A stretch of 64,000 nt of DNA from positions 930,001-994,000 of the forward strand of contig NZ_JASVWF010000001.1 of assembly GCF_030286555.1 (NCBI RefSeq). The letters are read 5' to 3'. A model generated the notes under the pieces. It saw nothing but the letters and a program-made list of their open reading frames with translations, was not told where the DNA came from and did no database searches. The position numbers and the translations under genes are program-made. The stretch is from Actinomycetospora termitidis. Its GTDB lineage: Bacteria > Actinomycetota > Actinomycetes > Mycobacteriales > Pseudonocardiaceae. Position 1 is the first letter of the stretch. Each line of letters begins with the position of its first letter. Shown here one piece after another: positions 1 to 64,000 of this stretch.

Positions 1-547
1 GCGGGATGCCGGCGGAGTGCGCGACCTCGGCCAGCGCCTCGACGTCGGTGACCTCGCCGGACGGGTTGGTGACGAGCTCCGCGAACACGAACCGGGTCTT
101 CTCGGTGATCGCGGCCCGGAAGGCCTCCGGGTCGTCCCCCGCGACGAACGTCGTGTCGACGCCGAAGCGGCGCAGCGTGACGTCGAGCTGGGTGACGGTG
201 CCGCCGTAGAGGCTCGCGGCGCTGACGACGTGGTCGCCCGCCCCGGCCAGGCAGGCGAAGGTGAGGAACTCCGCGGCCTGGCCCGACGCCGTCGCGACCG
301 CCCCGAGCGCACCCTCGAGGCTCGCGACGCGCTCCTCGAAGGCCGCCACGGTCGGGTTCGCGATCCGGCTGTAGATGTTGCCGTACTTCTGCAGGGCGAA
401 GAGGTTCGCCGCGTCGGCCGTGTCCTCGAAGACGAAGCTCGTCGACTGGTAGATCGGGACGGCGCGGGCGCCGACCGACGAGTCGGGCACCGCGCCGGCA
501 TGGACCGCGCGCGTCGCGAAGCCCCAGGGTCGTTCCGCCTTCTCCAC
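1..547 (-). CDS. metY: O-acetylhomoserine sulfhydrylase-like PLP enzyme, N-terminal part
   Basis: The 182 visible residues match the N-terminal part of the Cys/Met-metabolism PLP enzyme family, which forms homocysteine from O-acetylhomoserine and sulfide. Visible signatures are GFATRAVHAG near the start, PIYQSTSFVF, YSRIANPT (phosphate and substrate contacts), TASGQAAEF and ELVTNPSGEVTDV. The PLP lysine lies beyond the window edge, so catalysis cannot be checked. The GTG start has no clear Shine-Dalgarno, but a TAGAAC hexamer sits 7 nt upstream, fitting a leaderless transcript; a second in-frame GTG lies 30 nt further upstream. Family assignment is strong; the choice between metY and related gamma-synthases is less certain. 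Confidence 0.85.
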   Translation of the reverse strand, partial: MEKAERPWGFATRAVHAGAVPDSSVGARAVPIYQSTSFVFEDTADAANLFALQKYGNIYSRIANPTVAAFEERVASLEGALGAVATASGQAAEFLTFACLAGAGDHVVSAASLYGGTVTQLDVTLRRFGVDTTFVAGDDPEAFRAAITEKTRFVFAELVTNPSGEVTDVEALAEVAHSAGIP

Positions 548-599
548 GATCGCCGTTCTACACGCCCGGTCCGACACCGTCAGCCCGGGCGATGCGACG

Positions 600-1190
600 T
601 CACCGCCGGACGGCGTGGGCGGCGAAGTACTCGTTCGACGGCCGCTGGAACAGGAAGACGAGGTAGCCGATCAGCAGCAGCCCGGCGAGGACCTGCAGGA
701 TCGCGCCCGATCCGCCGGCCGCGACGGGCAGCGCGCTGACCAGGGAGGCCGCGCCGGTGCCGAGCGCCCCGAGGATGCCCAGCCCGGCGAGGATCGCCGT
801 CGTGATCCGCGCCCAGGTCGCGCCGGCGCGCACCTTGAGCCCGAACCAGGCGAACAGCGCGACGAACACGATGGTCACCACCAGCCCGACGATCGACGCG
901 ATCCCCGAGGTCGACTCGACGGCCTGCAGCATCTGCGGATCGGCGGGCAGGCCGAGGCTCTCGAAGTAGGCGGCGTAGTCGGCCGCCGTCGGCGGGAACA
1001 GCACGCCGAGGACCTGGCCGACGAGGTAGAGGGCGAGGGCGGCGAGCCAGAGCCCGAACGCGGTCCGTACCGACGAGGGCTCGGCGGGCGGCGCGCCCCA
1101 GCCGGGCTGTGGCTGCCCGTACTGCGGCGGGGGGTACGGCGAGCCGGGACCCGGCTGCTGCGGGTCGGAGGGTCCGAACGGTGCGTTCAC
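600..1190 (-). CDS. proline-rich N-terminus, four-helix membrane protein
   Basis: A 196-residue protein with a Pro/Gly/Gln/Tyr-rich cytoplasmic head (about residues 1-40, with PYPPPQYGQPQPGW-type segments) followed by four hydrophobic segments near 44-66, 97-120, 127-150 and 162-182, ending in a basic tail. This layout is common in actinobacterial membrane proteins of unknown function, where the proline-rich head may mediate interactions (inference). It lies just upstream of the metY-like gene in the same direction, 52 bp before that start. I do not recognise a defined family and assign no function. The start codon is GTG. Confidence 0.75.
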   Translation of the reverse strand: MNAPFGPSDPQQPGPGSPYPPPQYGQPQPGWGAPPAEPSSVRTAFGLWLAALALYLVGQVLGVLFPPTAADYAAYFESLGLPADPQMLQAVESTSGIASIVGLVVTIVFVALFAWFGLKVRAGATWARITTAILAGLGILGALGTGAASLVSALPVAAGGSGAILQVLAGLLLIGYLVFLFQRPSNEYFAAHAVRR

Positions 1191-1205
1191 ACCGCGTAAG
1201 CTAGA

Positions 1206-1319
1206 TCACTCGGCCGCTTCCTGGGTGGCCTTCTCGCCCGCTTCGCCCTGCTCGTCGAGGATCTCCTCGCGGGCCTGGGCGATGAGGCTCCGTACGGTGT
1301 CGTCCTGCGGCTCGGTCAT
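1206..1319 (-). CDS. small acidic helical protein (37 aa), hypothetical
   Basis: A short ATG-started frame of 37 codons encodes a highly charged, helix-prone peptide (MTEPQDDTVRSLIAQARE at its N-terminus, ending ATQEAAE). It fills the gap between the acyl-CoA dehydrogenase gene and the membrane-protein gene, on the same strand as both. Heptad-like spacing of hydrophobic residues suggests a short amphipathic helix. There is no strong ribosome-binding site and no recognisable family, so this could be chance; the charged, non-Arg-rich composition and its fit to the gap argue for a real gene. Confidence 0.45.
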   Translation of the reverse strand: MTEPQDDTVRSLIAQAREEILDEQGEAGEKATQEAAE

Positions 1320-1354
1320 GGACCGGGCATACCCGCTCGGGCGCATCCCACCCG

Positions 1355-2509
1355 TCAGTCCAGCCCGAGCCGTGAGGCGATGACCTCGTCCATGATCTCA
1401 TTCGTCCCGCCGCCGATCCCGAGGATCCGGGCGTCGCGGTAGTGCCGCTCCACCTCGACGCCGTGCAGGTAGCCCGCGCCGCCGTGCAGCTGGACGGCCT
1501 CGTTCACCACCCAGTCGCACGCCTCGACGGCCTGGTTCTTGGCCATCGCGAGCTCGGTCACGACGTCCTCGCCGGCCTCCCAGCGCTCGAACACGTCCCG
1601 CACGTACACCCGGGCCACGGACGCGCGTCGCGCCATCTGCGCGATGCGGTGCCGGACGACCTGGCGGGTCGACAACGGCGCGCCGAACGTCTCGCGCTGC
1701 GTCGCCCACGCGATCGTCAACTCCACGCAGCGCTGGGCGGTCGCGTAGGCCTGCACGGCGAGGGAGAGCCGCTCGGAGCCGAAGCGCTCCATGATCTGGC
1801 GGAACCCGCTGCCCTCGGCGCCTACCAGGTTGGACGCCGGCACCCGCACCTCGTCCAGCGAGATCGTCGCGGTGTCCGAGCAGTGCCAGCCCATCTTGCG
1901 CAGCGCCGTGCGGTGCACCCCCGGCCGGTCGGTCTCGATCACCAGCAGCGAGATCCCGCGGTGGCCCGGGCCGCCGGTGCGCACCGCCGTCGTCACGAAG
2001 TCGGCCCGGGTGCCGGAGGTGATGAAGGTCTTGGCGCCCGTCACCACGTAGTCGTCCCCGTCGCGCACCGCCCGCGTCGTGATTCCCGCGACGTCGGACC
2101 CGGTACCGGGTTCGGTGATCCCCAGCGACCCGATCAGCTCGCCGCGCAGGGTCGGCCGCACGAAGCGGTCCACCAGCTCGGGCGACCCGTGCAGCGCGAT
2201 GTGCGGTGCGGCGATGCCGTGGGTGAACAGGCCCGCGACGACGCCGCTCGACCCGCCCGCGAGGATCAGCTCCTCGGTCGCGACCGCCGAGTCGAGATGC
2301 CCGCCCTCGCCGCCGGCGGCCTCCGGGAAGCCGAGGGACAGCAACCCGAGCTCCCCGGCCCGACGGTGCAGCGCGCGCGGCATCGCGCCCGCGTCCTCCC
2401 ACTCGGCCAACGACGGGACGATCTCCCGCTCGGTGAACCGGCGGACCAGCGCCCGCAGCTCGCGACGCTCCTCGGTGTCCCACTCCGAGCGGGCCACGGT
2501 CGCCGTCAC
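1355..2509 (-). CDS. acyl-CoA dehydrogenase
   Basis: A 384-residue FAD-dependent acyl-CoA dehydrogenase that would introduce the alpha-beta double bond in an acyl-CoA. Family signatures in order: LGITEPGTGSDVAGITTRA (flavin and substrate contact region near 125), KMGWHCSDTATISLDEVRVP near 210, FGAPLSTRQ near 280, LHGGAGYLHGVEVERHYRDARI and the C-terminal IGGGTNEIM. The GTG start overlaps the stop of the upstream acyl-CoA ligase in a GTGA, so the two are translationally coupled and probably act in sequence: ligase activates the acid, dehydrogenase oxidises the thioester. Chain-length preference cannot be read from the sequence. Confidence 0.92.
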   Translation of the reverse strand: MTATVARSEWDTEERRELRALVRRFTEREIVPSLAEWEDAGAMPRALHRRAGELGLLSLGFPEAAGGEGGHLDSAVATEELILAGGSSGVVAGLFTHGIAAPHIALHGSPELVDRFVRPTLRGELIGSLGITEPGTGSDVAGITTRAVRDGDDYVVTGAKTFITSGTRADFVTTAVRTGGPGHRGISLLVIETDRPGVHRTALRKMGWHCSDTATISLDEVRVPASNLVGAEGSGFRQIMERFGSERLSLAVQAYATAQRCVELTIAWATQRETFGAPLSTRQVVRHRIAQMARRASVARVYVRDVFERWEAGEDVVTELAMAKNQAVEACDWVVNEAVQLHGGAGYLHGVEVERHYRDARILGIGGGTNEIMDEVIASRLGLD

Positions 2510-4020
2510 CGCGACACCGCCGCGGACGACCCGGCGAACTGCTCGCGCAGCACCCGTTTGAGCAGCTTCCCGGTCGCGTTGCGCGGCAGCTCGGCCACGA
2601 ACTCCACCCGACGCGGCGCCTTGAAGTGCGCGATCCGCTCGCGGGCGAAGGCGACCAGCTCGTCGGGATCCACCCCCTCGGAGGCCACCACCACGGCCAC
2701 CACCGCCTCTCCCCATCGCGGGTCGCCGACCCCGATCACGGCCACGTCGGTGACGGCCGGGTGCCGGTGCAGCACCTGCTCCACCTCGACCGGGTACACG
2801 TTCTCCCCGCCGGTGATGATCATGTCCTTCTTGCGGTCGACCAGGGTGACGAACCCGTCGTCGTCGGCGGTCCCGAGGTCGCCGGAGTGGAACCAGCCAC
2901 CGCGCATCGACTCGGCCGTCTCCTCCGGACGGTTCCAGTAGCCGGCGAACACCGTCGGTCCCCGCAGCACCAGTTCGCCGACCTCACCCGGCTCGACGAG
3001 CTCGTCGTCGGGACCCACCAGCCGCGCGTCGACGTGCAGGAACGGGCGCCCGACGGACCCGGCGTGCGTGAGGACGTCCTCCGCCTCCAGGAACAGCGCC
3101 GCGGGCGACAGCTCCGTCATCCCGAAGCCCTCGGTGAACGTCCACCCCGCCGCGAGGAACCGCTCGATCACGACCACCGGGCACGGCGCCCCGCCCGAGA
3201 TCGCCCAGCGCAGCGACGGGAACCGTCGGTCGTCCAGGTCGGGGACGCGCGTCAGCGCGGCCCACATCGCCGGGACGAGGAACTGCGTCGTCACGCCCTC
3301 GCGGGCCATGAGGTCGAGGAAGCCCGCCGGGTCGAACGACGGCACCACCACGACCGTCCCGCCCGCGTAGAGCAGCGGCAGCGCCGAGAGCCCGAGCGCG
3401 CCGATGTGGAACAGCGGCGCGGCGGCGATCGTCACGTCGGTCGAGGCGATCCCGGGCCCCGCGGTGCACAGGTTGACCGCGTTCCACAGCATGTTGTCGT
3501 GCGTGAGCACCGCGCCCTTGGGGCGACCGGTGGTCCCGGACGTGTACATGATCACGCACGGCTCGCCGCCCCGGTCCGCGGCCGGTTCGGGTTCCCGACG
3601 ACGGGTCGGGCCGGGATCGGTGCCCAGGTCCACCAGGGTGGGCGCCGCGTCGAGCTCCGCGACCGCGGCGTCGCCGAGCCCCTCGAAGGCCGTCGAGCGG
3701 ACCAGCAGCGTCGCCCCCGCGTCGGCCAGCACGAAGGCGACCTCGGCGGGCGCGAGCCGCATGTTGACCGGCACCGCGATCGCGCCGGTCCGCGCGACCG
3801 CGAACAGCCACTCCAGGTATGCGCACGAGTTCTCGCCGAGCAACGCGACCCGGTCGCGCGGCCCGACGCCGAGTGCCGCCAGGTCGGCGGCGCGGGCGGC
3901 GACGCGGTCGTCGAGCTCGGCGTAGGTGGTCCGCGTCCCGGTCGTCGCGTCGACGAGGGCCACGGCACGCGGTGACCGCTGTGCCCGGCGGGCGACCCAG
4001 GCCCCGATGCTCTCGTCCAT
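2506..4020 (-). CDS. acyl-CoA ligase (AMP-binding, fatty-acid type)
   Basis: A 504-residue adenylate-forming enzyme, the usual length for fatty acyl-CoA synthetases. Motifs: the P-loop-like IMYTSGTTGRPKGAVLTH near residue 155, GFGMTELSPAA near 290, GGWFHSGDLG near 370, DRKKDMIITGGENVYPVEVE (hinge) and PRNATGKLLKR with the catalytic lysine near 490. It converts a carboxylic acid to its CoA thioester using ATP. The ATG at 4020 follows a GAGGGAG ribosome-binding site; a longer frame upstream lacks coding character. It is coupled by a 4-bp overlap to the acyl-CoA dehydrogenase. Confidence 0.93.
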   Translation of the reverse strand: MDESIGAWVARRAQRSPRAVALVDATTGTRTTYAELDDRVAARAADLAALGVGPRDRVALLGENSCAYLEWLFAVARTGAIAVPVNMRLAPAEVAFVLADAGATLLVRSTAFEGLGDAAVAELDAAPTLVDLGTDPGPTRRREPEPAADRGGEPCVIMYTSGTTGRPKGAVLTHDNMLWNAVNLCTAGPGIASTDVTIAAAPLFHIGALGLSALPLLYAGGTVVVVPSFDPAGFLDLMAREGVTTQFLVPAMWAALTRVPDLDDRRFPSLRWAISGGAPCPVVVIERFLAAGWTFTEGFGMTELSPAALFLEAEDVLTHAGSVGRPFLHVDARLVGPDDELVEPGEVGELVLRGPTVFAGYWNRPEETAESMRGGWFHSGDLGTADDDGFVTLVDRKKDMIITGGENVYPVEVEQVLHRHPAVTDVAVIGVGDPRWGEAVVAVVVASEGVDPDELVAFARERIAHFKAPRRVEFVAELPRNATGKLLKRVLREQFAGSSAAVSR

Positions 4021-4093
4021 CCGACTCCCTCGTCGCCGCGCTGGGACCAGCACAACCTGCCCGCACGCCCGGCCGCCCCACAAGGGCGCCGGC

Positions 4094-4450
4094 TCACCGG
4101 GCGGCGCGCAGCAGGTGGACGAAGGCCCACGGCAGGCCGACCAGCACGGTGATCGCCCCGACGATGCCGCCGGCGAGCACGCCCGGCCCGAGGTCCCGGC
4201 CGACGGCGGCGGCGGTCGCGAGGCCGGCGGCGAGCGGCACCACCACGACGGCGGGCCAGACGAGGGTCCCCAGCCACTTGTCGGCGGCGCTCCAGCGCGG
4301 GCCGGCCCACAGCATCACCACGCCGGCGAACCAGCCGACGACCGGCACCACGAACCCGCCGGCGACCAGCAGCAGCACCGCGGTGACGGTGTAGGCCTCG
4401 CTCTGGGCGGGGCGGTAGGGGGTGGGGGCGTCGTGGGTCGTCATGGTCAT
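4094..4450 (-). CDS. small multi-pass membrane protein
   Basis: A 118-residue protein with an N-terminal hydrophilic stretch (MTMTTHDAPTPYRPAQSEAY) and three to four hydrophobic segments near 24-48, 68-88 and 92-112. The chosen ATG is preceded by GAGGAG at good spacing; a second ATG two codons downstream is an alternative. It sits between the acyl-CoA ligase and the two-component system on the same strand, separated by more than 70 bp on each side, and is probably transcribed alone. No family recognised. Confidence 0.7.
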   Translation of the reverse strand: MTMTTHDAPTPYRPAQSEAYTVTAVLLLVAGGFVVPVVGWFAGVVMLWAGPRWSAADKWLGTLVWPAVVVVPLAAGLATAAAVGRDLGPGVLAGGIVGAITVLVGLPWAFVHLLRAAR

Positions 4451-4573
4451 CGGTGCTCCTCGATCTCGTCGTCTCGCTGACACCGATCGACCCTGCTCGG
4501 CGCGGGCGCCCGGGCCATTGGGCGGAAGCACGGGATCCGGCCGCCGGCACCTGGCCGATCGGTCGAGGCGGGA

Positions 4574-5230
4574 TCAGCCGCGGCGGGCCAGCCCGGTCTC
4601 CCACGCCCAGACGGCGATCTCGGTCCGGTTGCGGGCGCCGATCTTGCGCTGGGCCGCGGCCACGTGGACCTTCACCGTCGAGAGGCTGATGACGAGGCGC
4701 TCGGCGATCTCGGGGTTGGTGTCCCCGGAGGCCACGGCCGCCACGACCTCGGTCTCGCGCCCGGTGAGCGGCTCGGACGGGGCCCGCGACGACGAGGGGC
4801 CGGGCGCGGCGAAGTGCTCCAGCAGTCGGGTGGTCACCGACGGGGCGATCATCGACCCGCCGTCCGCGGCGGCCCGGACCGCCTCGGCGAGCAGGCGGGG
4901 GCCGGCGTTCTTGAGCAGGAAGCCGCTCGCACCCGCCCGCAACGCCGCGTGGACGTTCTCGTCGAGGTCGAACGTCGTCAGGACGATCACCGGCACCGGG
5001 TCGGCGACGTCGGGCCCGGCCAGCAGCCGGGTGGCCTGGATGCCGTCGACGCGCGGCATGCGGATGTCCATGAGCACGACGTCGGGACGCAGCGAGCGCG
5101 CGAGGCGGACGGCCTCCTCGCCGTCGCCCGCCTCGCCGACGATCTCGTGCTCGTCGGCCTCGAGCATCATCCGGGCGCCGGAGCGCACCATCGGCTCGTC
5201 GTCGGCGAGCAGCACGCGGAGGCCGGCCAC
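4574..5230 (-). CDS. NarL/LuxR-type response regulator
   Basis: A 218-residue response regulator. The receiver domain (about 4-120) carries acidic residues D10/D11, phospho-acceptor D55 in VVLMDIRMP, and LLKN with the conserved lysine near 105. A LuxR-type helix-turn-helix follows (about 148-210: LTGRETEVVAAVASG, then ISLSTVKVHVAAAQRKIGARNRTE). It starts with GTG 4 bp after the sensor-kinase stop, so kinase and regulator form an operon and a cognate pair. Target genes are unknown; the downstream small membrane-protein gene is one candidate by position only. Confidence 0.95.
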   Translation of the reverse strand: MAGLRVLLADDEPMVRSGARMMLEADEHEIVGEAGDGEEAVRLARSLRPDVVLMDIRMPRVDGIQATRLLAGPDVADPVPVIVLTTFDLDENVHAALRAGASGFLLKNAGPRLLAEAVRAAADGGSMIAPSVTTRLLEHFAAPGPSSSRAPSEPLTGRETEVVAAVASGDTNPEIAERLVISLSTVKVHVAAAQRKIGARNRTEIAVWAWETGLARRG

Positions 5231-5234
5231 CTGA

Positions 5235-6500
5235 TCAGCCTAGTCCGGCGGTCCTCCGGTGCTCCGCGGTCGGCGTGTGGGGCAGCTCGGCCCGCACCCG
5301 CCAGCGTCCCCCGCCGACCGGTCCCGCCTCGAGCGTCCCGCCGACGGCGTCGAGTCGTTCGCGCAGGCCGACGAGGCCGTAGCCGGACCCGGGGGCCGGC
5401 GGGCCGGACCGGGTCCCGGTGTGCCCGTCGTTCACGACCTCGACCGCGAGGCGCCCGGGATCCGGCACGTCGACCGCGATCCGGACCGTCGTCGCGCCGG
5501 GCGCGTGCCGGCGGACGTTCGTCAGGGCCTCGACGGCGACGCGGTGCACCGTGGCGACGAGGTCGGGCGGCGGGTCGACGACGGCGGGATCGACCTCCAC
5601 CGCCGCGCCCCTCGTCGACGCCGCGGCCTCCTCCAGCGCACCCGCGAGGGTGGTCGCGGACGGTGGCATGGCGTCGAGGTCGCCGACGCCGTCGTCGCTG
5701 CGCAGCGCCCCCACCATCCGGCGCATCGCGGCGAGCGCATCGCCGCCGGTGGCCTCGATGGCGGCGAGCAGCTCCCGCGCCCGCTCCGGCACGGCCTCGT
5801 CGGCGGCGGCGACCTGCGCGTACATCGTCATGCCCGTGACGTGGTTGCCGATCACGTCGTGCAGCTCGCGCGCCACCCGGAGCCGCTCCTCGGCGCGGAT
5901 GCGGGCGAGATCGGCGGTCCGGCGGGCGGTGTCGAGGCTGCGCAGCACCACCCCGGTGAGCACCGGGAGCACCGCGATCACGACGACGGGTCCGAGGTCC
6001 CAGACCCGCAGCACCGGGCCCCCGTCGCCGTCGACCTGCGGGACGAACGAGCCCAGCGCGACGGCCACCGCCACCGCCACGGCGCTCGCGAGGAACCCGA
6101 CGACCGGGCGGGCCCGCCGGACCACCGCACCCAGCAGCACCGGGCCCGGCCCCATCTCGAGCATCCACCCCAGCAGCGACAACGGTGAGGGGCCGAGCGG
6201 CGCGGTGAGGCCGACCGCCTGGACGGCCAGGACGACGAGGCCGATCGGCACGGCCCGGTCGGGCCGCCGGTACCGGTGCAGCGCGCCCGTCGCGGCGGCG
6301 CCCACGAGGAGCAGCACCACCACGAGGGCGACCGGTCCGCCGGGCTCCAGGAAGGGCGGGCCGCCGTCGAACGCCCACAGCAGCGTGAACATCGTCGCGA
6401 ACACCGCGGCGCTCACCGGGTAGAGCACGCACTCCGCGACGAACGCCGCCCGCCGTCCCCGGGTGATCACCCCCGCGATCGTCACGCGCCGAGGGTGCAC
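5235..6500 (-). CDS. NarL-family sensor histidine kinase
   Basis: A 421-residue sensor kinase of the HisKA_3 (DesK/NarX-like) class. The first 190 residues hold about six transmembrane helices with little periplasmic sequence, suggesting a membrane-embedded or intracellular signal. The dimerisation domain has the phospho-accepting His at about 214 in RVARELHDVIGNH; the ATPase domain shows ALTNVRRHAPG (N box) and GYGLVGLRERL (G2). It partners the response regulator encoded 4 bp downstream. The GTG at 6500 is used here; an in-frame GTG six codons later is an alternative. Confidence 0.92.
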   Translation of the reverse strand: MHPRRVTIAGVITRGRRAAFVAECVLYPVSAAVFATMFTLLWAFDGGPPFLEPGGPVALVVVLLLVGAAATGALHRYRRPDRAVPIGLVVLAVQAVGLTAPLGPSPLSLLGWMLEMGPGPVLLGAVVRRARPVVGFLASAVAVAVAVALGSFVPQVDGDGGPVLRVWDLGPVVVIAVLPVLTGVVLRSLDTARRTADLARIRAEERLRVARELHDVIGNHVTGMTMYAQVAAADEAVPERARELLAAIEATGGDALAAMRRMVGALRSDDGVGDLDAMPPSATTLAGALEEAAASTRGAAVEVDPAVVDPPPDLVATVHRVAVEALTNVRRHAPGATTVRIAVDVPDPGRLAVEVVNDGHTGTRSGPPAPGSGYGLVGLRERLDAVGGTLEAGPVGGGRWRVRAELPHTPTAEHRRTAGLG

Positions 6501-6569
6501 CCGCGACCCCGGGGGCGCCTCGACCGGACGCCGGGGATCCCGGCGCCCGGCCTCGGCCGATCGGTCAGG

Positions 6570-7970
6570 TCACGCGGCGGCGCGCCGCCGCAGCGCCCAG
6601 TAGACCGCCGCCGACACGACGAACCCGACCTCGAAGGCGATGTCGCCGATCGTCGGGACCGCCTGCGCCACGAAGCCCGTGAAGGTCGTCTGGTTCGCGA
6701 ACAGCAGGATCGACACGACGATGCCCGTGAGCATCGCGATCGGGCCGGCGTGGTTGCGGTAGGTGGTGTCGAACAGCAGCTCCTCGCCGGAGCCGCGACG
6801 CAGCCACCGGTCGACGAACACGACGGCCAGCCACGGGCCGATCCAGTAGGCGATGATCAGCAGGAAGCCCTCGTAGGCGTGGCCCGCGTCGGCGAGCCCG
6901 AACAGCGCGACGACGAAGCCCAGCACCCCGAAGATCCCGACGGCCAGTGCCCGGCGCAGCGTCAGCGGGAGCCGGATGCCGAGCGCCACGAACGACATCG
7001 ACCCCGAGTAGATGTTGATCGCGTTCGCGGCGACCGCGCCGACCGCGATGCAGAGCAGGGTCAGCGCGGCGAGCCAGCCGGGCAGGTGCCCGGTGAACAC
7101 CCCGGTCGGGTCGTCGAGCGCGCCGCCACCGATCCCGCCGATCGTCGCCGAGGCCGCGCCGACGGTCTCCAGCACCAGGCAGGGCACGAACACCCCGAGC
7201 CCCGCGGCCCAGCCGACGGCGCGCGGGCTGGCGTCGGCGGGCAGGTAGCGGGTGTAGTCGGTGGCGTACGGGTTCCAGCCGGCCGCGTAGCCGAAGGTCG
7301 CGCCGACGGTGAGCAGGAACCCGGCGACGGTGCCCGCGGGCTGCCCGCCGGTCGGCACGAACGTGGTGTCGACCTGCGTCAGGATGACCACCGACGTGAT
7401 CGCGAAGACCACGCCGAGCACCGGCAGCACGACCTTCTCGAACCCGTGGATCAGGTTGTGTCCGAGCAGCGCCACCCCGATCTGCACGAGCGCGACGATC
7501 AGCAGCGCCACCCAGCCCGGCATCCCGGTCAGCGTCGAGAGCGCGAGGGCGCCGGACACGCTGTTGACCGCGAACCAGCCGATGCCGCCCACCACGGCGT
7601 TCAGCGCGGCGGGCAGCGCGTTGCCGGTGAAGCCGAACCCGAGGCGCGAGAGCACCATCATCGGCACCCCGGCCGCCGGGCCGCGGGACGAGAGCAGCCC
7701 GTGAGTCAGCGACCCCAACGCCGTCCCGACCAGGATGCCGAGGAACGCGCCCCAGAACGACAGCGAGAAGGCGCCCACCGCGAGCACGCCGACGAAGATC
7801 GTCGCGAACTCCAGGTTCGGCGAGCACCACGTCCAGAACAGCTGACGCGGGCGGCCGTGGCGCTCGGCGAGCGGGATGAACTCCGCCCCGCCGGGTTCGA
7901 CCGCGACGACCTTGTCGCCGTACGTCCCCTCCCGGAGGACGACGTCCGCTGGTTCCTCGATGACCGACAC
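6570..7970 (-). CDS. NCS1 family nucleobase permease (purine/cytosine type)
   Basis: A 466-residue transporter with about twelve hydrophobic helices, length and motifs of the NCS1 (cytosine/purine, uracil, thiamine) symporters: SPNLEFATIFVGV near residue 50, a glycine-rich LSRLGFGFTGNALPA near 110, GWNPYATDYTRYLP near 230 and YWIGPWLAV near 375. It would import a nucleobase with a cation across the cytoplasmic membrane. The GTG start has AGGGGG just upstream. Eight bp separate it from the 2OG oxygenase, and a cytosine-deaminase gene precedes that, so cytosine or a related pyrimidine is the likeliest substrate (inference from context). Confidence 0.9.
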   Translation of the reverse strand: MSVIEEPADVVLREGTYGDKVVAVEPGGAEFIPLAERHGRPRQLFWTWCSPNLEFATIFVGVLAVGAFSLSFWGAFLGILVGTALGSLTHGLLSSRGPAAGVPMMVLSRLGFGFTGNALPAALNAVVGGIGWFAVNSVSGALALSTLTGMPGWVALLIVALVQIGVALLGHNLIHGFEKVVLPVLGVVFAITSVVILTQVDTTFVPTGGQPAGTVAGFLLTVGATFGYAAGWNPYATDYTRYLPADASPRAVGWAAGLGVFVPCLVLETVGAASATIGGIGGGALDDPTGVFTGHLPGWLAALTLLCIAVGAVAANAINIYSGSMSFVALGIRLPLTLRRALAVGIFGVLGFVVALFGLADAGHAYEGFLLIIAYWIGPWLAVVFVDRWLRRGSGEELLFDTTYRNHAGPIAMLTGIVVSILLFANQTTFTGFVAQAVPTIGDIAFEVGFVVSAAVYWALRRRAAA

Positions 7971-7978
7971 GTGTCCCC

Positions 7979-8971
7979 CTACGGCGAGACGGTGATGGCG
8001 GCGAGCTTGTCCGCCAGGTAGTCCGCGGCCCGGACGGGCGGCGCGGCGGTGTGCCCGACGGGCGGGCCGAGGGACTCGACGACGGTGTGCGGGTCCAGTT
8101 CGTAGAAGAAGACGAGGCTCACGAGGTCCTCGTCCGGGGCGGAGGCCTGCGGTGGCAGCACCCGGTGCCGGGTGGAGCGCCAGCGCCCGCCGGTCCAGCG
8201 GGACAGGAGGTCGCCGACGTTGATCGTGAACGCACCCTCGACGTACGGCGCGTCCACCCACGACCCGTCCATGTCCACCTGCAGCCCACCGGCCCCGGGC
8301 TCGCGGTCGAGGACCGTGAACGTGCCGAAGTCGGTGTGCGGGCCGATGCGGAACTGGTCCTCGGCGGGCGGGCCCACCTCGGTCAGCGGCGGGTACCGGT
8401 TGACGTTCAGCGTGTAACTGGGGTGCCGGGTGTGTCGCGTGAAGTGGTCCGGCGCCAGTCCCAGGCCGACGGCGCCGATCTCCAGGAGCGTGTCCGCGAC
8501 GTCCCGCATCCGGCGCATGTGCGCCTCGAGCTCGCGCTGCAGCGCGGGGACCTCCGCCGGCCAGGCGTTCGGCGCGAACCAGACGGCGTCGATCGCCGGG
8601 TCGCCCGTGGGGGCGTCGGCGCCGACCGTCCACGACTCCTTCAGATCCGGCGGCCCCGCGACGCCCTCGGCCGCGGCGTTCGCCTCCGCACCCGGCCCGA
8701 GGTACCCGTGCCCGCCGACCGCCACCGCGTACCGCGCCTTGACCTCCGCGGGCAGGGCGAAGAACTCGCGCGCGGCCGCCCGGGCCGCGTGCCGCCCGTC
8801 GTCGGGAACGCCGTGCCCCGTGACCAGCAGGAACCCGGAGGTCCGCAACGCCTCGTCCAGGGCCTTCCCGACGGCGGGAGTGGTCCCGTCGGCGATGTCG
8901 ACGAGCGGGATCACTCCGCCGGCCGGTTCGGGCTCCCCTATCGGCGTGCTCCCCTCGATGCTGCGCCTCAC
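7979..8971 (-). CDS. 2-oxoglutarate/Fe(II) oxygenase, isopenicillin-N-synthase-like
   Basis: A 330-residue member of the IPNS-like non-haem iron oxygenases. The N-terminal DIOX_N domain (IPLVDIADG, GFLLVTGHGVPD) precedes the jelly-roll core with iron ligands H212 and D214 (IGPHTDFGTF) and H269 (STRHRVLPP). The usual Arg of the co-substrate RxS motif is not obvious: the corresponding segment reads DLVSLVFF, so 2OG binding may differ. The GTG start overlaps the deaminase stop in a GTGA. Placed between a cytosine deaminase and a nucleobase permease, it may hydroxylate a pyrimidine or nucleobase derivative; the substrate is inference only. Confidence 0.87.
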   Translation of the reverse strand: MRRSIEGSTPIGEPEPAGGVIPLVDIADGTTPAVGKALDEALRTSGFLLVTGHGVPDDGRHAARAAAREFFALPAEVKARYAVAVGGHGYLGPGAEANAAAEGVAGPPDLKESWTVGADAPTGDPAIDAVWFAPNAWPAEVPALQRELEAHMRRMRDVADTLLEIGAVGLGLAPDHFTRHTRHPSYTLNVNRYPPLTEVGPPAEDQFRIGPHTDFGTFTVLDREPGAGGLQVDMDGSWVDAPYVEGAFTINVGDLLSRWTGGRWRSTRHRVLPPQASAPDEDLVSLVFFYELDPHTVVESLGPPVGHTAAPPVRAADYLADKLAAITVSP

Positions 8972-9432
8972 TCCGGCCCCCCGATGTCCTCGAGCCACGT
9001 CTCCGGCTGCTCCTTCGCGAACCGGCTCATCAGCTCGGCGCACTCCGGGTCGTCGAGCAGCGTGACCTCGACGCCGTGCTCGGCCAGCCACGCGTGTTGC
9101 CCGCCGAACGTGCGGGCCTCACCGACGACCAGCCGCGGGATGCGGAACTGGCGGATCAGGCCGGCGCAGAAGAAGCAGGGCGAGAGCGTGGTGACCATCG
9201 TCGTGCCGGCGTAGTCGGGGCGGCGGCCCGCGGCGCGGAAGGCGGCGGTCTCGCCGTGCGTGGCCGGATCGCCGTCCTGGACCCGGCGGTTCTGCCCCGA
9301 CCCGAGGAGCTCGCCGTCGGGACCGAAGAGCGCGGCGCCCACCGGGACACCGCCCTCCTCGTAGCCCGTGCGCGCCGCCGCGAGGGCGACGGCGAGCATC
9401 TCGGTCGGGGTCGGCACGGGGTGCAGCGTCAT
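8968..9432 (-). CDS. cytosine deaminase (yeast FCY1-like zinc deaminase)
   Basis: A 154-residue zinc-dependent deaminase with ligands H59 and catalytic E61 (THGETAAFRAAG), C86 and C89 (TLSPCFFCAGLI). The HGE variant, FGGQHAWLAEHGVEVTLLDD and the extreme C-terminus WLEDIGGPE closely resemble fungal-type cytosine deaminase rather than TadA or guanine deaminase, so conversion of cytosine to uracil is the best guess. It is the first gene of a coupled operon with a 2OG oxygenase and an NCS1 permease. The ATG is preceded by GAAAGG very close to it. A 6-copy repeat block occupies the upstream region. Confidence 0.85.
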   Translation of the reverse strand: MTLHPVPTPTEMLAVALAAARTGYEEGGVPVGAALFGPDGELLGSGQNRRVQDGDPATHGETAAFRAAGRRPDYAGTTMVTTLSPCFFCAGLIRQFRIPRLVVGEARTFGGQHAWLAEHGVEVTLLDDPECAELMSRFAKEQPETWLEDIGGPE

Positions 9433-9904
9433 CCTTTCGATGCTGCCGGAGGTGACGGCACCGTTAAGTGTGGAGCGCACCCCGTCGACGCCGTGTCGGC
9501 GGAGGGCCGCTCGACGTTGCGTCGCGCACACGGTTCGGGCGGGTCGCGTTCCCCGGCGCGCCCGTTGCGTCGCGCACACGGTTCGAGCAGGTCGTGTTCC
9601 TCGGCGCGCCCGTTGCGTCACGCACACGGCTCGAGCACGTCGCGTTCCCCAGCGTGCCCGTTGCGTCGCGCACACGGCCGCGTGGAACGAGGCCGAGGAA
9701 CCGAGTCCGAGGGACACGGATCTGCGGGAGCAACCTCGGTCGACCTCTGCCCGTTGCGCCGCGCACACGGCCGCGATGGGACGAGGCCGAGGAGACCGCG
9801 TCCGCGGGACACGGTTGCGCAGGAGCGATCTCGGTCCACCCCCGCCCCATTGCGTCGCGCACACGGGTCTTCTCGGTGCTACCGCATGCCGTCGGCGGGA
9901 CGCG
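9433..9904. repeat. direct-repeat block with core GTTGCGTCGCGCACACGG
   Basis: This gap between two minus-strand genes holds six copies of an 18-bp core (starts at about 9516, 9564, 9612, 9660, 9753 and 9849), one with G-to-A and one with T-to-C changes. The first four lie exactly 48 bp apart and share most of the intervening sequence (ttcgagcaggtcgcgttcc-like); the last two are spaced 93 and 96 bp, with longer units sharing ggccgaggaNaccg and gggacacgg. All spacings are multiples of three, but frames read through them give only low-complexity arginine-rich peptides, so I regard it as non-coding. The block lies in the promoter region of the cytosine deaminase operon. Confidence 0.85.
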
Positions 9905-11350
9905 CTACGTCTGCGGCGAGGGCGCGAGAGTCCGCTCGTCGGTCAGAGTCCGGGTCCGGGCCATCGCCCAGAGGACCATCGCGGCCGCGAGCACCGTCAG
10001 GACCAGCCCCGCGAGCACGGTCGCGTGCGTGAACTGCACGGCCTGCGCGGCGCTCCAAGGCGCGGTGGTGATCGAGCCGGTGAACAGCGCGGCGAGGATC
10101 GTGCCGGTGATCGCGATGCCGGTGCCGGAGGTGACCTCGGTGGCGGTGTCGGAGAGCGCTGCGCCGATGGTCGTGCGGTTCGCCGGGAGGCCCTGCAGGA
10201 CGTTCACCATCGCGACGACGCCCGCGACCCGCAGTCCGGCGGCCACCAGCGCCAGGGCCGCCGCGACCGCGACGTACCCGGACGGGCCGAAGGCGGTGAA
10301 GACGGCCAGGCCGACCACGATCGCGCCGGCGCCGAGCCACGCCGCCCGGTGGATGCCGACCCGCTGCACCAACGGGTTCACGAAGGGTCCGGCGGCCAGC
10401 AGCACCACGACCTGCGGGAGCATGCCGAGCGCGGCCGCGGCCGGCGCCCACCCCCACGCGAACTGCAGCTGCAGCGTGACCAGATAGCCCAGTCCCGCCG
10501 TCGCCAACCCGGCGGCGGCCTTGTAGGCGAGGCCGCCGGAGACCAGCGGGCGGGCGAGCAGGGCGAGGTCGAGCAGGGGGTCGCGCGCCGTGCGCTGGCG
10601 GACGACGAAGCCCACAGCCGCGACGACGGCCGCGGCGGCCGCCGTCCACGGGAACCACGAACCGTGGCCCACCTCGACGAACAGGGTCGGGGTGACCAGC
10701 GCCAGCACGACGGTCGTCGTCCCGAGCAACGCACCGGGGACGTCGAGGGGGACACGGTGCAGGTCCTCGGGGGCGTCGGCCGCGATGCCGCGCCGGACGG
10801 CGACGATCGCGAGCGTCGCGATCGGCACGTTCACCAGGAGCAGCACCTGCCACGGCGCGACGGCGAGCACGAGGCCGCCGAGGGTGGGGCCGACGGCCAG
10901 GCCGACGAGGCCCACCGTCGAGATCAGCGTGATCGCCCGGACCCGCAGGCCCTCGTCGTCGAAGAGTCGGAACGCGAGGGCGCCCGCGCCCGGAGCGGTC
11001 ATCGCGGCCGCGGCGCCCATGGCCGCCCGCACGGCGACCAGCTGCTCCGCCGTGGCGACGAAGGCCGTCGCCAGGCTCGCGAGGCCCAGCAGCACGAGGC
11101 CGACGACCATCATCCGCCGTCGCCCGAACCGGTCCGCCGCGGCGCCGAACACGAGCATCAGGCCGCCGAAGACGACCGAGTAGGCGCCCGTGACCCACTG
11201 CAGCGCGGTGGTCGAGGCCGCGAGCTCCCGCCCGATCGTGGGCAGGGCGACGGTGAGGACCGAGTTGTCCAGCATCTCGACGAGGAAGACCGCCGACAGA
11301 CCGGTCAGGGCGAGCCATGCGCCTCGAAGCGACTGCTGTTCGTTTCGCAC
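9905..11350 (-). CDS. MFS drug/solute exporter (DHA2-like)
   Basis: A 481-residue major facilitator with about 14 hydrophobic helices. It begins RGAWLALTGLSAVFLVEMLDNSVLTVALPTIGREL, with the acidic residue in helix 1 typical of multidrug exporters, then the loop 2-3 motif AADRFGRRRMM near 75 and VGLVGLAVGPTLGGLV near 140. It would export a drug or metabolite using the proton gradient. The GTG start lies 7 nt from a TAGAAC hexamer, suggesting a leaderless transcript. A TetR regulator is divergently transcribed 51 bp away with an inverted repeat between, the classic repressor-exporter arrangement. Confidence 0.92.
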   Translation of the reverse strand: MRNEQQSLRGAWLALTGLSAVFLVEMLDNSVLTVALPTIGRELAASTTALQWVTGAYSVVFGGLMLVFGAAADRFGRRRMMVVGLVLLGLASLATAFVATAEQLVAVRAAMGAAAAMTAPGAGALAFRLFDDEGLRVRAITLISTVGLVGLAVGPTLGGLVLAVAPWQVLLLVNVPIATLAIVAVRRGIAADAPEDLHRVPLDVPGALLGTTTVVLALVTPTLFVEVGHGSWFPWTAAAAAVVAAVGFVVRQRTARDPLLDLALLARPLVSGGLAYKAAAGLATAGLGYLVTLQLQFAWGWAPAAAALGMLPQVVVLLAAGPFVNPLVQRVGIHRAAWLGAGAIVVGLAVFTAFGPSGYVAVAAALALVAAGLRVAGVVAMVNVLQGLPANRTTIGAALSDTATEVTSGTGIAITGTILAALFTGSITTAPWSAAQAVQFTHATVLAGLVLTVLAAAMVLWAMARTRTLTDERTLAPSPQT

Positions 11351-11382
11351 GAACACTGTTCTACATGCGAACGGAGTTCGTG
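11348..11382. promoter_or_regulatory. putative TetR operator between MFS and tetR
   Basis: The divergent intergenic region contains an inverted repeat with perfect 7-bp arms, CACGAAC and GTTCGTG, separated by 21 bp. The minus-strand hexamer TAGAAC (for the exporter) lies between the arms and the plus-strand TACGCT (for tetR) just outside. A repressor bound here could silence both genes. The arm spacing is long for one TetR dimer, so two dimers or coincidence are possible. Confidence 0.5.
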
Positions 11383-11401
11383 TCCAGCTACGCTGGTCGA
11401 C

Positions 11402-12109
11402 GTGAACGCCAAGGAGCGACGTGCGGCGCGCCACGCGGGCGACGGCGCCGTGCGCACGCGGGCGCGGCCCGCGCTCTCCCCCGAGCGCCTCGTCGACACC
11501 GCCCTGGCTCTCGTCGCCGAGGAGGGCTACGAGGCGCTGACCATGCGGCGCCTGGCGACCGCGCTCGACACCGGTCCGGCCTCGCTCTACGCGCACGTGG
11601 TGAACAAGGCGGACCTCGACGAGCTGCTGATCTCGCGGTTGTGCTCGGAGGTCGTGCTGCCGACGCCCGACCCGTCGTCGTGGTCCGAGCAGGCCCGGGA
11701 CGTGTGCGCGCAGCTGCGCGAGGTCTACCTGCGCTACCCGGGCATCTCGCGGGCGGCGCTGGCCATGGCCCCGACCGCCCTGGAGATCCTGCGGGTCAAC
11801 GACGGCCTGCTCGGCGTCCTGCTCGCCGGCGGGGCCGCCCCGGTCGACGCCGCGTACGCCTGCGACGCCCTCGTGCTCTACGTGGCGGCCTACTGCCTCG
11901 AGGTGTCGGTCGCGCGTGCGCGCTCGACCTCGGACGACCTCGACTGGGTCGTCGACCGCGACGAGATGGTGCGCCGGTTCGAGGCCCTGCCGGCCGAGCG
12001 GTTCCCGTACATCACCCGGCACGCGGCCCAGCTCACCGCCGGCGAGGGGCACGACCGGTTCGACTTCACCGTCGGGCTGATGCTCGATGGGCTCGCGCCC
12101 CGCGCGTGA
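11402..12109 (+). CDS. TetR family repressor (TetR_C-like), divergent from MFS
   Basis: A 235-residue regulator. The helix-turn-helix spans about 24-70 (LSPERLVDTALALVAEEGYEAL, then DTGPASLYAHVVNKADL with the recognition helix). The C-terminal half (FEALPAERFPYITRHAAQL) resembles the tetracycline-repressor ligand domain. It probably represses the adjacent exporter and itself until a ligand binds. The GTG start is supported by TACGCT exactly 7 nt upstream, with no Shine-Dalgarno, pointing to a leaderless mRNA. Confidence 0.92.
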   Translation: MNAKERRAARHAGDGAVRTRARPALSPERLVDTALALVAEEGYEALTMRRLATALDTGPASLYAHVVNKADLDELLISRLCSEVVLPTPDPSSWSEQARDVCAQLREVYLRYPGISRAALAMAPTALEILRVNDGLLGVLLAGGAAPVDAAYACDALVLYVAAYCLEVSVARARSTSDDLDWVVDRDEMVRRFEALPAERFPYITRHAAQLTAGEGHDRFDFTVGLMLDGLAPRA

Positions 12110-12137
12110 GCAGGGGCGGGGCGGGTATCACGGAGGG

Positions 12138-12956
12138 GTGCCCGAGCTGCCCGAGGTCGAGAGCGCCCGCCAGGTCCTGGAGCTCGCCCTGGACCGCACC
12201 ATCACCGACGTCGACGACACGGACGAGTACGTGTGCCGGCCGCACAAGCCGGGTGACATCGCGAAGGCGCTCGTCGGCGGGACGCTGACCGCGGCGCACC
12301 GGCTCGGCAAGACGATGTGGTGCGAGACGGTCACCGCCGACGGGGAGCCCGGCCCGAACCTCGGCGTGCACCTCGGGATGGGCGGGCGCATCCGCATCAC
12401 CGGTCCCGGCGGTGCCCGCGACTCGGAGTACGCGGGCGGGCTGCCCGCGAGGTCGACCGAGGAGAAGCAGAAGCCGGAGTGGGACCGGGTGACGTTCTCC
12501 TTCGACGACGGCGGCACGTTCACGCTCTTCGACAAGCGTCGCCTCGGGCGGGTCCGTCTCGAGCCCGACCTCGACGCGCTCGGCCCGGACGCCGCCGAGA
12601 TCACGCGCGAGCAGTTCCGGGAGCGCGTCGGGCGGGGCACCGCGCCGATCAAGGCGCGGCTGCTGGACCAGTCGGTGCTCTCCGGCGTCGGGAACCTGCT
12701 CGCGGACGAGACGCTGTGGGAGGCGAAGCTCGACCCGCACACCCCGTCCGGGGAACTCTCGGAGGGCGCCCTGGACGACCTGCGGCGGGTCCTGCGCCGT
12801 GCGACCCGCGAGGCGATCAAGCACGGCGGCGTGCACACCGGCGAGGTCATCGAGCACCGCGTGAAGGACGGGACCTGCCCGCGCTGCGGCGCGCCGATGG
12901 AGCGAGGCACCGTCGGGAGCCGGACCACCTGGTGGTGCAGCACTGAACAGGCGTGA
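12138..12956 (+). CDS. Fpg/Nei family DNA glycosylase, incomplete zinc finger
   Basis: A 272-residue formamidopyrimidine/endonuclease VIII-type glycosylase that excises oxidised bases. After removal of the initiator it starts PELPEVES, giving the catalytic Pro2-Glu3; HLGMGGRI near 79, DKRRLGRV near 137 and KARLLDQSVLSGVGNLLADE with the helix-two-turn-helix follow. The C-terminal zinc finger has C247, C250 and C267, but the fourth ligand position is E270 (WWCSTEQA), so zinc binding may be altered. The GTG start is fixed by the need for Pro2 and by CGGAGGGG upstream. Fpg versus Nei specificity cannot be decided. Confidence 0.9.
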   Translation: MPELPEVESARQVLELALDRTITDVDDTDEYVCRPHKPGDIAKALVGGTLTAAHRLGKTMWCETVTADGEPGPNLGVHLGMGGRIRITGPGGARDSEYAGGLPARSTEEKQKPEWDRVTFSFDDGGTFTLFDKRRLGRVRLEPDLDALGPDAAEITREQFRERVGRGTAPIKARLLDQSVLSGVGNLLADETLWEAKLDPHTPSGELSEGALDDLRRVLRRATREAIKHGGVHTGEVIEHRVKDGTCPRCGAPMERGTVGSRTTWWCSTEQA

Positions 12957-12968
12957 CCGTCCGGTCAC
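12953..12968. promoter_or_regulatory. 16-bp palindrome before the acyl-CoA synthetase gene
   Basis: GTGACCGTCCGGTCAC has perfect 6-bp arms and overlaps the glycosylase stop codon. It sits about 45 bp upstream of the acyl-CoA synthetase start, with a TACGCT hexamer between. ACCG-N-CGGT palindromes of this size are typical of TetR/GntR-type operators of fatty-acid genes (established for the type, inferred here). Confidence 0.45.
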
Positions 12969-13013
12969 GATCTACGCTGGTCGGACCCTGTCGTCGGCCC
13001 GCGGAGGACCCTC

Positions 13014-14582
13014 GTGACCACCGGTCCGTTCGTGTCGAACACCCCCATGCCGGCGACGTTCACGTTCGCCGAGCTCACCCCCACCGCGTTCCTGGAACGG
13101 TCGGAGCACGCCTTCGCGGAGCGCACCGCGATCGTCGACGGGGACAGACGGTTCACCTACCTCGAGTTGGCGGACCGTTCCCGACGGCTGGCCGGGGCGC
13201 TCGGGGCGCTCGGCGTCCAGCCCGGGGACCGCGTCGCCGCCCTGGCCACCAACAGCCACGTCATGCTCGAGGCCCATCACGGTGTGCCCTTCGCCGGCGG
13301 AGTGCTCGTGCCGCTGAACACGCGCCTGTCGGCCGACGAGCTGGTGCACATCGTGGAGCACTCCGGCGCGCGGGTGCTGCTCGCGACCACCGAACTCGCG
13401 GACATGGCGCGGACCGTCGCGGGGCGCACCGGGGTGACGCTGCTGGCCGAGGGCGACGAGTACGAGGACCGGCTGGGCCGGGCGGCGCCGAGCGTGGTGC
13501 CGGTCGCCGACGAGCGCGGGCTGCTGGCCATCAACTACACCTCGGGCACGACGGGCCTGCCCAAGGGCGTGATGTACCACCACCGCGGGGCGTACCTCCA
13601 GGCGCTCGCGATGGCGTTCCACCTGCGGCTCACGCCGGCGTCGCGCTACCTGTGGACCCTGCCGATGTTCCACTGCGACGGCTGGTGCTTCCCGTGGGGC
13701 GTGACCGCGGCCGGCGGCACGCACGTCTGCCTGCGCGCGATCGACGCCGAGGACATCTGGCGGCTGCTGCGCGACGAGGGCGTCACGCACTTCTGCGCCG
13801 CGCCCACGGTCCTGACGATGATCGCGGGCGCGTCGTCGGCCGCGCCGCTGGACCAGCGGGTGACGGTGGCGACGGGCGGCGCACCGCCCTCGCCGACCCT
13901 GCTGTCGCGGATGACGCGCCTCGGGATGGACATCACTCACCTCTACGGCCTGACTGAGACGTACGGACCCGCCGTCGTGAACGACTGGCACCCGGAGTGG
14001 GACGACCTGGACGACGACGAGCGGGCCCGGCTGCAGGCGCGCCAGGGCGTCGGGAACGTGGTCGCGGCCCGGCTGCGGGTGATCACCGAGACCGGTGCGG
14101 ACGTGCCCGCGGACGGCGAGAGCATGGGGGAGCTGGTGGTCCGCGGCAACGACGTGATGCTCGGGTACTACCGCGACCTCGCCGCCACCGCCGCGGTGGA
14201 CGCCGCCGGGTGGTTCCGCACCGGCGACCTGGGCGTGGTGCACCCCGACGGCTACGTCGAGATCCGCGACCGCTCCAAGGACGTGATCATCTCCGGCGGG
14301 GAGAACATCGCGTCGGTCGAGGTGGAGCGGGTGCTCGACAGCCACCCCGCGGTCATCGAATCGGCGGTCGTGGGCGAGCCCGACGAGCGCTGGGGCGAGG
14401 TCCCGGTCGCCTACGTCTCGGCGCGCGAGGAGGTCGACCCGGACGAGCTCGTCGAGCACGTCCGCACCCACCTCGCGCGGTTCAAGGCGCCCAAGCGGAT
14501 CGTGTTCGGCGAGCTCCCGAAGACTTCGACCGGCAAGATCCAGAAGAACGTCCTGCGGGCGCAGGGCGCGCCGGCGGAGTAG
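13014..14582 (+). CDS. acyl-CoA synthetase (AMP-binding, medium/long chain)
   Basis: A 522-residue adenylate-forming ligase. Motifs: NYTSGTTGLPKGVMYHHRG near 172, LPMFHCDGWCFPWG near 215, LYGLTETYGPAVVNDWHPEWD near 315, GWFRTGDLG near 400, DRSKDVIISGGENIASVEVE and PKTSTGKIQKN with the catalytic Lys near 513. The FHCDGWCFPW and NDWHPEWD stretches are typical of the FadD family close to plant AAE and bacterial AlkK-type medium-chain synthetases. The GTG start follows GCGGAGGACC. It is monocistronic, ending at a hairpin-rich repeat region. Confidence 0.92.
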   Translation: MTTGPFVSNTPMPATFTFAELTPTAFLERSEHAFAERTAIVDGDRRFTYLELADRSRRLAGALGALGVQPGDRVAALATNSHVMLEAHHGVPFAGGVLVPLNTRLSADELVHIVEHSGARVLLATTELADMARTVAGRTGVTLLAEGDEYEDRLGRAAPSVVPVADERGLLAINYTSGTTGLPKGVMYHHRGAYLQALAMAFHLRLTPASRYLWTLPMFHCDGWCFPWGVTAAGGTHVCLRAIDAEDIWRLLRDEGVTHFCAAPTVLTMIAGASSAAPLDQRVTVATGGAPPSPTLLSRMTRLGMDITHLYGLTETYGPAVVNDWHPEWDDLDDDERARLQARQGVGNVVAARLRVITETGADVPADGESMGELVVRGNDVMLGYYRDLAATAAVDAAGWFRTGDLGVVHPDGYVEIRDRSKDVIISGGENIASVEVERVLDSHPAVIESAVVGEPDERWGEVPVAYVSAREEVDPDELVEHVRTHLARFKAPKRIVFGELPKTSTGKIQKNVLRAQGAPAE

Positions 14583-14961
14583 AGCGGGCGGCCGGGGTCG
14601 CCTTGTCGTTGGGATTCCGAACGACAAGGTGGGGCGGGTGGGGGTGTTCTCCGCGACAAGGTGCGGGTGGCCGTCTTGTCGTTGGGATTCCCAGCGACAA
14701 GGTGGGCGGCCCGGAGCTGATCGGCCCCACGGGTCGGCTTGTCGCGGGTTCTCGGCGCCGCGGAATCGCCTTGTCGTTGGGATTCCCAGCGACAAGGCGG
14801 CGCGCGAGTGGATGTTCGCCGCGACAAGGTGGGGGCGGTCAGCTTGTCGTTGTGGTTCGCCGCGACAAGCTGAACCTTGTGGGAGCGCCACCCCACCTTG
14901 TCGCGGGTTCTCCACGCCGCGGGCCCACCCTGTCGCTGTGATTCCCCGCGACAAGGCGGCA
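14583..14961. repeat. cluster of CTTGTCG/CGACAAG hairpins
   Basis: No gene fits here. Between convergent genes lie at least five inverted repeats of one family plus several half-sites. The best is CCTTGTCGTT-N9-AACGACAAGG (14601-14629, perfect 10-bp arms, loop gggattccg); near-identical copies start near 14674 and 14769; a variant AGCTTGTCG...CGACAAGCT lies near 14841-14871 and another at 14927-14956. Isolated CTTGTCGCGGGTTCTC and CCGCGACAAGG halves separate them. The repeated hairpins at a convergent junction may act as multiple terminators or protein-binding sites. Confidence 0.85.
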
Positions 14962-14995
14962 CCGACGGCGGGCCCGGTACCGGACCCGCCGTCGG
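14962..14995. terminator. hairpin terminator 3' of the DUF2188/LEA-like gene
   Basis: Perfect 11-bp arms CCGACGGCGGG and CCCGCCGTCGG enclose a 12-nt loop that is itself palindromic (CCGGTACCGG). It lies 8 bp beyond the stop of the minus-strand gene and 380 bp beyond the plus-strand ligase, so it can serve either direction. There is no U-tract, as is common in high-GC actinobacteria. The right arm contains one copy of the dispersed CCGYCGTCGGGAA motif. Confidence 0.7.
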
Positions 14996-15002
14996 GAAGG
15001 GC

Positions 15003-16016
15003 TCAGCGCGTCGCGTCCTGCAGGCGTCGGGCACCCTCGTCGGCCTTCTCGGCCGTGGTCCCCGTGGCCTGACCGACGAGGCGCAGGCCCAGGACGGCGA
15101 CCACGTTGACGAGCCGGCCCGTCACGCGCACGGGGTTCAGTGCGGCGGCGAGCTGGTCGATCGGGGCGGCGGCGGCCTCGGTGTAGGCGTGGATCGTCTG
15201 CCCGACGCGGTCGGCGGCGCTCGTGGCCTCCTCCTGGAACTGCGCCCCCTGCTGCGCGGCCCGCCGGGTGGTGTTGCGGAGCTCGTCGCTCGCGTCGCGG
15301 GCGGTGGCCTCCGCGGTCTCCGCGGTGCGCCGCGCGGCCGCACGGGCCTCGCCGGCGACCTCACGCGCGGTGCCCTCGACCTGCTCGGCCGCCTCCTCGC
15401 CGGTCGCCTTCGCGACCTGCGCGGCGTCCCTCGCGGCCGACTCGACCGACTGCCCGGCCGCCGAGGCGTCGTCGGCGATCTGGTCCGCGCCCTGCGAGAC
15501 GGTGCGGCCGACCTTCTTCGCGCCGGTCTCGGTGTGCCCGCGGACCTTCTTCGCGGTCGTCGCGACGTCGTCGCCGGCCTGCTCCGCCGCGCGGGACGCC
15601 TCGTCGGCGACGGTGCGGGCGGAGTCGGACGCCTGGTCGGCGACGGCCCCGGCACGCTGCGCGGCCTTGTCGGCGACCTCGCGGGGTGCCTCGGCACCGT
15701 TCGAGCCGGCGGAGCCCGACGACCGGCTGCCGCCCGGTCCGCTGCCGATCTCGATCGCCTCGTCGGCTGCCGCGGCGACGGTCAGTTCGGTGGTGATCTG
15801 CGCGGTGTCGCGCGCGTGCGCCGCGACCTCGCGGGTCTCGGTGATCTCGCCGGCCGAGTCGTGCACGAGCACGGCGCCGCCACCGTCGTTCGCGACGATC
15901 TCCACGGCACGGCTGATCGCCTCGGCCTGGGTCGGCGCGTGGGAGCTGGCGCGGGTGGCGGCGGGCTTGATGACGATCCAGCCGTCGTCGCTGGGTCGGA
16001 CGTGGCGGTCGGCCAT
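15003..16016 (-). CDS. DUF2188 domain plus alanine-rich LEA-like helical protein
   Basis: A 337-residue protein. Residues 1-75 form a DUF2188-type domain (HVRPSDDGWIVIKPAATRAS, then TQAEAISRAVEIVANDGGGAVLVHD). The rest, about 100-300, is almost free of aromatics and rich in Ala, Glu, Lys, Arg, Thr and Asp in 11-residue-like repeats (AADQAS, DEASRAAEQAGDDVA, RAAARRTAETAEA), like LEA or apolipoprotein amphipathic helices. A short hydrophobic stretch (VNVVAVLGLRLVG) sits near 305. A stress or surface-coating role is plausible but unproven. The ATG follows GGAGAGG. The fusion is described in the findings. Confidence 0.75.
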   Translation of the reverse strand: MADRHVRPSDDGWIVIKPAATRASSHAPTQAEAISRAVEIVANDGGGAVLVHDSAGEITETREVAAHARDTAQITTELTVAAAADEAIEIGSGPGGSRSSGSAGSNGAEAPREVADKAAQRAGAVADQASDSARTVADEASRAAEQAGDDVATTAKKVRGHTETGAKKVGRTVSQGADQIADDASAAGQSVESAARDAAQVAKATGEEAAEQVEGTAREVAGEARAAARRTAETAEATARDASDELRNTTRRAAQQGAQFQEEATSAADRVGQTIHAYTEAAAAPIDQLAAALNPVRVTGRLVNVVAVLGLRLVGQATGTTAEKADEGARRLQDATR

Positions 16017-16205
16017 GGGGAACCTCTCCGGGGGTCGTGGGTGTCGCCCGGTGGTGCCCGCTCGGGGCGACGGCCATGTGGACAGTTCGTGGCGGGAACG
16101 GGGAGCACGGCCGGCGATCCGGGACCATAAGTGCACTGAGGGACTTTTCTCCGGCGGTGACGAGGAGCACCCTGGGTATCTCGCGCAAGGGAAGGACGGT
16201 GCGCC

Positions 16206-16490
16206 ATGACGACCCACGATGCGGCGCCCGAGCAGATCATCGGTCACCGGGACGAGGCCGAGCGGGCCCGGCTCGAGGAGGCGCGGTCACTGCACCGCCG
16301 CCTGTCCGGCGAGGTCACGATCCTGGAGAACTTCGACCGGCGGCTCACCCGGCAGATCCACGAGAAGGAGCAGGAACCGGCCCGGGGCGACTACGTCCGC
16401 GAGCTCGTCCAGCGCCGCATCTCGGTGCGCTCCCGGCTCGAGGAGATGCGGTTGCGCCGGAACCGGGCCGCGGAGGCCGCCGGGCTCTAG
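16206..16490 (+). CDS. small coiled-coil protein, hypothetical
   Basis: A 94-residue charged protein (EAERARLEEARSLHRRL, EVTILENFDRRLTRQIHEKEQ, VRSRLEEMRLRRNRAAEAAG) with strong heptad character and no membrane segment. The ATG has GGGAAGGA about 10 nt upstream. It is divergent from the DUF2188/LEA-like gene (190 bp between starts) and overlaps by 4 bp, tail to tail, with the tetR gene. No family recognised. Confidence 0.65.
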   Translation: MTTHDAAPEQIIGHRDEAERARLEEARSLHRRLSGEVTILENFDRRLTRQIHEKEQEPARGDYVRELVQRRISVRSRLEEMRLRRNRAAEAAGL

Positions 16491-17062
16491 GCGCCCACGG
16501 CGGCCAGCGCCATCGACGCGAGCACGGCCCCCGCGACCTCGGGCGAGGTGTGCGCGGCGCTGCGCGGGGTGGAGTTGATCAACCCGAACGCCGCGTGGGC
16601 GGCCGTGCGGACCTGGTCGGCGTCGCGGGGCGGCCCGGTCCGGATGATCGCGTCCTCCCAGATCTCGACGTACGCGCGCTGCAGCGCGCGGACCCGCCGT
16701 CGGGAATCGTCGGGGAGGCTGGCGAGGTCGCGGTCCTGCACGGTGATCAGCTCCGGACGGGTCAGCGCGAACTCGACCTGGAAGTCCACCAGGGCGGTGA
16801 GGCGGCCGCCGGGATCGGGGTGCGCGGCGACGATCGTGCGCGCGCCGTCGAGCAGGTACTCGCTGATGCCGACCAGCATCTCCGCGAGCAGCCCCTCCTT
16901 CGACGGGAAGTGCCGGTAGATGGCGGGTCCGCTGACGCCGGCGGCCGCGCCGATGCCGTCGATCGAGGTGCCGTGGAAGCCGTGGCGCGCGAACAGCCGG
17001 GCCGCCTCGACCAGGATCTGGTCCCGACGACGGGTCGGTGCGGTTCCTGCCGTCAGCTCCAC
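16487..17062 (-). CDS. TetR family regulator of the leucine-catabolism operon
   Basis: A 191-residue repressor with an N-terminal helix-turn-helix (RRRDQILVEAARLFARHGFHGTSI, GVSGPAIYRHFPSKEGLL, residues 12-58). The C-terminal domain (TPRSAAHTSPEVAGAVLASMALA) resembles the TetR_C group near mycobacterial KstR-like regulators. It is divergent from the methylcrotonyl-CoA carboxylase operon, as Rv2506 is beside accD1-accA1-fadE19 in M. tuberculosis (known synteny), and a 45-bp nested dyad separates them. It likely represses both directions until a catabolic acyl-CoA accumulates (inference). GTG start. Confidence 0.9.
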   Translation of the reverse strand: MELTAGTAPTRRRDQILVEAARLFARHGFHGTSIDGIGAAAGVSGPAIYRHFPSKEGLLAEMLVGISEYLLDGARTIVAAHPDPGGRLTALVDFQVEFALTRPELITVQDRDLASLPDDSRRRVRALQRAYVEIWEDAIIRTGPPRDADQVRTAAHAAFGLINSTPRSAAHTSPEVAGAVLASMALAAVGA

Positions 17063-17090
17063 CTCTCGGAGACTACGGCCCTTGCGCCGT

Positions 17091-17135
17091 CGTGTGAACG
17101 CTCGCTAACGTCTCGTGTTAGTCAACGTTCACACG
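17091..17135. promoter_or_regulatory. nested dyad operator between tetR and the MCC operon
   Basis: Two concentric inverted repeats share one centre at 17113: outer arms CGTGTGAACG and CGTTCACACG (perfect 10 bp) and inner arms CTAAC and GTTAG (perfect 5 bp). The inner CTAAC-N7-GTTAG resembles a TetR core operator; the outer arms could hold a second dimer. The right arm ends 10 bp before the carboxylase GTG, so bound repressor would block initiation. Confidence 0.7.
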
Positions 17136-17145
17136 GAGGTCGAGG

Positions 17146-18702
17146 GTGACCACGACGGTGGGGTCGGGAGACGGAGCGCAGCGGAGCTCGACCATGGGCT
17201 CCGGGCACGCGGAGCTGGTGGACGACCTGCGGGCGAAGCTCGCGGCGGTGCGGCTGGGCGGCCCGGAGCGCAGCAGGCAGCGGCACATCGAGCGCGGGAA
17301 GCTGCTGCCGCGCGACCGGGTGGACGCGCTGCTCGACCCGTCGTCGCCGTTCCTCGAGCTCTCGCCGCTGGCTGCAAACGGCATGTACGACGACGCCGCG
17401 CCCGGCGCGGGGATCATCACCGGGGTCGGACGCATCGCGGGCCGCACCTGTGTGGTCGTGGCGAACGACGCCACCGTCAAGGGCGGCACGTACTACCCCA
17501 TGACGGTGAAGAAGCACCTGCGCGCGCAGGAGGTGGCGCTGCAGAACCGGCTGCCCTGCGTCTACCTCGTCGACTCCGGCGGGGCATTCCTCCCCGCACA
17601 GGACGACGTGTTCCCCGACCGCGAGCACTTCGGCCGGATCTTCTACAACCAGGCCACGATGTCCGGGCTCGGCATCCCACAGATCGCGGCGGTGCTCGGG
17701 TCGTGCACCGCGGGCGGGGCGTACGTGCCGGCGATGAGCGACGAGGCGGTGATCGTCCGGAACCAGGGGACGATCTTCCTGGGCGGCCCGCCGCTGGTGA
17801 AGGCCGCGACCGGCGAGGAGGTCACCGCCGAGGAGCTGGGCGGGGGCGACCTGCACGCCCGCACCTCCGGCGTGGTCGACCACCTCGCCGACGACGACGC
17901 GCACGCCCTCGCGATCGTCCGGGACATCGTCGACACACTGCCGGCGGATCCGGCGCCGCCGTGGGAGCGCCGCGCCCCCGAGCCGCCGGCGAAGGACCCG
18001 CGCGAGCTCTACGACGTGGTCCCGGTCGACGGGCGCAGCGCCTACGACGTGCGCGAGGTGATCTCGCGGGTCGTCGACGGCTCGCGCTTCACCGAGTTCA
18101 AGGCCGAGTACGGGACGACCCTGGTCACCGGCTTCGCCCGCATCCAGGGGCACCCGGTCGGCATCGTCGCGAACAACGGCGTGCTCTTCCGCGAGTCCGC
18201 GCTCAAGGGCGCGCACTTCGTCGAGCTGTGCGACCAGCGCGGCATCCCGCTGGTGTTCCTGCAGAACATCACCGGGTTCATGGTCGGCCGGGAGTACGAG
18301 GCGGGCGGGATCGCCAAGGACGGGGCGAAGATGGTCACCGCCGTCGCGACCACCCGGGTGCCGAAGCTGACCGTCGTCATCGGCGGCTCCTACGGCGCCG
18401 GGAACTACGCGATGAGCGGGCGGGCGTACTCGCCGCGGTTCCTGTTCATGTGGCCGAACGCGCGGATCAGCGTGATGGGCGCCGAGCAGGCCGCGACGGT
18501 GCTGGGGTCGGTGGGTTCCGCCGACGCGGACGCCGTTCGCGAGCGCTACGAGCACCAGGGCCACCCGTACTACTCGACCGCCCGCCTCTGGGACGACGGC
18601 GTCATCGACCCGCTCGACACCCGCACCGTGCTGGGCCTCGCCCTGTCCGCGTGCGCGCACGCCCCGCTCGACGACCCGCGCTTCGGCGTCTTCCGGATGT
18701 AG
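17146..18702 (+). CDS. accD1: 3-methylcrotonyl-CoA carboxylase, carboxyltransferase (beta) subunit
   Basis: A 518-residue biotin-dependent carboxyltransferase. Signatures match methylcrotonyl-CoA carboxylase beta: [20 protein letters not shown] near 140, [32 protein letters not shown] near 187, [17 protein letters not shown] near 206, then [15 protein letters not shown] near 372 and [15 protein letters not shown] near 413. It transfers CO2 from carboxybiotin to 3-methylcrotonyl-CoA in leucine degradation. The GTG start follows GGAGG. The biotin carboxylase subunit and an acyl-CoA dehydrogenase follow in the same direction. The symbol follows the mycobacterial orthologue. Confidence 0.93.
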
Positions 18703-18711
18703 CTCCCGAGC

Positions 18712-18734
18712 GTCAGCAGTGCGGCCATGCTGAC
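18712..18734. promoter_or_regulatory. inverted repeat between the carboxylase beta and alpha genes
   Basis: Perfect 7-bp arms GTCAGCA and TGCTGAC with a 9-nt loop lie in the 77-bp gap between the two carboxylase genes. This could be a weak attenuating hairpin that tunes beta to alpha subunit ratio, or a second operator; no flanking U-tract is present. Confidence 0.4.
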
Positions 18735-18779
18735 ACTGGACGTCACATTCGTGCCCTGTACGACCCCGGAGAGGACCCG

Positions 18780-20735
18780 ATGTTCGCCAGCGTGCTGATC
18801 GCCAACCGTGGCGAGATCGCCGTCCGCATCGCCGCCACCGTGCGCGCCCGCGGGCTGCGCAGCGTCGCCGTGTACACCGACGCCGACGCGGGCTCCCCGC
18901 ACGTCGACGCGTCCGACGTCGCCGTCCGCATCCCGGACTACCTCGACGGCGCCGCGATCGTCGAGGCCGGGCGCCGGGCGGGCGCGCAGGCCGTCCACCC
19001 CGGGTACGGCTTCCTCGCCGAGAACGCCGCGTTCGCCCGCGCCGTCGCCGACGCCGGCCTGACGTGGATCGGCCCGCCGCCCGAGGCCATCGACATGATG
19101 GGCGACAAGATCTCGGCGAAGGCCACGGTCGAGCCGGCCGGGGTGCCGCTCGTGCCGGGCAGCTCCGCGAAGGGCCTCACCGACACCGAGCTCGCCGACG
19201 TCGCCCGCACCACCGGCTTCCCCGTCCTGCTCAAGCCGAGCGCCGGCGGGGGCGGCAAGGGCATGCACGTCGTGGAGCGCGACGAGGACCTCGCCGACGC
19301 GATCGCCGCCGCGCGACGCGAGGCGCGCGGGTCGTTCGGCGACGACACGCTGCTGCTCGAGCGCTACGTGACCAACCCCCGGCACGTCGAGATCCAGGTC
19401 CTCGCCGACACCCACGGCACCGTGGTCCACCTCGGCGAACGCGAGTGCTCCTTGCAGCGCCGGCACCAGAAGGTCGTCGAGGAGGCGCCGTCGGCGGTCC
19501 TCGACGAGAAGCAGCGGGACGCCATGGGTCGCGCCGCGGTCGACGCCGCCGCGGCGTGCGGCTACGTCGGCGCCGGGACCGTCGAGTTCGTGACGAACGC
19601 GGACGCCTCCGAGTTCTTCTTCCTGGAGATGAACACCCGGCTGCAGGTCGAGCACCCGGTCACCGAGGAGGTCGTGCGGGTCCGCGGGGAGCGGATCGAC
19701 CTCGTGGCCGAGCAGCTCCGGATCGCCGCGGGCGAGCCGCTCGGCTACGACCAGGAGGACGTCACGCTGGAGGGCCACGCCGTCGAGGTCCGCCTCTACG
19801 CCGAGGACCCGTCCCGCGGCTTCCTGCCCACGGGCGGCCGGATCGTCGGGCTCGACTGGCCGGACACGCGCGTGGACGCCGGTGTCCGCGTCGGCTCCGT
19901 GGTCGGCAGCGCCTACGACCCGATGCTCGCGAAGATCATCGCCCGCGGCGCCGACCGCACCGAGGCCCTCGACCGGCTCGACGAGGCCCTCGCCCGCACG
20001 ACGGTCCTCGGCGTCACCACCAACCTCGCCTGGCTGCGCACGCTGATCACCCACGACGACGTCCGCGCCGGCCGGCTCGACACCGGCCTGATCGCCCGGC
20101 TGCCCGTCCCCGAGGTGCAGGTTCCCGACGACGTCGTGGTCGCGGCCGCCGTCGCCGGCCTCCTGCGCCTGCCCGAGGGGGACGACCCGTTCGAGTCCCT
20201 CGGCGGCTGGCGGATCGGCGGCGAGCCCGCCCCGGCGCGCTGGACGCTCGTCCCGGTCGGCGAGAAGGACACGGCGTTCGACGTCGCCCTGCGCGGGCGG
20301 GCGGACGCCGCGACGGTCACCGTCGGGGACGGCCCGGCCCGGCCCGTCGTCGGGACGAGCACCGGGGACGGGCTGGTGACGACGCTGGACGGCGTCACCC
20401 GCCGCTACCGCACCGCGGTCACCGACGGCGTCCTGTGGATCGCCCGCGACGGCGGGACGTGGGCGCTGCGCGAGCAGGAGCGCCTCCAGGCCGCACGGAG
20501 CACCCAGGCCAGCGGCGGCGCCGTCACCAGCCCGATGCCGGGCACGGTCACCGTCGTCGAGGTGGACCTGCACCAGCAGGTCGAGGCCGGGCAGCGGCTC
20601 GTCGTCGTCGAGGCCATGAAGATGGAGCACGTGCTCACCGCGCCGATCGCCGGCACGGTGACCGAGCTCCCCGCGAAGTCCGGGGCGACCGTCGCGCTCG
20701 ACGCGCCCCTCGTCACCGTGACCCCGCAGGAGTGA
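18780..20735 (+). CDS. accA1: 3-methylcrotonyl-CoA carboxylase, biotin carboxylase/carrier (alpha) subunit
   Basis: A 651-residue fused biotin carboxylase and biotin carrier protein. Order: N-terminal ATP-grasp region starting VLIANRGEIAVRI, AVHPGYGFLAENAAFA near 72, the glycine loop LKPSAGGGGKGMHVV near 155, ERECSLQRRHQKV near 220, EMNTRLQVEHPVTEE near 283, and the carrier domain at the end with biotinylated K614 in VEAMKMEH. It carboxylates biotin with ATP and bicarbonate and hands CO2 to the beta subunit. The ATG follows GGAGAGGA. The length matches mycobacterial AccA1. Confidence 0.93.
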   Translation: MFASVLIANRGEIAVRIAATVRARGLRSVAVYTDADAGSPHVDASDVAVRIPDYLDGAAIVEAGRRAGAQAVHPGYGFLAENAAFARAVADAGLTWIGPPPEAIDMMGDKISAKATVEPAGVPLVPGSSAKGLTDTELADVARTTGFPVLLKPSAGGGGKGMHVVERDEDLADAIAAARREARGSFGDDTLLLERYVTNPRHVEIQVLADTHGTVVHLGERECSLQRRHQKVVEEAPSAVLDEKQRDAMGRAAVDAAAACGYVGAGTVEFVTNADASEFFFLEMNTRLQVEHPVTEEVVRVRGERIDLVAEQLRIAAGEPLGYDQEDVTLEGHAVEVRLYAEDPSRGFLPTGGRIVGLDWPDTRVDAGVRVGSVVGSAYDPMLAKIIARGADRTEALDRLDEALARTTVLGVTTNLAWLRTLITHDDVRAGRLDTGLIARLPVPEVQVPDDVVVAAAVAGLLRLPEGDDPFESLGGWRIGGEPAPARWTLVPVGEKDTAFDVALRGRADAATVTVGDGPARPVVGTSTGDGLVTTLDGVTRRYRTAVTDGVLWIARDGGTWALREQERLQAARSTQASGGAVTSPMPGTVTVVEVDLHQQVEAGQRLVVVEAMKMEHVLTAPIAGTVTELPAKSGATVALDAPLVTVTPQE

Positions 20736-20737
20736 TC

Positions 20738-21877
20738 ATGCAGCTGTCCGAGGAGCACGAGGCCCTCCGCGCCACCGTCGAGGAGTTCGCGCAGAAGGAG
20801 GTCGCGCCGGTCATCGGGGACTACTACATCCGCGAGGAGTTCCCGTACGACCTGGTCGCGACGATGGGCGAGATGGGCCTGTTCGGCCTGCCGGTGCCCG
20901 AGGAGTACGGCGGGATGGGCGGCGACTACGTCGCGCTGTGCGTCGCGCTCGAGGAGCTCGGCCGGGTCGACCAGTCCGTCGCGATCACCCTCGAGGCCGG
21001 GGTGTCGCTGGGGATCATGCCGATCGCCCGCTTCGGCTCCGAGGAGCAGAAGCAGCGCTGGCTGCCCGACCTCGCGGCCGGGAAGGCCCTCGGCGGGTTC
21101 GGCCTGACGGAGGCCGGCGGCGGCTCCGACGCGGGGGCGACGAAGACGCGCGCCGAGCTGGACGGCGGTGACTGGGTCGTCAACGGCACGAAGGCCTTCA
21201 TCACGAACTCCGGCACCCGGATCACCTCGCACGTGACGGTGACGGCGGTGACCGGGCGGACCGGGGACAAGCGCGAGATCTCCGCGATCCTCGTGCCGAG
21301 CGGGACCGAGGGCTTCACGGTCGCGCCGAGCTACTCGAAGGTCGGCTGGAACGCCTCGGACACCCACGAGCTGGCGTTCTCCGACGTCCGCGTGCCCGAG
21401 GAGAACCTCGTCGGGCAGCGGGGCAAGGGCTTCGCGCAGTTCCTGTCGATCCTCGACGAGGGCCGGGTCGCGATCGCCGCGCTGTCGACGGGTGCTGCGC
21501 AGGGCTGCGTCGACGAGTCGGTGCGCTACGCCCGCGAACGGCAGGCGTTCGGCGCGGCGATCGGGACCTACCAGGCGATCCAGTTCAAGATCGCCGAGAT
21601 GGAGGCCCGGGCGGTCACGGCCCGCCTGGCCTGGTACCACGCGGCGGAGCGGATGGCCGCGGGCGTGCCGTTCACCAAGGAGGCGGCGATCGCCAAGCTG
21701 GTGTCGTCGAACGCCGCGATGGACAACGCCCGCGACGCGACGCAGATCTTCGGCGGGTACGGCTTCATGAACGAGTACCCGGTGGCCCGGCACTACCGCG
21801 ACTCGAAGATCCTCGAGATCGGCGAGGGCACGTCCGAGGTGCAGAAGATGCTGATCGCGAAGCGGCTCGGGCTCTGA
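20738..21877 (+). CDS. acyl-CoA dehydrogenase of the leucine pathway (isovaleryl-CoA type)
   Basis: A 379-residue acyl-CoA dehydrogenase whose ATG sits two bases after the TGA of the carboxylase alpha gene, with the ribosome-binding site GCAGGAG inside it, so it is coupled. Motifs: GGFGLTEAGGGSDAGAT near 125, KAFITNSGTR near 151, SKVGWNASDTHELAFSDVRV near 205, QIFGGYGFMNEYPVARHYRDSKI with the flavin end EIGEGTSEVQ. Placement matches fadE19 beside accD1-accA1 in mycobacteria, so isovaleryl-CoA or another branched acyl-CoA is the likely substrate (inference). Confidence 0.9.
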   Translation: MQLSEEHEALRATVEEFAQKEVAPVIGDYYIREEFPYDLVATMGEMGLFGLPVPEEYGGMGGDYVALCVALEELGRVDQSVAITLEAGVSLGIMPIARFGSEEQKQRWLPDLAAGKALGGFGLTEAGGGSDAGATKTRAELDGGDWVVNGTKAFITNSGTRITSHVTVTAVTGRTGDKREISAILVPSGTEGFTVAPSYSKVGWNASDTHELAFSDVRVPEENLVGQRGKGFAQFLSILDEGRVAIAALSTGAAQGCVDESVRYARERQAFGAAIGTYQAIQFKIAEMEARAVTARLAWYHAAERMAAGVPFTKEAAIAKLVSSNAAMDNARDATQIFGGYGFMNEYPVARHYRDSKILEIGEGTSEVQKMLIAKRLGL

Positions 21878-21882
21878 CGATC

Positions 21883-21935
21883 CGAACGAACGGCACTCTC
21901 GCGCGCATAGATGCAGCGAGAGTGCCGTTCGTTCG
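21883..21935. terminator. perfect 20-bp stem hairpin between convergent operons
   Basis: The left arm starts CGAACGAACGGCACTCTCGC and its exact reverse complement ends at 21935, with a 13-nt loop containing CATAG. It begins 6 bp after the acyl-CoA dehydrogenase stop and ends at the base before the stop of the minus-strand DUF4188 gene, so it fits as a bidirectional terminator. A degenerate copy of the same element lies at 49573-49625. Confidence 0.8.
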
Positions 21936-22436
21936 TCACGGGGTCTCCACCGGTGCCGCGTCCTCGGTCCGCGCACCGATGCGGGTCGCCGAGGTGCTCC
22001 CCGACGACAGGTCGACCGCACGGCTCGCGGCGAGGAGACCGATGTCCGGCATGGCGCCGTAGATCGTCTCCCACCGTCCGGCGGACAAGCGGTAGGTCTC
22101 GTGGAAGATGCCCACGGAGTCGGGGTGGCGCCGGGCGTTCCGGTTGAAGGCACGCCAGGCCGGCAGGTGCTCGGCCTGCGCGCTGCGGGAGTAGGCCTCC
22201 AGCTGCTCGTAGGAGCGCCAGTACTGGACGACCGCGGGACCGCCGAACATCCAGCCGCTGTGGGCCTTCAGCAGCCCCAGCTCGGGCTGCCGGGCCAGCT
22301 CGGCCAGCATCTTCGGCATGGCCCGGACCACCGGGAGCCACGCGCGGACGTCGGTCCAGCGGTTGACGTGCATGCCGAGGACGAAGACGACGAAGTCGCC
22401 GTCGATGTCGGCGCTGCGGCGGACGTACGGGCTCAT
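21936..22436 (-). CDS. DUF4188 family protein
   Basis: A 166-residue protein with the DUF4188 pattern: FVVFVLGMHVNRWTDVRAWLP at the start, GWMFGGPAVVQYWRSYEQLEAYSR in the middle and HETYRLSAGRWETIYGAMP near 118. The fold is a dimeric ferredoxin-like barrel related to haem-degrading or aldoxime-dehydratase-like proteins (known of the family); no specific reaction can be claimed. It is the last gene of a four-gene operon and overlaps the FAD monooxygenase stop in an ATGA, with GGAGGTC upstream. Proximity to the flavoenzyme suggests a shared substrate. Confidence 0.85.
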   Translation of the reverse strand: MSPYVRRSADIDGDFVVFVLGMHVNRWTDVRAWLPVVRAMPKMLAELARQPELGLLKAHSGWMFGGPAVVQYWRSYEQLEAYSRSAQAEHLPAWRAFNRNARRHPDSVGIFHETYRLSAGRWETIYGAMPDIGLLAASRAVDLSSGSTSATRIGARTEDAAPVETP

Positions 22437-23773
22437 CGGGTGACCTCCATCTCGGGCCGGTCGTGACGACGATGCCACCGGTGCGTGGCGACGCGGCCCA
22501 GGACGGCCGGCCGCATCAGCGCCGAGGGGCCGGCGGTCATCATGAGGATCTCCGCGAACGCGCCGGCGACGACGGGATCCTCGGTCGCACTCGACTGGAC
22601 CGCCCGGAGGTAGGAGTCCCGCACGCGGTCGAGCACGGACCTGCGGTCCCCGGTCCACGGGCGGTCCTGGCCCGCCGCGAGGCTCCACGGACCGGCGGCG
22701 ACCGCGGCCACGGCCCGCCGGGCGGCCGTCGCCAGGTCCCGAGGGGCCCGGCGCAGTACGGCGCGGACCGCCAACGCCTCCAGGGCCGCCACGGACATCC
22801 CCTGGCCGTAGACGGGGTTGAACGACGCCACCGCGTCCCCGATGGCGAAGAAGCCGCGCGGCGCGCGGAGGCGCTCGAAGCGTCGGAGGCGCGTGGTCGG
22901 GGTCCGGTACGCGTGGACCTCCGACAGCGGCGTCGCCTCGGTGAGGGCCTCGTGCAGTCCGGGGTCGGGCAGGTCACGGGCCCACCGCCGGAACCCGTCG
23001 TCGTCCGTGGGCGGGTAGTGCCCGCCCATGCCGCCGAGGTTCACGATGCAGGTGTCGTTCTCGGCGGGGAGGAGGGTGCCGATCCGCGGGTTCTCGCCGG
23101 GACGGGCCAGGACCATCGTCCCGTGCCACCCCGCGCTCGGGCTCGTCGGCCGCCGGTAGCGACGGCTGGCGTATCCCACGGCGGGCCGGAACTCGACCTC
23201 CGGCACCGGACCGATCCCGGCCGCCGCCAGCATCTGCGGCGACCGGGAGTGCCTCCCGGTCGCGTCCACCACCAGATCCGCCGCGAGGGTCTCCTCCGTC
23301 GCGCCGGCCCGGACGCGGGCACCCGTGATCCGTCCGGCGTCGACCTCCAGCCCGCTGAGCCGCCGACCGCTGTGCACGTCGATCCGTGGGTGCGCGAGCA
23401 CGCGACGGCGCACCGTGCGCTCCAGCAGTGGCCGCGAGGCGCCCACGATCACGTCGGTCTCGGAGGTGACCGCGGCGAAGGGACCGTCCGGCCCGACCAT
23501 CCGGAAGCCGCTGTCGGGCCCCATACCGGCCGGGTGGATCGGCGCCCCCGCCGCGGCGAGTTCCGCCTGCAACCCCGGGAGCAGCTCCTCCAGCGCGGCC
23601 GCGCCGCGGGAGAGCAGCACGTGCGCCTGCGTCGACTGCGGGACCCCGGCCCGGTGGTCGGGGGCGGCGGCGAGATCGTCCGGCTCGACGACCGTCACGT
23701 CGGAGTCCTCGCCGAGCACGAGGGCGGTGAGCAGGCCGGCCATGCTCCCGCCGGCCACCACGGTCCGGGTCAT
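22433..23773 (-). CDS. FAD-dependent monooxygenase/reductase
   Basis: A 446-residue class A flavoprotein. The dinucleotide fold is TVVAGGSMAGLLTALVL at the N-terminus; a GRHSRSP segment lies near 208; the second FAD motif FAIGDAVASFNPVYGQGMSVAALEA is near 325. It resembles the p-hydroxybenzoate hydroxylase/geranylgeranyl-reductase superfamily. The substrate is unknown. The ATG has GGAGG and overlaps the DUF2834 stop (ATGA); its own stop overlaps the DUF4188 start. The fourfold coupling indicates one functional unit. Confidence 0.87.
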   Translation of the reverse strand: MTRTVVAGGSMAGLLTALVLGEDSDVTVVEPDDLAAAPDHRAGVPQSTQAHVLLSRGAAALEELLPGLQAELAAAGAPIHPAGMGPDSGFRMVGPDGPFAAVTSETDVIVGASRPLLERTVRRRVLAHPRIDVHSGRRLSGLEVDAGRITGARVRAGATEETLAADLVVDATGRHSRSPQMLAAAGIGPVPEVEFRPAVGYASRRYRRPTSPSAGWHGTMVLARPGENPRIGTLLPAENDTCIVNLGGMGGHYPPTDDDGFRRWARDLPDPGLHEALTEATPLSEVHAYRTPTTRLRRFERLRAPRGFFAIGDAVASFNPVYGQGMSVAALEALAVRAVLRRAPRDLATAARRAVAAVAAGPWSLAAGQDRPWTGDRRSVLDRVRDSYLRAVQSSATEDPVVAGAFAEILMMTAGPSALMRPAVLGRVATHRWHRRHDRPEMEVTR

Positions 23774-24090
23774 GCCGGGACCTCCTTCCGGGAACGCGCG
23801 TGCTCGCGCAGCGCGAGGAACAGGGGGAACACGAACGCGACGGCGATCGCGAACGAGCCGACGACGAGCAGCACCAGCGACCACCTCGGCCACCCCAGGC
23901 GCCGGCCCTCGATCACCATGAACACGCAGGCGGCGATCCCGGCGACGAGGATGTCGACGGCGGCCGACGAGGACGCGGCGTTCGCGAACCAGCCGGCGAG
24001 GTAGTTCTCCCCGGCGGCCGCGGAGGCGAGGTTGAACCACCAGGTCCCGACCAGGCCGACCACCGAGAGCAGCAGGTAGACGGACCTCAT
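23770..24090 (-). CDS. DUF2834-like small membrane protein
   Basis: A 106-residue protein with three hydrophobic helices: residues 3-22 (VYLLLSVVGLVGTWWFNLAS), 42-62 and 72-95. The opening with a conserved GTWWFN, then NYLAGWFANAASSSAAVDI, is characteristic of the DUF2834 family of terpene-cyclase-like small membrane proteins (family recognised, function not established). It is coupled by ATGA overlaps to the genes on both sides. Confidence 0.8.
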   Translation of the reverse strand: MRSVYLLLSVVGLVGTWWFNLASAAAGENYLAGWFANAASSSAAVDILVAGIAACVFMVIEGRRLGWPRWSLVLLVVGSFAIAVAFVFPLFLALREHARSRKEVPA

Positions 24091-25043
24091 GCCGCCACCG
24101 CCTCGCGGTCGTCCCCGCGCGGGGCGCGGGAGAGGACCCCGCCGACGGCGAGGACGGTCCCGACGACGAGGGCCGCGGCGACGCCGAGCGTGAGGGCGTC
24201 CGGGGCGAGCAGGGGCTGTCCGCGCAGGGCCTGCCAGGTCAGCAGCAGCGTGAGCCCGGTCCAGGCACCGGCGGCGACCAGCACCAGCCGGGTTCGCACG
24301 AGCTCGGTGCGCAAGGCCGCGACGCGGGGCGCGAGCAGGAGCAGCCCGAGTGCCACCAGCGGGACGACCTGCAGCCCGTGCAGCCCGACGAAGTGACCGA
24401 TGCGGAGGTCGCCGCCGGTGGTGGACCACCCGAGCAGCGCGAGGCCCGGCCCGCCGTCGGGAACCCCGACCGCGTGCGCGCCGACGGTCGGCATCTCGCC
24501 CGTGGCCTGCGCCGCGGCGATCTGGGCCCCGCTCGGGCTGGTCATCAGGAAGGCGACGGCCATGCCGATCAGGGAGACCAGGAGGCCGAGCCGGACCGCC
24601 CAGGCGGTCGAGGGCGCGAGCGAGCGTTCCCGCAGGAGCACGATCGCGATCACGAGGTTGGCGACCCAGAGCACGGCGATCGAGGTGCCCATCACGGCCC
24701 ACACCGCGGTGTCGAACGGGGTGGCGACGTCGAAGTGGCTGGCCCGGCCGCGGACCACCTGGCCGACGATCGCGATCATCTCGATCGTCGACGCGACCGC
24801 GACGACCGTGGCCGCGAGCGAGGCGACGCGGTGGGCCCGCTCGCCGCGGACCAGGGAGACCATCCAGGCCAGGGTCGGCGCGTAGAGCAGGAAACTGATC
24901 GAGAACTTCAGCGGCTTCGCCCAGATCGGCGCGCCGCCCAGTTCCCGCGGGTCGAGCACGAGGCCCCCGAGGCACACGGGGGTCAGCAGGATCATGGCGC
25001 CGGTGAAGACGACGAGGGGTCGGTTCCAGGGTCGCACGTTCAT
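24087..25043 (-). CDS. eight-helix membrane protein, first gene of the MerR-controlled operon
   Basis: A 318-residue integral membrane protein with eight predicted helices and short loops. Near the start it has LDPRELGGAPIWAKPLKFSI, with a W-x-K-P-L-K-F motif between helices 1 and 2; later segments include SPSGAQIAAAQATGEMP and HFVGLHGLQVVPL, a conserved-looking His pair. I do not recognise a named family. It leads the operon with DUF2834, FAD monooxygenase and DUF4188 genes and faces merR across an 81-bp region with a striking dyad. ATG with GGGGG at short spacing. Confidence 0.75.
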   Translation of the reverse strand: MNVRPWNRPLVVFTGAMILLTPVCLGGLVLDPRELGGAPIWAKPLKFSISFLLYAPTLAWMVSLVRGERAHRVASLAATVVAVASTIEMIAIVGQVVRGRASHFDVATPFDTAVWAVMGTSIAVLWVANLVIAIVLLRERSLAPSTAWAVRLGLLVSLIGMAVAFLMTSPSGAQIAAAQATGEMPTVGAHAVGVPDGGPGLALLGWSTTGGDLRIGHFVGLHGLQVVPLVALGLLLLAPRVAALRTELVRTRLVLVAAGAWTGLTLLLTWQALRGQPLLAPDALTLGVAAALVVGTVLAVGGVLSRAPRGDDREAVAA

Positions 25044-25052
25044 CCCCCACAA

Positions 25053-25097
25053 TGGATAGCGTGACTGTCCGATGGATATGGACAGTAGAGCTATCCA
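25053..25097. promoter_or_regulatory. 45-bp nested dyad, probable MerR operator
   Basis: Two concentric perfect inverted repeats centred at 25075: outer arms TGGATAGC and GCTATCCA, inner arms ACTGTCC and GGACAGT around gatggatat, with 3-nt spacers between. It fills the short gap between the divergent merR and four-gene operon. MerR proteins bind dyads inside long promoter spacers (known), so this is the natural binding site for the adjacent regulator. Confidence 0.8.
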
Positions 25098-25124
25098 CTC
25101 GGGTTGTCCAGCGGGAGGAGTCGG

Positions 25125-25778
25125 ATGAGGGTCGGCGAGCTGAGCCGGCGCAGCGGGGTGAGCGTCGCGTCGATCAAGTACTACCTGCGGGAGGGGCTGC
25201 TGCCCGCGGGCGAGCGCACGGGCCCGAACCAGGCGGTGTACGGCGACGACCACGTCCGCCGGCTGCGGATGATCCGGGCGCTCATCGACGTCGGCGGGCT
25301 GTCGGTGGTCGCGACGCGCGACGTGCTCGCGGCCGTCGACGACCCGGAGCTCCCGCTGTTCATGGCCCTGGGTCGTGCCTCGGGGACGACCATGACGGCA
25401 CCGGAACCGTCCGAGGAACAGGACGAGGCGTGGGCGCAGGCCGAGCGGATGCTGGCCGAGCAGGTCGACGCCCGGGGCTGGCAGGTCTCGGCCGAGAACC
25501 CGGCGTGGCACACCGCGGTCGGCGTCCTCGCCACCTACACCCGGCTCGGCGACGCGGACCTCGCCCAGCAGCTCGGGCTGTACATGACGACGATGGAGGA
25601 GGTCGCCGAGCGGGAGGTGGCCGCGGTCGTGGACCGGGGTGATCGTGCCCGGACCGTGGAGGGCGTCGTCGTCGGGACCGTCCTCGGCGACGCGCTGCTC
25701 GCCGCCGTGCGCCGACTCGCCCAGCAGCACTGCTCGCTGCGACTGCTCGGGGAAGCGCCGACCCATCCGCGGGGCTAG
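25125..25778 (+). CDS. MerR family regulator
   Basis: A 217-residue MerR regulator with the DNA-binding domain at 1-68 (MRVGELSRRSGVSVASIKYY, LREGLLPAGERT, then DDHVRRLRMIRALIDVGGLSV). Residues about 80-217 form a longer-than-usual helical sensor domain without paired cysteines, so an organic rather than metal ligand is likely (inference). The ATG has GGGAGGAG upstream; a GTG seven codons earlier is less likely. It faces the four-gene operon across the nested dyad and probably controls both itself and that operon. Confidence 0.9.
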   Translation: MRVGELSRRSGVSVASIKYYLREGLLPAGERTGPNQAVYGDDHVRRLRMIRALIDVGGLSVVATRDVLAAVDDPELPLFMALGRASGTTMTAPEPSEEQDEAWAQAERMLAEQVDARGWQVSAENPAWHTAVGVLATYTRLGDADLAQQLGLYMTTMEEVAEREVAAVVDRGDRARTVEGVVVGTVLGDALLAAVRRLAQQHCSLRLLGEAPTHPRG

Positions 25779-25788
25779 CGTCGCGATC

Positions 25789-26676
25789 ATGCCTGAGGCA
25801 CGCATCGACTTCCCGTCCCGCGTCGGCGTCTGGTGGACCAGCGACGCCTGGCGCATCTCCGACGCCGCCGACGTGGCCCGCGACCTGGAGGGGATGGGCT
25901 ACGGCTCCCTCTGGTACGGCGAGGCCTACGGCAAGGAGACCCTGACGCAGGCCGGGGCGTTCCTGAACGCGACCGACCGGCTCGTCGTCGGGACCGGCAT
26001 CGCGAACATCCACGCGCGCGACCCGATCGCGGCGGAGTCCGGCGCCCGGACCCTCACCGCCCTGCACCCGGGCCGCTTCGTCCTCGGACTCGGGGTGTCG
26101 CACGCGCCGCTCGTCGAGCGGGGCCGTGGCGGCACCTACGCCAAGCCGCTGGCGACGATGCGCGACTACCTGCAGCGCATGGACGCCGTGCCGGACGAGG
26201 TCGAGCCCGGGGCGCGCCCCACGCGCGTGATCGCCGCGCTCGGTCCGAAGATGATCGAGCTGTCCGGCAGCGCCGCCGACGGCGCGCACCCCTACCTCGT
26301 CCTGCCGGAGCAGACCCGGGCCACGAAGGACGCGCTCGGCGCCGACAAGTGGGTCGTCTCCGAGCAGGCGGTGGCCCTCGGCGACGAGGAGACCGCAATG
26401 CGTCGGGCGCACGCACACCTGGAGATCTACTCCGGGCTGCCGAACTACCGGAACTCGTGGCTGCGGCAGGGCTTCGACGAGTCCGACCTGGTCCGCGGTG
26501 GGTCGGAGCGCCTCAAGCGGGCCCTGGTGGGCATGGGCCCGGCCGAGCAGGCCGCCGCCTCGATCACCGCGCACCTCGACGCCGGCGCCGACCACGTGCT
26601 GATCCAGGCCCTCGGCGACTCACCCTTCGACGACCCGCGCCCGGCGCTGCGCGAGCTGGCGGAGGTGCTCTTCTAG
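25789..26676 (+). CDS. F420-dependent LLM-class oxidoreductase
   Basis: A 295-residue TIM-barrel protein of the luciferase-like family: GVWWTSDAWRISDAADVARD, MGYGSLWYGEAYGKE, VVGTGIANIHARDP near 64, HPGRFVLGLGVSHAP near 90, and the C-terminal ADHVLIQALGD. This actinobacterial subgroup usually uses coenzyme F420 (known); the substrate is unknown. The start lies 7 nt after TAGCGT, which overlaps the merR stop, so it can be transcribed separately as a leaderless message while also following merR. Confidence 0.88.
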   Translation: MPEARIDFPSRVGVWWTSDAWRISDAADVARDLEGMGYGSLWYGEAYGKETLTQAGAFLNATDRLVVGTGIANIHARDPIAAESGARTLTALHPGRFVLGLGVSHAPLVERGRGGTYAKPLATMRDYLQRMDAVPDEVEPGARPTRVIAALGPKMIELSGSAADGAHPYLVLPEQTRATKDALGADKWVVSEQAVALGDEETAMRRAHAHLEIYSGLPNYRNSWLRQGFDESDLVRGGSERLKRALVGMGPAEQAAASITAHLDAGADHVLIQALGDSPFDDPRPALRELAEVLF

Positions 26677-27047
26677 CGGGTGTCGCGCCGGATCGGGTGG
26701 TCCGGCGGGACCTCCACCAGCACGATCGCGCGCCCGTCGGGGTCGGCGATCCAGCACTCGCGCAGGCCCCACGGCTCGGTGCGGGTGCCGCGGGTGATCG
26801 CCACCCCGGCCAGGCGCAGCTCGGTCTCGGTCGCCGCGACGTCCCGGACCTGGACCCAGATCGCGTCCGGACCCACCGGCGCGTCCGAGCTGCGCCCGGA
26901 CACCTCGAGGTAGCCGGTGCCCAGGAAGTAGACGACGCCGCCGGGGAACTCCCGGGCGACCGCCAACCCCAACGAGCCGCCGTAGAACGCCCACGCGGCC
27001 TCCGGGTCGTGCGGGCGGATCAGGATGCGGCTGGACAGCACCTCCAC
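26673..27047 (-). CDS. VOC family protein (glyoxalase/bleomycin resistance fold)
   Basis: A 124-residue single-chain vicinal-oxygen-chelate protein with two beta-alpha-beta-beta-beta modules: SRILIRPHDPEAAWAFYGGS at the start and AIWVQVRDVAATETEL in the second half, ending DPDGRAIVLVEVP. Metal-ligand-like H and E residues are present in both halves. Enzymatic versus binding role cannot be told. The GTG start follows AGGTGGGA. It overlaps the F420-type gene tail to tail by 4 bp. Confidence 0.85.
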   Translation of the reverse strand: MEVLSSRILIRPHDPEAAWAFYGGSLGLAVAREFPGGVVYFLGTGYLEVSGRSSDAPVGPDAIWVQVRDVAATETELRLAGVAITRGTRTEPWGLRECWIADPDGRAIVLVEVPPDHPIRRDTR

Positions 27048-27102
27048 GTGAGGTCCCACCTTTCCGTGGTTCGCTCGGCCCGGCGGGGGCATCCTGACGG
27101 GC

Positions 27103-28923
27103 GTGAGTGCTCCCGGCCAGGACGTCCAGCAGCCCGACAGGAACCGGTGGCGGGCCCTCGTCGTCTGCCTGGTCGCCGGCTTCATGACGTTGCTCGACGT
27201 CAGCATCGTCAACGTCGCCCTGCCCTCCATGCAGCGGGGTCTCGGAGCGTCGTCGGCGGAGCTGTCGTGGGTGGTCTCGGGCTACGCGCTGACCTTCGGG
27301 CTGGTCCTGGTCTCCTCCGGTCGGCTGGGCGACGACCGTGGTCGCAAGAAGATGTTCCTCATCTCGCTCGCGCTGTTCACGGTCACGAGCGCGGTGGCCG
27401 GGTTCTCGGTGGACCCGACGATGCTCGTGATCGCCCGGCTCCTGCAGGGTGCCGCAGGCGGCATGCTGAACCCGCAGGTCATCGGCGTGATCCAGCAGCT
27501 GTTCACCGGGCGGGAGCGCGGCCGGGCGTTCGGGCTCTTCGGCGCGGTCATCGGCATCTCGACCGCGGTCGGCCCGCTCGCCGGGGGCGCCCTGCTGGAG
27601 TGGGTCGGCGAGGCCGAGGGCTGGCGCTGGGTCTTCTACGTCAACGTGCCGATCGGGATCGTCGCGCTGCTGCTCGGGCTGTGGTGGCTGCCCCGGGACG
27701 AGGCGCAGACCGGCGGACGCCGTCCCCTGGACGTCGTCGGCGCGATCCTCCTCGGCGGCGCCGTCGTCGCGCTGATGCTCCCGCTCGTGCTCTCCGAGCA
27801 GGACGTCTCCGGCGCCCCGTGGTGGCTGATCGGCGTGGCCGTCCTGCTGGGGCTGCTCTTCGTCGCCTGGGAGCGCCGGGCGAAGCGCACGCACGGGCAC
27901 CCGCTGGTGAACTTCGCCCTGCTGCGCACCCGCAGCTACGCGATGGGCACCTCGCTCGGGCTGCTCTACTTCGCCGGGTTCACCTCGATCTTCTTCGTGC
28001 TCACCCTGTTCCTGCAGCAGGGCCGGGGGTTCACCCCGCTCGAGGCCGGCCTCGCGCTGACGCCGTTCGCGGTCGGCTCGGCGGTCTCGTCGGCGGTCGG
28101 CGGGCGGCTCATCTCCCGCCTCGGCAAGCCGCTGATCGTGGGCGGGCTCGTGACGGTGGTCGTCGGGCTCGTCGCGACCGACATCGTGCTGCGCTCCGAC
28201 CCGACCGCCGTCGGCTGGGCGATCGCGCTGCCGCTGCTCGTGGCCGGCGTCGGCGGCGGGTTCGTCATCGCGCCGAACCAGACCCTCGCGCTCGAGGAGG
28301 TCCCGGCCCGCGAGGGCGGCACGGCGGCCGGGGTGCTGCAGACCGGCCAGCGCATCGGCTCGGCGATCGGCATCTCGGCGGTCGGCGCGGTGTTCTTCGG
28401 CTCGCTGTCGTCGAGTCGGGGTGACTGGTCGAGCTCGATCAGCTCCGGTCTGATCATCACCGTCGGGCTCGTGGTGCTGGCGCTGATCGTCGGGGTCGTC
28501 GACCTGCTGGTCGGGCGGCGGGGCCGCACGGCCGTTCCCGACGGCGGGTCGTCCCCGTCGTCCCCGTCGTCCTCGACGGCGGAGGAGGCGCCCGGGCCGG
28601 CCACCTCGAACGGGACCGGACCGGCCACGCCGGTCGGACCCGCCGTCGTCGGGAAGGTCGTCCGCTCGGAGGACGGTGAACCGGTCCCGGGTGCGGTGCT
28701 GACCCTCGTCGACGAGGCCGGCCACCAGGCCGCCCGGGCCGAGGGCGACGAGACCGGCGCCTTCCGCCTCGTGACCGCCCGGTCCGGCACCTACCAGCTG
28801 GTCGCGCGGGCCGAGGGGCGCGCACCCGACGTCGGCCGGGTGTCGATCAGCGGGTCGGAGAGCGCCTTCGACGTGGTCCTCGGGCCGTCCGCCACCGAGC
28901 ACGCGCTGCCGATCATCCACTGA
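27103..28923 (+). CDS. MFS exporter (DHA2) with C-terminal beta-sandwich domain
   Basis: A 606-residue protein. Residues 15-465 are a 14-helix EmrB/QacA-type exporter: GFMTLLDVSIVNVALPSMQ (helix 1 with Asp), GRLGDDRGRKKMF (loop 2-3), RLLQGAAGGML and the motif C-like GISTAVGPLAGGALL. A Ser/Pro/Thr linker (about 475-515) leads to a carboxypeptidase-regulatory-like fold, about 516-595 (GKVVRSEDGEPVPGAVLTLV, TGAFRLVTARSGTYQLVARA). The extra domain is unusual for the family and, with 14 helices, would be cytoplasmic. GTG start. Confidence 0.9.
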   Translation: MSAPGQDVQQPDRNRWRALVVCLVAGFMTLLDVSIVNVALPSMQRGLGASSAELSWVVSGYALTFGLVLVSSGRLGDDRGRKKMFLISLALFTVTSAVAGFSVDPTMLVIARLLQGAAGGMLNPQVIGVIQQLFTGRERGRAFGLFGAVIGISTAVGPLAGGALLEWVGEAEGWRWVFYVNVPIGIVALLLGLWWLPRDEAQTGGRRPLDVVGAILLGGAVVALMLPLVLSEQDVSGAPWWLIGVAVLLGLLFVAWERRAKRTHGHPLVNFALLRTRSYAMGTSLGLLYFAGFTSIFFVLTLFLQQGRGFTPLEAGLALTPFAVGSAVSSAVGGRLISRLGKPLIVGGLVTVVVGLVATDIVLRSDPTAVGWAIALPLLVAGVGGGFVIAPNQTLALEEVPAREGGTAAGVLQTGQRIGSAIGISAVGAVFFGSLSSSRGDWSSSISSGLIITVGLVVLALIVGVVDLLVGRRGRTAVPDGGSSPSSPSSSTAEEAPGPATSNGTGPATPVGPAVVGKVVRSEDGEPVPGAVLTLVDEAGHQAARAEGDETGAFRLVTARSGTYQLVARAEGRAPDVGRVSISGSESAFDVVLGPSATEHALPIIH

Positions 28924-28997
28924 CACCCGTCGAGCGGGTACGCAGCGCTGCTGAAGCGCCCTCGGCGGCGCGCTCGATGCCCGTTGATCAGCAGCCC

Positions 28998-29855
28998 TCA
29001 CGCCCGCTTCAACGGCGGGCGCGCGACCCCGTCGTCACCGGCCAGCGACGCCTGCGCGGGCGAGCGGGCGAGCACCACGACCCCGCCGAGCGCGAGCACG
29101 AGGCCCAGCACGAACCACGGGGCCCCGCCCGGCTGGATGCCGTCGCCGAGCAGCAGGAGTCCCAGCAGGCCCGGGGCCAACGTCTCCGTCACCGCCAGGA
29201 CGGCGACCACCGGCCCGACCGACCCCCGCGCGAGCGCGACCGTGTACAGCCCGAGGCCCAGGGCCGCGTAGCCCACGAGCGACCACGCCACGGGGTCGGT
29301 GAGCACGGTCCGCACGACCTCCTCGAACGGCCCGTCGAGGTCGACCAGCCGGACCGCGACGGCCGTCCCGCCGAAGGCCAGGCCCGCGATGAACGCCGTC
29401 GGGACCGCCCGCCGGCTGCGCAGCGCGATCCCGATCCCGCCGACCGCCAGCAGGACCAGCACCACGATCAGCGCGATCGTGCCGCCCACCCCGACCTCCG
29501 GGAGTTCGCCCGTCCGGGCGCTGCCGACCAGCAGGGCGAGGCCGACGACGTTGGCCCCGGCCGCGACGAGGTCGATCCGCCGCAGCGGGGTGTCGAAGAC
29601 CCAGTGCGAGGCGATCACGGTGATCACGACCTGCCCCGCGACGATCGCCTGCACCGCCACGATCGGCATGTAGCGCAGGGCGAGCACCGTCAGGACCCAG
29701 CCGAAGATGTCCAGCAGCAGACCGGACAGGTAGAGCGGGCTCGTGACGACGCCGGCGGCCCGGGTGGCCCGGCGCGTCGCCATCGCCTCCAGGATGGCCG
29801 CCCCGGCGTTCGCAGCGGCGGCGACGAGCGCGGCCGCGAGCCCGAGGACCAGCAA
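28998..29855 (-). CDS. DMT/EamA-like transporter
   Basis: A 285-residue protein with nine to ten hydrophobic helices in two halves, as in drug/metabolite transporters: ANAGAAILEAMATRRA, then RYMPIVAVQAIVAGQVVITVIAS in half one and GSVGPVVAVLAVTETLAPGLLG in half two, each with the proline-glycine-rich helix 4 region typical of EamA pairs. The TTG start is supported by GGGAGGTGG just upstream. The substrate is unknown. It is convergent with the MFS gene. Confidence 0.8.
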   Translation of the reverse strand: MLVLGLAAALVAAAANAGAAILEAMATRRATRAAGVVTSPLYLSGLLLDIFGWVLTVLALRYMPIVAVQAIVAGQVVITVIASHWVFDTPLRRIDLVAAGANVVGLALLVGSARTGELPEVGVGGTIALIVVLVLLAVGGIGIALRSRRAVPTAFIAGLAFGGTAVAVRLVDLDGPFEEVVRTVLTDPVAWSLVGYAALGLGLYTVALARGSVGPVVAVLAVTETLAPGLLGLLLLGDGIQPGGAPWFVLGLVLALGGVVVLARSPAQASLAGDDGVARPPLKRA

Positions 29856-30015
29856 CCGCCACCTCCCGTGGGACGACCTCCGACCTCTGCGAGTCTGCCC
29901 GTCCCACGCCGCCCCGACCCGTTCATCGGCGTGCGCGCGTCGGGTGCTCCCTACGGGGTATCAGGTCTGTCCCGACGTCGGGTCGGGACGCTGAGGGAGA
30001 CAGGGGCCCACGACG

Positions 30016-30780
30016 GTGACGACGGCGATCGGCCTGGCGGTGGTGGCGGTGCTCCTGCTCGGCGGGGCGGTGTACGCCCGGGCGCGGACCCCGCGACCGG
30101 TACCGCGGTGCCTGGTCGTGGCCGGCGTGCTGGTCGGGCTGTCGGCGGTGGTGTTCGGGCTGGTCGCGCAGGACGAGACCCTCGCGGCGACCGACGGGCC
30201 GGTGCTCGGCTTCCTGCTCACGCAGCGCACCCCCGGACGCACCGACCTCGCGGAGGCCGCCTCGCTGTTCGGCGGCACGTTCTTCACCGGGGGCCTGGCG
30301 GTGCTCGCGGCGCTGGTCCTCGCGCTCCGGGGGCGGCGGTCCCGGGCGGTCGTCTGGGTCGGCGCGGTGCTTGTGGGATCCATCACCATCCGGCTCCTGA
30401 AGACCGCGGTCGAGCGGAGCCGGCCGCCGCTGGACGCCCGGCTGGCCGTCGAGACCTCGGCCTCCCTGCCGTCCGGACACGCACTGATGGCGTCGCTGGG
30501 CGTCGGGCTGACCGTGGTCGCGGTGCTCGTCCTCCTGCGCGACTCGTCCGTCCGCGGACCGGTCGTGCGTGAGGCGATCGTGCTGGTCGGAGCCCTGATC
30601 GTGCTACTGATCGGTACGAGCCGGGCCTACCTCGGCGTGCACTGGACGACCGACGTCCTCGCCGGGTGGATGCTCGGGACGGCCCTGCTCGCGCTGGCCG
30701 TCGCGCTGGCGACCGTGCTCGAGCGCCGACCCGCCGAGATCGATCCCTCGAAAGGATCAGTTGACGCCGCCGTGAGCTGA
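30016..30780 (+). CDS. PAP2 family membrane phosphatase
   Basis: A 254-residue membrane phosphatase with about six helices and the three PAP2 signatures in order: KTAVERSRP (near 136), LPSGHA with catalytic His (near 152) and SRAYLGVHWTTD (near 198). The active site faces outside, and the substrate is a lipid phosphate such as phosphatidic acid or undecaprenyl pyrophosphate (family knowledge). GTG start; transcribed alone, divergent from the DMT gene. Confidence 0.92.
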   Translation: MTTAIGLAVVAVLLLGGAVYARARTPRPVPRCLVVAGVLVGLSAVVFGLVAQDETLAATDGPVLGFLLTQRTPGRTDLAEAASLFGGTFFTGGLAVLAALVLALRGRRSRAVVWVGAVLVGSITIRLLKTAVERSRPPLDARLAVETSASLPSGHALMASLGVGLTVVAVLVLLRDSSVRGPVVREAIVLVGALIVLLIGTSRAYLGVHWTTDVLAGWMLGTALLALAVALATVLERRPAEIDPSKGSVDAAVS

Positions 30781-30897
30781 CGGAAGGCGGCAAGGAACAC
30801 GATCGGGGGACCAATGGCGTCACTCGTTTGCTCTCATTAGGGTTCTCCGGGAGCGCAGTCAGTGCCCTACGTGGCCACATCGGATCGGGGGTCGATC

Positions 30898-32037
30898 GTG
30901 GAGCAGGTGCCGCTCCTCGTGCTCGGGACCGGTGTCGACGGGCTGGCGACCGCGATGTGCCTCGCCCACCAGGGCTTCCCGGTGCAGGTCCTCGACCGCG
31001 GGCCGGACCCGCGCGTCGACACCGAGGCGGGCCCGAGCGGATCGACCCTGCTGCGCCCGGCGGCGTCGCGGGTCCTGCACGGGCTCGGCGTCCTCGACGG
31101 ACTGCAGCCACGGACCCTCGAGGTCCAGCGGCTCTCGCACTGCGACGCCGCGACGGGCCAGCCCCTGCGCAAGATCGAGCTCGGCGAGGTCGTCCGCGCC
31201 CGCTTCGGCTACCCCTTCCTGATCGCCGACCGCCGCGAGCTGCGCCGCGTGCTGGCCGAGGCCTGCGCACGCGACGAGATGATCGACGTGCGGTGGGACA
31301 GCCGCCTCACCGGCGTCGAGGACATCGGCGACGCGGCCCTGGTGGGCCTCGAGGGCGGGGAGGAGTGGCGCGCGGAGGCCCTCGTCGGCGCGGACGGCTC
31401 CTCGAGCCGGGTCCGGGCCCTGCTCGACGGCGGGGCGGGCGCGCTCTCGCCGACCTTCGTCGTCCGCCGGGGCACGATCGCCGCCTCCGCGGGGGAGTCC
31501 ACCCACCCGGAGCTGCGGGTGTGGTCCACCCCGGCGCTGCAGGTCGCGCGCATCCCCTCGCCGAGCGGCGGCGCCGAGGTCGTCCTCGTCACGCGGGCCG
31601 ACCTGCCCCCCTCGGAGCGCGAGTGGATCGTCTCCCGCCTCGACCCGGAGGTGCGGCGCACCGTCTCCGGGGTCGCCTCGCAGGAGCCGGAGCAGGTGGT
31701 CGCGCACCAGCGCCCCCTGCCGCGCTGGACCCGGCACCGGCTCACCGTCGTCGGGGCCGCGGCCCAGCCGCTGCTGCCGCACGCGGGCGAGGAGGAGAGC
31801 CAGGCGCTGCTCGACGCGCACGCGCTCGGAGCGGCGTTCGACCGCTCGGACGGCCGCATCCTGCCCGGGCTGGAGGGCTACGAGACGCTCCGCGCGGCGG
31901 CCCGGGCGGCCTGCGCGGCGCGGGTCGCGGAGTTCGCCGCCCTGTCGCACGCCGAGGGCCTCACCCGTCGCCTCCGTGACCGCCTGTGGGCCCGCGAGGC
32001 GGTGGACGAGGTCGTCGAGGTCGTCGGGGACCCCTGA
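30898..32037 (+). CDS. FAD monooxygenase-like protein with degenerate second FAD motif
   Basis: A 379-residue PHBH-fold flavoprotein: LVLGTGVDGLATAMCLAHQG at the N-terminus (GxGxxG), RRELRRVLAEAC near 109 and LVGADGSSSRVR (DG motif) near 161. The normally conserved GD motif reads VVGAAAQPLLPHAGEEE, with the Asp that binds the FAD ribityl chain replaced by Ala, so FAD binding may be weakened or the activity lost. The GTG used has GGGGG six nt before it; a GTG 12 codons upstream is possible. The substrate is unknown. Confidence 0.78.
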   Translation: MEQVPLLVLGTGVDGLATAMCLAHQGFPVQVLDRGPDPRVDTEAGPSGSTLLRPAASRVLHGLGVLDGLQPRTLEVQRLSHCDAATGQPLRKIELGEVVRARFGYPFLIADRRELRRVLAEACARDEMIDVRWDSRLTGVEDIGDAALVGLEGGEEWRAEALVGADGSSSRVRALLDGGAGALSPTFVVRRGTIAASAGESTHPELRVWSTPALQVARIPSPSGGAEVVLVTRADLPPSEREWIVSRLDPEVRRTVSGVASQEPEQVVAHQRPLPRWTRHRLTVVGAAAQPLLPHAGEEESQALLDAHALGAAFDRSDGRILPGLEGYETLRAAARAACAARVAEFAALSHAEGLTRRLRDRLWAREAVDEVVEVVGDP

Positions 32038-32095
32038 GGCCCCGTCCTCGATCACTCCGCTCGATCATGACGCCGGACGGGCGCAGGATGGTCCG

Positions 32096-33340
32096 GTGAG
32101 CACCGCTGCCCCGGAACGTCCGATCACCGTCGAGGAGGACCCCGCCGCGGTGGGGTTCGATCCCGCCCGCCTCGCGCGCGTGGACACCCACTTCCGCCGC
32201 TACGTCGACGACGGCCGCCTCGCCGGCTGGCAGGCCGTCGTGGCGCGCCACGGCAAGGTCGTCCACGCCTCGACCCACGGCCGTCGCGACGAGGAGGCCG
32301 ACCTACCGGTCGAGGCCGACACGCGCTGGCGCATCTACTCCATGACGAAGCCCATCACCTCGGTCGGCGCGCTGATCCTCTTCGAGCGCGGCGAGCTCGA
32401 ACTGACCGACCCGATCAGCCGGTGGCTGCCGGCCTTCGCCGAGCCCCGGGTGTACGTCAAGGGCAGCGCCACCGCCCCGCTGACGATGCCCAGCCCCGAG
32501 CCGGTCCGGGTCTGGCACCTCCTCACGCACACCGCCGGGCTGACCTACGGCTTCCACCACGCCCACCCGGTCGACGAGCTCTACCGGTCCCGCGGCTTCG
32601 AGTGGGGCGTCCCGGAGGGCATGGACCTGGCGGCGTGCGTCGACGCCTGGGCGCAGATGCCCCTGGTGCACACGCCGGGCACGGAGTGGAACTACAGCCA
32701 CGCCACCGACGTGCTGGGCCGGCTCATCGAGGTCGTGTCCGGGCAGAGCCTGGACGCGTTCCTCCGGGCCGAGATCCTCGACCCCCTCGGCATGACGACG
32801 ACCGGCTTCCAGGCCGACGACCCGTCCCGGACCGCGGCGCTCTACGCCCTGGGGCCCGGCCGCACCCGGGTCCGGGCCGACGGCATGGGCGAACCGTTCC
32901 TGCGGCCGCCGACGTGGCTCTCCGGCGGCGGAGGGATGGTCTCCACCGCATCGGACTACCACCGCTTCACCCAGATGCTCGCTCGCGGTGGCGAGCTGGA
33001 CGGGGTCCGGATCCTGGGATCGCGCACCGTGGCCTACATGGGACGCAACCACCTGCCCGGGGGACTCGACCTCGAGCAGGTCGGCCGGCCGCTGTTCGCG
33101 GAGATGCCCTTCCACGGCGTCGGCTTCGGGCTCGGGGTCTCCGTGGTGACCGACCCCGCCGCCTACCGGACGCTCGTCAGCCCAGGTGAGATGGCCTGGG
33201 GCGGCGCCGCGAGCACCGCGTTCTGGGTCGACCCGGCGGAGGGGATCACGGCCCTGTTCCTCACCCAGCTCCTGCCCTCGAGCGCGCACCCGATCCGCAG
33301 CCAGATGCGGTCGCTCGTCTACCAGGCGCTGGTCGACTGA
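32096..33340 (+). CDS. serine hydrolase, beta-lactamase class C fold (EstB-like)
   Basis: A 414-residue penicillin-binding/esterase family protein. The nucleophile motif is SMTK in RWRIYSMTKPITSVGAL near 83, the second motif YSH in WNYSHATDVLG near 200 (Tyr as general base), and the C-terminal WGGAAST-type region near 363. There is no signal peptide, so it is probably a cytoplasmic esterase or beta-lactone/lactam hydrolase rather than an exported beta-lactamase (inference). The GTG start has little ribosome-binding sequence; CAGGAT lies 6 nt upstream. Confidence 0.88.
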   Translation: MSTAAPERPITVEEDPAAVGFDPARLARVDTHFRRYVDDGRLAGWQAVVARHGKVVHASTHGRRDEEADLPVEADTRWRIYSMTKPITSVGALILFERGELELTDPISRWLPAFAEPRVYVKGSATAPLTMPSPEPVRVWHLLTHTAGLTYGFHHAHPVDELYRSRGFEWGVPEGMDLAACVDAWAQMPLVHTPGTEWNYSHATDVLGRLIEVVSGQSLDAFLRAEILDPLGMTTTGFQADDPSRTAALYALGPGRTRVRADGMGEPFLRPPTWLSGGGGMVSTASDYHRFTQMLARGGELDGVRILGSRTVAYMGRNHLPGGLDLEQVGRPLFAEMPFHGVGFGLGVSVVTDPAAYRTLVSPGEMAWGGAASTAFWVDPAEGITALFLTQLLPSSAHPIRSQMRSLVYQALVD

Positions 33341-33487
33341 CGCGCTACGTGACCGGCGTCAGCACGCACCGTCACGAACCTGAGGACTCCCCGGGTCACC
33401 CTGAGAGAGGGCTGCACAGCGACCGCCTGCTCGGTAGCGTCCAGCCCTGCCTCGCGGTGGACGAGGGAACGGGTGCACAGGAGACGG

Positions 33488-33772
33488 ATGAACGTGACGC
33501 CGGGTCCACGACGACGGCCAGCCGGACCGCATCCGGAGAGCACGACGGTCGCCCCGACGGTCCCCGCGCCCCGCGGGTCCGACCAGGGGGCGCTGGCCGG
33601 GGTACCGGCCCAGCGCACCGCGGCCGACGTGTACCGGGTCAGCGAGGAGCAGGTGCACCGTGCGCGCATGGCGGTCGCCCGCAACGCGCTGGACTCCGAG
33701 GACTGCCGCGACCTGCTCGACATGCTCGGGCTCATCGGCGAGCCGGGCGAACCGCCGCCCGTGCGCCGCTGA
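33488..33772 (+). CDS. small conserved-type protein with C-terminal helical motif
   Basis: A 94-residue protein. The first half is Pro/Arg-rich and disordered; the second half (VYRVSEEQVHRARMAVARNA, LDSEDCRDLLDMLGLIGEP) looks like a compact helical domain seen in small actinobacterial proteins of unknown function. The ATG follows AGGAGA. It lies between the serine hydrolase and the butyrolactone-receptor-like regulator. Function unknown. Confidence 0.65.
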   Translation: MNVTPGPRRRPAGPHPESTTVAPTVPAPRGSDQGALAGVPAQRTAADVYRVSEEQVHRARMAVARNALDSEDCRDLLDMLGLIGEPGEPPPVRR

Positions 33773-33858
33773 CGCTCGCCCGGAGGCGCTGACCGGACGG
33801 GCCCGCCACCCCGGCGGTGCCCGGCCCGGACGGCGCCGTCTGCGAGCCTGATCCCGAC

Positions 33859-34599
33859 ATGGTCGACGTCCCCGCCACGCGCCCGGCCGGCTCCGAGGCA
33901 CCGCTGCGCCCCGCCCCCCGTCAGGCGCGGGCGGTGGCGACCCGCGACACGATTCTCGAGGCCGCCGCCCACGAGTTCGCCGCCGAGGGCTACCACGCCG
34001 CGTCGCTCTCGAAGATCCTCGAGCGCAGCGGGGTGACCAAGGGCGCGCTGTACTTCCACTTCACCTCGAAGCTCGCGATGGCCGACGCCGTCGTCGCGGT
34101 GATGGAGGAGCGGTTCCCGGAGATCGCGGCGTCGTTCGAGGGACTGGGCCGCGACGCCCTGACGACGGCCGTGCACCTGGCGATCGGCATCGCGGACGCC
34201 CTCGCCGCGGACGTGTGCTGCCGCGGCGGGATGCGGGTGATGGGCGAGGGTGCCCTGGGGCCCGCGCGCGCCCCCTGGCCGTACCGCTACTGGGAGGACG
34301 TGTTCGTCGACCTGCTCGCCCGCGCGGCGGCGGAGGGACTCCTGCGCGACACGGTGGACTCCCGCGAGCTGGCCCGGACCGTCGTCGCGATCGGGCACGG
34401 GCACCGTGTCGTCTCCACCGCGACGACCGGCCTGGCCGACCTGCGGGAACGCGCCGTCGCCTCCTGGGAGCTGCTGCTCGGGTGCGTGGCCGATCCGGCG
34501 TGGCTGGAGCGGTGGAACGCGGCCGGCGGGATGGCGTCGCTGCCCGTCGGGGTGCCGACGACGGGGGTGCCTGACGGGGGCCCGGGAGCCGTCCCGTAA
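33859..34599 (+). CDS. TetR regulator, gamma-butyrolactone-receptor-like
   Basis: A 246-residue regulator whose N-terminal region (RQARAVATRDTILEAAAHEF, EGYHAASLSKILERSG, VTKGALYFHFTSKLAMADAV) strongly resembles the ScbR/ArpA class that senses gamma-butyrolactone hormones in Streptomyces. The ligand domain follows (about 85-225). No AfsA-type synthase lies in the window, so it would be an orphan receptor or a related pseudo-receptor. The C-terminal tail is Gly/Pro-rich and disordered. Direct target genes are not visible. Confidence 0.85.
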   Translation: MVDVPATRPAGSEAPLRPAPRQARAVATRDTILEAAAHEFAAEGYHAASLSKILERSGVTKGALYFHFTSKLAMADAVVAVMEERFPEIAASFEGLGRDALTTAVHLAIGIADALAADVCCRGGMRVMGEGALGPARAPWPYRYWEDVFVDLLARAAAEGLLRDTVDSRELARTVVAIGHGHRVVSTATTGLADLRERAVASWELLLGCVADPAWLERWNAAGGMASLPVGVPTTGVPDGGPGAVP

Positions 34600-34663
34600 G
34601 CTTCCCCCTGCACCCGACGGAGCGGACCGGTCCACACCGGAGGGGGTAAGGTCCACACACCGA

Positions 34664-34736
34664 GCCCCCATCGTTCAGTGGCCTAGGACTCCGCCCTTTC
34701 AAGGCGGCAACGCGGGTTCGAATCCCGTTGGGGGTA
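34664..34736 (+). tRNA. tRNA-Glu (anticodon TTC)
   Basis: A complete cloverleaf of 73 nt. The acceptor stem GCCCCCA pairs with TGGGGGT (G-T at the end, usual for actinobacterial tRNA-Glu). The anticodon stem CCGCC/GGCGG encloses CTTTCAA, giving anticodon TTC. The T arm is GCGGGTTCGAATCCCGT. The CCA end is not encoded. First of a cluster of three. Confidence 0.97.
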
Positions 34737-34758
34737 CGCAGTACAGTTCGACAAGCAA

Positions 34759-34832
34759 GGCCCAGTGGCGCAGTTGGTTAGCGCGTCGCCCTGTCACGGC
34801 GAAGGTCGCGGGTTCGAGTCCCGTCTGGGTCG
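34759..34832 (+). tRNA. tRNA-Asp (anticodon GTC)
   Basis: A complete 74-nt cloverleaf. Acceptor GGCCCAG/CTGGGTC, D arm GCGCAGTTGGTTAGCGC, anticodon stem TCGCC/GGCGA around CTGTCAC (anticodon GTC), T arm GCGGGTTCGAGTCCCGT, discriminator G as expected for Asp. No encoded CCA. It lies 22 bp after tRNA-Glu and is probably cotranscribed. Confidence 0.97.
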
Positions 34833-34860
34833 CACAGTCAGGCCGGTGTCCGGCCGACAA

Positions 34861-34934
34861 GGCCAGGTAGCTCAGTTGGTACGAGCGATCGCCTGAAAAG
34901 CGATAGGTCGGCGGTTCGACCCCGCCCCTGGCCA
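34861..34934 (+). tRNA. tRNA-Phe (anticodon GAA)
   Basis: A 74-nt cloverleaf with acceptor GGCCAGG/CCTGGCC, D arm GCTCAGTTGGTACGAGC, anticodon stem ATCGC/GCGAT around CTGAAAA (anticodon GAA) and T arm GGCGGTTCGACCCCGCC. CCA is not encoded. Last of the Glu-Asp-Phe cluster, followed by a terminator hairpin. Confidence 0.97.
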
Positions 34935-34951
34935 CCCTTCCTGATCGGGTC

Positions 34952-34977
34952 GCCGTCCGTGTGTTGCGCCGGACGGC
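34952..34977 (+). terminator. hairpin terminator after the tRNA cluster
   Basis: Perfect 8-bp arms GCCGTCCG and CGGACGGC around a 10-nt loop start 18 bp after tRNA-Phe. There is no poly-T. Its position and stability fit termination of the tRNA transcript. Confidence 0.6.
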
Positions 34978-35029
34978 CGAACGGGCATTACACTCCCGCC
35001 GCAGACGACGGCCGAGGGGGTTGGACGCC

Positions 35030-35236
35030 GTGGGCGAATGGGTCATCGCGTTGTTGGTGCCGTTCCTCGTGATCGGCGCCGTCGCGCTGGTCGCGGGTCT
35101 GATCACGCTGCGGCTGCGACGCCGCTCGATCCGACGGATGTCGGCGAATCCGCCGCAGCCGGACCCGCAGTGGCAGGGGGCGCACGTCGAACCGCTCGTC
35201 GAGCGTGAGGTGGACGCGCACCGTCGCGGAGCCTGA
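35030..35236 (+). CDS. small single-span membrane protein
   Basis: A 68-residue protein with one N-terminal transmembrane helix (VIALLVPFLVIGAVALVAGLI), a basic stop-transfer stretch (RLRRRSIRRM) and a short hydrophilic tail. GAGGGGG precedes the GTG; a TTG three codons earlier is an alternative. No family recognised. It is convergent with the GH88-like gene. Confidence 0.6.
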   Translation: MGEWVIALLVPFLVIGAVALVAGLITLRLRRRSIRRMSANPPQPDPQWQGAHVEPLVEREVDAHRRGA

Positions 35237-35307
35237 GCGGCCCCGATCCGCGAGTGCGACACCGGGCAGGCCCGGGAGCCCCGGGACCTGCCTGGTGACG
35301 ACCTCGC

Positions 35308-36984
35308 CTAGCGGGTGAACACGTAGGTCTGGTTGTTCGCCTGGTACCAGATGATCGTGCCCTTCGCGAAGTCGCTGCGCTGGCCGCCGGTCATCGCGTA
35401 CTGGTCCGTCGTCGGGAACCCGATCACGCTCGTGGGCCCGCCCAGCGCCTTGTACCGCGTGAGGATCGCACCGCGCACCGCGTGCGCCCCCGTGGCCTGC
35501 GACCAGTAGATCGACCCGCCCGCGTAGTCCTGCGCGCGCCCGCCGGCGACGGCGTACACCGCCGCCTTCGGAGCGCCCAGGTACGAGGAGGCCCCGCCCA
35601 GCTTCTGGTAGTACGCCGTCACGGGGTCGGTGGCCGGGGCCGTGGTCGTGGAGGTCGGCGGCTTCGTGGTGGTCGGGGGGACGGTCGTCGTCGGCGGGGC
35701 CGTGGTGGTCGGGGGCGCCGTCGTGGTGGGCGGCGTCGTCGTCCCGAGGTCGATCCCGGTGGCCGCCGCGTACCGGCGCAGGGCCTCCATGAAGTAGTAG
35801 TCGCCGAACATGATCCCGGTGTCGGCGCTGCCCGACGGCTTGTTCTGCGTGCCGTGCAGCAGGACGGCCTGGTTCGTGGTGCCGTCGGCGAGGTAGGCCG
35901 GGGTGGACAGCGAGGCGATGATGTCGCGCGCGCCCTCGAGGTAGCGCTGCTTGCGCGCGGCGTCGGGCTCGAGCGTCGAGAGCTCGACGAGGCCGGACGC
36001 GGCGATCGCGGCCGCGGAGGAGTCGCGCGGCTGGCCGGCCGTCGAGGGCAGCGAGAAGTCCCAGTACGGGACCTTGTCGGCGGGCAGGTGCGAGAGGAAG
36101 TAGTCGGCGGACGTCCGCGCCGTCGTCAGGAACTGGGCGTCCCGGGTGAACCGGTAGGCCATGGTGAAGCCGTGCACGGCCCAGGCCTCGCCGCGCGACC
36201 AGGTGGAGTCGTTGCTGTAGCCCTGGTGGGTGTACTTGCTGATCACCGCGCCGGTGGTCTGGTTGTAGTTCACGACGTGCCAGCTGCCGCCGTCCGGGCG
36301 GAAGAAGTCGCGGGCCGTGGTCTTCGCGTGCGTCGTCGCGATGGTCGCCAGCGACGGGTCGCCGCCGTTCTGGGCCGCCCACCAGAGCAGCTCCAGGTTC
36401 ATCATGTTGTCCATGATCACCTGGTACTTGGAGGTGTCGGTCCGGGCGTCCCAGGAGCGGATCGCGCCGACCTTGGCGTTGTAGCGGGTCGACAGCGTCC
36501 GCGCGGCGGTCAGGGCGACGGCCTTCGCGTTCGCGTCGCCGGTGAGCACGGCGTCCTGGCCGAACGAGTTGAAGATCTGGAACCCGACGTCGTGGCTGGT
36601 GTCGTCGGTCTTGTTCGACTCGACGCCGGCCTGCCACGCCTCGGCGCGCTGCTTCCACACCGGGTCCTTGGTATGCGCGTACGCCTGCCACAGCGCGCCG
36701 GGGAAGAAGCCGCTGGTCCAGTCGGAGGCGCCCGCGGTGACCCACGCGCCGTTCGCGCCGGTGCGGACGGGGTAGGCGTTCGTCGCGGTCCGACCCGCCG
36801 TCGCGGCCAGGCGGGCCTCGGCGAAGGCCAGGTCCTTGCGGACGGTGTCCGCGCTGAGTTCCGCGGCGCGGGCCGGGGGCGCCGTGAGCACCTGCGTCCC
36901 CGCCCCGAACACCGCGACCGCGGCGAGTGCCGCCACGACCGTCCATCGCCGGGCCCACCCGCGCCCGACCGTCCCCGCCGTCAT
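35308..36984 (-). CDS. secreted glycoside hydrolase family 88-like enzyme with LGFP repeats
   Basis: A 558-residue secreted protein. The N-terminus has arginines and a hydrophobic core ending PPARAAE, a signal peptide. Residues about 45-395 form an alpha/alpha barrel like GH88/105 unsaturated uronyl hydrolases: DWTSGFFPGALWQAYAH, MDNMMNLELLWWAA, WSRGEAWAVHGFTMAYRFT, DSSAAAIAASGLVEL and GIMFGDYYFMEAL. A Pro/Thr linker (about 400-450) is followed by LGFP-type repeats (YYQKLGGASSYLGAPKA, RYKALGGPTSVIGFPTTD), which bind the actinobacterial cell wall. The likely role is cleaving an acidic sugar at the cell surface. ATG with GGAGGGGGAG. Confidence 0.85.
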   Translation of the reverse strand: MTAGTVGRGWARRWTVVAALAAVAVFGAGTQVLTAPPARAAELSADTVRKDLAFAEARLAATAGRTATNAYPVRTGANGAWVTAGASDWTSGFFPGALWQAYAHTKDPVWKQRAEAWQAGVESNKTDDTSHDVGFQIFNSFGQDAVLTGDANAKAVALTAARTLSTRYNAKVGAIRSWDARTDTSKYQVIMDNMMNLELLWWAAQNGGDPSLATIATTHAKTTARDFFRPDGGSWHVVNYNQTTGAVISKYTHQGYSNDSTWSRGEAWAVHGFTMAYRFTRDAQFLTTARTSADYFLSHLPADKVPYWDFSLPSTAGQPRDSSAAAIAASGLVELSTLEPDAARKQRYLEGARDIIASLSTPAYLADGTTNQAVLLHGTQNKPSGSADTGIMFGDYYFMEALRRYAAATGIDLGTTTPPTTTAPPTTTAPPTTTVPPTTTKPPTSTTTAPATDPVTAYYQKLGGASSYLGAPKAAVYAVAGGRAQDYAGGSIYWSQATGAHAVRGAILTRYKALGGPTSVIGFPTTDQYAMTGGQRSDFAKGTIIWYQANNQTYVFTR

Positions 36985-37078
36985 GATCTCCCCCTCCGGA
37001 TGACGCACCGTCACCGCAGGAGTCGTATCGATCAGCCGAGAGCGTTACGGCAGGTGGCCTACGAACACGGAACGCACC

Positions 37079-38023
37079 TCAGAAATCCACTCCGCCGCCC
37101 TCGGCCTTCGGGATGTCCGGCCGACACGCCGGTGCACCCACCGGCACCCAGCGGGCGTCGCCGCCGTGGCGCGCCGTGCCGTCCGCGGCCGTGCGGGCCG
37201 GGCCGCTGCCCTCCTCCGGGCGGTAGCACCGGTCGAGGCCCACCGCGTCGAGGTGGCAGAGGAACCACGTGACCATGACGGCGTCGACCGGTCCCGCGTC
37301 GGTCGGGAGCTCCGCGTCCCAGTACGTCGCGTCGGCGTCGGCGCGCACCCGCCACGCGCGGCCCCACCGGTCAAGCAGGGTCCGCCGGGAGGGCACGGCG
37401 TGCAGGCGCTGACGCAGCCGCAGCTCGCCGAGCGGGAGGTCGAGCGTCCAGTCGACGAGATCGCCGCGGCGCTCGCCCCGCGCGGTCGCGGCGACACCGC
37501 CGGTCTCCTCGGCGAGGCGGAGCGCCACGGTCTCGACCGTCCCGTCCCCGGTGCGCCCGAGAACGCTCTCCTCGAGGGCGAAGGTCCGCCGCTCGTGGCG
37601 CACGACCCGCCGTCCCCGCCGCTGGTCCGTGTCCGCGACGCCGCAGCCGGCGAGCCGGACCGCCCCGGCCTCGGCGCCGTCGGGGAGCGAGAACTCGGCT
37701 CGGACGCCCCCGGCGTAGCGGGAGAGCTCGTCGTCGTACCGGTCGTGGCGCTGCGCCCAGCCCAGCCGGTACCCGGGCACCATGGCGCCGATCGCCGCCA
37801 GCCAGCAGCCGAACCACAGCAGGAACGCCGGGGTCCGGTCCTCGACGAGGAAGACCGCGACCAGCGCCGCGAGCCCGAGGACCCCGAACCCCGCGCTGGC
37901 CCACCACCATCGGAGCCACCCGCGTTCCCGGGCCCGGGACAGGGCGGAGCGGGGGAACAGCGGACCGTCGCCGGGGATGAAGGGCGCATCGGTCGGGGGA
38001 AGAACGTCGTCACGAATCGTCAT
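37079..38023 (-). CDS. membrane protein with two helices and soluble C-terminal domain (paralogue A)
   Basis: A 314-residue protein. After a short hydrophilic head come two transmembrane helices (WWWASAGFGVLGLAALVAVF and FLLWFGCWLAAIGAMVPGY, about 35-80), then a soluble domain of about 200 residues with VPSRRTLLDRWGRAWRV near 235 and a disordered tail. The signature RRTL-[LI]-D-x-x-GRAWR, the helix pair and a short hydrophobic stretch after it recur in the protein encoded at 43695-44528, so the two are paralogues. Function unknown. Confidence 0.75.
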   Translation of the reverse strand: MTIRDDVLPPTDAPFIPGDGPLFPRSALSRARERGWLRWWWASAGFGVLGLAALVAVFLVEDRTPAFLLWFGCWLAAIGAMVPGYRLGWAQRHDRYDDELSRYAGGVRAEFSLPDGAEAGAVRLAGCGVADTDQRRGRRVVRHERRTFALEESVLGRTGDGTVETVALRLAEETGGVAATARGERRGDLVDWTLDLPLGELRLRQRLHAVPSRRTLLDRWGRAWRVRADADATYWDAELPTDAGPVDAVMVTWFLCHLDAVGLDRCYRPEEGSGPARTAADGTARHGGDARWVPVGAPACRPDIPKAEGGGVDF

Positions 38024-38075
38024 GCGCCCAGAGTCATGGTGACGCTGGGTGCATGGCGATCGGCCGAACGAGTGG

Positions 38076-38987
38076 TCAGAGGAGTCCGAGGCTCCGGAAC
38101 GGCCCACCGGTCGCGAGGGCGAGGTCCCCGGGAGCGCCGTGGTCCCGCGCGTAGTCGAGCATCCTCGCGAGGTCGCCGACACCGTTCGATCCCGGCGCGG
38201 GCAGCAGGTTCAGCGTCGACAGCACGCCCACGGCCGTCCCATCGGGGGAGAGGAAACCGCTGCCGGAGTCTCCGGGCACGCCCGGGGTCACGGTGAGCAC
38301 GGGGTGGCTCCAGCCGTTCCCCTGGTCGCCGAGCCCGACGCCGACCTTCGGCGAGAGGGCCGCGACCCCGCCGCGCAGTTCGGAGTTGCCGTAGCTCGCG
38401 ACCCGCTCGCCGGCGCCCAGCCCGTCGGTGTCGAGCCCGGTCGGCCCGCCGAAGAACGGCACCGTCGGGGAGACCGCCGCGACGTCGGCGGGGTCGATCT
38501 CGACCAGAGCGAGGTCGTTGTAGGCGCAGGCGTCCGCGTCGGACTCGCCGGACTCCTGCATCGCCAGCCACGAGTTGTAGGCGAGCTTCCCGGGCTTCGA
38601 CGCGCCGCTGATCTCGACCGGCGTGCCGAGGGGCAGGGACTCCGAGGTGCACCCGTCCGTCTCGGTCGACCCGCCCGTGCCGGAGCAGTGGGCGGCCTGG
38701 CCGAGGAAGGTCTTCCCGCCACCGGTGAACACGAAGTTGGAGGTGCACTGCGCCCCGTCGGTGCGTACCTGCACGCCCGGGTGGATCGTCGATCCCCCCA
38801 GCGCGGCGGCGAGATCGGGCAGCGCGATCGGGGCCGGCAGCGGGACCGCAGGGGCCGGGGCGGTCACCGCTCCGGGGACCGGGGGCGCCGGGGACGGCGT
38901 CGGATCCGCCCACGCCGCACCGCCCGCCGCACCGAGCAGCAGCGCCGCTCCGGCCAGCACCGTCGCGAACCGTCGTCCCTGCCGCAC
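38076..38987 (-). CDS. secreted trypsin-like serine protease (chymotrypsin fold)
   Basis: A 303-residue exported protease. The signal peptide is FATVLAGAALLLGAAGGAAWA, then a Pro-rich stretch to about 60. The catalytic triad is visible: His in FLGQAAHCSGTGG near 93, Asp in YNDLALVEID near 150 and Ser in GVPGDSGSGFLS near 231. Paired cysteines around the His loop (CTSNF, HCSG, GCTSE) suggest disulphides. It acts outside the cell; the target is unknown. GTG start with GGGGTGAG. Confidence 0.9.
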   Translation of the reverse strand: MRQGRRFATVLAGAALLLGAAGGAAWADPTPSPAPPVPGAVTAPAPAVPLPAPIALPDLAAALGGSTIHPGVQVRTDGAQCTSNFVFTGGGKTFLGQAAHCSGTGGSTETDGCTSESLPLGTPVEISGASKPGKLAYNSWLAMQESGESDADACAYNDLALVEIDPADVAAVSPTVPFFGGPTGLDTDGLGAGERVASYGNSELRGGVAALSPKVGVGLGDQGNGWSHPVLTVTPGVPGDSGSGFLSPDGTAVGVLSTLNLLPAPGSNGVGDLARMLDYARDHGAPGDLALATGGPFRSLGLL

Positions 38988-39064
38988 CCGCTCACCCCAC
39001 CCGATCGGCTGATCCGTTTCACGGACACAACGCCCGGAACCCGGGTGGGTGACGGCGGAGGCGC

Positions 39065-39838
39065 TTACCGCGTCTGGAGGGCGGCCCAGGTGGTGGCCGC
39101 GGCGACCCCGCCGTCGGCGGCGAGGGTCTGGCCGTTGATCCAGCGGCTCTCGTTGGACATGAGGAACGCGACGACGGCCGCGATCTCGTCCGCCTCGGCG
39201 TCGCGGCCGGCGGCCGTGCGCTGCCGGGCGAGCCGGCGCGGGTCCATCGAGCGCTCGACCTCGGCGAGCTGGGGCGTCCGGACGGGCCCGGGCGCGACCC
39301 CGTTCATGCGGACCCCGTCCGGCCAGGTCAGCGTGGAGGAGGCCGTCGTGTACGCGAGCACGGCCTCCTTCGACACCTCGTAGACCGGCCGGTCCGGACG
39401 GCGCTCGCGGCACCAGCGCAGGCCCTCCTCGAAGGAGGTCGTCGCGAGCAACGGCCGCAGCTCGGCCAGGTGCGCCACCCAGTGCCTGCCCTCGGCCGAG
39501 GACACGTTCACCACCGACCCGCCGCGCTGGATGCGGGGCAGCAGCCGTTCGGTCAGGTGGCGCATCCCGAGGAAGTTCACCGCGAGCACGGTCTCCGCGG
39601 GGGACGTGCCCGGGACACCGGCGACGTTGGCCAGCGCGTCCACGCGATCGTCGAGCCGCTCGACGGCCGCGTCGATCGACCGCGGGTCGGCGAGGTCGCA
39701 GCGCACGTGGGCGACCTCGCGGTCCGGCGGGTCCCGCCGGTCGAGGCCGATCACGGCCACACCGTGGCGCGAGAGGAACTGCGCGAGGGCGCGTCCCACC
39801 CCCGACGAGGTGCCGGTGACGACGAAGACGGTGCTCAT
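39065..39838 (-). CDS. SDR family oxidoreductase (3-alpha-hydroxysteroid-dehydrogenase-like)
   Basis: A 257-residue short-chain dehydrogenase. Cofactor motif TGTSSGVGRAL at residue 8, acidic D63-like DLADP, NVAGVPG (NAG equivalent), catalytic Ser in NVSSAEG, then a long insertion and YEVSKEA with Tyr and Lys near 164, and ADGGVAAA at the end. The insertion before YxxxK and the short cofactor region resemble bacterial 3-alpha-hydroxysteroid dehydrogenases; the substrate is uncertain. It is divergent from the GIDE-domain gene. Confidence 0.9.
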   Translation of the reverse strand: MSTVFVVTGTSSGVGRALAQFLSRHGVAVIGLDRRDPPDREVAHVRCDLADPRSIDAAVERLDDRVDALANVAGVPGTSPAETVLAVNFLGMRHLTERLLPRIQRGGSVVNVSSAEGRHWVAHLAELRPLLATTSFEEGLRWCRERRPDRPVYEVSKEAVLAYTTASSTLTWPDGVRMNGVAPGPVRTPQLAEVERSMDPRRLARQRTAAGRDAEADEIAAVVAFLMSNESRWINGQTLAADGGVAAATTWAALQTR

Positions 39839-39984
39839 GACACCGGTCAGAGTAGACAACCCCTTCTCGGTCACCGGCGGGTGACCGGTGACGTGACCCG
39901 GACCTCCTCCCGGGTGACGCCCGCGGTTCACCGCGACACCAGCCGTCGTCGGGGACCCTGGACGGACCACCGGAGGGATCACCC

Positions 39985-40683
39985 ATGCTGCTGTTCGGGA
40001 TCGTGCTCATCGCCCTCGGCGCCGCGGCGATCGTCGCGGCGAACCGCCGGGTCGCGGCGCGGCACGCCCTGATCGGCGCGTCGACAAGCCCCGTCGCCGA
40101 CCTCGAGGTGGAGCGCGAGGCCCTCGTCGAGCTGGGCACCGTCGGCGGCTTCCGGCGGGTCGCCGCGGTCGTCGGGTACGCCCACCCGCCCGAGGACGGG
40201 CCGCTGCGCTCGCCGCAGACCGGCACCGAGTGCGTCTGGTACCGCCGGACCGTGCGTCGCCGGACCTCGGAGGACGGCGCGTGGGAGACGGTGCTCGAGG
40301 AGGCCTCGGAGCGCCCGTTCGTGCTCGTCGAGGAGACCGGCAACATCGGGGTCGACCCGCGCGTCACCGTCCCCGTGCAGCCGGAGAAGGTGGCGGGGGA
40401 GTCGTCGTTCGGCGGCCACTCGTACCCGACGGGCGCGGTCGTCCGCGAGGAATGGGTGCTGCGGCCGGGCGCCGGGCTCTACGTGCACGGCGAGGTGCAC
40501 GACCGCGACGGCACCCTGGTGATCGCCGCGCCGGAGACCGGGACCGACCCGTTCGTCGTCTCCACCCGTGGGTCGACCGACCTCCGCGACGACTCGCTGC
40601 TGCTCCAGCGACGCTGGGCGTGGGGCGGGGCGGCGTCGGGCGTGGCCGGTCTGGCCCTGGTGGTGGCGTCCCTCCTGGGCTGA
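39985..40683 (+). CDS. GIDE-domain (MULAN-like) membrane protein
   Basis: A 232-residue protein with an N-terminal helix (MLLFGIVLIALGAAAIVAANR), a central GIDE/BAM-type domain (GTECVWYRRTVRRRTSE, VLVEETGNIGVDP, EEWVLRPGAGLYVHGEV) and a C-terminal helix (GGAASGVAGLALVVASLLG). The same two-helix plus GIDE architecture occurs in the mitochondrial E3 ligase MULAN; the bacterial form lacks a RING finger, so it is not a ubiquitin ligase. The role is unknown, perhaps a membrane-stress sensor. CGGAGGG precedes the ATG. Confidence 0.85.
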   Translation: MLLFGIVLIALGAAAIVAANRRVAARHALIGASTSPVADLEVEREALVELGTVGGFRRVAAVVGYAHPPEDGPLRSPQTGTECVWYRRTVRRRTSEDGAWETVLEEASERPFVLVEETGNIGVDPRVTVPVQPEKVAGESSFGGHSYPTGAVVREEWVLRPGAGLYVHGEVHDRDGTLVIAAPETGTDPFVVSTRGSTDLRDDSLLLQRRWAWGGAASGVAGLALVVASLLG

Positions 40684-40727
40684 CGCACCGCATGTCGCTC
40701 GCCCACGGCATCGGTCACCATGGGGGC

Positions 40728-41555
40728 GTGGCCCACCAACTCCTCGTCGTCGACGCCTTCACCTCCGTGCCCTTCACCGGCAACCCCGCGGCGGTGTGCC
40801 TGCTCGACGACGGCGAGGGCCCCGTCGACGCGGGCTGGATGCAGGACGTCGCGGCGGAGATGAACCTCTCCGAGACCGCGTTCGTCGACCTCTCCTCCTT
40901 CCCGACGACGGGTGAGGTCGGCCTGCGGTGGTTCACGCCCACCGTCGAGGTGGAGATCTGCGGGCACGCGACGCTCGCCTCGGCGCACGTCCTGCTGGAG
41001 CGGGGGCTCGCGACGGCGCCGATCGCGTTCTCGACCGCCGCCGGCGTGCTGCGGGCCGACCGGGCGGGCAACGGCGCGATCACCCTCGACTTCCCCATCG
41101 ACACCCCGGTCGCCGGCCTGCCCGGCGGGTACTTCGCCGACGAGTTCGCGGACGCGCTGGGGGCCTCCGTGGTCGCGCTCGCCCGGTGCCGCTACGACGT
41201 GCTGGTCGAGGTGTCCTCGGCGGAGGAGGTCCGTGACCTCGAGCCGGACCTCTCGGCGCTGCGCGCGGCGAGCGGGCGGGGCGTCATCGTCACGGCCGCG
41301 AACGACCTGCCCGGGGTGGACGCCGACTTCGTCTCCCGCTTCTTCGCACCCGCCGTCGGGATCGACGAGGACCCGGTGACCGGGTCGGCGCACTGCTGCC
41401 TCGCCCCGTACTGGGCCGAGCGCACCGGCAAGCCCTCGCTGGTCGGCGCGCAGCTCTCCCGCCGCGGCGGGACGGTGGGCGTCGAGGTCGTCGGCGATCG
41501 GGTGATGCTCCGCGGCGACGCGGTGACGATCACCGAAGGTGTGCTTCGCAGGTGA
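40728..41555 (+). CDS. PhzF family isomerase/epimerase
   Basis: A 275-residue PhzF-fold protein: VVDAFTSVPFTGNPAAVCLL at the start, MNLSETAFV with the catalytic-type Glu near 46, CGHATLASAHVLL near 77 and DEDPVTGSAHCCLAPYW near 215. Members are diaminopimelate-epimerase-like isomerases; no phenazine genes are nearby, so a specific product is not claimed. GTG start. It ends inside a 20-bp hairpin shared with the convergent nitrilase gene. Confidence 0.92.
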   Translation: MAHQLLVVDAFTSVPFTGNPAAVCLLDDGEGPVDAGWMQDVAAEMNLSETAFVDLSSFPTTGEVGLRWFTPTVEVEICGHATLASAHVLLERGLATAPIAFSTAAGVLRADRAGNGAITLDFPIDTPVAGLPGGYFADEFADALGASVVALARCRYDVLVEVSSAEEVRDLEPDLSALRAASGRGVIVTAANDLPGVDADFVSRFFAPAVGIDEDPVTGSAHCCLAPYWAERTGKPSLVGAQLSRRGGTVGVEVVGDRVMLRGDAVTITEGVLRR

Positions 41556-41593
41556 GCACTTGTTGTCGCGATAGCGACGACAAGTGCTCACCT
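41550..41593. terminator. bidirectional hairpin between phzF-like and nitrilase genes
   Basis: Twenty-bp arms (left AGGTGAGCACTTGTTGTCGC) pair with one mismatch around a GATA loop. It overlaps the phzF-like stop codon and ends 4 bp before the nitrilase stop, so it can end both convergent transcripts. The core TGAGCACTTGT...ACAAGTGCTCA recurs at 51236-51275. Confidence 0.8.
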
Positions 41594-41597
41594 GTGC

Positions 41598-42455
41598 TCA
41601 CAGATCACCGCCCTCGTCGAGCAGTCGGTCGATCTCGCGGCGGAGCAGGCCGAGGCGCGCCTCGCGGACCAGCGGGATGTCGCGGCGCCGGCGGCGCACG
41701 TCGGCGAGGTTGATCTCGACGGTGAGCGTCTCCTCGGCCTCCGGTCCCTCGCCGCACTCGCCGACGACCTCGCCCCACGGGTCCACCACGTGCGACCCGC
41801 CCCAGAACGTCAGACCGCCCTCCACGCCCACGCGGTTCACGAAGACGACGAACAGCTGGTAGATGCGGCCGTAGAACGTGGTGATGTTGCGCCAGTACTC
41901 GCGCGAGTCGTAGCGCTCCGGGGACATCGACTGCGCCGAGTTCGCGGGGACCAGCAGGATGTGCGCGCCGTCCTGGGTGGAGAGGAACGCGACCTGGGGC
42001 TGCCAGGCGTCGTTGCAGATCAGCGTCGCCGCGCGGTGCCGCCCGCCCCGCACCCCGTAGGCCCGCGAGTGCTGGCCGGGCAGGAAGTGCTTGCGCTCCT
42101 CGAACGTCGAGTACGTCGGCAGGTAGAGCTTGCGGTGGGTGTGCACGAGGTGGCCGTCCTCGTAGTAGCCCGCCGAGTTGTAGGTGTGCAGGCCGTGGGT
42201 GCCCGCCTCCGGGTAGCCCATGAGCATCCCGGCCCCGCCGGCGCGCTGGGAGAGCCGCAGCAGCCGGCGGTCGTCGGGGGACATCGACAGGTCGTGCGCG
42301 ACGTCGCCGAGCTGGTACCCGGACAGCGCCAGCTCCGGGAACACCACGAGGTCCGACCCGTCCTCGACGGCCTCGCCGAGGACCCGTTCCGCGCGCTTGA
42401 GGTTGCCGTCGAGGTCGCCGAGCGTGGCGTCGGTCTGGGCCAGGGTGATCCGCAC
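41598..42455 (-). CDS. carbon-nitrogen hydrolase (nitrilase superfamily)
   Basis: A 285-residue nitrilase-superfamily amidase with the catalytic triad in place: Glu in VVFPELALSGYQLGD near 42, Lys in HTHRKLYLPTY near 109 and Cys in AATLICNDAWQP near 145. It would hydrolyse an amide or nitrile; the YLPTYSTFEE insert resembles amidase branches near NAD-synthetase glutaminase domains and aliphatic amidases. The GTG follows GAGGAG. Convergent with the phzF-like gene. Confidence 0.9.
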   Translation of the reverse strand: MRITLAQTDATLGDLDGNLKRAERVLGEAVEDGSDLVVFPELALSGYQLGDVAHDLSMSPDDRRLLRLSQRAGGAGMLMGYPEAGTHGLHTYNSAGYYEDGHLVHTHRKLYLPTYSTFEERKHFLPGQHSRAYGVRGGRHRAATLICNDAWQPQVAFLSTQDGAHILLVPANSAQSMSPERYDSREYWRNITTFYGRIYQLFVVFVNRVGVEGGLTFWGGSHVVDPWGEVVGECGEGPEAEETLTVEINLADVRRRRRDIPLVREARLGLLRREIDRLLDEGGDL

Positions 42456-42852
42456 GCGAGGCTCCTCTTCCTGACGACGGGTCCGGTGGCTCCGGCGCCC
42501 TGCGCGCTCGAGGCGCACGAGCGCGGCCGGTCCGACCCGGCCCGGCCTCGGTGCCGGGTCCGGTCGGGCACGACCGCGTCCGGGGAGTGTGCATCCCACT
42601 GCTCTGTGTGGTCGACCCGGGTGTGACGGCGGAGCTGGACCGGTCGAGCGAGCACCTGCGGTCGTCGACCCGGTGCACGGACCACCGACGGTGCTCGTTC
42701 GTCGCGATGGCGGCGACCGAGTGGGCGCCCACACGGCGCGGGCGCCTCGGCCTGCACCGATGGACGCCCACTCGACGAAGGAGGGGGCACCGCCCCCTGG
42801 GGCGCACCAGACCAGCCGGGCGACACTCCGTCGACGGGCAGGGGGAGGGCAC
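42456..42852. other. 397-bp divergent intergenic region rich in inverted repeats
   Basis: No gene is supported here. It separates the nitrilase and alpha/beta hydrolase starts. Two long-spaced inverted repeats stand out: CGAGCGAGCACC (42645) with GGTGCTCGTTCG (42690), one mismatch, and CGAGTGGGCG (42718) with its exact complement at 42765. These would form side-by-side large hairpins. The region may be a structured leader or regulator site. Confidence 0.6.
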
Positions 42853-43647
42853 GTGGAGTCGACGATGCGAACGGTGCGGTCCGCGGACGGGACGGCGATC
42901 GCCGTCGAGCAGGTGACGGACGGGCCACGTCCGATGGTGACCGTCGCGGGCGGCCCGAGCGGTCGGGCGTCCTGGGCCGTAGCGGCCGAGGGTCTCGTCG
43001 GGCGCTTCGCGGTCCACCTGGCCGACCGGCGCGGGAAGGGCGACTCGGGGGACACGCTCCCGTACTCCTTCGCGCGCGAGCACGACGATCTCGACGCGCT
43101 CTGTGCCGATCTCGGCCCGGACGTGGTTGTCGCCGGCCACTCCTCGGGAGCGGTGTGCGTCCTCGGCGCCGCCGCCCGCGGCCTCGCTGCCTCCGCGCTC
43201 GTGCTCTACGAGCCGCCGTGGCCGCTGCCCGGCCGGCCCGACGACAGCGCGACCCTCGATCGCATGGAGGCCCAGCTGGCCGCGGGCGACGCGGAGGGGG
43301 CGCTGCTCACGGGGGTCCGCGAACTGGTGCAGGCGCCCGAGGCGGCGATCGAGGGGATGCGGCGCAGTCCGATCTGGCCGAGTCGGGTCGCGAACGCCGC
43401 GGCCTGGCCGCGGGAGGGCCGCGAGCTCGTCCGCATGCCCGTCGGGACGGAGGGGCTCGCCGACATCGGGATGCCCGTCCTCATGCTGCTCGGGGAGCAC
43501 AGTGCCGGACACCTCCGCGACTCGACGGCGGCCGTGGCGGCGGCCCTGCCGCACGCGACCGTCGTCGAGCTCCCCGGACAGGCGCACGCGGCGCTGCAGA
43601 CGGCGCCGGACCTGGTCGCCCGCGTGATCGCGGAGTACTTCGGATAG
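42853..43647 (+). CDS. alpha/beta hydrolase
   Basis: A 264-residue alpha/beta-hydrolase: early strand MRTVRSADGTAIAVEQV, DRRGKGDSGDTLPYS near 60, nucleophile elbow VVAGHSSGAVCVLG with Ser near 96, acid residue in MLLGEHSAGHLRD near 215 and His in ELPGQAHAALQT near 245. The reaction is not determinable. The GTG has GGAGGG just upstream; an ATG four codons later is an alternative. Monocistronic. Confidence 0.87.
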   Translation: MESTMRTVRSADGTAIAVEQVTDGPRPMVTVAGGPSGRASWAVAAEGLVGRFAVHLADRRGKGDSGDTLPYSFAREHDDLDALCADLGPDVVVAGHSSGAVCVLGAAARGLAASALVLYEPPWPLPGRPDDSATLDRMEAQLAAGDAEGALLTGVRELVQAPEAAIEGMRRSPIWPSRVANAAAWPREGRELVRMPVGTEGLADIGMPVLMLLGEHSAGHLRDSTAAVAAALPHATVVELPGQAHAALQTAPDLVARVIAEYFG

Positions 43648-43694
43648 CCCAATATAGTTGCTTTGCGTCACCGGAATCGGGCACAGTCCGTGAC

Positions 43695-44528
43695 ATGAGC
43701 GGCGTTCACGACGAACTCGGACTCGAGGCGTCACCCTCCGTACCCGGCGGTGGTCCGGCCTCACCGTGGCGGGTGGGTCGGGTCAGCAGCCGGTTCTTCT
43801 GGATCTGGGCACTGCTCACCGTCGCCTGCCTGGCGGTGCTCGGCGCCGTGCTCACCGCGTGGATCGGCACCGGGATCTCCGACACCGGGATCGTGCTGTT
43901 CGTCCTGCTCGTGATCGCCCTGCCGCTCCTGCTCGCCGCGACCTTCGCGGCCGTGGGCGCGGCGACGGACAGCCGCGTGGACGACGACGTGCGGGACTAC
44001 GGCGTCGGGATCGGTTCGGTGCTGCACACGGCCGAGTACGCCGACTCGCCGTTCGAGTTCGACGGACGGCTGGACGGCACGGTCTCCCGACCGGAGAAGC
44101 GCGGCAAGAAGAAGGGGAAGCGCGAGGGGCGCACGCTCGCCGTCGGGAACGAGTCGCGGTGGCTCGAGCAGCGGGGGAACCGGTTCGAGCTGTTCGACGA
44201 CCGCGAGCTCGTCGCGACGGCGAGCCCGCACGCGCGCGGTCCGTGGCGCGACTGGGAGATCGACGTCGACGGCCGGGTGCTGCGGATGCGCACCCGCGTG
44301 GAGCGACACCCCCCGCGGCGCACGCTGATCGACGACCTCGGGCGGGCGTGGCGGGCCGACGTCACGAAGGGCCGGGTCGCCGCCCGCCTGCCCGACGAGC
44401 TCTCGCCCCTCGGCGCCGCGTTCGTGCTGTGCGTCCTCGCCGGGATCCGCGACACCGTCGTCCCCGTGACGTCGGGCTCCGGGGGCGGGGTCGACCTCGC
44501 CGAGAGCGGTTGGACGACCGGCGACTGA
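43695..44528 (+). CDS. membrane protein with two helices and soluble C-terminal domain (paralogue B)
   Basis: A 277-residue protein. Two transmembrane helices (FFWIWALLTVACLAVLGAVL and TGIVLFVLLVIALPLLLAAT, about 33-80) precede a soluble domain with a basic patch (KRGKKKGKREGR) and PPRRTLIDDLGRAWRADV near 215, followed by a hydrophobic stretch (GAAFVLCVLAGIRD). It shares helix pair and signature with the protein encoded at 37079-38023. Function unknown. The ATG lies 7 nt after CACAGT. The next gene, a signalling flavoprotein, starts 16 bp after its stop. Confidence 0.75.
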   Translation: MSGVHDELGLEASPSVPGGGPASPWRVGRVSSRFFWIWALLTVACLAVLGAVLTAWIGTGISDTGIVLFVLLVIALPLLLAATFAAVGAATDSRVDDDVRDYGVGIGSVLHTAEYADSPFEFDGRLDGTVSRPEKRGKKKGKREGRTLAVGNESRWLEQRGNRFELFDDRELVATASPHARGPWRDWEIDVDGRVLRMRTRVERHPPRRTLIDDLGRAWRADVTKGRVAARLPDELSPLGAAFVLCVLAGIRDTVVPVTSGSGGGVDLAESGWTTGD

Positions 44529-44544
44529 GCCTAGGCTGGTACCC

Positions 44545-46185
44545 GTGCCCCGCCCCGTGATCCTCACCGTGGACGACGACCCGGGCGTCTCCCGTGCCGT
44601 GGCGCGCGACCTGCGCCGCGAGTACGGCGAGCACCACCGCATCGTGCGCGCCGACTCCGGCGAGGCCGCCCTGGAGGCGCTGCGCGAGATCGCGCTGCGC
44701 GGCGAGCAGGTCGCGGTGATGCTCGCCGACCAGCGGATGCCGCGGATGACCGGTGTCGAGTTCCTCGAGCGCGCCATGGACCTCTTCCCGCGCGCCCGCC
44801 GCGTCCTGCTCACCGCCTACGCCGACACCGAGGCCGCGATCACCGCGATCAACGTCGTCGACCTCGACCACTACCTGCTCAAGCCCTGGGACCCGCCCGA
44901 GGAGAAGCTCTACCCCGTCGTCGACCAGCTCCTCGAGGCCTGGCGCCGGGCGCCCGACCGGCCGAGCACCGACACCCGGGTCATCGGCCACCGGTGGTCC
45001 GCCCGGTCCTACGAGCTGCGCGACCTGCTCGCCCGCAACCAGGTGCCGTTCCGCTTCCACCTCGCCGACGACCCCGAGGGAGCGCGCCTGCTGGAGGCGG
45101 CCGGGTGCGACGTCGAGCGGCTGCCGGTCGTGATCACCGGCGACGGTCACGCCCTCGTGGAACCGACCGACGCCGAGGTCGCGGAGCGGGTCGGCCTCTC
45201 CACCCACGCCACGGCCGAGCTCTACGACCTCGCGGTGGTCGGCGGCGGCCCGGGCGGGCTCGGCGCGGCGGTCTACGGCGGCTCCGAGGGCCTGCGGACC
45301 GTGCTCGTGGAGTCGCTGGCCACCGGCGGACAGGCCGGCACCTCCAGCCGCATCGAGAACTACCTCGGCTTCCCCGACGGCGTCTCCGGCTCGCAGCTCA
45401 CCGACCGGGCCCGTCGTCAGGCGGTCAAGTTCGGGGTCGAGGTCCTGACGACGAGGACGGTCACCGGCCTCGGCGTCCGCGGCGGTGTCCGGGTGCTCAC
45501 GTTCGACGACGGGTCGGAGATCGCCGCCCACGCGGTGGTCCTGGCGACCGGGGTCTCGTACCGGACGCTGGACGTCCCCGGGCTCACGGAGTTCGCCGGC
45601 GAGGGCGTCTTCTACGGCGCGGCCACCACCGAGGCGCCCCTGTGCGCGCAGGAGGTGGTCTACGTCGTGGGCGGCGCGAACTCCGCCGGGCAGGCGGCGA
45701 TGAACTTCTCCCGCTACGCCAGCCGCGTCGTGATGCTGGTGCGGGGCGGGTCGCTCGAGGCGTCCATGTCGCACTACCTGATCGAGCAGATCGCCGGTGT
45801 GGAGCACATCGAGGTGCGCACCGGCACCGAGGTGGTCGGCGCCGAGGGCGACGGTCACCTGCAGAAGCTGACGCTGCGCGACCGCGGGAGCGGCACCGAG
45901 GAGGTCGTCGACGGGCAGTGGCTGTTCGTGTTCATCGGCGCGCAGCCGCGCACCGACTGGCTCGACGGCGTCGTCGCCCGCGACGACCGCGGATTCGTGC
46001 TCACCGGACCCGACCTGCCGTCGGGAAGCAACCCGGACCGGGAACCGTTGCACCTGGAGACCTCCCTGCCCGGGGTGTTCGCCGTCGGCGACGTCCGGGG
46101 CGGGTCGGTGAAGCGCGTGGCCTCCGCCGTCGGCGAGGGCGCGATGGCGGTGAGCCTGGTGCACCGCTGGTTGGAGAACCGATGA
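44545..46185 (+). CDS. receiver domain fused to thioredoxin-reductase-like flavoprotein
   Basis: A 546-residue fusion. Residues 1-130 are a CheY-like receiver with acidic D10-D12, phospho-acceptor D62 (VMLADQRMP), T90 and K113. Residues about 145-215 form a glutaredoxin-like linker without cysteine pair (GHRWSARSYELRDLLARNQV). Residues 226-546 are a thioredoxin-reductase-type oxidoreductase with GGGPGGLGAA near 233 (FAD), IENYLGFPDGVSG, GGANSAGQAA near 376 (NADPH) and VFAVGDVRGGSVKRVASAVGEG (FAD). The redox CATC motif is replaced by AATT (358-364), so it cannot reduce thioredoxin in the usual way. It is coupled to a histidine kinase gene by ATGA. Leaderless start after TAGGCT. Confidence 0.92.
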   Translation: MPRPVILTVDDDPGVSRAVARDLRREYGEHHRIVRADSGEAALEALREIALRGEQVAVMLADQRMPRMTGVEFLERAMDLFPRARRVLLTAYADTEAAITAINVVDLDHYLLKPWDPPEEKLYPVVDQLLEAWRRAPDRPSTDTRVIGHRWSARSYELRDLLARNQVPFRFHLADDPEGARLLEAAGCDVERLPVVITGDGHALVEPTDAEVAERVGLSTHATAELYDLAVVGGGPGGLGAAVYGGSEGLRTVLVESLATGGQAGTSSRIENYLGFPDGVSGSQLTDRARRQAVKFGVEVLTTRTVTGLGVRGGVRVLTFDDGSEIAAHAVVLATGVSYRTLDVPGLTEFAGEGVFYGAATTEAPLCAQEVVYVVGGANSAGQAAMNFSRYASRVVMLVRGGSLEASMSHYLIEQIAGVEHIEVRTGTEVVGAEGDGHLQKLTLRDRGSGTEEVVDGQWLFVFIGAQPRTDWLDGVVARDDRGFVLTGPDLPSGSNPDREPLHLETSLPGVFAVGDVRGGSVKRVASAVGEGAMAVSLVHRWLENR

Positions 46186-47594
46186 ACGACATCCGTGACG
46201 AGCTCGCCCCCGCCACCCTGCGGCGGCTCTTCCTCTTCGAGTCGCTGGACGACGACCAGCTCGCGTGGATCTCGGAGCACGCCGACGTCGTCGACGTGCC
46301 GTCGGGCGAGGACGTGTGCCGCGAGGGCGACCCCGCACGCTGCTTCTGGGTGCTCTGCGACGGCGAGATCTCGCTGATCCGGACCGTCCGGGGCGACGAG
46401 GTCGAGGTCAGCCGTTCCGACCGGCCCGGCACGTACGGCGGGGCCACCGAGGCCTACGTCGAGGGCGAGAACCTCCTCTACAAGCACACGCTGCGCGCCT
46501 GCACCGACTCCCGGTTCCTGGCGCTGCCGGCCGAGGAGTGGGGCGCGCAGCTGCGGACGTGGTTCCCGCTGGCGATGCACCTCGTGGAGGGCCTCGCCGT
46601 CGGGATGCGGCGCTCCAGCACCGCGATCGGCGAGCGGGAGCGGCTGCTGGCGCTGGGATCGCTCTCGGCGGGCCTCACCCACGAGCTGAACAACCCGGCC
46701 GCCGCCGCGATCCGGGCCACGGAGTCCCTGCGCGACCGGGTCGCGGGGATGCGGCACAAGCTCGCGATGCTCGCCTCCGGCAAGCTCGACGGCGCCGTCG
46801 TCTCCCAGCTCGTCGAGCTGCAGGAGGAGGCGGTGCTCGGCGTCGCGACCGCCCCGGAGCTCTCCGCGATGCAGGCCGCCGACGCCGAGGACGAGGTCGG
46901 CGACTGGCTGTCGGACCGCTCGGTCTCCGGGGCCTGGGACCTGGCCGCGGTGCTCGTCGCGGGCGGGCTGGACGCCGAGTGGCTCGGCAAGGTCGAGCGC
47001 ACGGTCCCCGACGGCACGCTCGAGGCGGCCGTGCGGTGGATCGCCTACGCCGTCGAGACCGAGACGCTGATGGGCGAGATCACCGACTCGACCGTCCGGA
47101 TCGGCACGCTGGTCAACGCCGCCCGCCAGTACTCCCAGCTCGACCGCGCCCCGTACCAGGCGAGCGACCTGCGGGTGCTGCTCAAGTCCACCGTCACGAT
47201 GCTCTCCCGCAAGCTCGAGGGCATCACGCTGGTGAAGGAGTTCGACCCCGACCTGCCGCAGGTGCCGTGCTACCCGGCGGAGCTGAACCAGGTCTGGACG
47301 AACATCATCGACAACGCGTGCTCGGCCATGGGCGGCGAGGGGACGCTGACGATCCGGACGCGGCGCGAGTCCGACACCGCGGTCGTCGAGATCGCCGACA
47401 CCGGCCCGGGGATCCCGGACGACGTGCGGCCGCGCATCTTCGAGCCGTTCTTCACGACGAAGGACGTCGGCGAGGGCACCGGGCTCGGCCTGGACATCTC
47501 GTGGCGGATCGTCGTCTCGAAGCACCACGGGGACATCCGCGTGCACACCTCGTCGGCGGGGACGACCTTCGAGATCCGGTTGCCTCTGGGGTGA
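46182..47594 (+). CDS. cNMP-binding-domain histidine kinase, partner of the REC-flavoprotein
   Basis: A 470-residue soluble kinase. Residues 12-130 form a cyclic-nucleotide-binding fold (FLFESLDDDQLAWISEHADV, GEDVCREGDPARCFWVLCDGE). The phospho-His H167 is in SLSAGLTHELNNPAAAA; a long helical insert follows; the ATPase domain has WTNIIDNACSAMGG, DTGPGIPDD, FEPFFTTKDVGEGTGLGLDI. There is no membrane segment. Its ATG overlaps the flavoprotein stop, so the two are made together and the kinase probably phosphorylates D62 of the fused receiver. Signal input may be nucleotide, redox state or flavoprotein contact (inference). Confidence 0.92.
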   Translation: MNDIRDELAPATLRRLFLFESLDDDQLAWISEHADVVDVPSGEDVCREGDPARCFWVLCDGEISLIRTVRGDEVEVSRSDRPGTYGGATEAYVEGENLLYKHTLRACTDSRFLALPAEEWGAQLRTWFPLAMHLVEGLAVGMRRSSTAIGERERLLALGSLSAGLTHELNNPAAAAIRATESLRDRVAGMRHKLAMLASGKLDGAVVSQLVELQEEAVLGVATAPELSAMQAADAEDEVGDWLSDRSVSGAWDLAAVLVAGGLDAEWLGKVERTVPDGTLEAAVRWIAYAVETETLMGEITDSTVRIGTLVNAARQYSQLDRAPYQASDLRVLLKSTVTMLSRKLEGITLVKEFDPDLPQVPCYPAELNQVWTNIIDNACSAMGGEGTLTIRTRRESDTAVVEIADTGPGIPDDVRPRIFEPFFTTKDVGEGTGLGLDISWRIVVSKHHGDIRVHTSSAGTTFEIRLPLG

Positions 47595-47686
47595 TCGTCC
47601 GGTTCACCAGCACGTCACATCTGGTTACATGCCCTAAACAAACGGGGTAGTCCGGAGCTGTCGCCGATGACAGGAGGACAGCCGGC

Positions 47687-49555
47687 ATGTGTGGCATCGC
47701 AGGAACGGTCGACTTCACCCGGGACTTCTCGCAGGACCGCGGCGCCGCCGCCGATGCGCAGGCGATGACGGACACCATGGCCTGTCGCGGGCCGGACGAC
47801 GAGGGACTCTGGAGCGCCCGCCACGCCGCCCTCGGGCACCGCCGGCTCGCCATCATCGACGTGCCCGGCGGGCGGCAGCCGATGACGCTCGAGGACCCGG
47901 CGAGCGGCGAGACCCGTCTGGCGATCGTCTACTCCGGCGAGGTCTACAACTTCACCGAGCTGCGGGCCGAGCTGCAGCAGCGCGGGCACGCGTTCCGCAC
48001 CGACTCCGACACCGAGGTCATCCTGCACGGCTGGCTGGAGTACGGCGAGGACGTCGTCGAGCGCCTGAACGGGATGTTCGCCTTCGCGTTGTGGGACACG
48101 CGCGCCGACGAGCTCTTCCTCGTCCGTGACCGCATGGGCATCAAGCCGCTCTACTACTACCCGACGCCCGACGGCGTGCTGTTCGGCTCCGAGCCCAAGG
48201 CGATCCTCGCCCACCCGCGCTCCGAGGCCGTCGTCGACGCCGACGGGCTGCGGGAGCTGCTCTCGCACGTCAAGACGCCGGGCCACGGCGGGTACCGGAA
48301 CATGCACGAGGTCCGCCCGGGCTCGCTCGTCCGGATCCGGCAGGAGGGTCTGTCGACCCGGCAGTACTGGCAGCTCGAGGCCCTCGAGCACACCGACGAC
48401 CGGGAGGCCTCGGTCGCGCACGTCCGTGAGCTGCTCGACGACATCGTCGGCCGGCAGCTGATCTCCGACGTGCCGCTGTGCTCGCTGCTCTCCGGCGGGC
48501 TCGACTCGTCGGCGATCACCGCCCTCGCGGCGCAGCAGCTGGCGGACCAGGGCGCGGGCCCGGTGCGGTCGTTCTCGGTCGACTTCGTCGGCTACGAGGA
48601 CTCCTTCGCCGCCGACCCGATGCGCGACACCCCGGACGGGCCCTTCGTCCGCGAGCTCGCCGAGTACGTGAAGGCGGACCACGAGGCCATCACGCTCTCC
48701 AACGACGACCTCATGGACCCCGACGCCCGGGCCGCCGTCCTGCGCGCCCGCGACCTCCCGCTCGCGCTCGGCGACATGGACACCTCGCTCTACCTGCTGT
48801 TCAAGGCCATCCGCGGCCGCTCGACGGTGGCCCTGTCCGGGGAGTCCGCCGACGAGGTGTTCGGCGGGTACCGCTGGTTCCACGACGCCGACGCCGTGAA
48901 TGCCGACACCTTCCCGTGGATGGCGGCGCAGAACGCGCCGATGGACCTGCAGCGCAGCTTCTTCGACCCCGGGCTGATGACGACGCTGGACCTGCCCGGC
49001 TACGTCGATCAGTCCTACCGAGACGCCCTCGCCGAGGTGCCGCACGTCGACGGCGTCAGCGCCCACGAGCGCCGCATGCGGGAGGTCTGCTACCTGCACC
49101 TGACCCGCTTCGTGCAGATGCTGCTCGACCGCAAGGACCGCATGTCCATGGCCAGCGGGCTCGAGGTCCGCGTGCCGTTCTGCGACCACCGGCTCGTGCA
49201 GTACGTGTTCAACACCCCCTGGTCGCTGAAGACGTTCGACGGCCGGGAGAAGTCGCTGCTGCGTGCGGCCTCGAAGGACGTGCTGCCGGCCTCGATCGTC
49301 GAGCGGGTGAAGAGCCCGTACCCGTCGACGCAGGACCCGGCCTACGAGAAGGCGCTGCGCGGCGACCTCGCCGACCTGCTCGCCGACCCGAACGCCCCGG
49401 TCCGCGCGCTGATCGACGTCGACGCGGTGCGGGCCTCGATCGACGCCCCGGCCGACAGCGCCACGAGCCTCGAGGTCGACCGCGCCAAGACGGAGAACGT
49501 CCTGCAGCTCGACGCCTGGATGCGCGCCTACTCGCCGACGATCGAGACCGGCTGA
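47687..49555 (+). CDS. asnB: asparagine synthase (glutamine-hydrolysing)
   Basis: A 622-residue AsnB. The N-terminal glutaminase domain starts MCGIAGTVDF with catalytic Cys2 and carries GHRRLAIIDVPGG near 45 and YSGEVYNFTELR near 83. The synthetase domain has the pyrophosphate loop SLLSGGLDSSAITALAA near 265 and LSGESADEVFGGYRW near 383. It makes asparagine from aspartate, glutamine and ATP. The ATG is preceded by AGGAGGACAG. Followed by a hairpin terminator. Confidence 0.95.
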   Translation: MCGIAGTVDFTRDFSQDRGAAADAQAMTDTMACRGPDDEGLWSARHAALGHRRLAIIDVPGGRQPMTLEDPASGETRLAIVYSGEVYNFTELRAELQQRGHAFRTDSDTEVILHGWLEYGEDVVERLNGMFAFALWDTRADELFLVRDRMGIKPLYYYPTPDGVLFGSEPKAILAHPRSEAVVDADGLRELLSHVKTPGHGGYRNMHEVRPGSLVRIRQEGLSTRQYWQLEALEHTDDREASVAHVRELLDDIVGRQLISDVPLCSLLSGGLDSSAITALAAQQLADQGAGPVRSFSVDFVGYEDSFAADPMRDTPDGPFVRELAEYVKADHEAITLSNDDLMDPDARAAVLRARDLPLALGDMDTSLYLLFKAIRGRSTVALSGESADEVFGGYRWFHDADAVNADTFPWMAAQNAPMDLQRSFFDPGLMTTLDLPGYVDQSYRDALAEVPHVDGVSAHERRMREVCYLHLTRFVQMLLDRKDRMSMASGLEVRVPFCDHRLVQYVFNTPWSLKTFDGREKSLLRAASKDVLPASIVERVKSPYPSTQDPAYEKALRGDLADLLADPNAPVRALIDVDAVRASIDAPADSATSLEVDRAKTENVLQLDAWMRAYSPTIETG

Positions 49556-49905
49556 GGCGGCCCCTGGCGATCCGAACGAGCGGCACTCTCGCGCACATAG
49601 AGGCAGCGAGGGTGCCGTTCGTGCGTTCGGTGGGGCGCCCCCCGGCCACCGTGGGGCAGCACGGCGGCCGGAGGGCGCGAGAACCCCGTGCGGCCGGGCG
49701 CGGACGGTCGCACGGGGCGTTCGAGGGCGCGTCCCTGCGCTCGAGCCCCACGTTCACGGGCCCCCCGACGCCGGGCACTCGCGACGCTGTGAGTCCTAAC
49801 GGCGGTGGTCCTGGTGACGATGCGGGCGATTCGGTTCTCGTCAGGTCGCTTCGCACGTCGGGCCACGACGGTTCATCCGGTCGGGTCGGGGCACAATCGA
49901 CGGGT
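49556..49905. other. 350-bp intergenic region with a repeat hairpin and no gene
   Basis: Nothing here looks coding. It begins with a degenerate copy of the 53-bp hairpin described separately, and holds another inverted repeat, CCCCGTGCG (49684) with CGCACGGGG (49709). The DUF445 promoter is probably at the right end, where CACAAT lies 8 nt before the GTG. Confidence 0.6.
49573..49625 (+). terminator. hairpin after asnB, degenerate copy of the 21.9-kb element
   Basis: The left arm CGAACGAGCGGCACTCTCGC and right arm gcgagggtgccgttcgtgcg pair with three mismatches around a 13-nt loop containing CATAG. Over the whole 53 bp it differs from the perfect element at 21883-21935 at only a handful of positions, and it is flanked by the same gatc. 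It lies 18 bp after the asnB stop. Confidence 0.7.
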
Positions 49906-51222
49906 GTGAGCACCACGGCGGTTCCCCCGACGACGGATCGGGGCAGCGGGGGCGGGTCCGGCCTGTCCGGCCTCGCCGACGAGGAGGGCAAGCGGCTCCG
50001 GCTGCGCCGGATGAAGGTCGTGGCGACCGGGTTCCTCGTCGGTGCCGCGATCGTCTGGATCGTCTTCCTCACCTGGGAGCGCAACGGCGGTCCGGCCTTC
50101 ACCGGCTTCGTGCGGGCCGCGGCCGAAGCGGGCATGGTCGGCGCGTTCGCCGACTGGTTCGCCGTGACGGCGCTGTTCCGCCACCCCCTGGGACTGAAGA
50201 TCCCGCACACCGCGATCATCCCGCGGAAGAAGGACCAGCTCGGCGAGAGCCTGTCCGACTTCGTCGGGCAGAACTTCCTGTCCGTCCCCGTGGTGAGCGA
50301 CAAGCTCCGCTCGGCGCGGATCGCGAACCGCACCGGTGCCTGGCTGTCGCGGAGGGAGAACGCCGAGCGGGTCACCGCCGAGGCGGCGACCGTGGTGCGG
50401 GGCGCGGTCGCGGTGCTGCGGGACGACGAGGTCCAGGCCGTCATCGAGCAGACCGTCACCCGCCGCGTGATCGCCCAGCAGTGGGGCCCGCCCATGGGCA
50501 AGCTGCTCGAGGGGATCCTGGAGGACGGGTCGCACCGACGGGTGGTCGACCTGATCTGCGATCGCGCCTACGACTGGGTGCGGGCCAACCACGAGACTGT
50601 CATGGCGCTCGTCAGCAAGCAGGCCCCGAGCTGGTCCCCGCGCTTCGTCGACGGCCTGATCGGCGACCGCCTCTACGCCGAGGCGCTGTCGTTCGCCTGG
50701 GCGGTCAAGTCCGACCAGGACCACCCGCTGCGCAAGGCCATCGACCGGTTCCTCACGAGCTTCGCGGGCGACCTGCAGCACGAGCCGGAGACGATCGAGC
50801 GCGTCGAGGCGATCAAGCAGCAGCTCCTCGCGCACCCCGACGTGCAGGGCCTGATCAGCCGGGCCTGGGCGACCGGGAAGGCGATGATCCTGGACGCCGC
50901 GGAGGACCCGTCCAGCGAGCTGCGGCTGCGCGTGACCGACGGCGTCACCCGCTTCGGCGAGCGGATGGTGCTCGACGAGGCCCTGCGGGACAAGGTCGAC
51001 AGCTGGATCGTCGACGCGGCCTCCTACGTGGTCACCCGCTACGCCCCGGAGATCACCGCGCTCATCTCCGACACCGTCAAGCGCTGGGACGGCCCGGAGA
51101 CCTCCCGCAAGATCGAGCTCCAGGTCGGCCGGGACCTGCAGTTCATCCGGATCAACGGCACCGTGGTCGGCGCCCTCGCCGGACTGATCATCTACACGAT
51201 CGGCGAGCTGCTCGTCGGGTAG
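49906..51222 (+). CDS. DUF445 family membrane-anchored protein
   Basis: A 438-residue protein of the DUF445 (YjiN/YheB-like) family: RRMKVVATGFLVGAAIVWIV helix near 45, the signature EAGMVGAFADWFAVTALFRHPLGLKIPHTAIIP (abbreviated here as AGMVGAFADWFAV plus HTAIIP), KDQLGESLSDFVGQNFLS, a long helical middle and a C-terminal helix (VVGALAGLIIYTIGELLVG). Membrane-anchored at both ends with a long helical domain between. Function not established. Confidence 0.9.
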   Translation: MSTTAVPPTTDRGSGGGSGLSGLADEEGKRLRLRRMKVVATGFLVGAAIVWIVFLTWERNGGPAFTGFVRAAAEAGMVGAFADWFAVTALFRHPLGLKIPHTAIIPRKKDQLGESLSDFVGQNFLSVPVVSDKLRSARIANRTGAWLSRRENAERVTAEAATVVRGAVAVLRDDEVQAVIEQTVTRRVIAQQWGPPMGKLLEGILEDGSHRRVVDLICDRAYDWVRANHETVMALVSKQAPSWSPRFVDGLIGDRLYAEALSFAWAVKSDQDHPLRKAIDRFLTSFAGDLQHEPETIERVEAIKQQLLAHPDVQGLISRAWATGKAMILDAAEDPSSELRLRVTDGVTRFGERMVLDEALRDKVDSWIVDAASYVVTRYAPEITALISDTVKRWDGPETSRKIELQVGRDLQFIRINGTVVGALAGLIIYTIGELLVG

Positions 51223-51289
51223 GTGGCTTCGCCTCGTGTGCACTTGTGGCGGCTATGACCGCCACAAGTGCTCACAGGGCGAAGCCACC
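51222..51289. terminator. 68-bp nested palindrome between DUF445 and crcB genes
   Basis: Two concentric perfect inverted repeats: outer GGTGGCTTCGCC/GGCGAAGCCACC and inner GCACTTGTGGCGG/CCGCCACAAGTGC, with 6-nt unpaired spacers on each side and a CTATGA loop. The outer right arm is the last coding sequence of crcB, and the outer left arm starts in the DUF445 stop, so the terminator has copied or captured coding sequence. Confidence 0.85.
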
Positions 51290-51631
51290 GATCGCGAGGC
51301 CCAGCGACGCGGCGCCGAGGCCCGCGAACGTCGACATCACGACGTTGAACAGCGAGTGCGCCCGCTCTCCGGCCTCGGCGAGGCGCACGGTCTCGTAGCC
51401 CAGGGTCGACCACGTGGAGAGCCCGCCGCAGTACCCGGTGCCCATGGCGGCGACCACGGCCGACGGCGCCGCTCCCCCCAGCACGATCCCGAGCACGAGC
51501 GAGGCCACGACGTTGACGGTGAACGTGCCCCACGGGAACGACGTGCCGTGGGTGCGCTGCAGGGCGCGGTCGACGAGGTAGCGGGTCGGCGCCCCGAGCG
51601 CGGCGCCGAGCGCCACCCAGAGCCCCGTCAC
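51272..51631 (-). CDS. crcB: CrcB/Fluc fluoride channel subunit
   Basis: A 119-residue four-helix protein of the fluoride exporter family: VALGAALGAPTRYLVDRALQR at the start, GTFTVNVVASLVLGIVLGG near 38 and GYCGGLSTWSTLGYETVRLAE near 67, where the conserved Asn, Thr and Ser/Thr line the pore. It exports fluoride from the cytoplasm. The GTG overlaps the upstream crcB stop (GTGA); two adjacent genes usually encode the two halves of a heterodimer. Confidence 0.92.
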   Translation of the reverse strand: MTGLWVALGAALGAPTRYLVDRALQRTHGTSFPWGTFTVNVVASLVLGIVLGGAAPSAVVAAMGTGYCGGLSTWSTLGYETVRLAEAGERAHSLFNVVMSTFAGLGAASLGLAIGGFAL

Positions 51632-52086
51632 CGCGCACCCCCCGTCGTGCGGCCCAGGACGAGGCCGAGCCAGGCGGCGCCGACCGACCCGGCCACCGTC
51701 GCCGCGAGGTAGCCCAGCGCGGTGCCGAGCCGGCCGCCGGCGAGGAGGTGCTGGGCGTCGACGGCGAAGGTCGAGAAGGTCGTGAACCCGCCGAGGACAC
51801 CCACACCGAGGAACGGCCGCACGAGCGGGTGCGCGGTGCGGACCTCGGCCACGTGCACGACGAGGAACCCCATGAGCAGGCAGCCGACGACGTTGATGAC
51901 CACGGTCGTCGTCGGGAACCCGCCCGGCGGTGTGGGCCACGCGAGGCCCAGGCCCCAGCGGGCGAGCGCGCCGAGCGCGCCGCCGAGGGCCACGGCTGCG
52001 ACGGCAGCCCCCTGGCCACGCAGGACGGACCCGCCGGGTTCACGCCCGGCGACGACGTCGTCGGAGATCTCGGGACGCTCGGGCAC
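51628..52086 (-). CDS. crcB: CrcB/Fluc fluoride channel subunit with N-terminal extension
   Basis: A 152-residue CrcB protein. About 35 extra hydrophilic residues (VPERPEISDDVVAG onward) precede the channel: GGALGALARWGLGLAWP, TTTVVINVVGCLLMGFLVVH near 68 and GGFTTFSTFAVDAQHLL near 105. It probably pairs with the second subunit encoded immediately downstream. GTG start with AGGGAG. No fluoride riboswitch sequence was recognised in the 240 bp upstream. Confidence 0.9.
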   Translation of the reverse strand: MPERPEISDDVVAGREPGGSVLRGQGAAVAAVALGGALGALARWGLGLAWPTPPGGFPTTTVVINVVGCLLMGFLVVHVAEVRTAHPLVRPFLGVGVLGGFTTFSTFAVDAQHLLAGGRLGTALGYLAATVAGSVGAAWLGLVLGRTTGGAR

Positions 52087-52265
52087 GAAGGCTCCCTGGG
52101 CACGCGGAATCGGGCTCCAGGGACCGTTGGCGCCGGCATGACGCAGTTGTCGGCGGGCCCCACCGCCATCGCCGCAGACGCTAGCCGAGGCGTTTCCCCA
52201 GCGCACGACGCCGTCCGGAAACGATCTCCAGAACTGTGGCACAGCCCACCCCACCTGCGCAAACA

Positions 52266-52299
52266 GAGTGCTTGCACCAGCTAGCACTCGTGTTAGCGT
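52266..52299 (+). promoter_or_regulatory. promoter and inverted repeat upstream of the XRE gene
   Basis: GAGTGCT (52266) and AGCACTC (52283) form a perfect inverted repeat with a 10-nt spacer; TTGCAC (52273-52278) and TAGCGT (52294-52299), 15 nt apart, look like -35 and -10 elements overlapping it. Binding by the XRE product would autoregulate the gene. Confidence 0.55.
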
Positions 52300-52330
52300 G
52301 GATGTCAGTCACGGCGAGGAGGTGAGCACG

Positions 52331-52813
52331 ATGTCCGGTGTGGACGGTGTCGACAAGGCACTCAACCAGGCCGTCGAGGACATCGGTGCGTACATCCGCA
52401 AGCAGCGCGAGTCGGCGCAGGTCTCCCTGCGGCAGCTCGCCAAGGTCGCGGGGATCTCAAATCCCTACCTGAGCCAGATCGAGCGGGGACTGCGCAAGCC
52501 GTCCGCCGAGATCCTGGGTCAGATCGCGACCGGGCTGCGCATCTCGGCCGAGGCGCTGTACGTGAAGGCGGGGATCCTCGAGGAGCGTCAGGGCTCCGCG
52601 GTCCTCGATTCACTGGCCTGCGACCCGGAGCTCACGGAGCGCCAGAAGCAGGTCCTGCACGACATCTACGAGTCGTTCCGCCGCGAGAACCGCGCGGCCG
52701 GGATCACGGCTCCGGCGCCCGCCGAGCGCGATGCCGCCTCCGGTGCCACCGCGGGGACGGCGGCCCTGTCCGTCGCCCCCGACCTCACCCGCATCCCGTC
52801 CGACGAGGAGTGA
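52331..52813 (+). CDS. XRE-type helix-turn-helix regulator upstream of hbhA
   Basis: A 160-residue protein with a lambda-repressor-like HTH at residues about 14-75 (IGAYIRKQRESAQVSLRQLAKVAG, ISNPYLSQIERGLRKPSAEI, LRISAEALYVKAGI). The C-terminal part is partly helical (ELTERQKQVLHDIYESFRREN), then disordered. Its place directly before the HbhA-like gene matches Rv0474-hbhA (Rv0475) in M. tuberculosis. The ATG has GAGGAGG; a GTG three codons earlier is an alternative. Confidence 0.9.
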   Translation: MSGVDGVDKALNQAVEDIGAYIRKQRESAQVSLRQLAKVAGISNPYLSQIERGLRKPSAEILGQIATGLRISAEALYVKAGILEERQGSAVLDSLACDPELTERQKQVLHDIYESFRRENRAAGITAPAPAERDAASGATAGTAALSVAPDLTRIPSDEE

Positions 52814-52815
52814 AC

Positions 52816-53544
52816 ATGCCTGTCACCTTCCCCACCAAGTTCGACGTGCGAGAGGCGCGCGACCAGGCCAACAAGGTCGTCTCCGACGTCGTCGACCCGT
52901 TCCGTGCCCCGGCGCTCGCCCTGCTCGGCCTCGGTGACTACGCCGTGGCCAGCGCCCAGGAGGCCTTCTCCAAGGTCCAGGCCGGCGCCACCGAGGTCCA
53001 GGCCCGCGTCGAGGACCTCCCCTCGGAGCTGCAGGAGCTGCGCGGCAAGCTGACCAGCGAGGACTTCCGTCGCCTCGCCGACAGCTACGTCGCCGCGGTG
53101 CGCAGCGTCTACGCCGACCTCGTGAAGCGCGGCGAGACCGCGTACACGCAAATCAAGGCGCAGCCGCAGGTCAAGCAGGCCCTCGACACCGTCGACCAGG
53201 TCTCCTCCGAGCTGGAGAACCGGCTCGAGGACGCCACCGAGGGTGTCCGCGTCCGCGGTGAGGCCGCGCTCGCGGAGGTCACCAAGCAGACCCGCTCGGT
53301 CGGCGAGCGCGCCGCCCGCTACACCCAGCGGGCCACCGCGGAGGCCGCCGAGGCCATCACCGAGGTGAGCGCCGAGGTCGCCGCCGACGTGAAGGAGGCC
53401 GGCGAGGAGGCCGCGCACGAGACCCGCTCGGCCGCCCGCAAGACGGCCGCGCGCACGGCCCCGAAGAAGCAGGGCCCGAAGAACGCCCCGAAGTCGGCCG
53501 CCACCAAGGCCGCCGCGCCGAAGGCGCCGACCGGCAAGGCCTGA
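52816..53544 (+). CDS. hbhA: heparin-binding-haemagglutinin-like protein
   Basis: A 242-residue HbhA homologue by layout and position. A short hydrophobic N-terminal part (PFRAPALALLGLGDYAVAS, residues 30-50), a long amphipathic coiled coil (ELQELRGKLTSEDFRRLADSY, DTVDQVSSELENRLEDATEG) and a lysine/alanine/proline-rich tail (KTAARTAPKKQGPKNAPKSA). The mycobacterial protein binds heparan sulphate through this tail and localises to lipid inclusions or the envelope. Its role here is inferred from the mycobacterial case. It starts two bases after the XRE stop, with GAGGAG. Confidence 0.85.
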   Translation: MPVTFPTKFDVREARDQANKVVSDVVDPFRAPALALLGLGDYAVASAQEAFSKVQAGATEVQARVEDLPSELQELRGKLTSEDFRRLADSYVAAVRSVYADLVKRGETAYTQIKAQPQVKQALDTVDQVSSELENRLEDATEGVRVRGEAALAEVTKQTRSVGERAARYTQRATAEAAEAITEVSAEVAADVKEAGEEAAHETRSAARKTAARTAPKKQGPKNAPKSAATKAAAPKAPTGKA

Positions 53545-53560
53545 CGCTCCCCGGTCGAAT

Positions 53561-53594
53561 GGCCCCGGTCCCCGCACCCGCGGGGGCCGGGGCC
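53561..53594 (+). terminator. hairpin after hbhA
   Basis: Thirteen-bp arms GGCCCCGGTCCCC and GGGGGCCGGGGCC (one G-T pair) with an 8-nt loop start 17 bp after the hbhA-like stop. No poly-T. It ends the XRE-hbhA transcript before the leaderless DUF2516 promoter. Confidence 0.65.
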
Positions 53595-53662
53595 GTCGTC
53601 GTGTCTGCTCTGCGCCGAGTGGGTGGATCGGGCCGTTCCCACCAGCACGTATCCTCGCCGGT

Positions 53663-53983
53663 GTGCTGCTGCCCAGCCCGGTGTTCGTGTATCTCGACTA
53701 CTACCTGTCGACGCTGATCTGGATCATCATGATCCCGGTCGGCCTCTACGCGTTCATCCATTCGCTCCTGCAGCGGGCCGACGCCTTCACCGCCGTCGAC
53801 AAGCTGACCAAGCCGGCCTGGTGCGCGATCACCGGGGTCGGCGCGCTGCTGCTCGTGGTCTCCGTCGGCGGGCCCGTCGCGAACTTCGCGATCCTGTGGC
53901 TGGTCGCCCTGTGCGCGGTGCTCGTCTACCTCGTCGACGTGCGGCCGAAGGTGACCGAGGTGCAGCAGGGCGGGCGGTGGTGA
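53663..53983 (+). CDS. DUF2516 small membrane protein (Rv0476-like)
   Basis: A 106-residue protein with three transmembrane helices: YLSTLIWIIMIPVGLYAFIHSLL, TGVGALLLVVSVGG and FAILWLVALCAVLVYLVDV. Its sequence and its place after hbhA match the DUF2516 family represented by Rv0476. Function unknown. The start lies 7 nt after TATCCT, so it is probably leaderless; its stop overlaps the next GTG (GTGA). Confidence 0.87.
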   Translation: MLLPSPVFVYLDYYLSTLIWIIMIPVGLYAFIHSLLQRADAFTAVDKLTKPAWCAITGVGALLLVVSVGGPVANFAILWLVALCAVLVYLVDVRPKVTEVQQGGRW

Positions 53984-54534
53984 TCGGTCTCGAACCAGCC
54001 GCCGGCACGCTCGAGCCGGTCCCGGCGCTCGACCGGCCCGACCTGCTCGCGGGTCCCGTCGTCGAGGCGCTGAAGGCCCTGCCCGCCGACCTCGCCGCCT
54101 CCTGCGGCGTGGCCGCGATCGACCCCGACCTGGCCGACACGGCCGCCTTCTGCGAGGCCTACTCCTCCCCGCTCGAGCTCTCGGCGAACTGCGTAGTGGT
54201 GACGGGGTCGCGGTCCGGCGAGCAGCGCTTCGCGGCCTGCGTGGTCCTCGCGACGACGCGTGCCGACGTCAACGGCGTGGTCCGCAAGCGGATCGACGTC
54301 CGCAAGGCCTCGTTCGCGCCGATGGACCTCGCCGTCGAGCTCACCGGCATGGAGTACGGCGGCATCACGCCGTTCGGGCTGCCGGTCGGCTGGGCGGTCC
54401 TCGTGGACGCGGCGGTCCTGGCCGCACCCGCCGTCGTCGTCGGGAGCGGGATCCGCGGCTCGAAGCTCGTCGTGCCGGGCTCGGTGCTCGACCGCCTGCC
54501 CGGCGCGGAGGCGCTGGAGCGCCTGGGGCGGTAG
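53980..54534 (+). CDS. YbaK/EbsC-family aminoacyl-tRNA deacylase-like protein
   Basis: A 184-residue protein of the YbaK/ProX editing fold: ANCVVVTGSRSGEQRFAACVVLATTRADVN (strand-helix core), VRKRIDVRKASFAPMDLAVELTGMEYGGITPFGLP with the conserved K and the GGITPFG loop near 118, and a C-terminal VVVGSGIRGSKLVVPGSVL. Family members hydrolyse mischarged tRNAs. Substrate not assigned. Coupled to DUF2516 by overlap. Confidence 0.87.
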   Translation: MIGLEPAAGTLEPVPALDRPDLLAGPVVEALKALPADLAASCGVAAIDPDLADTAAFCEAYSSPLELSANCVVVTGSRSGEQRFAACVVLATTRADVNGVVRKRIDVRKASFAPMDLAVELTGMEYGGITPFGLPVGWAVLVDAAVLAAPAVVVGSGIRGSKLVVPGSVLDRLPGAEALERLGR

Positions 54535-54538
54535 GGGC

Positions 54539-55009
54539 TCAGCCGGCGAGCCAGCGCGTCAGGAAGTCGGCCTCCCAGCGCAGCAGCTCGCCCACCTGCT
54601 CGGCGACGACGCCCTCGATCTTCCCGCCGACCATCGGCACCGGGACGGTGGTCGAGGCGTCGACGGTCAGCCGGGAGCCCTCGCCGTCGGGAACGACCTG
54701 CTGGGTCCCCGTGATCGAGCCCGGCAGGCCGCGCACGTCGACGGCGACGTCGGCGTGCGGGCCGTTCCAGGTCTCCGTGCGGTCGAGGATCAGGTCGTCG
54801 CCGGTGAAGCGCCGCACCACCGAGGGCAGGAACTCGACCGGGACCCCCTGACGCAGCACGATCCGGTCGCCCTCGTGGGACACCAGCGCGGCGTCCTTCC
54901 CGCCGAGCTCGGCGAGCCGCGCGTTCAGGTACGCGTCGTCGGTGAGGGCGCCGACCACGGTGTCGACGGGGTGCGGGAACACGGCGCTGTGCTGGATGGG
55001 GCGGGCCAC
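54539..55009 (-). CDS. DUF2505 family SRPBCC-like protein
   Basis: A 156-residue protein with the DUF2505/START-like fold: IQHSAVFPHPVDTVVGALTDDAYLNARLAELGG at the start, RFTGDDLILDRTETWNGP in the middle, TVDASTTVPVPMVGGKIEGVV and the C-terminal helix EADFLTRWLA. It would bind a lipid or hydrophobic ligand; mycobacteria have a related gene beside murB. The GTG lies 8 nt after TAGCGT on the minus strand. Confidence 0.85.
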   Translation of the reverse strand: MARPIQHSAVFPHPVDTVVGALTDDAYLNARLAELGGKDAALVSHEGDRIVLRQGVPVEFLPSVVRRFTGDDLILDRTETWNGPHADVAVDVRGLPGSITGTQQVVPDGEGSRLTVDASTTVPVPMVGGKIEGVVAEQVGELLRWEADFLTRWLAG

Positions 55010-55054
55010 GGGCCGGAACGCTACCGGCCGTCGGTGGCGGCTACCGTCGGGAAC
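55010..55054. promoter_or_regulatory. divergent leaderless promoters for DUF2505 and murB
   Basis: The 45-bp gap holds TAGCGT reading left (55018-55023) and TACCGT reading right (55042-55047), 8 nt and 7 nt from the two GTG starts. Neither gene has a Shine-Dalgarno. Both signals resemble actinobacterial -10 elements of leaderless transcripts. Confidence 0.65.
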
Positions 55055-56116
55055 GTGCCGACGACCGCGGTCCCCCTGGCGGACCTGACGACGCTGCGTC
55101 TCGGCGGCCCGGCCCGACAGCTCGTGCGGGCGACGGACACCGACGCGATCGTCGCCGCCGTGCGGGAGGCGGACGCGGCCGGCGAACGGCTGCTCGTCCT
55201 CGGGGGCGGGTCCAACCTCGTCGTTCCCGACGACGGGTTCGACGGCACCGTCGTCCGGCTCGAGTCCCGGGGCCACACGGTGACGCGGGACGGCGACACC
55301 GCCCTCGTGGACGTCGCGGCCGGCGAGGACTGGGACGAGCTGGTCGCGGCAACCGTCACCGAGGGGCTCGGCGGGCTGGAGTGCCTGTCCGGCATCCCCG
55401 GCAGCACCGGGGCGACGCCCGTGCAGAACGTCGGCGCGTACGGGGTCGAGGTCGCCGACCTGCTGGTCGACGTCACCCTCCTCGACCGCGCCACCGGCGA
55501 GGTGGCGACCGTCCCGGCCGGCGCCCTGGGGCTCGGCTACCGCACCAGCCGGATCAAGGGCCACGACCGCGAGATCGTGCTGAGCGCCCGCTTCCGGCTG
55601 ACCACCGACGGGCTCTCCGCCCCGATCCGGTACGCCGAGCTCGCCCGCACCCTCGGCGTCGAGGCCGGGACGCGGGTGCCCGTCGCGGAGGCGCGTGCGG
55701 CCGTCCTCGGGCTGCGCCGCGGCAAGGGCATGGTGCTCGACGAGGCCGACCACGACACGTGGAGCGCGGGCTCGTTCTTCACCAACCCCGTCGTCGGGAA
55801 GGACGTGGCCGACGACGTGGCCCGACGCGTCGCGACGCTCGACGCGCGGCCCGTCACCGCCTGGCCCACCGACGACGGGCGGGTCAAGCTCTCCGCCGCG
55901 GCCCTCATCGAGCGCGCCGGCGTACCGCGCGGCCACCCGGGCCCGGACGCGCCGGTCCGCGTGTCCACCCGGCACACGCTCGCCCTGACCAACCGCGGCG
56001 ACGGCACGACGGCGGAGCTGCTCGCGCTCGCCCGCGACGTCCGCGACCGGGTCGAGGCGGCGTTCGGGGTGCGGCTGGTCCCGGAGCCGGTGCTCGTCGG
56101 TCGCGCCGCTCTCTAG
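55055..56116 (+). CDS. murB: UDP-N-acetylenolpyruvoylglucosamine reductase
   Basis: A 353-residue MurB, which uses NADPH and FAD to make UDP-N-acetylmuramate for peptidoglycan. The FAD domain shows LVLGGGSNLVVPDDGF near 47, ECLSGIPGSTGATPVQNVGAYGVEV (signature) near 115 and YRTSRIKGHD near 165. The C-terminal substrate domain has WSAGSFFTNPVV with the catalytic Ser near 240 and VKLSAAALIERAG near 275; the final Glu is in VPEPVLVG. A type I enzyme. It overlaps the convergent SDR gene by 4 bp. Confidence 0.95.
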   Translation: MPTTAVPLADLTTLRLGGPARQLVRATDTDAIVAAVREADAAGERLLVLGGGSNLVVPDDGFDGTVVRLESRGHTVTRDGDTALVDVAAGEDWDELVAATVTEGLGGLECLSGIPGSTGATPVQNVGAYGVEVADLLVDVTLLDRATGEVATVPAGALGLGYRTSRIKGHDREIVLSARFRLTTDGLSAPIRYAELARTLGVEAGTRVPVAEARAAVLGLRRGKGMVLDEADHDTWSAGSFFTNPVVGKDVADDVARRVATLDARPVTAWPTDDGRVKLSAAALIERAGVPRGHPGPDAPVRVSTRHTLALTNRGDGTTAELLALARDVRDRVEAAFGVRLVPEPVLVGRAAL

Positions 56117-56871
56117 GTCCGGTGGAACCTCATCCCGCTGGCCTGGTCGCGCGGCTTGAGGACGATCGTGTCGATGTTGACGTGCGACGGGCGGCTCATG
56201 ACGAAGGCGACGGTCGCGGCGACGTCGTCGGCGGTCAGCGGCGTGATGCCCTGGTAGACCTTGTCGGCGCGCTCCTGGTCGCCGTCGAAGCGGACCAGCG
56301 CGAACTCGGTCTCCACCGCGCCCGGGGCGATCTCGGTGACCCGCACCGGCTCGCCGAGCAGCTCGCCGCGCAGCGTGCGGTGCAGCGCGCCCTCGGCGTG
56401 CTTCGCGGCGGTGTAGCCGGACCCGCCGTCGTAGACCTCCAGGCCCGCGATCGAGGTGATCGTCACGACGTGCCCGTCGCCGGAGGCGATGAGGTCGGGC
56501 AGCAGGGCCTTCGTGACGCGCACGGTGCCCAGGACGTTGGACTCCCACATCCAGCGCCAGTGCTCCTCGTCGGCGTCGATCACCTTCTCGGTGCCCTTGG
56601 CCCCGCCGGCGTTGTTCACCAGGCCGCGGACGGTGCCCAGCTCCCGGACGCCGCGGGCGAACTCCTCGACGGACGAGGCGTCGGTGACGTCGAGCGGGAG
56701 GGCCGTCCCGCCGACCTCGTCCGCGATCGCCTGCACGCGCTCCAGGCGGCGGGCGCCGAGCACGGGGTGCCAGCCGTCGGCGGCGAGCGCCCGGGCGGTG
56801 GCGGCGCCGATCCCGGAGCTGGCGCCGGTGACGACGACGAGGGGCCGCGTGGCTGAGGTGGGAGAGGTCAC
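56113..56871 (-). CDS. SDR family oxidoreductase (Rv0484c-like)
   Basis: A 252-residue classical short-chain dehydrogenase: [15 protein letters not shown] near 12, [26 protein letters not shown] near 84, catalytic Ser in TITSIAG near 137, [11 protein letters not shown] with Tyr and Lys near 150, and APGAVETEF near 183. The substrate is unknown. Its place between murB and mshA matches the mycobacterial SDR Rv0484c. GTG 8 nt from TAGGGT. Confidence 0.9.
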
Positions 56872-56935
56872 GGCGGGCCACCCTAGGCCCGCTTTCGGGC
56901 GGACGGCGATCTGGTCGTTGCCTAAGCTGTGGTCC
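56872..56935. promoter_or_regulatory. divergent leaderless promoters for the SDR gene and mshA
   Basis: TAGGGT reading left (56880-56885) and TAAGCT reading right (56923-56928) lie 8 and 7 nt from the GTG starts of the SDR gene and mshA. The latter decides the mshA start, for which no ribosome-binding site is present. Confidence 0.6.
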
Positions 56936-58300
56936 GTGATTCCGGCGGCGAGGGCGGCGACGGACGGCACGGCCCCATCTCGGCCGAGGCCGCGCACGTT
57001 GGCATCGGTACGGCGGTCCCCCCGCCGGGTCGCGGTGATCTCGGTGCACACCTCCCCCCTCGCCCAGCCCGGGACCGGCGACGCCGGCGGGATGAACGTC
57101 TACGTCGTGCAGACTGCGAAGGAGATGGCGCGCCGCGGCGTCGAGGTCGAGATCTTCACGCGGCAGACGACGTCGGACCTGCCGCCGGTCGCCGAGCTCG
57201 CGCCCGGGGTGCTGGTGCGCCACGTCGTCGCGGGCCCGTTCGGCGGCCTCGGCAAGGAGGACCTGCCGGGCCAGCTGTGCGCCTTCACCGCCGGGGTGCT
57301 GCGCGACGAGGCCCGTCAGGAACCGGGCTGGTTCGACGTCGTGCACTCGCACTACTGGCTCTCCGGCCAGGTCGGGTGGCTGCTGCGCGACCGGTGGGGC
57401 GTGCCCCTGGTGCACACCGCGCACACGCTCGCGAAGGTCAAGAACGCCGCGCTCGCCGAGGGCGACACCCCCGAGCCGCTCGGCCGGCTGGTGGGGGAGG
57501 AGCAGGTGGTCGCCGAGGCCGACCGGCTCGTGGCGTCCACGCCCGCCGAGGCCGAGGCGCTCATCGCCGAGTACGACGCCGACCCGGAGCGGGTCCGCAC
57601 CGTCGCCCCCGGCGTCGACCTGGAGACCTTCACCCCCGGGCGGGACCGCGGCGCCGCCCGCGCGGCCGTCGCCCGCGAGGTGGGGACGCCGATCCGCGAG
57701 GACGACGTGGTCCTCGCCTTCGTCGGGCGGATCCAGCCGCTCAAGGCGCCGGACGTCCTCCTCCGGGCCGCCGCGGAGATGCTCACCCGCCGTCCGGACC
57801 TGCGGGAACGGCTCAAGGTGCTCGTGGTCGGCGGCCCGTCCGGCTCCGGGGTCACCCAGCCGCGGGTGCTCGTCGATCTCGCGGCGGAACTGGGTATCAC
57901 CGACGTCGTGAGCTTCCTGCCCCCGCGCGCCGGTGCCGCGCTCGCCGAGGTCTACCGGGCGGCCGACGTCGTCGCGGTCCCCAGCCACTCCGAGTCGTTC
58001 GGCCTGGTCGCGCTCGAGGCGCAGGCCTGCGGGACGCCCGTCGTCGCCGCTGCGGTCGGCGGGCTGCCGGTCGCGGTCGCCGACGGCCGGTCGGGGCTGT
58101 TGGTGGGCGACCACACCGCCGCGTCGTGGGCGTCGGCGCTCGAACGGGCCGCGGTGGACCGCGAGATGCGCGGCCGGCTGGCCGCGGGCGCGATCGAGCA
58201 CGCCCAGGCCTTCTCCTGGGACCGCACGACGGACGCCCTCCTCGCGACCTACGCCGAGGCGGCCGCGGCCCGCGTCGCCGTGCAGGGGGTGGCGGTGTGA
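56936..58300 (+). CDS. mshA: D-inositol-3-phosphate glycosyltransferase, mycothiol synthesis
   Basis: A 454-residue GT-B glycosyltransferase (family GT4). After a variable N-terminus, [23 protein letters not shown] (near 33) is the MshA signature, with [14 protein letters not shown] near 130 and the donor-site [23 protein letters not shown] near 352 (E-x7-E). It joins GlcNAc from UDP-GlcNAc to 1L-inositol-1-phosphate, the first step to mycothiol. Coupled to a YbjN-like gene by GTGA, as in mycobacteria. Confidence 0.94.
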
Positions 58301-58776
58301 GCGCGCAGACCATCGTGGACGCGCTCGAGGAGCGCGAGCTCGCCTACCAGCGGCGGGACGCGAACAGCTTCTTCGTGACGCTGCCCGGCACCAAGAAGCT
58401 GCAGACCAACTGCTGGCTGGTGCTCACCCCGCACGCGCTGCTGGTCGAGGCGTTCGTGTGCCGGCGCCCGGACGAGAACTTCGAGGGCGTGTACCGCTGG
58501 CTGCTGCAGCGCAACACCCGGCTCTACGGCGTGCACTACTGCCTCGACGACGTCGGGGACATCCACCTCGTCGGACGGGTCGCGCTGCACGCGATCACCG
58601 ACGACGAGATCGACCGCGTGCTCGGGCAGGTGCTCGAGGCCGCGGACGGTGACTTCAACACGCTCATCGAGCTCGGCTTCGCGACGTCGATCCGGCGCGA
58701 GTGGGCGTGGCGGGAGTCCCGCGGGGAGTCGCTGGCGAACCTCCGCGCCTTTCAGCACCTGGTGTCCGATTCCTGA
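58297..58776 (+). CDS. YbjN domain protein (Rv0487-like)
   Basis: A 159-residue YbjN/CesT-fold protein: [62 protein letters not shown] and [18 protein letters not shown]. Members look like secretion-chaperone-type proteins, some affecting stress or motility (family knowledge). Fixed position after mshA across actinobacteria. No function assigned. Confidence 0.87.
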
Positions 58777-58852
58777 GTGACGACACGTGCTCTGGGCCAT
58801 ACTGCTCGGTAGCGTGGTGTGACCCAGCTGACGCAGAACGAGGAGCCCCTGC

Positions 58853-60433
58853 ATGACCGTGCGTAGTCCGTTTGCCGACATCGACATCCCCGACGTCGGG
58901 CTGCCGGAGTTCCTCTTCTCCGACCTGGGCGAGCACACGGACCGCGTCGCGCTGATCGACGGGCCGTCGGGCCGGACGATGACGTTCGGGGAGCTCGCCA
59001 CGGCGGTCGACCGCTTCGCCGCCGCCCTGGGTGAGCGGGGCCTGGGTCGGGGCGACGTGATCGCCCTGTTCGCCCCGAACACCCCGTACTACCCCGTCGT
59101 GTTCCACGGCGCGCTCGCCGCGGGTGTCGCTGTGTCGACGGTGAACGCGCTCTACACCCCCGACGAGCTGGCCTTCCAGCTGCGCGACTCCGGCGCGAAG
59201 ATGCTGGTCACGGTGTCGCCGTTCCTCGACCGCGCCCGCGCCGCGCTGCGCGAGGAGGGCATCGGCGTCACCGAGGTCGTGCTCCTGGACGCCGCCCGCG
59301 ACGACGCGTCCACCCCGCTGCCCGAGAACGCGCTGGCCGACCTGCTGACGACGACGGCCGAGAAGCCCTCGGTCCAGCTCACCGGGGACGACGTGGCGGC
59401 GCTGCCGTACTCGTCGGGGACCACCGGCCGGGCGAAGGGCGTCGTGCTGACGCACCGCAACCTCGTCGCGAACCTGCTGCAGTTCGCGGTGATGCAGAAG
59501 ACGACCAGCGAGTCGAAGATCCTCGCGGTCCTGCCGTTCTTCCACATCTACGGCATGACCGTGATGATGAACAACGGCATCTACCAGCGCGCGGCCGTCG
59601 TGACGATGCCGAAGTTCGACCTCGCGGAGTTCCTGCGGATCGTCTCCGAGCACCGCGTCGACCGGATCTACATCGCGCCGCCGATCGCGGTGGCCCTGGC
59701 CAAGCACCCGATGGTCGAGCAGTACGACATCGACTGCGTCGACGTCGTGTTCTCCGGCGCCGCGGCGCTCGACGCCGACCTCGGCCACAAGGTCGCCAAG
59801 CGGCTGAACTGCTCGGTGTTCCAGGGCTACGGCATGACCGAGCTCTCGCCGGTCAGCCACGCCATGCCCGAGGACCGGCCCGACATGGACCTGTCGTCGA
59901 TCGGCGTCGCGCTGCCGAACATCGAGTGCAAGCTGGTCGACCCGGAGACCGGCGAGGAGGGGTCGCGCGGCGAGCTGTGGGTCAAGGGCCCGAACGTCAT
60001 GCGCGAGTACCTGAACAACGCCGAGGCGACCGCGTCGACGCTGGACGACGAGGGCTACCTGCACACCGGTGACGTCGCGACGGTGACCGAGGAGGGCGTC
60101 TTCTACATCGTCGACCGGGTCAAGGAGCTCATCAAGTACAAGGGCTACCAGGTGCCGCCGGCCGAGCTCGAGGCGCTGCTGCTGACCAACGACGGCATCG
60201 CCGACGCCGCCGTCATCGGGGTCAAGGACGACGAGGGCGAGGAGATCCCGAAGGCGTTCGTCGTGCTCCAGCAGAACGCATCGCTCTCCGCGGACGACGT
60301 CATGTCCTTCGTTGCCGAGCGCATCGCCCCGCACAAGAAGGTCCGGCGGGTGGAGTTCATCGACCAGATCCCGAAGTCCGGCTCCGGGAAGATCCTGCGC
60401 AAGGACCTCCGGGCGCGCGAGGCGGCTTCCTAG
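58853..60433 (+). CDS. 4-coumarate-CoA-ligase-like acyl-CoA synthetase
   Basis: A 526-residue adenylate-forming enzyme in the 4CL/luciferase group: LPYSSGTTGRAKGVVLTHRN near 184, FFHIYGMTVMMNNG near 229, FQGYGMTELSPVSH near 325, GYLHTGDVATV near 399, DRVKELIKYKGYQVPPAELE (hinge) and IPKSGSGKILRKDLR with the catalytic Lys near 515. It activates an aromatic or fatty acid; the substrate is not determinable. The ATG has GAGGAG. Ends at a long hairpin. Confidence 0.92.
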   Translation: MTVRSPFADIDIPDVGLPEFLFSDLGEHTDRVALIDGPSGRTMTFGELATAVDRFAAALGERGLGRGDVIALFAPNTPYYPVVFHGALAAGVAVSTVNALYTPDELAFQLRDSGAKMLVTVSPFLDRARAALREEGIGVTEVVLLDAARDDASTPLPENALADLLTTTAEKPSVQLTGDDVAALPYSSGTTGRAKGVVLTHRNLVANLLQFAVMQKTTSESKILAVLPFFHIYGMTVMMNNGIYQRAAVVTMPKFDLAEFLRIVSEHRVDRIYIAPPIAVALAKHPMVEQYDIDCVDVVFSGAAALDADLGHKVAKRLNCSVFQGYGMTELSPVSHAMPEDRPDMDLSSIGVALPNIECKLVDPETGEEGSRGELWVKGPNVMREYLNNAEATASTLDDEGYLHTGDVATVTEEGVFYIVDRVKELIKYKGYQVPPAELEALLLTNDGIADAAVIGVKDDEGEEIPKAFVVLQQNASLSADDVMSFVAERIAPHKKVRRVEFIDQIPKSGSGKILRKDLRAREAAS

Positions 60434-60443
60434 AACCCTTTCC

Positions 60444-60489
60444 CGACGACGGCCGTGGTCACCTCTCGGGGTGGCCACGGCCGTCGTCG
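60444..60489 (+). terminator. long GC-rich hairpin after the 4CL-like gene
   Basis: Perfect 15-bp arms CGACGACGGCCGTGG/CCACGGCCGTCGTCG are extended by CACC/GGTG inside one mismatch, leaving a 6-nt loop. It starts 11 bp after the ligase stop and has no U-run. The left arm contains the dispersed motif on the minus strand. Confidence 0.75.
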
Positions 60490-60511
60490 TTCCCCCGGGA
60501 GTGCTGCGGGG

Positions 60512-60543
60512 TTGACCCTGGACCCGGCTCCAGGTTCTAGCGT
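60512..60543 (+). promoter_or_regulatory. MerR-type promoter of the metal regulator gene
   Basis: TTGACC and TAGCGT are separated by 20 bp, the over-long spacer typical of MerR-controlled promoters (19-20 bp). Centred in it is CCTGGA-N6-TCCAGG, a perfect dyad. The ATG follows the -10 by only 6 nt, so the transcript is leaderless. Confidence 0.8.
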
Positions 60544-60549
60544 CTGCTC

Positions 60550-60996
60550 ATGACGGACGCGGGCCCGCTCACCATCTCCGACCTGGCCGGACGCACCGGC
60601 CTGCGCCCGGACACCGTGCGGTACTACGAGCGCGTCGGCCTCATGCCGGCGCCCGCGCGGACGAGCGGGGACCACCGCCGCTACGACGCGCTCGCCGTCG
60701 ACCGGCTGCAGTTCATCCGCGGTGCGCAGCGCCTCGGGCTGCGTCTCGCGGACATCCGGAGCCTGCTCGCCGTGCGGGACACCGGGGAGTGCCCGTGCGA
60801 GCCGGCCGAGCCGCTCCTGCGCAGCCGGATCGCCGAGATCGACGCCGAGATGGAGCGGTTGCGTCTGCTCCGCGCCGACCTGGTGGCCATGGCGGACGAG
60901 TTGCCGAGCGCGACCTGCCCGGACCCCGTGCCCGGGACCTGGTGCCCACCCGACCACCGCGAGGCGGAGGGGAGGTGTGACGCATGCTCGATCTGA
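60550..60996 (+). CDS. MerR family metal-responsive regulator
   Basis: A 148-residue MerR protein with DNA-binding domain at 7-75 (LTISDLAGRTGLRPDTVRYYE, RVGLMPAPARTSGDHRRYD) and a dimerisation helix, then CPC (ECPCEPAEP) near residue 80 and a cysteine-bearing C-terminus (TCPDP, TWCPPD, RCDACSI). The spacing resembles Zn/Cd/Pb-type sensors. It appears to regulate its own promoter. The last 13 bp overlap the start of a tiny cysteine-rich frame. Confidence 0.92.
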   Translation: MTDAGPLTISDLAGRTGLRPDTVRYYERVGLMPAPARTSGDHRRYDALAVDRLQFIRGAQRLGLRLADIRSLLAVRDTGECPCEPAEPLLRSRIAEIDAEMERLRLLRADLVAMADELPSATCPDPVPGTWCPPDHREAEGRCDACSI

Positions 60997-61055
60997 GGGC
61001 CTGTCCCTGCTGCGAGGACCCGACCTGTGACTGCAGCTCGTGCGACTGCTGCTGA
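60984..61055 (+). CDS. 23-residue cysteine-rich peptide, candidate mini-metallothionein
   Basis: An ATG frame of 23 codons has eight cysteines: after MLDLRA come C7, C9, C10, C15, C17, C20, C22 and C23, in CPCC, CDC and CDCC clusters with acidic residues between. GGAGGTGTGACGC precedes the ATG at a good distance. It starts inside the end of the metal-type merR gene in another frame and is closed by a strong hairpin starting at its stop. A metal-binding peptide made with the sensor is the natural reading; nothing proves translation. Confidence 0.6.
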   Translation: MLDLRACPCCEDPTCDCSSCDCC

Positions 61056-61103
61056 CGCCCGGCTCGTGCCCGCCGCCGTACGCGTCGGCGGGCACGGGCG
61101 TCA
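61053..61103 (+). terminator. hairpin closing the merR/cysteine-rich-peptide transcript
   Basis: Outer arms TGACGCCC/GGGCGTCA and inner arms GTGCCCGCCG/CGGCGGGCAC form one long stem with a small bulge and a 10-nt loop. The left arm starts at the stop codon of the small cysteine-rich frame. Confidence 0.7.
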
Positions 61104-61204
61104 GTGACGACACGCCCACGGGGTGACGCGACACGCCGCGGAGTCGGGTCGGCGCCGTCGGAAGCTGACAGGAGGTGTCAGCGCCGTCCGGGAGGCTCGG
61201 CGTC

Positions 61205-61591
61205 ATGAGCGAGACGACGGAAGCGGCGGCGGCGTTCACGATCGACGCGTGGGAGGAGACGACCTACGACGATCCGGCCGAGGGGCCGAAGCTGACGCGG
61301 GTGGTGGTGCGCAAGACCTATGACGGTGTGCTCCGCGGGACCGGCGTGGCCGAGGTGCTGACGGCGCAGGGCGGGGGCAGCGGGTTCGTCGCCTCGGAGC
61401 GGATCGTCGGGACGCTCGACGGCCGGGCGGGGTCGTTCGTGATCCAGCACGGTGGACTGGCCGATCCGGACGGTACGACGAGTACGTTCGGCGCGATCGT
61501 GCCGTCGTCGGGAACGGGCGAACTCGCCGGCATCAGCGGCGAGGCCACCGAGGGGACACCCGGCACGCTGACGTTGCGCTACCGGTTCTGA
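61205..61591 (+). CDS. DUF3224 family protein
   Basis: A 128-residue protein with the DUF3224 beta-barrel pattern: FTIDAWEETTYDDPAEGPKLTR, KTYDGVLRGTGVAEVLTAQG, FVASERIVGTLDGRAGSFVIQHGG and SGTGELAGISGEATEGT. The fold is allene-oxide-cyclase/avidin-like (family knowledge) and no reaction is known. GGGAGG lies 9 nt before the ATG. Thirteen bp separate it from the ABM gene. Confidence 0.87.
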   Translation: MSETTEAAAAFTIDAWEETTYDDPAEGPKLTRVVVRKTYDGVLRGTGVAEVLTAQGGGSGFVASERIVGTLDGRAGSFVIQHGGLADPDGTTSTFGAIVPSSGTGELAGISGEATEGTPGTLTLRYRF

Positions 61592-61604
61592 CCGAGGGGG
61601 AACG

Positions 61605-61895
61605 ATGGTCATCGTCGCGGGGCACGTGATCGTCGCGCCGGAGCGGCGCGAGGACTACCTGGCCGGCTGCGTCGCCGTCGTCGAGCAGGCACGGGTCGCT
61701 CCCGGTTGTCTCGACTTCTCGCTCACCGCCGACCTGGTCGAGCCGGGGCGGATCAACATCCTGGAGCGGTGGGAGTCCCAGGCCGACGTCGAGGCCTTCC
61801 GCGGCAGCGGGACGAGCGACGAGCAGGCGGCGGAGATCCTCGGGGCGTCCGTGGCCGAGTACGACGTGGCGGACGTCCGGTCACTGACCGGCTGA
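61605..61895 (+). CDS. antibiotic biosynthesis monooxygenase (ABM) domain protein
   Basis: A 96-residue ferredoxin-like ABM protein: VIVAGHVIVAPERREDYLAG, ARVAPGCLDFSLTADLVEPGRI, NILERWESQADVEAFRGSG. Single-domain ABM proteins are cofactor-free quinone-forming oxygenases, haem oxygenases, or simple binding proteins. The ATG has GAGGGGAACG upstream. Probably cotranscribed with DUF3224. Confidence 0.87.
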   Translation: MVIVAGHVIVAPERREDYLAGCVAVVEQARVAPGCLDFSLTADLVEPGRINILERWESQADVEAFRGSGTSDEQAAEILGASVAEYDVADVRSLTG

Positions 61896-62049
61896 AACCC
61901 GGCGGACGACCAGCTCGGGCACCGGGTCGGGTCGCCCGGGGACCGCGCGGGCGCCCGCGAGCAAGATCCCGACGATGGGAGCGGACCGATCGGTCCCCGC
62001 CCCTCTCCGCTCCCCGTAACAGGATCTTCAGGCGTCGGCGCCCGACCCG

Positions 62050-62064
62050 ACCCGCCGTCGGGAA
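62050..62064 (+). repeat. intergenic copy of the dispersed 15-mer ACCCGCCGTCGGGAA
   Basis: This 15-mer, consensus ACCCGYCGTCGGGAA, lies in the 205-bp gap before the DUF1330 gene, which otherwise shows nothing recognisable. Other copies are listed in the findings. Confidence 0.7.
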
Positions 62065-62100
62065 GGGACAGCACTGGACGGCCGGGGCAGGCTGGACGAC

Positions 62101-62388
62101 GTGGGCGCCTACTGGATCAACACCTTCCGCGCGATCCGCGACCAGGAGAAGCTCGACGCGTACGTCGCGCTGGCCGGCCCGGCGATGCGCGCGGGCGGCG
62201 GCACGTTCCTGGCCCGCGGGAACCCGGCAGCCGCGTTCGAGCAGGGGACGACCGAGCGCACGACGCTGATCGCGTTCGACAGCGTCGAGCAGGCCGTCGC
62301 CGCCTACGAGAGCGCGGCCTACCAGGAGGCGCTGGCGGCCCTCGGCGACGGCGCGGAGCGCGACATCCGGATCATCGAGGCCCTCTAG
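62101..62388 (+). CDS. DUF1330 family protein
   Basis: A 95-residue dimeric ferredoxin-like protein: YWINTFRAIRDQEKLDAYVALAGPAM, GGTFLARGNPAAAFEQGTTERTTLIAFDS and AAYESAAYQEALAALGD. Matches the DUF1330 pattern; function unknown. GTG start 7 nt after CAGGCT. Overlaps the VOC gene tail to tail by 4 bp. Confidence 0.87.
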   Translation: MGAYWINTFRAIRDQEKLDAYVALAGPAMRAGGGTFLARGNPAAAFEQGTTERTTLIAFDSVEQAVAAYESAAYQEALAALGDGAERDIRIIEAL

Positions 62389-62774
62389 CTCGAGAACAGC
62401 TGGATCAGGTTCCCGCAGGTGTCGTCGACGACCGCGATGGTGACCGGCCCGGCCGGGCTCGGCGGCTGCACGACGGTGACTCCGTGCTCGTCGACGAGGC
62501 GGCGCACCTCGCCGTGCACGTCGTCGACCTCGAACGCCGTCAGCGGGATGCCGTCCTCGACGAGGGCGGCCTTGAAGGGCTTGGCCGCCGGGTGCTCGTC
62601 GGGCTCGAGCAGCAGCTGGGCGCCGTCCGGGTCGCCGGGTGCGGTGAGCGTCAGCCAACGGTGCGGGCCCATGGGGACGTCGTGCTTGAGGGCGAAGCCC
62701 AGCACGTCGCGGTAGAAGCGGAGCGCCCGCTCCTGGTCGTCGACGAACACGCTGCAGTACGAGACCTTCGGCAT
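62385..62774 (-). CDS. VOC family protein coupled to ArsR
   Basis: A 129-residue glyoxalase-fold protein: VSYCSVFVDDQERALRFYRDVLGFALKHD, GPHRWLTLTAPGDPDGAQLLLEP and the second module LTAFEVDDVHGEVRRLVDEHGV ending GNLIQLFS. The ATG used has AGGAG 8 nt upstream; a GTG three codons earlier overlaps the arsR stop. ArsR-VOC pairs of this kind are common in actinobacteria, where the regulator responds to a small molecule handled by the VOC protein (inference). Confidence 0.87.
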   Translation of the reverse strand: MPKVSYCSVFVDDQERALRFYRDVLGFALKHDVPMGPHRWLTLTAPGDPDGAQLLLEPDEHPAAKPFKAALVEDGIPLTAFEVDDVHGEVRRLVDEHGVTVVQPPSPAGPVTIAVVDDTCGNLIQLFSS

Positions 62775-62779
62775 CGTGG

Positions 62780-63052
62780 TCACTCCTGGGGTAGGGGCCA
62801 GCGGCGCGGGATCTCGCGCAACGGGCGGGTGTCGAGGTCGTGGAACTTGTAGCGGCCCTCGCGCCGGACGTGCACCAGCCCGGCCTCCTCGAGCACGGCG
62901 AGGTGCTGTGAGACCGCCTGACGGGTCGGGGTGAGACCGCGTTCGAGCAGGGCGTTGCAGAGCGCGAACAACGTCTGGCCGTCGGTCGCGGCGAGGGCAT
63001 CGAGGAGCGCGCGCCGGGTGGGCTCGGCGATCGCCCGGTAGATGTCGCTCAC
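62780..63052 (-). CDS. ArsR family regulator
   Basis: A 90-residue winged-helix repressor: DIYRAIAEPTRRALLDALA, LTPTRQAVSQHLAVLEEAGLVHVRREGRYKFHDLD. No metal-binding cysteine motif, so it senses something other than arsenic. The GTG is 7 nt after TATTCT with no Shine-Dalgarno. The palindrome AGGCAAGT-N4-ACTTGCCT overlaps that promoter. It is followed directly by a VOC gene. Confidence 0.92.
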   Translation of the reverse strand: MSDIYRAIAEPTRRALLDALAATDGQTLFALCNALLERGLTPTRQAVSQHLAVLEEAGLVHVRREGRYKFHDLDTRPLREIPRRWPLPQE

Positions 63053-63106
63053 CGCGAGCAGAATAGGCAAGTGGTGACTTGCCTGTCCAGGCGCTACCGT
63101 CCGGCC
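63053..63106. promoter_or_regulatory. divergent leaderless promoters with ArsR operator
   Basis: The 54-bp gap holds TATTCT reading left (63060-63065), TACCGT reading right (63095-63100), 7 and 6 nt from their GTG starts, and a perfect palindrome AGGCAAGTGGTGACTTGCCT (63065-63084). AAGT-N4-ACTT cores are typical ArsR binding sites, so ArsR may control both itself and the acetyltransferase. Confidence 0.75.
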
Positions 63107-63901
63107 GTGCTGATCACCCGCGCCGATCTCACGGCGGACCTCCGGGGGCTCGGGCTCGGTCCCGGCGACGCCGTGCTCGCTCACGGGGCCCTCGGCGCAG
63201 TGGGGGACATGATCGACGGCCCGGACACGATCGTCGGCGCTCTCCTCGACGCGGTCTCGCCGGGCGGCACGGTGCTGGCCTACACCGACTGGAACGCCCC
63301 GTACGTCGCGCTCCTCGACGAGGAGGGCCGGGTCCCGGAGGACTGGCGGGAGCACGTCCCGCCGTTCGACCCCGCGACCTCGCGGGCGATCCGCGAGAAC
63401 GGGGCGTTCCCGGAGTTCCTCCGCACGACGCCGGGTGCCCATCGCAGCCGGTCCGCCGGCGCCTCGTTCGCGGCGATCGGGGCGCACGCGGAGTGGTTCA
63501 CCGCGGACACCCCGATCGACTACGGCTACGGCCCGGGCTCGCCGCTCGCCCGGCTCGTCGAGGTCGGCGGCAAGGTCGCGATGCTCGGCGCGCCGTGGGA
63601 CACGATGACGCTGCTGCACCACGCCGAGCACCTGGCCGACCTGCCCGGCAAGCGGGTCGTCCGCGTCGAGGTCCCCTTCCGGACGGCGGGTGGGACGGCC
63701 TGGCGGTGGGTGGAGGAGTTCGACACGTCCGATCCGGTCGTCGAGGGCTTCGACGAGGACTACTTCCTGACGGTGGTGGAGGACTTCGTCGCGACGGGGG
63801 AGGGGAAGCAGGGCCGGGTCGGGCGCGCGCCGAGCCTGGTCGTCGACGCGGCCCCGATGTGCGCGTTCGCAGTCGCGTGGATGGAGGCCCGAGGACGCTG
63901 A
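63107..63901 (+). CDS. aminoglycoside N(3)-acetyltransferase-like protein
   Basis: A 264-residue AAC(3)-family protein: LAHGALGAVGDMIDGPDTIVGALLDAVSPGGTVLAYTDW (here the CoA-site region), HRSRSAGASFAAIGAHAEWF near 125, YGYGPGSPLARLVEVGGKVAMLGAPWDTMTLLHHAEH near 160 with the conserved His-Glu. Family members acetylate aminoglycosides, but many chromosomal members act on other amines. GTG start with no Shine-Dalgarno; leaderless. Confidence 0.88.
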   Translation: MLITRADLTADLRGLGLGPGDAVLAHGALGAVGDMIDGPDTIVGALLDAVSPGGTVLAYTDWNAPYVALLDEEGRVPEDWREHVPPFDPATSRAIRENGAFPEFLRTTPGAHRSRSAGASFAAIGAHAEWFTADTPIDYGYGPGSPLARLVEVGGKVAMLGAPWDTMTLLHHAEHLADLPGKRVVRVEVPFRTAGGTAWRWVEEFDTSDPVVEGFDEDYFLTVVEDFVATGEGKQGRVGRAPSLVVDAAPMCAFAVAWMEARGR

Positions 63902-64000
63902 TCAGACCGTGGCGGCCTCGGCGTCGGAGAACGTCGCGACGAGGCCCTGCACGCACTCCGGCGGGGTGGTCGACGGCGCGACGACGCTGCCGATCACCTC
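63902..64000 (-). CDS. C-terminal end of an unidentified protein
   Basis: An open minus-strand frame runs from the window edge to a TGA at 63902, encoding 32 residues ending VATFSDAEAATV. The stop touches the acetyltransferase stop tail to tail, as with other convergent pairs here. Too short to assign; the start lies beyond the window. Confidence 0.5.
   Translation of the reverse strand, partial: EVIGSVVAPSTTPPECVQGLVATFSDAEAATV

What the first reader, a model, noticed from the sequence alone, without database searches (positions are those of the whole stretch)
44545..47594. Coupled signalling pair: receiver-flavoprotein lacking CxxC plus cNMP-binding histidine kinase
Seen: a receiver domain with intact D62/T90/K113 fused through a glutaredoxin-like linker to a complete thioredoxin-reductase fold whose redox CATC is replaced by AATT; its stop overlaps (ATGA) the start of a soluble kinase with a cNMP-type N-terminal domain and intact H167. 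Known: response regulators usually carry DNA-binding or enzymatic outputs, and TrxR proteins without CxxC cannot reduce thioredoxin. Inference: NAD(P)H/FAD redox chemistry could be the regulated output, or the flavin state could be sensed by the kinase through its partner. No transcription factor is present, so this may be an unusual redox-output two-component system.
Basis: partly seen in the sequence, partly recalled or inferred. Interest (0 to 1): 0.8.

Follow-up and report, generated by a model that had tools for sequence, protein, structure and literature searches.

The report
Kinase-switched flavoprotein with disarmed thiols
Two overlapping genes encode a sensor kinase and its partner, a receiver fused to a thioredoxin-reductase-like flavoprotein that has lost its catalytic cysteine pairs; the pair occurs in several bacterial phyla and is already listed in surveys, but its output is unknown and it has been treated as an ordinary thioredoxin reductase.

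Summary
44545-46185 encodes REC + glutaredoxin/mycoredoxin-like domain + thioredoxin-reductase (TrxR)-fold flavoprotein; 46182-47594 encodes a soluble cNMP-fold histidine kinase; they overlap at ATGA. It is not unique. REC-TrxR proteins are a named response-regulator class ("TrxB"), and a Streptomyces coelicolor RR-HK pair of that class (SCO7298/SCO7297) is in print. In 80 named actinobacterial loci the kinase follows within 200 nt in 79. In 56 hand-picked phylum loci, all 26 with an intact receiver site (DDDTK) have a kinase of this family adjacent, and none of the 30 others does; on a tree this is mostly one old split. Both thiol relays are gone: no Cys at the TrxR CxxC in 80/80 and 56/56 (AATT itself is rare; consensus [SA]AxTE), and the mycoredoxin CxxC is mostly SxxS. 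A lone Cys (C367) is invariant in the near clade only. NADPH 2'-phosphate and recalled cNMP-phosphate residues are mostly missing. The kinase has a helical insert in its dimerization domain. A UBP-type zinc-finger gene follows in 38/80. Best reading: a true two-component pair whose receiver gates a flavoprotein that is not a thioredoxin reductase. The chemistry is unproven; flavin redox output is likeliest, a sensor or pseudoenzyme role possible.

The parts
44532..44537 (+). TAGGCT, -10-like hexamer 7 nt before the GTG start (possible leaderless start)
   Evidence: present in window; similar in 11 of 74 relatives, control 23 of 4000 random ATG/GTG sites
44545..46185 (+). CDS of REC-mycoredoxin-like-TrxR-like flavoprotein, 546 aa, GTG start
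   Evidence: homologs
44560..44898 (+). receiver domain (residues 6-118) with D62 (44728-44730), T90 (44812-44814), K113 (44881-44883)
   Evidence: Pfam PF00072 1.5e-13; residues 80/80
44977..45189 (+). glutaredoxin/mycoredoxin-like domain (residues 145-215) without active-site cysteines
   Evidence: profile hit to Rv3198.1; Nostoc relative passes Pfam glutaredoxin cut-off; predicted fold
44998..45009 (+). S152-A-R-S155 in place of the glutaredoxin CxxC
45220..46179 (+). TrxR-like flavoprotein domain (residues 226-545)
45619..45630 (+). A359-A-T-T362 in place of the TrxR redox CxxC
45643..45645 (+). lone Cys 367, five residues after the lost second Cys
   Evidence: 80/80 in near clade; 18 of 26 paired and 1 of 30 unpaired rows in the phylum set
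46182..46185 (+). ATGA stop/start overlap of the two genes
   Evidence: NTGA overlap with open frame into the kinase in 54 of 80 relatives
46182..47594 (+). CDS of soluble cNMP-fold histidine kinase, 470 aa
46227..46562 (+). cNMP-fold sensor domain (residues 16-127)
   Evidence: Pfam PF00027 1.9e-9; model
46680..46682 (+). H167, expected phospho-accepting histidine in AGLTHELNNP
   Evidence: 80/80
46776..47018 (+). about 80-residue helical insert between the two dimerization (DHp) helices (residues 199-279)
   Evidence: model; no Pfam hit in the stretch
47019..47144 (+). second DHp helix (residues 280-321)
   Evidence: model
47277..47588 (+). HATPase_c catalytic domain (residues 366-469)
   Evidence: Pfam PF02518 6.5e-25

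Best explanation
A genuine two-component pair of the TrxB class. The kinase autophosphorylates on H167 in response to a signal read by its cNMP-fold domain (probably not a classical cyclic nucleotide) and passes the phosphoryl group to D62. Phosphorylation shifts how the receiver packs on the flavoprotein and so gates it. The flavoprotein is built like AhpF (thiol-relay domain plus TrxR core), but both dithiols are gone, so it cannot reduce thioredoxin or a glutaredoxin partner by the usual route. It most likely moves electrons between a pyridine nucleotide or other donor, FAD and a non-thioredoxin acceptor, or uses the flavin redox state to signal to a partner such as the UBP-type zinc-finger protein encoded third in many operons. 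Shown by sequence: the pair, the intact phospho-sites, the lost cysteines, the kept folds. Inferred: phosphotransfer, gating, direction of signal, FAD occupancy and chemistry.
Against: No biochemical evidence here. The receiver-kinase association needs one or two changes on the tree, not many independent events. HRRDxxRA is VRGxSLEA-like and GGGxxAxE is GGANSAGQ, so NADPH use is doubtful. Some kinases of the family stand without a flavoprotein (L197, L199), and L034 has an intact receiver without an adjacent kinase (a relative lies on the same contig about 20 kb off). L035 is served by a PAS kinase upstream and Nostoc edaphicum has a receiver-kinase 2.6 kb off, so no one sensor is essential.
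Confidence: 0.5

Rival explanations
1. The flavoprotein is the sensor: FAD redox state (NAD(P)H/NAD(P)+ ratio or an oxidant) sets whether the receiver can be phosphorylated or acts as a phosphate sink, and the kinase answers to another partner.
For: No DNA-binding or known effector domain in the pair; some loci carry one flavoprotein between two kinases (Caballeronia L200, Paraburkholderia L057) or before two or three kinases in tandem (coordinates), as a shared hub would.
Against: The one-gene variant puts a cNMP sensor straight on the flavoprotein, which fits poorly with a flavoprotein that only informs a kinase.
Confidence: 0.17
2. Pseudoenzyme: the TrxR fold no longer does redox chemistry and serves as a nucleotide-binding scaffold or protein-binding switch.
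For: Both dithiols lost and the 2'-phosphate and GGGxxAxE motifs altered.
Against: FAD-site glycines and GD motif 80/80 and a nearly invariant GGANSAGQ pattern (one position 77/80, the rest 80/80) point to kept ligand binding.
Confidence: 0.2
3. Single-cysteine disulfide or persulfide reductase: C367 next to the old active site works with the flavin on small thiols or sulfane sulfur.
For: C367 80/80 in the near clade; 11 of 12 intact-receiver rows, 0 of 10 decayed-receiver rows and 2 of 2 cNMP rows of the hand-picked A1; 18 of 26 against 1 of 30 in the phylum set; SCO7298, the S. coelicolor protein of this class, is induced by polysulfide (PMC9952706, passages).
Against: C367 is V, H, F, Y or M in 8 of 26 deeper paired rows and V in Deinococcus; distance to the flavin not measured.
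Confidence: 0.1
4. An ordinary thioredoxin reductase with an extra receiver, as annotation and two expression studies assume.
For: The one-gene variant is annotated thioredoxin-disulfide reductase; SCO7298 is called trxB3 (PMC9952706) and putative thioredoxin reductase (PMC2631018).
Against: No CxxC in 80/80 and 56/56; 207 bits against a cut-off of 343 for TIGR01292; the genome has a separate CATC protein.
Confidence: 0.03

Closest known systems
TrxB-class response regulators (REC-TrxR); S. coelicolor SCO7298 with kinase SCO7297
   Same: Receiver fused to a TrxR-type domain, gene order RR-HK (PMC9739842, table row seen); class also listed for Myxococcaceae (PMC7694542) and thermophilic cyanobacteria (PMC9953108), and as a Mycobacterium-like combination in archaea (PMC5847659)
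   Different: No functional account found; the passages seen do not mention loss of both dithiols, C367, the helical insert of the kinase or the zinc-finger third gene. The sequence of SCO7298 itself was not compared here
cyclic nucleotide-binding domain-containing thioredoxin-disulfide reductase (annotation name)
   Same: Same CxxC-less mycoredoxin-TrxR body; the two examined (L042, L044) are 49-50% identical over it
   Different: cNMP domain in place of the receiver
AhpF
   Same: Thiol-relay domain plus TrxR core; first by E-value in Foldseek
   Different: Arrangement not matched (TM 0.38, rmsd 17 over the whole); AhpF keeps redox cysteines (recalled), here none, and a receiver is added
TrxR-like ferredoxin/flavodoxin-NADP reductases (FNR1, 6gar)
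   Different: By recall no receiver or glutaredoxin-like domain; fits less well than true TrxRs
Mycoredoxin-like Rv3198.1 (2lqo)
   Same: Best profile hit of the middle domain
   Different: Its cysteines fall on SxxS here

Membership tests
Thioredoxin reductase (TIGR01292) | Redox-active CxxC | tested here: not met
   AATT in the window; 0/80 and 0/56 relatives with Cys at either position
Thioredoxin reductase (TIGR01292) | Curated model score | tested here: not met
   207.1 bits, cut-off 343.45
Thioredoxin reductase (TIGR01292) | NADPH motifs GGGxxAxE and VxxxHRRDxxRA (as given in PMC5627308) | tested here: not met
   GGANSAGQ and VRGxSLEA-like; one Arg (R400) kept 80/80
Thioredoxin reductase fold | Overall fold | tested here: met
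Response regulator, TrxB class | Receiver with phospho-acceptor site joined to TrxR-type domain | tested here: met
Two-component pair | Kinase adjacent and co-conserved | tested here: met
   79/80; 26/26 versus 0/30
Two-component pair | Phosphotransfer H167 to D62 | not testable with these tools
   needs purified proteins
HisKA-type histidine kinase | H-box, DHp hairpin and HATPase domain | tested here: inconclusive
   H167 80/80 and HATPase_c hit; no HisKA Pfam hit in the window protein, sub-threshold hits to the first half of HisKA in two cyanobacterial relatives, helical insert between the DHp helices in the model
Glutaredoxin/mycoredoxin | Catalytic cysteine | tested here: not met
   SxxS in the window; no Cys at 151-155 in 56/56; Cys at 155 in 3 of 80 and in Nostoc sp. 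C052
cNMP-binding domain | Glu and Arg that bind the cyclic phosphate (residue roles recalled) | tested here: not met
   G87 kept 80/80, the next residue is Ala 77 or Ser 3 of 80 where Glu is expected; Tyr 79 of 80 at the Arg column by my own reading of the alignment

The most novel reading that the evidence does not exclude
A widespread two-component family whose direct output is flavin redox chemistry carried by an AhpF-like scaffold with both thiol relays disarmed, switched by receiver phosphorylation and read by a UBP-type zinc-finger partner: a phospho-to-flavin signalling route with no transcription factor.
Probability: 0.3. Interest if true: 0.8.

Novelty: new member of a known kind. 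Interest (0 to 1): 0.45.

Why it matters
The class is in at least four bacterial phyla here and is counted in published censuses, yet two expression studies take the S. coelicolor member for a thioredoxin reductase. Showing that the catalytic cysteines are gone, while the phospho-acceptor site and kinase persist, says that name is probably wrong and makes an enzyme-output two-component system testable in a standard laboratory streptomycete.

Tried and rejected
Plain TrxR function: rejected on CxxC loss. AATT as a conserved motif: rejected, 3 of 80. C367 as a universal catalytic residue: weakened by deeper rows. A conserved neighbour other than the zinc finger: Pfam scans of 54 of the 79 upstream genes and 60 of the 139 downstream genes that my ORF caller named (the zinc-finger genes left out on purpose) gave no family above 5 of 54 (Usp) or 10 of 60 (AAA_16). 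Receiver-kinase association as many independent events: the tree allows one or two. The pseudo-receiver review PMC12632262 was searched for thioredoxin, Pyr_redox, oxidoreductase and TrxB: no occurrence. PMC8945050 and PMC3164672 gave nothing on this class in the passages shown. Ten literature searches gave no functional account that I recognised from titles, abstract starts and the passages opened; not every listed paper was opened, and the library lacks most subscription journals. The VIA rows cover model residues 223-546 and 151-470; receiver, linker and cNMP domain are barely tested there.

Limits of the samples: the 80 loci are the best 80 of 580 candidates and all close. The 125 rows typed into one search are those I took's cut listing as covering the receiver; some cover it only in part and G161 not at all. 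Its 40 phylum rows are the top's list and include 7 of the order. The 56 loci are hand-picked; full-length rows left out include G222, G387, G355, G323, G227:C693, G480:C107, G470:C19 and G389:C1:2688202 (one stop inside), besides rows of the same order and partial rows. Kinases were sought with the window kinase at 1e-5, so an unlike kinase would be missed. A3 and A4 used 43 and 42 of the 80 loci.
Full report
What is there. The two ORFs, their coordinates and the ATGA overlap are as described. The first protein (546 aa) has a receiver (Pfam 6-118) and a TrxR-like domain (227-532); the second (470 aa) has a cNMP-fold domain and a HATPase_c domain. The nearest named relative is Actinomycetospora soli, 93% identical for the flavoprotein and 92% for the kinase, so the window is probably an Actinomycetospora. 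In both the next gene is an asparagine synthase.

The middle domain. Its profile finds mycoredoxin-like Rv3198.1 (E 7e-4), then weak glutaredoxin, thioredoxin, glutathione-transferase and unrelated hits. Pfam glutaredoxin is hit by 3 of 18 members at best 0.03, and not by the window protein, but a Nostoc sp. C052 relative passes the curated cut-off. The model shows the glutaredoxin order of strands and helices. In the alignment to Rv3198.1 the two cysteines of its WCxxC fall on S152 and S155. In 80 relatives S152 is Ser in 76 and S155 is Ser in 76, with Cys at 155 in 3; in 56 wider relatives no Cys lies at 151-155, and Ser stands at 152 in 42 and at 155 in 34; Nostoc sp. C052 has Cys at 155.

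The TrxR domain. No relative examined has Cys at either CxxC position: 0 of 80, 0 of 56, none of the 24 family rows of A1, whose only CATC is the genome's own TrxR used as outgroup, and none of 8 further rows (two of them already in the other sets or their near kin). AATT occurs in 3 of 80; the consensus is [SA]AxTE. FAD-site residues G233, G235, G238 and G515-D516 are 80/80. The NADPH motifs named in PMC5627308 (passages seen) are changed: GGANSAGQ in place of GGGxxAxE, and VRGxSLEA-like in place of HRRDxxRA. A lone cysteine, C367, is 80/80 in the near clade, but 18 of 26 in deeper paired rows, 1 of 30 in the others, and lost in Deinococcus. The model (mean pLDDT 80.1, pTM 0.67; low at 98-105, 137-141, 259-281, 521-527) fits TrxRs in the FR arrangement (5mh4, rmsd 2.3; 1f6m, FR by recall, 2.7) better than FO ones (5mjk, 8.1). 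Foldseek ranks whole AhpF first by E-value, though with TM 0.38 and rmsd 17 the domain arrangement is not matched.

The kinase. H167 is 80/80 in the motif AGLTHELNNP, with small changes at two places. The model (mean pLDDT 79.3, pTM 0.39) has a cNMP barrel at about 16-127, a long helix holding H167, four short helices at 204-274, then the second DHp helix at 280-321. The insert has no Pfam hit, carries residues invariant in 43 rows (D234, E236), and is spanned by matches in Deinococcus, Nostoc and Paraburkholderia kinases. Two cyanobacterial kinases give sub-threshold Pfam HisKA hits to the first half of the model only, as an interrupted hairpin would. The cNMP domain's nearest solved matches are DNR and cyclic-nucleotide kinases, but the residues I recall as binding the cyclic phosphate are missing.

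The pair. Of 80 named loci 79 have the kinase within 200 nt downstream; in L099 about 1.3 kb lies between; 54 of 80 have an NTGA overlap in frame. Of 125 rows I took from the order search, 101 have a listed kinase downstream on the same strand, one has it upstream and 23 have none listed; of the 40 top phylum rows, 37, one and two. In 56 phylum loci, 26 have the full receiver set DDDTK and all 26 have the kinase adjacent, one upstream (L164) and one cut by a contig end; of 30 others none has one of this family. On a quick tree of 81 rows built without the receiver and rooted on a long branch, paired rows fall in one 40-row set (SH-aLRT 100) that also holds the two cNMP-TrxRs and one unpaired row (L034); kinase adjacency needs 2 changes and the receiver set 1, and only one or two independent pairs exist, so the association is old and long kept rather than often repeated. 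Outside Actinomycetota, Deinococcus, two Nostoc, Gloeothece, Caballeronia and Paraburkholderia proteins keep DDDTK and lack CxxC; all but Nostoc edaphicum have a kinase of the family adjacent.

Variants. One-gene proteins put a cNMP domain on the same body (L042, L044). The kinase's cNMP profile, searched in 10 genomes, hits the N-termini of such proteins in six (6e-9 to 1e-3), in five of them above any frame of CRP-like size (judged by frame length only); it does not hit those of G022 and G102, and some other frames score as well, such as G090:C12. L035 has a PAS kinase upstream. Caballeronia and Paraburkholderia have kinase-flavoprotein-kinase. Kinases without a flavoprotein occur. A UBP-type zinc-finger gene follows the kinase in 38 of 80 loci (Pfam PF02148 tested on the Streptomyces copy), as in S. 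fungicidicus; the window lacks it there, but its genome has two elsewhere.

What is known. REC-TrxR is listed as a response-regulator class in PMC9739842, PMC7694542 and PMC9953108 and mentioned in PMC5847659 (passages seen). PMC9739842 lists SCO7298 (TrxB) with kinase SCO7297 as an RR-HK pair. SCO7298 transcript rises with polysulfide, also without AdpA but less (PMC9952706, passages), and with acid shock (PMC2631018, passages); both treat it as a thioredoxin reductase. I did not compare the SCO7298 sequence; that it lacks CxxC is inferred from its class and from Streptomyces relatives, among them S. violaceoruber (L107). I found no functional account (ten searches, listed under Tried and rejected).

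How it most likely works. The kept phospho-sites and kinase argue for real phosphotransfer. Because a sensor of the same type can sit directly on the flavoprotein, the flavoprotein is more likely effector than sensor. With both dithiols gone its product should not be reduced thioredoxin. A phospho-gated flavin oxidoreductase with another acceptor, or a flavin-state signal to a partner, fits best; a pseudoenzyme is the main alternative. No step of the chemistry is shown.

Verdict. Real, conserved, and of a known but uncharacterized class; interest moderate.

Noticed in passing
L056:9107-9460 and 38 of the 80 loci: A UBP-type zinc-finger gene follows the kinase as a third gene; absent at this place in the window, two copies elsewhere in its genome.
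   Followed up: partly
46776-47018: Helical insert of about 80 residues between the two DHp helices of the kinase, spanned by matches in several phyla and without a Pfam hit.
   Followed up: partly
L036-L041, L043, L045, L046, L052, L166-L195: Orphan paralogs: same flavoprotein body, decayed receiver, no adjacent kinase of the family; a set of pseudo-receiver flavoproteins.
   Followed up: partly
44532-44537: TAGGCT 7 nt before GTG suggests a leaderless transcript; similar in 11 of 74 relatives.
   Followed up: partly
L053, L054, L196, L198: Low temperature requirement protein A lies near the pair in Deinococcus and two Nostoc; GlgX and an AGE-family epimerase lie upstream in Nostoc and Gloeothece.
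   Followed up: no
L197:5028-11407: A kinase of this family without a flavoprotein lies about 4 kb from two adenylate/guanylate cyclase genes on a Mycolicibacterium arabiense plasmid.
   Followed up: no
G389, G420, G325, G429, G440: Two or three kinases of the family stand in tandem after one flavoprotein.
   Followed up: no
51275-52287: Two minus-strand ORFs in tandem each match CrcB (PF02537), a small membrane-protein family.
   Followed up: no
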